In this document: piece by piece, positions 1-15,743 of the stretch
How the letters are laid out: each line of letters starts with the position of its first letter
How positions within the stretch are numbered: the first letter of the stretch is position 1
Assembly (NCBI GenBank): GCA_040756715.1
Contig: JBFLYE010000070.1
Span: 1 to 15,743 of the forward strand
From: JBFLYE01 sp040756715 [NCBI: bacterium]
GTDB lineage: Bacteria; UBA9089; UBA9088
Length of the DNA stretch: 15,743 nt
Reading direction: 5' to 3'
Notes under the pieces: model-generated
Database searches by the model: none
Seen by the model: only the letters and a program-made list of their open reading frames with translations
Told to the model about the DNA's origin: nothing
Made by a program: the position numbers and the translations under genes

Positions 1-557
1 ATCTTTTCAATTTCTGGAAGGTGCTTTAAGGATTCTCCAAGGTAGATGTAAGAGGGCTCATCGCTTAAGAATTTGGCAATAAAGGGAATAACTTTATAAA
101 GATAGATTTTAAAGAAAAATCTTATAAACTTTTGTTTTGGAAATAAAAGCTCAAGGATTACAAGCTTTCCGCAGGGTTTTAATACCCTCATTGCCTCCTT
201 TAGAAACACAGGAATATCAATGTACCTTAAGGCAAAGCCAAGTGTTATTCCGTCAAATACAGAGGATTTAAATGGAAGAAATAGGGCATTGCCTACGATA
301 GGGCTAATCTTTGTCTTTTTCCTTGCTACCTTAAGCATATCCTCTAATATATCCATCCCAAAAACAGATGCGTTGGTGCATTTCTTTATTTGAAGGCAAA
401 AATCGCCTGTTCCACACCCAATATCCAAAATTTTTCCTTGAAACTTTGCTTTTTTAACACAATCTAGCCGCCAACGATTATGAAACCCAAGGCTCATAAT
501 CGCATTCATCCTGTCATAGTCTTTGATGATGCCTTTAAAAAGACCTTTTATCTCCAA
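1..557 (-). CDS. ubiE: UbiE/MenG-type class I SAM methyltransferase (partial, C-terminus beyond the window)
   Basis: The reverse strand reads open from 557 to the window edge, about 185 codons of a family usually near 230-240 residues. The product resembles UbiE/MenG, which C-methylates demethylmenaquinone or a related quinone precursor using S-adenosylmethionine in the cytoplasm. Visible family signatures are the N-terminal YDRMNAIMSLGFHNRWR, matching the family's YDxMN...SxGxxxxWR segment, the SAM-binding glycine motif ILDIGCGTGD, an acidic D at the end of strand 2 (FGMDILEDML), the FDGITLGFALRYI motif after strand 4, and KPCGKLVILEL. I chose the TTG at 557, directly abutting the TAA of the upstream gene, because it retains residues LFKGIIKDYD that align to the conserved family N-terminus; the next ATG (509) would delete them. 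The abutting position suggests co-transcription with the large secreted protein gene. A different small-molecule methyltransferase cannot be excluded. Confidence 0.82.
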   Translation of the reverse strand, partial: MEIKGLFKGIIKDYDRMNAIMSLGFHNRWRLDCVKKAKFQGKILDIGCGTGDFCLQIKKCTNASVFGMDILEDMLKVARKKTKISPIVGNALFLPFKSSVFDGITLGFALRYIDIPVFLKEAMRVLKPCGKLVILELLFPKQKFIRFFFKIYLYKVIPFIAKFLSDEPSYIYLGESLKHLPEIEK

Positions 558-3500
558 TTATTTTACCACGCCGAGCTTTCCTATTTTCTTATCTTTGCCA
601 TGGGATAGAACATAGATGTAGAGACCAGAGGCAATGTTATTAAGGTTTAAGGTTGGGTCATTATCAAAATTTTCTTTTTCAAATACACATTCGCCTGCGA
701 TGTTGTAAAGCCTTATCTTTGTGTTTGAAGGAAGATATTCAAATTTAACATTGTCAACATTCTTTGCTGGGTTTGGATAGCAAATAACATTATTTAGGCT
801 TAATGGCTTTATCCCCTCCTGAATTTGAACATTAACCTTCTTGTTCTCATTATCCCTTATATCTATATCCTCAATCTTTAAGCTATCTGCCCTTATCCTT
901 ACAATAGTGCCAGAGGGAGGAAGAAGGGGAAGAGAGGCGAAGGCAAGAGCCATTCTTCCTCCCTCTATAGAGGGAAGGGATATAATATAAGGCTCTGTTT
1001 TTACAGATATTTCTCCTTCAAAGGAAAATGTAATATTTCCACCCATTATATTGGAAAAACCAGAATACTTTACCACAAACTCCCCATTTTCTCTTTCAAT
1101 CCAGATACAACCCCCAACTTGCGACTCCTGACTCCCGACTCCTAACTTATTCCTCCAATTCCACATCAGGCAGAACACCATTAAATCTTCAAAATCAATT
1201 ATACCATCTGGGTTTGAAATAAGGTCGGGTGGAATTCCAGATGCTGGACCAATGTCATACTCTAGCTTATTTTTCTTCCAATTTGTTGTAATTAACATAA
1301 GGTCATCAAAATCTATTTTTTCATTTCTATTTAGGTCTCCTACAAGATATTTTCTTATTGTTATTGTTCCCGAAAAGCTCTCTGCGGCAATTTTTGTGTT
1401 ATTTGAGTCTCGTAAGTCTACTAAAGAGAATAATAAACTTGCTGTTCCCTCCTTAAGGGCTTTAAATGTTAGGTTTGCCAATGTAATTAAGCCCTGTGTT
1501 GAGCTTCCAAGCTTTGCAGAAATAATTATAATCTTTCCGGTGAGGGTTGAGCTTAAAAATAGATCGGAAAAATTTCCCTTTTCAATACTTAAAGGCTCTA
1601 ATTTATCGTCTGGATATAAAATCTCAATGTTTGCTCCCATAAGCTCAGAGGTTTCTATGAAAATTCCTATTGTCTTCGTTCCCTCTATGAATACAGAGGA
1701 ATCACTTGGCTCTATTTTTACTGTGGCAAGGTTTTCCTCTAAAGAAAGCCTATATGGAATCCATTTTCCATTCCTATCCATAAGCCTTGTTTGAGGTAAT
1801 ATGGCAAGATTTGGATTTTTCTCTTTAAATTTTACCACAAGCAATGTTCCATTTCCTTGTATTTCTCCTTGTAGAAATCCAAAGGAAAATGTTATGCTTC
1901 CATTACCATAGAGGCTTTGAAGAATTGCTGCATCCTCAATGAATTGCCCCTTCTCTATTCCAACACATTCAAGGCTTTCCTTATAAGAAAGGTAAATTGA
2001 GCCTCCGATCAAGCCAGATACATCTTCTATATTTACATTAAAATTATCTCCATCCTGCTCAATAGAGAGGGCTACATTGCTATTATTTAGAATGCTTGCA
2101 ATACCCCTTGTGCTTCCAAAATTCTCTCTTAAGATATAAAAATCAAGTAGGTCTACGCTTCCATCATGGTTAAAGTCAGAGGCAAGGTTTGGCCCTGATT
2201 GTCCAAATTCGCTTCTTAAAATATAGAAATCAAGCAAATTTACCTGACCACTTCCATCTGCATCACCTGGGATTGTTACTGATGCAGAGCCATTTATAAC
2301 ATTAAATGGGATGTTACCTCCCGAATTGTCTATAAGGTTTGTCTTTTCTATACTAGGATTGGTTGATACTTCAAAGGAAATTGCAGATGTTCCAGATGTT
2401 CCACAAAACGCAATGGATGCTATTGTTCCAAAACCCGTTGCCGAGCCAGAGAATAAAGCAGATGAGTAGATAAGGGTTCCTGAGGCATTGTTAAATGATA
2501 AGGATAAAAGGCTTGCACCCGATGGAAAGCTTCCCTGGGTTATGGTTGAAACAGAGAGGACATCTGGGTTAAATGAAAGATAAACGGATACACCAATCAG
2601 ATTAGAGACATTGTCTACCATTAGATTAACGGTTCCTATAGAGCCAGAGCCAATGACAAGAAAGGATGGAGAAAGGTAAAGCGTGGTTGAGCCTGTTATA
2701 GCAGAAGCAACATTTGAATAGCTTGATGTTCCTATCTCATTAAAAGCTGCTACCCGATAATAGTATCTTGTGCTGGGAGAAAGATTTGTATCTGAATAGA
2801 TAGAGGCTGTGGTTGTTGTGATAAAAGAAAAGGCTGTAATGGTAGAGCCCCTTTCTATAGCAAACCCAAGCTCATTATTTGAGTTATCAGACCAGGAAAG
2901 GTCTATCCTTGAGTTTGATACAGGGATTGCTGTAAGGCTTGAAGGAGAACTTGGTGGAAGATCAAATGTTGTGGCAGATGCTGTGTTTGAATAGGTTGAT
3001 TGTCCACCGGTAAGGTTATAGCTACAAACCCTATAATAATATGTTGTGCTTGCAGAAAGCCCGGTATCTGTGTATGTGCTTTGTGTTGTCGTCCCAATAG
3101 AAACAAAGGCTGTAATGGTAGAGCCCCTTTCAATGATAAACCAAAGCTCATTGCTTGAGTTGTCATTCCAGGAAAGGTCAATGGTTGATGAACCGGTTGC
3201 GGTTGCTTGTAGATTAGATGGTGCAATAGGAGCAAGATCAAATGTTGTAGCAGATGCAATGTTTGAATAGCTTGATGTTCCATAGAAATTATAGGCATAA
3301 ACCCGGTAATAATATGTTGTATTGCTTGAAAGGCTTGTATCTGTGTAGGTTGCATAGGTGGTTGTTCCGATATTGAAAAGGCTTGTATCTGTTGTCCCCC
3401 TTTCCATAATAAACCAAAGCTCGTTTGTGGAATTATCAGACCAGGCAAGGTTTATTGTAGAAGATGAAACAGCCGTAGCTTGTAGATTTGATGGTGGATT

Positions 3501-4559
3501 TGGAGGGGTAGCTGTCCCTAAGGTTGCATACTTAAGATTGCCCTGTGTGGCATCATAATAGCTTATCTGGGGAATGTTGTTATAAATTGCAATAGAGCTA
3601 TACATTCCAACATCATCAGTAGAATCAATTGTCTCGGTTGTCCAGCTCGTGCCACTTCCATAGGCAACTTTTAAGTCTTTGTTCGTGGCATCATAATAGG
3701 AAATCCATACCGTGTTTGAGCCATCTATAGCGATTGAACAGAATTTTCCAACATCGCCAATTGAATCTATGGTTCTTAATGTCCAGGTTCCATCAGGGTT
3801 TATTGCATATTTAAGGTCTGTATTTGTTGCATCATAATAGGCAATATGCAGAATGTAATCCTTCCCAGTAAGGGAGGAATATTGACCAACATCGCCTGTT
3901 GTATCAATGGTTCTAAAGCCCCAATTTGTTGGATTCCAAAAGGCAAACCTTAAATCGCCATCCGTGGCATCGTAGTATGTCATACAGGGAAGGCTATCCT
4001 CTACAAGAAAAAGGGATGAAAACCTTCCCCTGTCTTTATTTAGAGCATAATCTACGGTTTCTGTTGCCCATTCTGAACCTGTCCAAAATGCATATTTTAA
4101 TGCCTTGTTCTTCTCGTCATAGTAGCTTATATTTGGGTATTGTTCTCTATCTATCTTTAAGGAGCTAAATTTTCCAAGCTGCGGAAAATCAACAATTGAG
4201 CTTGCTGTGCCAACTCCTTTTGTATGTAAAAGCCTTTGATATGTTGCATTGTAATGGCTTATGTGAGGACAATTGTTGCTGTCTAAGTCAATGGATGTAT
4301 AATATCCAGATGAGCCTGTTGTTCCTACATTATTTGTAGTCCAGGTGGAACCATTAAAATATGTATATTTTAGCCCTCCTGTGGTAAGGTTTGTGTATGA
4401 GATATGTGCTCTTCCCAAAGAATCACAGGCAATGGACGAATACAGGCCAACATCATCTAAAGAATTATCTATGGTTTGTATCTGCCAGGAAGAGGCAAAA
4501 AGGCACAGAGGCACAGAGGCACAAAGAATAAAAAATAATCTAATGAATGTATAACGCAT
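558..4559 (-). CDS. Secreted multidomain protein: 7-fold repeat domain, three FN3, four cohesin-like, two dockerin-like modules, T9SS-like tail
   Basis: This 1333-residue protein has an N-terminal signal peptide (about residues 1-23, cleavage near LFASS). Residues about 35-348 hold seven repeats of about 46 residues, each centred on a motif like ISYYDATNKDLKYA (near 53, 99, 144, 194, 239, 286 and 332); seven copies suggest a beta-propeller. Three fibronectin III domains follow (353-439, 443-531, 537-622), rich in Thr/Ser with the TYYYRV strand. Four cohesin-like beta domains lie at about 624-763, 828-950, 951-1069 and 1150-1249. They are interrupted by dockerin-type duplicated calcium loops at 764-816 (GDADGSGQVNLLD and DFNHDGSVDLLD) and a more degenerate pair at 1071-1136. 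The C-terminus (1250-1333) begins near CYPNPAKN and ends in a lysine-rich strand, as in T9SS type A sorting domains. I see no enzymatic domain, so it is probably a cell-surface or matrix scaffold or adhesin. Domain calls are from family knowledge; the partner is unknown. Confidence 0.85.
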   Translation of the reverse strand: MRYTFIRLFFILCASVPLCLFASSWQIQTIDNSLDDVGLYSSIACDSLGRAHISYTNLTTGGLKYTYFNGSTWTTNNVGTTGSSGYYTSIDLDSNNCPHISHYNATYQRLLHTKGVGTASSIVDFPQLGKFSSLKIDREQYPNISYYDEKNKALKYAFWTGSEWATETVDYALNKDRGRFSSLFLVEDSLPCMTYYDATDGDLRFAFWNPTNWGFRTIDTTGDVGQYSSLTGKDYILHIAYYDATNTDLKYAINPDGTWTLRTIDSIGDVGKFCSIAIDGSNTVWISYYDATNKDLKVAYGSGTSWTTETIDSTDDVGMYSSIAIYNNIPQISYYDATQGNLKYATLGTATPPNPPSNLQATAVSSSTINLAWSDNSTNELWFIMERGTTDTSLFNIGTTTYATYTDTSLSSNTTYYYRVYAYNFYGTSSYSNIASATTFDLAPIAPSNLQATATGSSTIDLSWNDNSSNELWFIIERGSTITAFVSIGTTTQSTYTDTGLSASTTYYYRVCSYNLTGGQSTYSNTASATTFDLPPSSPSSLTAIPVSNSRIDLSWSDNSNNELGFAIERGSTITAFSFITTTTASIYSDTNLSPSTRYYYRVAAFNEIGTSSYSNVASAITGSTTLYLSPSFLVIGSGSIGTVNLMVDNVSNLIGVSVYLSFNPDVLSVSTITQGSFPSGASLLSLSFNNASGTLIYSSALFSGSATGFGTIASIAFCGTSGTSAISFEVSTNPSIEKTNLIDNSGGNIPFNVINGSASVTIPGDADGSGQVNLLDFYILRSEFGQSGPNLASDFNHDGSVDLLDFYILRENFGSTRGIASILNNSNVALSIEQDGDNFNVNIEDVSGLIGGSIYLSYKESLECVGIEKGQFIEDAAILQSLYGNGSITFSFGFLQGEIQGNGTLLVVKFKEKNPNLAILPQTRLMDRNGKWIPYRLSLEENLATVKIEPSDSSVFIEGTKTIGIFIETSELMGANIEILYPDDKLEPLSIEKGNFSDLFLSSTLTGKIIIISAKLGSSTQGLITLANLTFKALKEGTASLLFSLVDLRDSNNTKIAAESFSGTITIRKYLVGDLNRNEKIDFDDLMLITTNWKKNKLEYDIGPASGIPPDLISNPDGIIDFEDLMVFCLMWNWRNKLGVGSQESQVGGCIWIERENGEFVVKYSGFSNIMGGNITFSFEGEISVKTEPYIISLPSIEGGRMALAFASLPLLPPSGTIVRIRADSLKIEDIDIRDNENKKVNVQIQEGIKPLSLNNVICYPNPAKNVDNVKFEYLPSNTKIRLYNIAGECVFEKENFDNDPTLNLNNIASGLYIYVLSHGKDKKIGKLGVVK
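1116..1149. repeat. Degenerate heptamer tandem repeat (GACTCCT type) in a protein linker
   Basis: Three adjacent 7-bp units at 1123-1143 read GACTCCT, GACTCCC and GACTCCT, flanked by two more degenerate heptamers (AACTTGC before, AACTTAT after). The stretch encodes the hydrophilic linker LGVGSQESQVGG between the second dockerin-like module and the last cohesin-like domain of the large secreted protein. It resembles the short heptameric repeats (STRR-like) found elsewhere in this window. Confidence 0.7.
4491..4522. repeat. Octamer tandem repeat (AGAGGCAC type) within a signal-peptide coding region
   Basis: Four contiguous 8-bp units (AGAGGCAA, AAAGGCAC, AGAGGCAC, AGAGGCAC) fill 4491-4522. On the coding strand they encode residues about 13-23 of the large secreted protein, the hydrophobic core and cleavage region CASVPLCLFAS. 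The periodicity is seen directly; an insertion origin is inference. Confidence 0.75.
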
Positions 4560-4569
4560 CCTACCTTTT

Positions 4570-4597
4570 TTATCGGCATTTTTTGGGTTTTACTTTA
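4570..4597 (-). promoter_or_regulatory. Sigma-28 (FliA)-like promoter upstream of the large secreted protein
   Basis: On the minus strand TAAA (4597-4594) is followed by 16 nt and then GCCGATAA (4577-4570), a perfect match to the sigma-28 -10 element. The family consensus spacing after TAAA is about 15 nt, so this is one longer. The -10 box ends only 10 nt before the ATG, implying a leader of a few bases; AAGGTAGG abuts the ATG. Regulation by a flagellar or alternative sigma factor is inferred from the motif only. Confidence 0.5.
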
Positions 4598-4623
4598 GAT
4601 AAAAAAGGAAAGAAAAAAATCCC

Positions 4624-4651
4624 TTAAGTTTTTTTTGTTTTATGCCGATAT
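4624..4651 (+). promoter_or_regulatory. Mirror-image sigma-28-like box pair pointing right
   Basis: TTAA at 4624-4627, a 16-nt spacer, and GCCGATAT at 4644-4651 reproduce the box order and spacing of the divergent motif at 4570-4597. The 9-bp TATCGGCAT/ATGCCGATA inverted repeat makes the pair symmetrical. No plus-strand gene follows; a stem-loop with a T-run lies immediately downstream (4659-4708). It may be a promoter for a very short RNA, or one half of a symmetrical binding site. Confidence 0.3.
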
Positions 4652-4658
4652 AGAAGAT

Positions 4659-4708
4659 AAAGGAAGTAATAGGCTTTCTCCCCTCCGGCGCCTATTACTC
4701 CTTTTTTT
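4659..4708. terminator. Intrinsic terminator-like stem-loop between nusA and the large secreted protein gene
   Basis: AGTAATAGGC (4665-4674) pairs with GCCTATTACT (4690-4699); the stem extends by GG/CC past one bulged A. Seven T residues follow on the plus strand (4702-4708). On the minus strand it begins a few bases after the nusA stop codon, with a weaker U-tract (CCTTTATCTT), so it can plausibly end nusA transcription. The stronger T-run faces the plus strand, so it may work in both directions. Confidence 0.6.
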
Positions 4709-4712
4709 GTAT

Positions 4713-5771
4713 CTAGCCCTTGTTCAGCTTAGATTTTTCCTCCTCGTATTGCTCTCTTGTCCTTACATCAAGCTTAAAACCACAAAGCTTTGCGGCAAGC
4801 CTAATATTCTGACCATCCCTTCCAATGGCAAGGGATAATTGATCCTTATCAACAATTATAACTGCCTCCTTTTTCTTCTCATCAGCCATAACCTCTTTTG
4901 CCTTTGCAGGAGAGATGCTTAGCTGGATAAATTCATTTATGTTGTCTGAATATGGAATAATATCTATCTTTTCTCCCTTAAATTCCTTTAGGATATTAGA
5001 AATCCTACTTGCATTTACGCCAACAAATGCTCCTATGGGAGAAATATTTTTGTCAACGGATGAAACAACAACCTTTGAACGAACCCCTGGCTCTCTTACT
5101 ATCTTCTCTATCTTAATAGAACCATCTTGTAGTTCAGGGATATCAGCCTCAAATAGCTTTTTTAGAATCCCAGGATGTGTTCTTGAAAGGATTACCTGTG
5201 GATGCTTTAGACCCTGTTCTACACCAATCACATAGACCTTTATCCTCTCTCCGATTCTATATTTTTCTTTTCTTATCTGCTCTTTGGCTGGAAGAATAGC
5301 CTCTGCTTTACCAAGATCAACAAAAACCGTATTGTCTGAAATCTTACGGATAAATCCTGTTAGAATCTCACCCTCCTCCCTTTTAAATTCCTGGAACACA
5401 GAACCCCTTTCTGCCTCCCTTATCCTTTGGCTAATAACCTGCTTTGCTATCTGGGCAGAGATTCTCGTTGAGGAGGCATCAAATTCCTCGAGCTCAACCA
5501 CATCGCCTAGATTAATATCCTCCTTAATTTTTTTTGCGCTTTCTAGGCTTATTTGCTCCTTTGGATTATTAACACATTCTACAACCTCCTTTACAACAAA
5601 TACCCTTACACTCCCTACATCTGGATTAAAGATAACCTTAACATTCTTTACACCAAGCCGTTTTCTATAGGCTGCTACCAATGCCTCTTGTATGGCTTGT
5701 AAAAGGGCATCTTTTGATATGCCCCTAGATTTAGAAACCATAGACAATGTTTCTCCTATCCCTTTCTCCAT
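4713..5771 (-). CDS. nusA: Transcription termination/antitermination factor NusA
   Basis: The 352-residue product matches the core NusA layout. It has an N-terminal RNA-polymerase-binding domain (about 1-125, with ALLQAIQEALVAAYRKR), an S1 domain (about 133-197, GEILTGFIRKISDNTVFVDLGKAEAILP), KH1 (about 200-278) and KH2 (about 302-345, with the GRDG loop at 317-320). It modulates pausing, termination and antitermination on the transcribing polymerase. The protein ends soon after KH2, so the acidic C-terminal repeats of proteobacterial NusA are absent, as in many other phyla. The KH1 loop reads GVNAS (251-255), whereas the family normally has a GxxG with a basic residue (GxRGS), an odd substitution. 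The gene is not flanked by rimP or infB, its usual partners. A strong promoter sits 7 nt before its ATG and a stem-loop lies after its stop, so it looks monocistronic. Confidence 0.96.
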   Translation of the reverse strand: MEKGIGETLSMVSKSRGISKDALLQAIQEALVAAYRKRLGVKNVKVIFNPDVGSVRVFVVKEVVECVNNPKEQISLESAKKIKEDINLGDVVELEEFDASSTRISAQIAKQVISQRIREAERGSVFQEFKREEGEILTGFIRKISDNTVFVDLGKAEAILPAKEQIRKEKYRIGERIKVYVIGVEQGLKHPQVILSRTHPGILKKLFEADIPELQDGSIKIEKIVREPGVRSKVVVSSVDKNISPIGAFVGVNASRISNILKEFKGEKIDIIPYSDNINEFIQLSISPAKAKEVMADEKKKEAVIIVDKDQLSLAIGRDGQNIRLAAKLCGFKLDVRTREQYEEEKSKLNKG

Positions 5772-5778
5772 AAAAAGG

Positions 5779-5807
5779 ATTATACCTTAAATTTCAAAAA
5801 ATTTCAA
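5779..5807 (-). promoter_or_regulatory. nusA promoter, sigma-70 type, leaderless spacing
   Basis: On the minus strand TTGAAA (5807-5802) is separated by exactly 17 nt from a perfect TATAAT (5784-5779). Only 7 nt (CCTTTTT) lie between the -10 box and the ATG, so transcription is expected to begin at or next to the start codon. No Shine-Dalgarno sequence fits in that space. Confidence 0.8.
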
Positions 5808-5814
5808 TAAAAAG

Positions 5815-5843
5815 ATGAAATTCTTAAGAAAATAATTTATAAT
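5815..5843 (+). promoter_or_regulatory. Promoter of the MOSC-domain gene, leaderless spacing
   Basis: ATGAAA (5815-5820), a 17-nt spacer and a perfect TATAAT (5838-5843) are followed by 6 nt and the ATG at 5850. The promoter is interleaved with the divergent nusA promoter in a 78-bp gap, so the two may affect each other. Confidence 0.7.
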
Positions 5844-5849
5844 AAAAAT

Positions 5850-6287
5850 ATGGGCTATGTTGTTTCAGTAAATATAAGCAAAAACAAGGGAGAAAAGAAG
5901 ATGCCAGTTTTTTCTCCCTGGAAGGTAATCAAAGATTTTGGCTTTTTTGAGGATGGCCATTCTGGTTCCTGGCATCGTCAGGTAAGCTTATTGGCTATTG
6001 AGGAAATAGAGAAGGCAAGAGGGTTAGGAGCCAATGTCTCTTGTGGAGATTTTGCTGAAAATATTACAACCTCTGGGATTTGCCTTTCTTCTTTAGAAAT
6101 AGGGACAAAGCTTAAGATAGGAAATGATATAATCCTTGAGGTATCCCAAATAGGAAAAGCCTGTCATACAAAATGTGCCATTTATTATGAAGTGGGAAGC
6201 TGCATTATGCCAAAAAAGGGGATATTTGCTAAAGTTTTAGAAGGGGGAGAAATTAAGCAGGGCGATAGGATTGAGGTATGTGATTAG
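5850..6287 (+). CDS. MOSC domain-containing protein
   Basis: This is a 145-residue stand-alone MOSC domain, named for the C-terminal domain of molybdenum cofactor sulfurases. The family is thought to bind or transfer sulfur to metal-sulfur cofactors through a conserved cysteine; small bacterial members are mostly uncharacterised. Matching motifs are DGHSGSWHRQVSLLA (35-49), the CGDFAENITTSGI segment (65-77), the GTKLKIG strand (85-91), and the cysteine-rich GKACHTKCAIYY (102-113) followed by GSCIMPKKGIFAKVLEGG (116-133), with C105, C109 and C118 as candidate functional cysteines. The gene is divergent from nusA. No molybdopterin biosynthesis gene is visible nearby, so its substrate cannot be inferred from context. 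Its length is normal for small MOSC proteins, and the ATG is set by the -10 box 6 nt upstream. Confidence 0.88.
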   Translation: MGYVVSVNISKNKGEKKMPVFSPWKVIKDFGFFEDGHSGSWHRQVSLLAIEEIEKARGLGANVSCGDFAENITTSGICLSSLEIGTKLKIGNDIILEVSQIGKACHTKCAIYYEVGSCIMPKKGIFAKVLEGGEIKQGDRIEVCD

Positions 6288-6370
6288 CTGTTTCGTAACT
6301 ACTCACCATATTTTTGGGCTATATCTTATAGTGTTTATGAAAATAACAAAAAAGATTGAAATGAGAATTT

Positions 6371-6376
6371 TATAAT
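6371..6376 (+). promoter_or_regulatory. Candidate -10 box upstream of murG
   Basis: A perfect TATAAT at 6371-6376 lies 13 nt before the murG ATG, which would give a leader of about 6 nt. No convincing -35 element is at 16-18 nt; that interval is mostly A. The 102-bp gap between the MOSC gene and murG shows no hairpin terminator, so read-through is also possible. Confidence 0.45.
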
Positions 6377-6389
6377 CTTAAAATCCACA

Positions 6390-7397
6390 ATGAGAATAGC
6401 TATTGCTTGTGGTGGGACAGGGGGGCATATCTATCCAGGAATAGCTATAGCAAAGGAATTAAAAGAGCCTTTCTTTATCACAGGGAAAAAGGGCATATCT
6501 TGCGAAATAATCAAAAAATCTGGCTTTAAGGTTTATGTCATTCCCATATCATTTTGGAAAAGGAGGCTATTTTCATTAAATACGCTAGGTGTTACATTTT
6601 CTAATCTCTTCTGCATAATTGCCTCTTTTTTTATTCTCCTTAAGGAAAGACCAAAGGCGATTATCGGAATGGGAGGATATCCATCATTTCCACCTATTTT
6701 AGCAAGCCTTTTTCTTGGAATCAAAAGGATAATTCATGAGCAGAATGCAAAGATGGGGCTGGCAAATAGGCTTCTTTCAAAGATTGCAACAAAGGTTGCA
6801 CTATCTTTTGAAAATACAGAATTTGCCCCTAAGAATGCAATATTTACCGGATGCCCAATAAGGAAAGAGATAGGAAAAATAGGAAGGGAGGAGGGGCTTT
6901 CATTCTTTGGCTTGAAGGATAAAAAGACAATCCTTGTAATGGGTGGCTCGCAAGGCTCCACTAAGATAAATGAGGCATTCCTTGAGGTTACTCCAAATCT
7001 TTTAGAATTCAATATAATCTGGCTAACCGGGAAAAAGGATTACTCAAGGATAAAATCCGCACTCCGCACTCCGCATTCCGCAATTAAAATATTTCCCTTT
7101 CTATTCGAGATGGAATATGCCTATGCAGGGGCTGATGTAGTCATAGGAAGGGCGGGTGCTGTATCTATTGCTGAGATAAAAAGGTGTGGAATCCCAGCCA
7201 TTCTTATCCCATATCCTTTTTCTGCTGACCAACACCAATCAAAGAATGCAGAAGCCTTAAAGGATGCCATTGTTATCAAAGAGGAAAATCTTTCAAAAGA
7301 TAGCCTTTTGGATGCCATTTTTAAAGTAAGGAATAGAGAAAAATCTCCCTTTAAGCTTCAAAGCACAGAAAGGTTTTTGAAATTGCTATACGGTTAA
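6390..7397 (+). CDS. murG: UDP-N-acetylglucosamine--N-acetylmuramyl-(pentapeptide) pyrophosphoryl-undecaprenol N-acetylglucosamine transferase (MurG)
   Basis: MurG transfers GlcNAc from UDP-GlcNAc to lipid I to make lipid II, on the inner face of the cytoplasmic membrane. The 335-residue sequence shows the GT28 signatures in order: the N-terminal glycine loop GGTGGHIYPGIAIAKEL (8-24), GMGGYPSFPP (93-102), HEQNAKMGLANR (116-127), the second glycine loop MGGSQGSTKIN (184-194), and the nucleotide-sugar site GRAGAVSIAEI (253-263) followed by PYPFSADQHQSKNA (274-287). A run of four GC-rich heptamers (7056-7083) lies in the coding sequence and encodes part of residues 222-232, between the GGSQGS and GRAGA motifs; the family varies there. 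The gene stands without mur or fts neighbours in the window. Its 3' end overlaps convergent hisC by 12 bp. Confidence 0.96.
   Translation: MRIAIACGGTGGHIYPGIAIAKELKEPFFITGKKGISCEIIKKSGFKVYVIPISFWKRRLFSLNTLGVTFSNLFCIIASFFILLKERPKAIIGMGGYPSFPPILASLFLGIKRIIHEQNAKMGLANRLLSKIATKVALSFENTEFAPKNAIFTGCPIRKEIGKIGREEGLSFFGLKDKKTILVMGGSQGSTKINEAFLEVTPNLLEFNIIWLTGKKDYSRIKSALRTPHSAIKIFPFLFEMEYAYAGADVVIGRAGAVSIAEIKRCGIPAILIPYPFSADQHQSKNAEALKDAIVIKEENLSKDSLLDAIFKVRNREKSPFKLQSTERFLKLLYG
7056..7083. repeat. Heptamer tandem repeat (TCCGCAC type) inside murG
   Basis: Four contiguous 7-bp units (TCCGCAC twice, then TCCGCAT and TCCGCAA) occupy 7056-7083. They are more GC-rich than the surrounding murG sequence and encode residues in a variable region between conserved motifs. 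The total of 28 bp is not a multiple of three, so if inserted it was accommodated with flanking change. Confidence 0.75.
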
Positions 7398-8423
7398 ACT
7401 TGCCTCTATCGCGCTTATAAATGCCTTATTTTCCTTGTGTTTTCCAATGGAGACCCGAAGACAATTGCCTATTTTCTTTATCAAAATCCCTTTTTTAAGA
7501 AGAAAAGAATAGGACTTTTTCGGATTTTCTGTTTTGAATAAAATGAAATTTGCACAGGATTTATAGGCAATTATTCCCCTAATTTTTGAAAGCTTAAGAT
7601 ATAACCATTCCCTCTCTTTGATTATTTTTTCTATAAATACTTTGATTGTATCCCTTTCTTTAAGGCAAATCAAAGCTATTTCTTGGGAGAGGGTATTGAG
7701 GTTATAGGGAGGCTTTACCAATTTAAGGCAATTTATAAATTGTGGATTTGCCAGGATATACCCACACCTTATTCCAGCAAGGCCAAAGCCCTTTGAGAAT
7801 GTTCTAATAATAGCAAGCCTATCGTATTGGTTTAAAATATCAACGAATGTTTTCTCTGAAAATTCAAAATATGCCTCATCTATAACAACAATGGATTCTG
7901 TTTCCTTTATAATTCTCTCAATATCCTCACGGCTAAAGCAATTTCCCGTTGGGTTGTTTGGATAGGCAATAAAGATTATGCTATTTTTCTTTCCTCTCTT
8001 TATTATCCTTTTATAATCAAGCTCAAAGTCAGGCTTTAATGGAATTCCTATTGTTTCACAGCCCGTTATATTTCCTATTATTTCATACATGGGAAATGTT
8101 GGAGAGGGAAAGATTACCTTTTTTTTTAAACCACCGAATGCAAGGAGGATATATAAAATCATTTCATCAGAGCCATTGCCAACAAGAATCATATCTTTTA
8201 AAACCCCTGTATATGCCTTTAATTCCTCTCTTAAAGCTAAAGCAGAAGGGGATGGGTATCGATTAAAGCTTATTTTGCCTATTGCATTTTTTATTTTCTT
8301 CCTTATCTTAAATGGAAGGTCATAAGGATTCTCCATAATATCAAGCTTTATTGGTAAATCCTCCCTCTCTGCATTATAGGGAGAGATATTCAAAATATTA
8401 AGGTTCATAAAATTTTCTATCAT
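7386..8423 (-). CDS. hisC: Histidinol-phosphate aminotransferase (HisC-like)
   Basis: This is a 345-residue fold-type I, class II-like aminotransferase that uses pyridoxal phosphate. HisC converts imidazole acetol-phosphate to histidinol phosphate in histidine synthesis. Motifs include LDIMENPYDLP near the N-terminus (27-37), RYPSPSALALREELKAYTGV (55-74), GNGSDEMI (82-89), YPNNPTG (154-160), DEAYFEF (182-188), and the Schiff-base lysine K211 in RTFSKGFGLAGIRCGY (207-222), ending with LRVSIG (322-327). Length and motifs fit HisC, but related enzymes acting on aromatic amino acids look alike. No other his genes are present. It is the last gene of a minus-strand cluster, 9 nt after the acyltransferase stop, yet has its own extended -10 element overlapping that stop codon, so it may be expressed independently. 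Confidence 0.88.
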   Translation of the reverse strand: MIENFMNLNILNISPYNAEREDLPIKLDIMENPYDLPFKIRKKIKNAIGKISFNRYPSPSALALREELKAYTGVLKDMILVGNGSDEMILYILLAFGGLKKKVIFPSPTFPMYEIIGNITGCETIGIPLKPDFELDYKRIIKRGKKNSIIFIAYPNNPTGNCFSREDIERIIKETESIVVIDEAYFEFSEKTFVDILNQYDRLAIIRTFSKGFGLAGIRCGYILANPQFINCLKLVKPPYNLNTLSQEIALICLKERDTIKVFIEKIIKEREWLYLKLSKIRGIIAYKSCANFILFKTENPKKSYSFLLKKGILIKKIGNCLRVSIGKHKENKAFISAIEASLTV

Positions 8424-8431
8424 TTTTTCTA

Positions 8432-8440
8432 ATTATATCA
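8432..8440 (-). promoter_or_regulatory. Extended -10 promoter of hisC, overlapping the upstream stop codon
   Basis: On the minus strand TGATATAAT (8440-8432) is a perfect TGnTATAAT extended -10 element. It ends 8 nt before the hisC ATG and contains the TAA stop of the acyltransferase gene. No good -35 box is seen, as expected for an extended -10 promoter. The spacing again predicts a leaderless or near-leaderless message. Confidence 0.55.
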
Positions 8441-9065
8441 TTCTTTCTGCTTCTTCTGTAAGCAAAATTAACCTTTCCTTAAGGCTCTCTTTCTCTTCTT
8501 CTATTTCTCCCTCCACCTTATATGGCTTTCCAAAGAGAATTATAGCCTTGCTCCAGGGATAAGGCATCTGGTATTTATCCCAGGCATTCTTAAATGTATA
8601 TGATGGATAGCTAGAAGATGTAAGGGGAACAATGTAAAGATTAAGCTTCTTTGCAAGGAAGATTACACCATCGCTTACAGAATAGCAAGGGCCCTTTGGT
8701 CCATCAACCGCCAAGCCAATATCAAATCCTTGCAAAACCTTATTTTTAAGCCCAATTATCCCTTCTGCACCACCCTTTGCTGAGGAACCACGGACAATCT
8801 CATAGCCAAATCTTTTAAGAATTTTTGCCTGGATTTCACCATCCCTTGAAAGGCTTGAAAGGAGGGCAATATTTCTCTTTCTCATATACCAGACAAGGAG
8901 AAATTGCCTTCCATGGAAAAAGGCATATAGAATCCTCCTGTCTAAATCCTTTACCATTTCTTTCCCCATTACCTTTAATTTAAGGCTTCTGCTTATTCCT
9001 TGAATAATAGCTTCTGCACCTATGGGTAAGATTTTATCAGCAAATGCTATTTCCGTAAGTCTCAT
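8433..9065 (-). CDS. DUF374 lysophospholipid acyltransferase-family protein (LpxJ-like lipid A acyltransferase candidate)
   Basis: The 210-residue product matches DUF374, a branch of the lysophospholipid acyltransferase superfamily. Diagnostic segments are FFHGRQFLLVWYMRKR (49-64), LSSLSRDGEIQAKILKRFGY (69-88), the glycine-rich VRGSSAKGGAEGI (91-103) and DGPKGPCYSVSDGVIFLAKK (121-140). H51 and the DGPKGP acidic residue are likely active-site positions; the usual HxxxxD motif of the superfamily is not intact here. Family members such as LpxJ add a secondary acyl chain to lipid A at the inner membrane. Adjacency to an MsbA-like lipid flippase supports a lipid A or outer-membrane glycolipid role, which is inference. 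Its ATG lies 29 bp inside the exporter gene, so the two are translationally coupled. An unrelated acyl acceptor is possible. Confidence 0.82.
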   Translation of the reverse strand: MRLTEIAFADKILPIGAEAIIQGISRSLKLKVMGKEMVKDLDRRILYAFFHGRQFLLVWYMRKRNIALLSSLSRDGEIQAKILKRFGYEIVRGSSAKGGAEGIIGLKNKVLQGFDIGLAVDGPKGPCYSVSDGVIFLAKKLNLYIVPLTSSSYPSYTFKNAWDKYQMPYPWSKAIILFGKPYKVEGEIEEEKESLKERLILLTEEAERMI

Positions 9066-10758
9066 ATAGCCTTTTATACAAACCTCCCTTTTCCATCAAT
9101 TCCTTGTGGCTTCCTATTTCAGCTATTTTTCCTTTATCCATTACCACAATCCTATCTGCATTTACAATAGTTGAAAGCCTGTGGGCAATGACAATAAGGG
9201 TAGTTTTAAGGGAGAGGATTTCAGAGAAGGAGGAGATTATCTCTCTTTCGGAGGAATAATCCAGATTTGATGTTGCTTCATCCAAAATGAGAATTTTTGG
9301 CTTCATAATCAAAGCCCTTGCAATTGCTATCCTTTGCTTTTGTCCAGCAGAAAGGCGAAAGCCATATTCTCCTATATCTGTGTTATATCCTTCGGGAAGC
9401 TCCTTGATAAAATTGCAGTGGGAAAGGGAGGCTGCCTTTTCTATCTCATCAAAAGAAAAAGAGGCAAGACCATAGCCAATATTCTCGGCAATTGTTCCCG
9501 AGAAAAGGGCTGGTTCTTGGGGAACAAAGCTTATATTCTCCCTTAATGATTTGATGGTAATCTTTTTAATATCGCTGGCATCAATTGTAATTGTTCCAGA
9601 TTGTGGTTCATAAAGCCTTAAAATAAGGCTTGTTAAGGTTGTCTTTCCACAACCAGATTCCCCAGCTATGCCCAAAAACTCACCCTGTTTAATCTCAAGG
9701 TTAATACCAGAAAGAACCGGTGTTTCTTCATAACTAAAATCCAAGTCTTTAATCTCTATCCTTCCCTCTTTTATTTTTAAAGGCATTGCATCCTTTTCCT
9801 CTGGAATAATAGGCTTATCATCCAATAGCTCAAATATATGGGAAGAAGCTGCTCTTGCCTGATTTATAATAAGATTTGCCTTTGTGATTGACTTAAGGGG
9901 CGATGAGATTGTTCCAATATAAAACAAAAATGCAACAAGTCCTCCTTGGGTAAGGCCTCCTGTGATAACCTGCCATCCTCCATATCCTGATAAGACAATT
10001 ATCCCAATTGTTCCCAGCATCTCAACCAGAGGAACGGAGAGGGAAAGAAGCCTTATGGTTTTTTTTGTGAGGGAGAAATACTCAAGGTTCTTTTTCCTAA
10101 ACCTCTCCTTTTCCTTCTCTTCTGCGGTAAAGAGCTTTATGGTAGCTACATTATGAATATCCTCTGAGACAATGGCGATAAGCTCTGCCAGTCTCCTTTG
10201 GCAAGAGAAGGTTATATCCTTCATCCTCTTTCCAAATCTATAGATTGTCTTTACAACCAAAGGTGTAATGGCCAGGGCAAGAAGGGTCATCTTCCAATTA
10301 AGGTAGAAAAGGATAAATATTGAGCCAATAATGACAATGGGGTTTTTTATAAGGGAAAGAATGTCCTCAGAGAGAAAATTCTTAAGGACAAGGACATCAT
10401 TTGTAATCCTTGAGAGAACCTCTCCCTTTTTCCTCCTTGTATAGAAAGGCAGGGATACATCCATAAGGTGATTGAATAGCTCACACCTTAAGTTGAATAT
10501 AATCTTTTCTCCCACAAGGTTTAGAAGGAGGCTTTGTCCATACCGTGAAATTGCCAATACAAATGCAATTCCAATGCTTATAACAAGGATTTCAGCGATA
10601 AGTGAGGTATTCTTTTTTGGTAAAGTATCCAGAAGCATCTTTCCCATCCAGGGGAGGCTAATGGTACAAAGGGAATTTATGACCATACAAACCCCTGCCA
10701 GGATAAGATATCTCTTAAAGCCAAAAAGATATTTAAGAAGCCTTGTTAATGGATGCAT
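9037..10758 (-). CDS. MsbA-like ABC exporter (fused membrane and ATPase domains)
   Basis: This 573-residue half-transporter has an N-terminal type IV ABC transmembrane domain (about residues 15-300, six hydrophobic segments) and a C-terminal nucleotide-binding domain. The ATPase motifs are complete: Walker A GESGCGKT (366-373), Q-loop Q414 in FVPQEP, signature LSAGQ (469-473), Walker B ILILDE (489-494) and the switch histidine H526. It should act as a homodimer in the inner membrane, flipping a lipid-linked or hydrophobic substrate. Of the many ABCB-like exporters, the best contextual guess is MsbA, because a DUF374 acyltransferase gene overlaps its 3' end; peptide or drug export cannot be excluded from sequence. 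The start ATG is 2 nt after the coiled-coil gene stop, indicating one operon. Confidence 0.9.
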   Translation of the reverse strand: MHPLTRLLKYLFGFKRYLILAGVCMVINSLCTISLPWMGKMLLDTLPKKNTSLIAEILVISIGIAFVLAISRYGQSLLLNLVGEKIIFNLRCELFNHLMDVSLPFYTRRKKGEVLSRITNDVLVLKNFLSEDILSLIKNPIVIIGSIFILFYLNWKMTLLALAITPLVVKTIYRFGKRMKDITFSCQRRLAELIAIVSEDIHNVATIKLFTAEEKEKERFRKKNLEYFSLTKKTIRLLSLSVPLVEMLGTIGIIVLSGYGGWQVITGGLTQGGLVAFLFYIGTISSPLKSITKANLIINQARAASSHIFELLDDKPIIPEEKDAMPLKIKEGRIEIKDLDFSYEETPVLSGINLEIKQGEFLGIAGESGCGKTTLTSLILRLYEPQSGTITIDASDIKKITIKSLRENISFVPQEPALFSGTIAENIGYGLASFSFDEIEKAASLSHCNFIKELPEGYNTDIGEYGFRLSAGQKQRIAIARALIMKPKILILDEATSNLDYSSEREIISSFSEILSLKTTLIVIAHRLSTIVNADRIVVMDKGKIAEIGSHKELMEKGGLYKRLYETYGNSIC

Positions 10759-10760
10759 TA

Positions 10761-11090
10761 CTATTTAAAAAACCTGCCAAATCCCTTTTTCTGTTGTTGT
10801 TTCTCTTGTTCCATCTGCCTTATCTTTCTCCCAAATTCCTCTGCCTTCATCCTTGCATTTGAAAGGTCTGTCCTTGCATTAGAAAGCTTTTTCTTTGTCT
10901 CCTCATGGCCTATTTTTTCAGCCTCAAGCTCTTCCTTTATCTTTGCTAATTGTTCATTAAGAAGCCTTTCTTTCTCTGCAAATTGCTTCTTTAGCTGCTC
11001 CATTTCCTTTTCCTTTTCAAGGAGCCTCTTTTTCAGGTCATCAGCCTCCCAAACCTTCCCTGCTAATATCGAAAAATCTCCGTTACTCAT
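10761..11090 (-). CDS. Small coiled-coil protein of unknown function
   Basis: I do not recognise this 109-residue protein. From about residue 17 to 99 it is a nearly uninterrupted charged heptad-like stretch (Leu, Lys, Glu, Gln, Ala rich), predicting a long coiled coil. It has a short non-coiled N-terminus (SNGDFSILAGKVWEA) and a basic C-terminal tail GFGRFFK. There is no signal peptide or membrane segment. The start is well supported by a strong Shine-Dalgarno AAGGGGGGA (11105-11097) about 6 nt upstream, in contrast with the leaderless genes nearby. It opens the operon with the ABC exporter, 2 nt before it, so a structural or scaffolding role for the exporter is possible but unproven. An AT-rich repeat element lies just upstream. 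Confidence 0.7.
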   Translation of the reverse strand: MSNGDFSILAGKVWEADDLKKRLLEKEKEMEQLKKQFAEKERLLNEQLAKIKEELEAEKIGHEETKKKLSNARTDLSNARMKAEEFGRKIRQMEQEKQQQKKGFGRFFK

Positions 11091-11118
11091 CGCTTATCCC
11101 CCCTTATCGCTTCGCTTA

Positions 11119-11222
11119 AATTGTAAATTTTAAATTGTAGATTTTAAATTTTATCCACCTTCAATTTACAATTTGCATTTTACAATTTGCAATTATGTTT
11201 AAGCTTTAGCTAAACACATACA
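11119..11222. repeat. AT-rich heptamer inverted-arm element, copy A
   Basis: The left arm (11119-11153) is five 7-bp units of the type AATTGTA/AATTTTA. The right arm (11162-11196) is five 7-bp units of the type CAATTTA/CAATTTG, roughly complementary to the left arm, so the region can fold into a long hairpin. It is followed by the tail TTAAGCTTTAG plus CTAAACACATACA (11199-11222). The same arm-arm-tail order recurs at 13725-13912. It fills the gap between the PilT-like ATPase and the coiled-coil gene, which otherwise holds only a Shine-Dalgarno. Confidence 0.75.
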
Positions 11223-11232
11223 AATTTTATCA

Positions 11233-12345
11233 TCACACCTCAATTACTATCTTTTCCTTTTCCTCTTGTTCCTTCTTTTTTATCCCAAATTCATGGAGAA
11301 GCTGTCTTAAGGCATTTGGGTTATTTGAAGATGAGGTTGCATCATCAAGGCTTATAATGCCATTGATAACCAAGGCAACAAGGGATTGCTCCATTGTCTG
11401 CATCTTATAATGATACACAGAACCTTCAATTGCCTTATAGATATTTCCAAATTCTCCCTTTTCAATGTATGTCTTTATGGTGGGTGAATTTATCATAATC
11501 TCTAAAGCGGCAACCCTTCCCTTTCCATCCTGTCTCCTGATAAGACGCTGTGAAATAACCGCCCTTAAGGTCATAGCAAGCTCAATCATTATCTGATGGT
11601 GCATATCGGATGGAAAATAGGATAAAACCCTATCCATAGTAGATGCGGCAGATGATGTATGAAGGGTTGATAAAAGCAAGTGTCCTGCCTCGGCTGCCTT
11701 TAAGGCTATTTCAATTGTCTCCCTATCCCTCATTTCACCAATAAGTATAACATCAGGATCCTGCCTCAATAATGATGGAAGGGCATCCTCATAAGATAAA
11801 ACATCAGAACCAACCTCCCTCTGAGATATACTCGCCTTTTTATCAGCAAAAACATATTCTATAGGGTCTTCAATGGTTGCTATATGGCAGGAAACATTTG
11901 AATTTATCTCACCAATTAAGGATGCCAGGGTGGTTGATTTTCCAGAGCCGGTTGGCCCTGTAACCAGGATAAGACCTGTTGGGTATGCAACAATCTCCTT
12001 TAAAACAGAAGGAAGACCAAGCTGCTCTATGGTCGGAATCTTTGACTCAATCTTTCTTATAACCATAGCAATTGTTCCCTTGTTATTGAAGATATTTACC
12101 CTGAACCTATATCCCTTAAATGAATAGCCAAGGTCTGTCCAATGCCTTTTATTAAATTTCTCAACCTGGCTAGTATTCATAATAGACATAGCCATACCCT
12201 CTGTTTCTTCCCAGGTAAATGGAGGGCAATTGTCTAAGGAGACCAGCTTTCCATGGATTCTATAGATGGGAGATCTCTCTGCCTTTATGTGGAGGTCTGA
12301 TGCCTCCTTTTCAATCATTATAGAAAGAAGCTCATTAAATTCCAT
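11233..12345 (-). CDS. pilT: PilT/PilU-family type IV pilus retraction ATPase
   Basis: This is a 370-residue GspE-superfamily ATPase with the PilT layout: an N-terminal PAS-like domain with ASDLHIKAERSPIYRIHGKL (15-34), then a RecA-like core. Walker A is GPTGSGKST (130-138), the Asp box TIEDPIEYVF (157-166), Walker B region DPDVILIGEMRD (196-207), and the His box STLHT (226-230). PilT hexamers depolymerise type IV pili at the inner membrane base, driving twitching and DNA uptake. The AIRNLIRE motif typical of PilT is not clear (here SPTIKTYIEKGE), and the C-terminal tail after 350 is lysine/glutamate rich, so PilU or a divergent PilT is possible. No other pilus gene lies within the window. 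A promoter with 6-nt spacing to the ATG indicates a separate transcription unit. Confidence 0.92.
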   Translation of the reverse strand: MEFNELLSIMIEKEASDLHIKAERSPIYRIHGKLVSLDNCPPFTWEETEGMAMSIMNTSQVEKFNKRHWTDLGYSFKGYRFRVNIFNNKGTIAMVIRKIESKIPTIEQLGLPSVLKEIVAYPTGLILVTGPTGSGKSTTLASLIGEINSNVSCHIATIEDPIEYVFADKKASISQREVGSDVLSYEDALPSLLRQDPDVILIGEMRDRETIEIALKAAEAGHLLLSTLHTSSAASTMDRVLSYFPSDMHHQIMIELAMTLRAVISQRLIRRQDGKGRVAALEIMINSPTIKTYIEKGEFGNIYKAIEGSVYHYKMQTMEQSLVALVINGIISLDDATSSSNNPNALRQLLHEFGIKKKEQEEKEKIVIEV

Positions 12346-12351
12346 ACAATT

Positions 12352-12380
12352 AGAATAAAAAAAAACCCTAATTTTTGCAA
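12352..12380 (-). promoter_or_regulatory. Promoter of the PilT-like ATPase gene, leaderless spacing
   Basis: On the minus strand TTGCAA (12380-12375), exactly 17 nt, and TATTCT (12357-12352) are followed by 6 nt and the ATG. Both boxes differ from consensus by two bases, but the spacing is ideal and repeats the pattern of nusA and the MOSC gene. Confidence 0.6.
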
Positions 12381-12469
12381 CTTAAAAATTGCTTGTAATA
12401 ACTTGCAATAACTTATGAAACTCCTTCTAATAAACACGAATTTTTAACTTTTGGTAAGTCAGCAGGGTC

Positions 12470-12581
12470 GTTTCAATCCTTGTTTTAATGGAAGATGGTT
12501 TCAACCACTAGAACCTACCCAATCTTTGCGTTCAATGAGTTTCATGTTTCAATCCTTGTTTTAATGGATGTTGGTCTCACT
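12470..12581 (-). CRISPR. Minimal CRISPR array: two 36-bp repeats and one 40-bp spacer
   Basis: Repeat units lie at 12470-12505 and 12546-12581 and are identical over the first 23 bases (starting GTTTCAATCCTTG). They differ at five of the last thirteen. The spacer is 12506-12545. On the minus strand the repeat starts GTTGAAACC and ends GGATTGAAAC, which gives the usual ATTGAAAC 5' crRNA tag, so transcription is inferred to be leftward, as for the cas genes. The copy at 12546-12581 is therefore the leader-side repeat and also appears degenerate relative to the more symmetrical copy at 12470. The array is too short to define the consensus. Confidence 0.78.
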
Positions 12582-12790
12582 CCGTAATTTCGCTATAACT
12601 TCTTTTTAAAGAACAAGTTAAACTTCTTTTAAGAGAGGTCATTTTGCTTAATTGAAAGATCATTTTTTGCCTCAAATCGGCTATTTACTACTTCCATTAC
12701 ATACTTTTCTATTACATAACCATCGGTTTATCAAGGAGTTATGGTTTTGGTCTTTCTAAATATCTATAAATCCTTGCCAAAGATCTGATT
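12582..12790 (-). promoter_or_regulatory. Probable CRISPR leader region between cas4 and the array
   Basis: These 209 bp are AT-rich and hold no convincing gene. They contain a direct repeat of about 16 bp (12597-12612 and 12621-12636, both beginning AACTTCTTTT) and a CATAAC/GTTATG inverted pair near 12716-12745. Position upstream of the array on its inferred strand makes a leader likely. No cas2 gene is seen here. Confidence 0.45.
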
Positions 12791-13378
12791 TCATATGCAG
12801 ATGTTTCTATAACAACAATCAACGCAGCGAATCGGATACATTGTCCTCTTGGGATAAAACCCTTTCTGAACAATAGCCAATATCTCATCTACTATCCTTA
12901 AGGCATCGTCAAAATTCTTCTGCTGAAAGGGTATTTCTTTAATCTTATGCCTGCTGCGAATATAACAGATATAGCCCTTTTTAACCTCTTGACCATAGTT
13001 GTCTTTGACTAAAAGACCATAGAGCACAGATTGATACCTATGGGTGCGATAAGTAGTCTCTTTGTATTCGGCAAACTTATAGTCAAGTGGAGCCAGGGTG
13101 CCGTCGTCTAAAACCAGAACCTCATCCACAATCCCTTTCAAATGATACTTCTCTGAGGCTAAATAGACCAGAGTATCTTTTGCAGTTACTCCAAGCTTCT
13201 TTCGCAGATACTCTCTGTTGACCTTTTCTCTCTTATCATGTAGCTCTCTGCCCTTTAGAACCTTGTATCTCTGCTCCTCATGTTGAGGGATACACAGCAC
13301 ATTCATATAGAAGATAAACCGGGGGCAGTAGAGATATTCAATTACTTCTGACGGTGTTATGTATATTTCCCCATTCAT
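12791..13378 (-). CDS. cas4: CRISPR-associated exonuclease Cas4
   Basis: Cas4 is a RecB-like nuclease with an iron-sulfur cluster; it trims and selects prespacers during CRISPR adaptation with Cas1-Cas2. This 195-residue protein looks full length. The four cluster cysteines are in place: C18 in EYLYCPRFIFY, then C185, C188 and C194 in the C-terminal CVDCCYRNIC. The nuclease core is visible as H47 (GRELHDKR), D85 (GIVDEV), D99 and K101 (PLDYKF), and the QxxxY motif Q116-Y120. It begins 6 nt after a reading frame that ends at 13385 downstream of the truncated cas1, with no clear Shine-Dalgarno, so it is probably in the cas1 transcript. Its intact active site contrasts with the truncated Cas1 beside it. 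Confidence 0.93.
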   Translation of the reverse strand: MNGEIYITPSEVIEYLYCPRFIFYMNVLCIPQHEEQRYKVLKGRELHDKREKVNREYLRKKLGVTAKDTLVYLASEKYHLKGIVDEVLVLDDGTLAPLDYKFAEYKETTYRTHRYQSVLYGLLVKDNYGQEVKKGYICYIRSRHKIKEIPFQQKNFDDALRIVDEILAIVQKGFYPKRTMYPIRCVDCCYRNICI

Positions 13379-13424
13379 AATTCGTTAGAAAAACTTAGAG
13401 AGAATCTCATCTGTAACCAGCTTT

Positions 13425-13697
13425 TTATCGAATGCCTGACCTAAAAGTTTTACCTAATTTTGAATGCCATACCCGACCATAAGGGTCACCAAACTGATCT
13501 AAGAAGATAATGTCGATATTATTATCCATAGCAAACTTTATGGCATCGGTTGAGATATAAACCGAGGTGGTGATCAAGATGGATTCTACCTTCTTGCAAG
13601 ATACCTCAAAGGTGCGGTCTTCGCACTTTACCAGGAAGCAGTTATCCTTCTTCCTTAAATATGAGCCATAGGTATTGACAACTATAGTATCTTCCAT
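13425..13697 (-). pseudogene. cas1: Truncated Cas1 (N-terminal domain only)
   Basis: The 90-residue product aligns by eye to the N-terminal beta domain of Cas1 integrase: MEDTIVVNTYGSYLRKKDN at the start, then VESILITTSVYISTDAIKFA and NNIDIIFLDQFGDPYGRVWHSKLG (residues about 58-81). Cas1 is normally about 300-340 residues; the whole helical catalytic domain with its Glu/His/Asp metal site is missing, so it should be inactive. The frame stops at 13425, but a shifted frame continues VKLLGQAFDKKLVTDEILSKFF to a stop at 13385. That may be a remnant of a Cas1 helix after an internal deletion, though I am unsure. Its promoter and first five codons lie in the 123-bp direct repeat also found at the right edge. 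Confidence 0.8.
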
Positions 13698-13805
13698 TAC
13701 TTAGTGCAAAAATAGTATTTAAGAAATTTTGAATTCTAAATTTTGAATTTTGAATTGAAAAAGGTTAAGTTTTATAAAATTTTGAATTCTAAATTTTGAA
13801 TTTTG
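13683..13805. repeat. Perfect 123-bp direct repeat, copy 1
   Basis: Every base of 13683-13805 matches 15621-15743 (offset 1938). It covers the first five codons of cas1 (MEDTI), the upstream promoter-like region and most of two AATTTTG-type heptamer arms. The base before it differs (C versus T), fixing the left boundary. The right boundary is unknown because copy 2 ends at the window edge. Confidence 0.95.
13712..13739 (-). promoter_or_regulatory. Candidate promoter of cas1 (same sequence as upstream of the right-edge ORF)
   Basis: On the minus strand TTAGAA (13739-13734), a 16-nt spacer and TACTAT (13717-13712) precede the cas1 ATG by 14 nt. The identical copy at 15650-15677 precedes the ORF ending at 15635. 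The match is moderate, and the -35 box overlaps the heptamer repeats. Confidence 0.35.
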
Positions 13806-13912
13806 AATTGAAGGTTTAAGTTTTATAAAATTTTTTCCCTTTTAATTCAAAATTCAACATTCAAAATTCATAATTTTATAAAGTTTTCCTTAAGATTATC
13901 TAAACACATACA
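13725..13912. repeat. AT-rich heptamer inverted-arm element, copy B
   Basis: Five AATTTTG-type heptamers (13725-13759) are repeated after 53 bp (13778-13812). The opposite-sense heptamers AATTCAA/CATTCAA follow (about 13844-13871), so the halves can pair as a long hairpin. The tail TTAAGATTAT plus CTAAACACATACA (13890-13912) matches the tail of copy A. It occupies most of the 269-bp gap between the 141-residue gene and cas1; apart from it and the cas1 promoter I see nothing there. Confidence 0.75.
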
Positions 13913-13966
13913 TTTTGTAAAGCGTTATGGAATTAACTATAATTGCATTTTTTTCCACAAAACACC

Positions 13967-14392
13967 TTATCGCAGATTGTAAAGGCAGAGTAAGGCTGCC
14001 CAACCAGATGGTAGCATATCTGGAGCCTCTTTTAATTCTTTACCATATTTGACAGCCATCTCCAGGAAGAACTTAGCGTGAAAGAAAGCCTCAACAAAAA
14101 CCCTGGTATGGTGCGTCCAATTTTTATTATGCTCCATTTCAAATTTCTTTCCACTGGCGCCAGCTTCAATAATCTCCTGGAATTCCTTACAAAAACCCTG
14201 ACCTTCAGGTGCTATAGACCTCAAAGCTTCAACAATTTTCCTGGTATTATCTTGAAGACCATAGACCTTGAAAGAATGATAATAGAAACGATAAACAAAG
14301 TCTTCATAAAACCAATGAGAATTCATCTCCTCCAAAAGCTTCTCAAGCTCAGGGAGTTTTGCTTTAATGTTGGCGAGCAGTTGGTCATCCAT
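13967..14392 (-). CDS. Conserved protein of unknown function in the cas region
   Basis: I recognise this 141-residue sequence only as a conserved bacterial type of unknown role, recalled from memory with a similar C-terminal MLPSGWAALLxLYNLR. It is soluble, mostly helical and rich in aromatics. An acidic N-terminal helix (LLANIKAKLPELEKLLEEMN) is followed by YEDFVYRFYYHSFKVYGLQ (29-47), an EMEHNKNWTHHTRVFVEAFFHAKFFLEMA segment (86-113) and the terminal MLPSGWAALLCLYNLR. Several His, Glu and Asn residues at 86-105 (H88, H94, H95, H105) could bind metal, but this is speculation. The start has a good Shine-Dalgarno (GAGGAGAG) about 7 nt upstream. It lies 35 bp after cas6b on the same strand, so it may be co-transcribed with it; a link to CRISPR function is unproven. 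Confidence 0.72.
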   Translation of the reverse strand: MDDQLLANIKAKLPELEKLLEEMNSHWFYEDFVYRFYYHSFKVYGLQDNTRKIVEALRSIAPEGQGFCKEFQEIIEAGASGKKFEMEHNKNWTHHTRVFVEAFFHAKFFLEMAVKYGKELKEAPDMLPSGWAALLCLYNLR

Positions 14393-14406
14393 ATTTATTC
14401 TCTCCT

Positions 14407-14434
14407 CTACTTCCTACTTCCCATTTCTTACTTC
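14407..14434. repeat. Heptamer tandem repeat (CTACTTC type) at the cas6b 3' end
   Basis: Four contiguous 7-bp units (CTACTTC twice, CCATTTC, TTACTTC) fill 14407-14434. They cover the cas6b stop codon and the short gap before the next gene. Read on the minus strand they give a GGAAGTAG-like purine run directly before the Shine-Dalgarno of that gene. Confidence 0.7.
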
Positions 14435-15090
14435 CTCTTTTTCACTGTCCCAAACCCACGGGATACAGATTTACCAATCCCCCAGTAATCAGGTATTTCA
14501 AAGTTGACTGAGAAATCTCCCAAAAACCCAAGCATCGGCGTGCCTTTGAGTGAAGTAGAGACCTCTTTAATCTCATCAATCCTTGCAATAATTGGCTCTG
14601 GCACTGTATAGCCAAGGCTCTTTGAGATAGAGATGATATTGCCAATAAGGATACTTGATAGCAGTTCCTTCTTCTTTGTCCAGCTTCCCAGCCGCTGATA
14701 TCTACCATAGTTTTTCTCATTCAACGCCAGCCAGGGGGTGAGGAAGGAGTAGGATGTGCTGCTGTTAGCGATTCCAAAATAGTCTGTTTTGAGTACAATA
14801 CTTTTTTCTTTTATTTGATATTCAAAACGACCAATCTTTAAATAATCAATATCTTCATAGATCCCTTGTAGGATATCAGCCCCCTGGTTAATTCCAAGAA
14901 CAAAAGGTCTGCCATTGAATATTTTGTATTGTATTAGCGGTGCTTTATAAAGGAGTTGGCGGTCAGTTAAATGTTGGTGAATAAGCGTATATTCTTTGAA
15001 TTTATCAGCAAAGAATCCCCTCAGCTTATCCGCAGTTCCTTTTACAGCTTCATCACATGTAAAATGAAAAATCAAGGTTTTAACCTTCAT
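14428..15090 (-). CDS. cas6: CRISPR-associated endoribonuclease Cas6 (Cas6b type)
   Basis: Cas6 cuts the repeat in the CRISPR transcript to make crRNAs carrying the 8-nt 5' tag. The 220-residue sequence fits the Cas6b subgroup. The N-terminal half has MKVKTLIFHF, then RGFFADKF and IHQHLTDRQLLYKAPLIQYK (37-56), with H37/H40 as candidate catalytic histidines. The middle has LTPWLALNEKNYGRYQRLGS (117-136) and the LIGNIISISKSLGY helix (148-161). The C-terminal glycine-rich RAMP loop is PDYWGIGKSVSRGFGTVKK (200-218). Length is normal. Its ATG overlaps the stop of the upstream ORF in an ATGA arrangement, implying translational coupling. The nearby array repeat ends in ATTGAAAC, consistent with Cas6 processing. 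Confidence 0.85.
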   Translation of the reverse strand: MKVKTLIFHFTCDEAVKGTADKLRGFFADKFKEYTLIHQHLTDRQLLYKAPLIQYKIFNGRPFVLGINQGADILQGIYEDIDYLKIGRFEYQIKEKSIVLKTDYFGIANSSTSYSFLTPWLALNEKNYGRYQRLGSWTKKKELLSSILIGNIISISKSLGYTVPEPIIARIDEIKEVSTSLKGTPMLGFLGDFSVNFEIPDYWGIGKSVSRGFGTVKKRK

Positions 15091-15635
15091 CTCTTAGACA
15101 AAACATCTCCTATTCCTTCTATCACAAACACTTTTTCCTCGGATACTTTGACGGTAAGTGATGATGGTTTTAATATCTTTTGCTCTTCTCTTAGCGGAAC
15201 CATATAACTTACCAATGGAAAATTCCTATCCCTCTTTTTACATCTTTCATGCATTAAGTAAACCTGTCCATTTCCTTCTTCTATTTTTGTATCTTTAGTA
15301 AATGGAACAGGATACTCTGTTTGGATGATCTTGTTTTTTCTATCATCAGCTATATCTTTTATCATAATTTTGCTATCCAAAGAAATGGGAGATTCACTAT
15401 CACCACAGGTTAGAGGCGATATTTTAACTGTTTCTGCAATATCATTTATCAGCCTATCGTTATTAAATATTGCCACTACCTGCAATTTCTTAGAGTAGGC
15501 AAACTGTCTTCCTAAGGCATTGGTAAATTTTCCACCTAAAGTATCTTCCCATTTAACGATGGCAGAAGTAGTATAGCTTTTGATAACACAGGGGCTTAAA
15601 AGTCTTGAGCCCGCCCATATTATAGTATCTTCCAT
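15087..15635 (-). CDS. Unidentified ORF coupled to cas6b, with a start duplicated from cas1
   Basis: I do not recognise this 182-residue product. It begins MEDTI, identical in DNA to the first five codons of cas1, because the 123-bp direct repeat ends exactly there; from residue 6 (IWAGSRLLSPCVIKSY) the two differ completely. The rest is a mixed beta-rich soluble sequence with no signal peptide, transmembrane segment, glycine-rich RAMP loop or nuclease motif that I can see. It contains KWEDTLGGKFTNALGRQFAYSKK (29-51) and a positively charged MHERCKKRDRNFP stretch. It overlaps cas6b by 4 bp, so it is probably a cas-operon gene, or the remaining part of one whose own N-terminus was replaced during rearrangement. 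An assembly chimera is also possible. Confidence 0.55.
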   Translation of the reverse strand: MEDTIIWAGSRLLSPCVIKSYTTSAIVKWEDTLGGKFTNALGRQFAYSKKLQVVAIFNNDRLINDIAETVKISPLTCGDSESPISLDSKIMIKDIADDRKNKIIQTEYPVPFTKDTKIEEGNGQVYLMHERCKKRDRNFPLVSYMVPLREEQKILKPSSLTVKVSEEKVFVIEGIGDVLSKR

Positions 15636-15743
15636 TACTTAGTGCAAAAATAGTATTTAAGAAATTTTGAATTCTAAATTTTGAATTTTGAATTGAAAAA
15701 GGTTAAGTTTTATAAAATTTTGAATTCTAAATTTTGAATTTTG
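15621..15743. repeat. Perfect 123-bp direct repeat, copy 2, ending at the window edge
   Basis: This is identical to 13683-13805. It includes the start and promoter-like sequence of the ORF at 15087-15635 and continues into the AATTTTG heptamers up to the last base. It may extend beyond the window, and the edge may be a contig end caused by this repeat. Confidence 0.95.

What the first reader, a model, noticed from the sequence alone, without database searches (positions are those of the whole stretch)
11119..13912. Two intergenic elements share hairpin arms plus a CTAAACACATACA tail
Copies A (11119-11222) and B (13725-13912) have heptamer arms of opposite sense and then a near-identical tail (TTAAG, an A/T-rich link, CTAAACACATACA), although the heptamer words in the arms differ. 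A conserved tail with interchangeable arms implies a defined non-coding element, perhaps mobile, a structured RNA, or a boundary/terminator module. Both lie in the same orientation, 3' of one minus-strand gene and 5' of the next.
Basis: seen in the sequence. Interest (0 to 1): 0.65.

Follow-up and report, generated by a model that had tools for sequence, protein, structure and literature searches.

The report
Transposon ends with swappable hairpin arms
The shared 13-letter tail is the end of a family of small jumping-DNA elements whose middle is a hairpin built of short repeated words that can differ between copies; the second copy is a different, very abundant jumping element that carries a relic of that end.

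Summary
In detail: CTAAACACATACA occurs 107 times exactly in this 1.55 Mb genome (reversed control 0). It stands for two things.

(A) Its first 12 letters are the terminal inverted repeat GTATGTGTTTAG…CTAAACACATAC of short non-coding transposons. Of 78 end pairings, 14 (13 independent sites) have a perfect 8-bp flanking duplication, against 0.3% of mismatched pairings. The same ends bound IS66-type transposase fragments. Window copy A keeps only the right end.

(B) Copy B lies inside another element, 13683-13941: ends TATAGT…ACTATA, a single TA at two empty sites, 102 end matches here and one in the sister species. There the 12-mer is an internal relic that two variants lack.

Arms are often degenerate 7-8-nt words. 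In about three shell groups one shell carries different or no arms. Covariation support is absent, so a conserved RNA is unsupported.

Best reading: two MITE families, one probably moved by IS66-type transposase, one by an unknown TA-duplicating enzyme, with interiors remodelled by slippage and strand switching. New variant of a known kind; the remodelling is unproven.

The parts
11210..11221 (+). Right terminal inverted repeat CTAAACACATAC of window copy A (family A, 8-bp duplicating)
   Evidence: 8-bp duplications seen at other copies, not at this one
11118..11188 (+). Heptamer hairpin of copy A: arms 11118-11143 and 11163-11188
   Evidence: DNA fold of 11108-11221 z -2.89, 1 of 200 shuffles as good; aligns with L075, L207, L219, L220
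11091..11117 (+). Presumed decayed left end of copy A; no left inverted repeat recognised here
   Evidence: no partner for the copy A end; alignment
13683..13941 (+). Complete MITE of family B, 259 bp, ends TATAGT...ACTATA, TA target
   Evidence: TA empty sites of two other copies; DNA fold of 13684-13941 z -4.36, 0 of 200 shuffles
13718..13882 (+). Word-built arms of copy B; the left arm is tandemly duplicated compared with the common 241-bp form
13900..13911 (+). Internal relic of the family A end inside copy B
   Evidence: absent from variants L262 and L263
13915..13943 (+). Outward promoter-like site TTGTAA-17-TATAAT, its last two bases supplied by the flank
   Evidence: 10 of 12 matches; consensus match only
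13681..13710 (-). Outward promoter-like site at the left end, TTTGCA-18-TATAGT
   Evidence: 9 of 12 matches; consensus match only
15621..15743 (+). Partial third copy, family B, cut by the contig end

Best explanation
Copies A and B belong to two families of miniature inverted-repeat transposable elements. Family A has 12-bp ends GTATGTGTTTAG...CTAAACACATAC and duplicates 8 bp (shown); it is very probably moved in trans by an IS66-family transposase, of which broken genes next to the same ends were found (fragments shown, action in trans inferred). Family B has ends TATAGT...ACTATA, inserts at TA (shown at two empty sites), has spread to about a hundred copies in this species, and carries an A-type end as an internal relic, probably because an A-type element once entered its ancestor (inferred). 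Interiors are hairpins, often of degenerate 7-8-nt words. The ends that a transposase must recognise stay constant while the hairpin grows, shrinks or is replaced, most likely by polymerase slippage and hairpin-templated strand switching (inferred).
For: 107 exact copies, control 0. Of 78 end pairings with at most 3 mismatches in total, 14 have identical 8-mers on both sides (0.3% of mismatched pairings); L232 and L234 lie in a duplicated flank, so 13 independent sites in G000, G001, G004 and G014. IS66: N-terminus inside the TIR-bounded, 8-bp-duplicated L214 and in L090 (82% identical), 39% identical (E 8e-15) to L281, which has zf-IS66 above its cut-off and the end about 130 bp upstream; L099 has an IS66 C-terminus about 30 bp before the end. 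B: ends constant in the 27 complete copies without N, single TA at two empty sites in G001, ANT-TA-ANT target bias, 102 end matches in G000 against 1 in G001. Arms: 13 of 23 cores have a period that at most 1 of 100 shuffles reaches, 17 of 23 fold with z of -2 or lower; same shell with different or no arms; L262 has both arms duplicated in parallel.
Against: 64 of the 78 pairings lack the 8-bp duplication, more than ten of them with perfect ends (some are nested or alternative pairings of one locus). No intact IS66 element was seen, the L090 and L214 fragments alone do not reach an IS66 model, and L214 is not similar to the other IS66 N-terminus L093 (E 1.4). No transposase with B-type ends was found (one DDE_3 gene, ends do not match). 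The A-type relic in B has no 8-bp duplication left. 6 of 23 cores do not fold better than z -2, and L087, L189, L255 and L256 show no period (39 to 55 of 100 shuffles reach it). Arm remodelling was not seen happening; 15 of 44 shell-matched pairs keep their cores. Draft assembly, many contigs end in the arms.
Confidence: 0.75

Rival explanations
1. The arms were captured ready-made: after excision or during repair, word arrays that exist elsewhere in the genome or in other genomes were copied or recombined into the shell, with no growth in place.
For: The word array AATTTTGAATTTTGAATT also occurs in other genomes: 19 of 242, 13 of them outside the phylum; reversed control 1 match in 1 genome. 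165 word arrays in the fetched loci lie more than 220 nt from any listed end, though at a permissive score.
Against: The words of the L219 arms (TAAATTG) resemble the sequence at the insertion point of the armless shell L218 (TTTAATTG), as growth in place predicts; L262 has both arms duplicated in parallel.
Confidence: 0.3
2. One composite family: the element with both end types is the unit, and A copies are broken or one-ended derivatives of B.
For: B contains the A-type end and a weaker inverted copy of it (L103); L041, L049, L057 and L088 join B-type arms to an exposed A-type end.
Against: A elements with 8-bp duplications occur in G004 and G014, where the B end has 1 match (G004) or was not sought (G014), and their interiors are unlike B. 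B variants without the A end exist.
Confidence: 0.1
3. A conserved structured RNA or a transcription boundary: the arms are kept as a hairpin because the transcript matters.
For: Strong hairpins in many interiors; copies often intergenic.
Against: No covariation support, no Rfam family, no terminator-like site inside copy B, borders with target duplications, 11 of 26 B junctions in open frames of 100 aa or more.
Confidence: 0.05
4. Selection for start codons or promoters: B spreads because its ends give ATG codons or outward promoters to genes.
For: Both ends carry an outward ATG 15 nt from the border; two window ORFs start in it. TTGTAA-17-TATAAT at the right end; the flank supplies AT in 21 of 71 right ends.
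Against: Fused open frames of 100 aa or more: 6 of 36 left and 2 of 71 right ends in the ATG frame, 2 of 36 and 6 of 71 in the other usable frame, so no preference. Promoter sites are consensus matches; none was tested.
Confidence: 0.1

Closest known systems
IS66-family insertion sequences and MITEs derived from them
   Same: 8-bp duplication, ends next to IS66-type transposase fragments
   Different: Non-coding, 80-526 bp in the clearest cases, interiors often word-built hairpins; ends begin GTAT, whereas IS66 ends are recalled as GTAA
Correia elements (CREE) of Neisseria
   Same: Ends begin TATAG, TA target, about a hundred copies, length variants by deletion and tandem duplication, promoter sequence formed at the ends (PMC2649163 and PMC10969869, passages)
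   Different: Only the first letters of the ends agree; other core, other phylum, carries the A-type relic
Nostoc tRNA-Leu(UAA) intron P6b hairpin of degenerate heptanucleotide repeats
   Same: Hairpin arms made of degenerate heptamers with changing copy number and two motif classes (PMC3488679, passages)
   Different: Sits in a group I intron at one locus; here in mobile elements at many loci
Heptameric repeats of cyanobacteria, Xanthomonas and Beggiatoaceae
   Same: 7-nt units enriched between genes and found in distant bacteria; slippage proposed (PMC4692102 and PMC4679880, passages)
   Different: Those are direct repeats; here complementary arrays between transposon ends

Membership tests
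IS66-family MITE (family A) | 8-bp target duplication | tested here: met
   14 of 78 pairings, 13 independent sites; 0.3% in mismatched pairings
IS66-family MITE (family A) | ends shared with an IS66-type transposase gene | tested here: met
   fragments only: L214, L090, L281, L099, L249
IS66-family MITE (family A) | intact autonomous relative | tested here: not met
   PF03050 matches in 4 of 4 genomes searched are fragments or broken frames
IS66-family MITE (family A) | ends beginning GTAA (recalled) | tested here: not met
   ends begin GTAT
Correia element (family B) | TA target duplication and ends TATAG[CT] | tested here: met
   CREE search patterns seen in passages of PMC2649163
Correia element (family B) | rest of the CREE repeat and core | tested here: not met
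   compared by eye: sequences against the patterns; only the first letters agree
Correia element (family B) | IHF site and RNase III processing | not tested
   none
IS630/Tc1-mariner MITE (family B) | TA duplication | tested here: met
IS630/Tc1-mariner MITE (family B) | DDE_3 transposase with matching ends in the genome | tested here: not met
   one DDE_3 gene, no matching ends around it
Structured RNA family | compensatory changes in the stem | tested here: not met
   few sequences, so weak

The most novel reading that the evidence does not exclude
There is a general process, at work in several distant bacterial phyla, that rewrites the interior of small inverted-repeat elements by growing complementary arrays of 7-8-nt words from a local seed, so that one transposon shell can carry many unrelated hairpins; hairpin diversity of MITEs would then record hairpin-templated synthesis and not descent.
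Probability: 0.2. Interest if true: 0.75.

Novelty: new variant of a known kind. Interest (0 to 1): 0.48.

Why it matters
It gives concrete cases in which the ends of a MITE stay fixed while its hairpin differs, so that the origin of heptameric repeats and of MITE interiors, noted but unexplained in bacteria, becomes testable with elements that differ only in their arms. It also accounts for many breaks in this assembly, and shows a high-copy element inserted at the start of CRISPR-associated genes.

Tried and rejected
Start-codon delivery by B: no frame preference; rejected as a general function.

Selected RNA: rejected on covariation and Rfam. In one search the predicted pairs cover only the right part; the alignment has five rows, two of them incomplete elements.

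IS630 partner for B: the single DDE_3 gene has no matching ends.

Empty site for A element L045: the orthologous G001 interval lacks the element but the junction has diverged, so not counted. L080 gave no alignable junction; L018 and L086 did not resolve their sites. L064 and L224 share an old A-type end at one orthologous place. Flanks of the G001 B copy (L206) had no clear match in G000 or G002. The second B empty site joins the two ends of one contig whose last and first 124 bases are the same.

Naming the organism: the NusA scan found nothing and the PilT scan gave at best 50% identity; the phylum remains unnamed (19 genomes held). B has no match in plasmid or phage records, nor has the L090 N-terminus in plasmids.

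Literature: among the rows listed I saw no title or abstract start about exchangeable word-built MITE arms; five papers were opened, in passages only; most subscription journals are not held.

Limits and dropped rows: draft assembly, with runs of N in some arms, so counts are lower bounds and some end pairings may be wrong. I fetched 99 of the 107 exact own copies. The 26 elements were picked by hand from the pairings (near-identical L047 and L086 left out), and 3 had cores too short to score. L262 and L263 were fetched because their ends differ, so '2 of 27 without the 12-mer' is not a frequency.
Full report
The finding. Two intergenic stretches share arms made of heptamers and the tail CTAAACACATACA. 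Both are present as described. In the whole genome (1,552,737 bases, 218 contigs) the 13-mer has 107 exact matches against 0 for the reversed control, and 194 with one mismatch allowed against 1. Of 41 genomes 7 have it: this one, the same genus (50), two of the same order (7 and 19) and three of the same phylum (6, 2, 1); 34 have none. The 14-mer AGCTAAACACATAC is in 7 of the 19 genomes held for the phylum, 55 times here and 63 times in the sister species G001.

Two families. I read 99 own copies with flanks. With one mismatch allowed in the 12-mer, 69 sites were followed by the same 30 bases and 49 were not (the 49 include both ends of some elements and a few chance-like matches inside genes). 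The 69 are family B, the 49 mainly family A.

Family A. In A the sequence after the 12-mer differs from site to site, and an inverted partner GTATGTGTTTAG lies 80-526 bp away in the clearest cases. Over all loci fetched by then, 78 pairings with at most 3 mismatches in total were tested: 14 have identical 8-mers outside the two ends, whereas 0.3% of mismatched pairings do. They lie in G000 (3), G001 (6), G004 (3) and G014 (2). Two of the G004 sites have homologous flanks, so there are 13 independent sites. The other 64 pairings do not have it; some are nested or alternative pairings at one locus, but more than ten have perfect ends and no duplication, which I can explain only by recombination between copies (inference). 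So the 13-mer is a 12-bp end plus one flanking base.

The partner gene. L214 (G001), with the duplication CTTCCTTT, and L090 (G000) contain the same TnpC-like N-terminus (82% identical). That of L214 is 39% identical (E 8e-15) to L281 (G001), a 200-aa frame with zf-IS66 (37.1 bits, cut-off 27.3) and a sub-threshold NCBIfam IS66 match, with the end about 130 bp upstream. L099 (G003) has an IS66 DDE C-terminus (6.7e-8) and the end about 30 bp beyond its stop. L249 (G003) has the end just upstream of a related N-terminus. L090 shares its subterminal stretch with the 181-bp MITEs L024, L047 and L086. Against: alone, the L090 and L214 fragments hit only coiled-coil models and sub-threshold DUF6444; the other IS66 type present, L093, is not similar to L214; and no intact element was seen. 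That IS66 elements duplicate 8 bp and begin GTAA is recalled, and the second point does not fit exactly. Window copy A keeps the right end (11210-11221) and a heptamer hairpin that aligns with L075, L207, L219 and L220; its left end is not recognisable.

Family B. The window copy is 13683-13941. Of 27 complete copies without N, 12 are 241 bp; 259, 245, 243 and 240 bp have 2 each, and 242, 193, 236, 208, 190, 269 and 164 bp one each. Ends are TATAGTATCTTCCATTAC and GTTATGGAATTAACTATA. The right end, with two mismatches allowed, has 102 matches in G000, 1 in G001, 0 in G003, 1 in G004. Two sites in G001 show a single TA where G000 has the element (L084 against L203; L048 against L272, the second using flanks from the two ends of one contig). 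Flanks favour A-N-T on either side of TA. The 12-mer ends 30 bp from the right border and is absent from L262 and L263, so B does not need it. A weaker copy of the end lies on the other side (L103), so B probably formed when an A-type element entered an older shell; no 8-bp duplication remains to prove it. No matching transposase was found.

Arms. In 23 element cores of 60 nt or more, 13 show a 6-12-nt period that at most 1 of 100 shuffles reaches, best period 7 or 8 in 12 of these 13; 17 of 23 fold with z of -2 or lower; L087, L189, L255 and L256 show no period. Words include GGCACAAA, AATTGCA/AATTGTA, GTGTCAAA and GGAAGTA and AATTTTG. The B shell has AATTTTG arms in G000 and GGTGCTCT words in G001, with near-identical outer parts of about 68 and 60 bp. 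The 94-bp shell L218 lacks the roughly 120-bp heptamer hairpin that L219 has at the same place. L184 and L189 share shells, with core identity 0.58 against 0.48 for shuffled cores. L234 and L242 share only the right shell. In a scan of 58 elements, 44 pairs match at both shells and 15 of these have matching cores (0.79 or more; some rows are alternative borders of one locus). So exchange is real but limited to a few groups.

How it may work. A transposase needs only the ends, so the interior is free. An inverted pair of arms can fold when single-stranded; slippage inside word arrays changes their number and strand switching copies one arm into the other. Parallel duplication of both arms in L262 and the likeness of L219's words to the junction of the armless shell fit this; the one-armed duplication in the window copy shows that change can also affect one arm alone. 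This step is inference. Capture of word arrays from elsewhere stays open, because the same array occurs in 13 genomes outside the phylum, against one control match.

Effect at the sites. B junctions lie in open frames of 100 aa or more in 11 of 26 cases, against 87% of 499 nearby TA sites: a bias to intergenic DNA, but many genes are hit. The right end forms TTGTAA-17-TATAAT where the flank supplies AT, as here and in 21 of 71 right ends. This resembles the promoters of Correia elements (PMC10969869, PMC2649163, passages) but is a consensus match; in the scanned stretch 6 promoter-like sites were found against 2.3 (sd 1.5) expected. The start-codon idea failed. Covariation support is absent.

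Novelty. MITEs, IS66 elements, Correia-like TA elements, heptameric repeats and heptanucleotide hairpins are each known. In the listings of the searches named in Tried and rejected I saw no description of word-built, exchangeable arms inside one transposon shell. I file this as a new variant of a known kind.

Noticed in passing
window 13425-13697 (-) and 15087-15635 (-): Both ORFs begin with MEDTI, five codons that lie inside the left end of a B element (ATGGAAGATACTATA). The first is a Cas1 cut to about 80 of 283 profile positions; the second had no Pfam or NCBIfam match. B has inserted at the start of CRISPR-associated genes.
   Followed up: partly
window 12470-15090: A decayed CRISPR-Cas locus: repeats at 12470-12503 and 12546-12582, Cas4, truncated Cas1 and Cas6b.
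   Followed up: no
window 1123-1147, 4491-4523, 7056-7082, 14407-14436: Short 7-8-nt word arrays (GACTCCT, AGAGGCAC, TCCGCAC, CTACTTC), the first three inside long ORFs and far from any listed end: the word habit is not confined to the elements.
   Followed up: no
242 genomes: AATTTTGAATTTTGAATT occurs in 13 genomes outside the phylum, often as longer runs of the heptamer, against one match for the reversed word: the same word recurs in distant bacteria.
   Followed up: partly
L048 (G000:C97, 3101 bp): The first and last 124 bases are identical and lie in B, and the two end flanks are neighbours in G001: a circle, a tandem duplication or an assembly artefact.
   Followed up: partly
L099:1381-1400 and L249:1259-1278 (G003): The same octamer GTTTCTTT lies outside the end at both places, although they carry opposite halves of IS66-type genes; unexplained.
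   Followed up: no
L248 and L252 (G003): An A-type end sits at one and the same junction in two contigs; in L252 an IS3-like rve gene fragment follows it, as if the two had been copied together.
   Followed up: no
L262:999-1267 (G000:C131): A B variant with both arms tandemly duplicated in parallel and without the 12-mer.
   Followed up: partly
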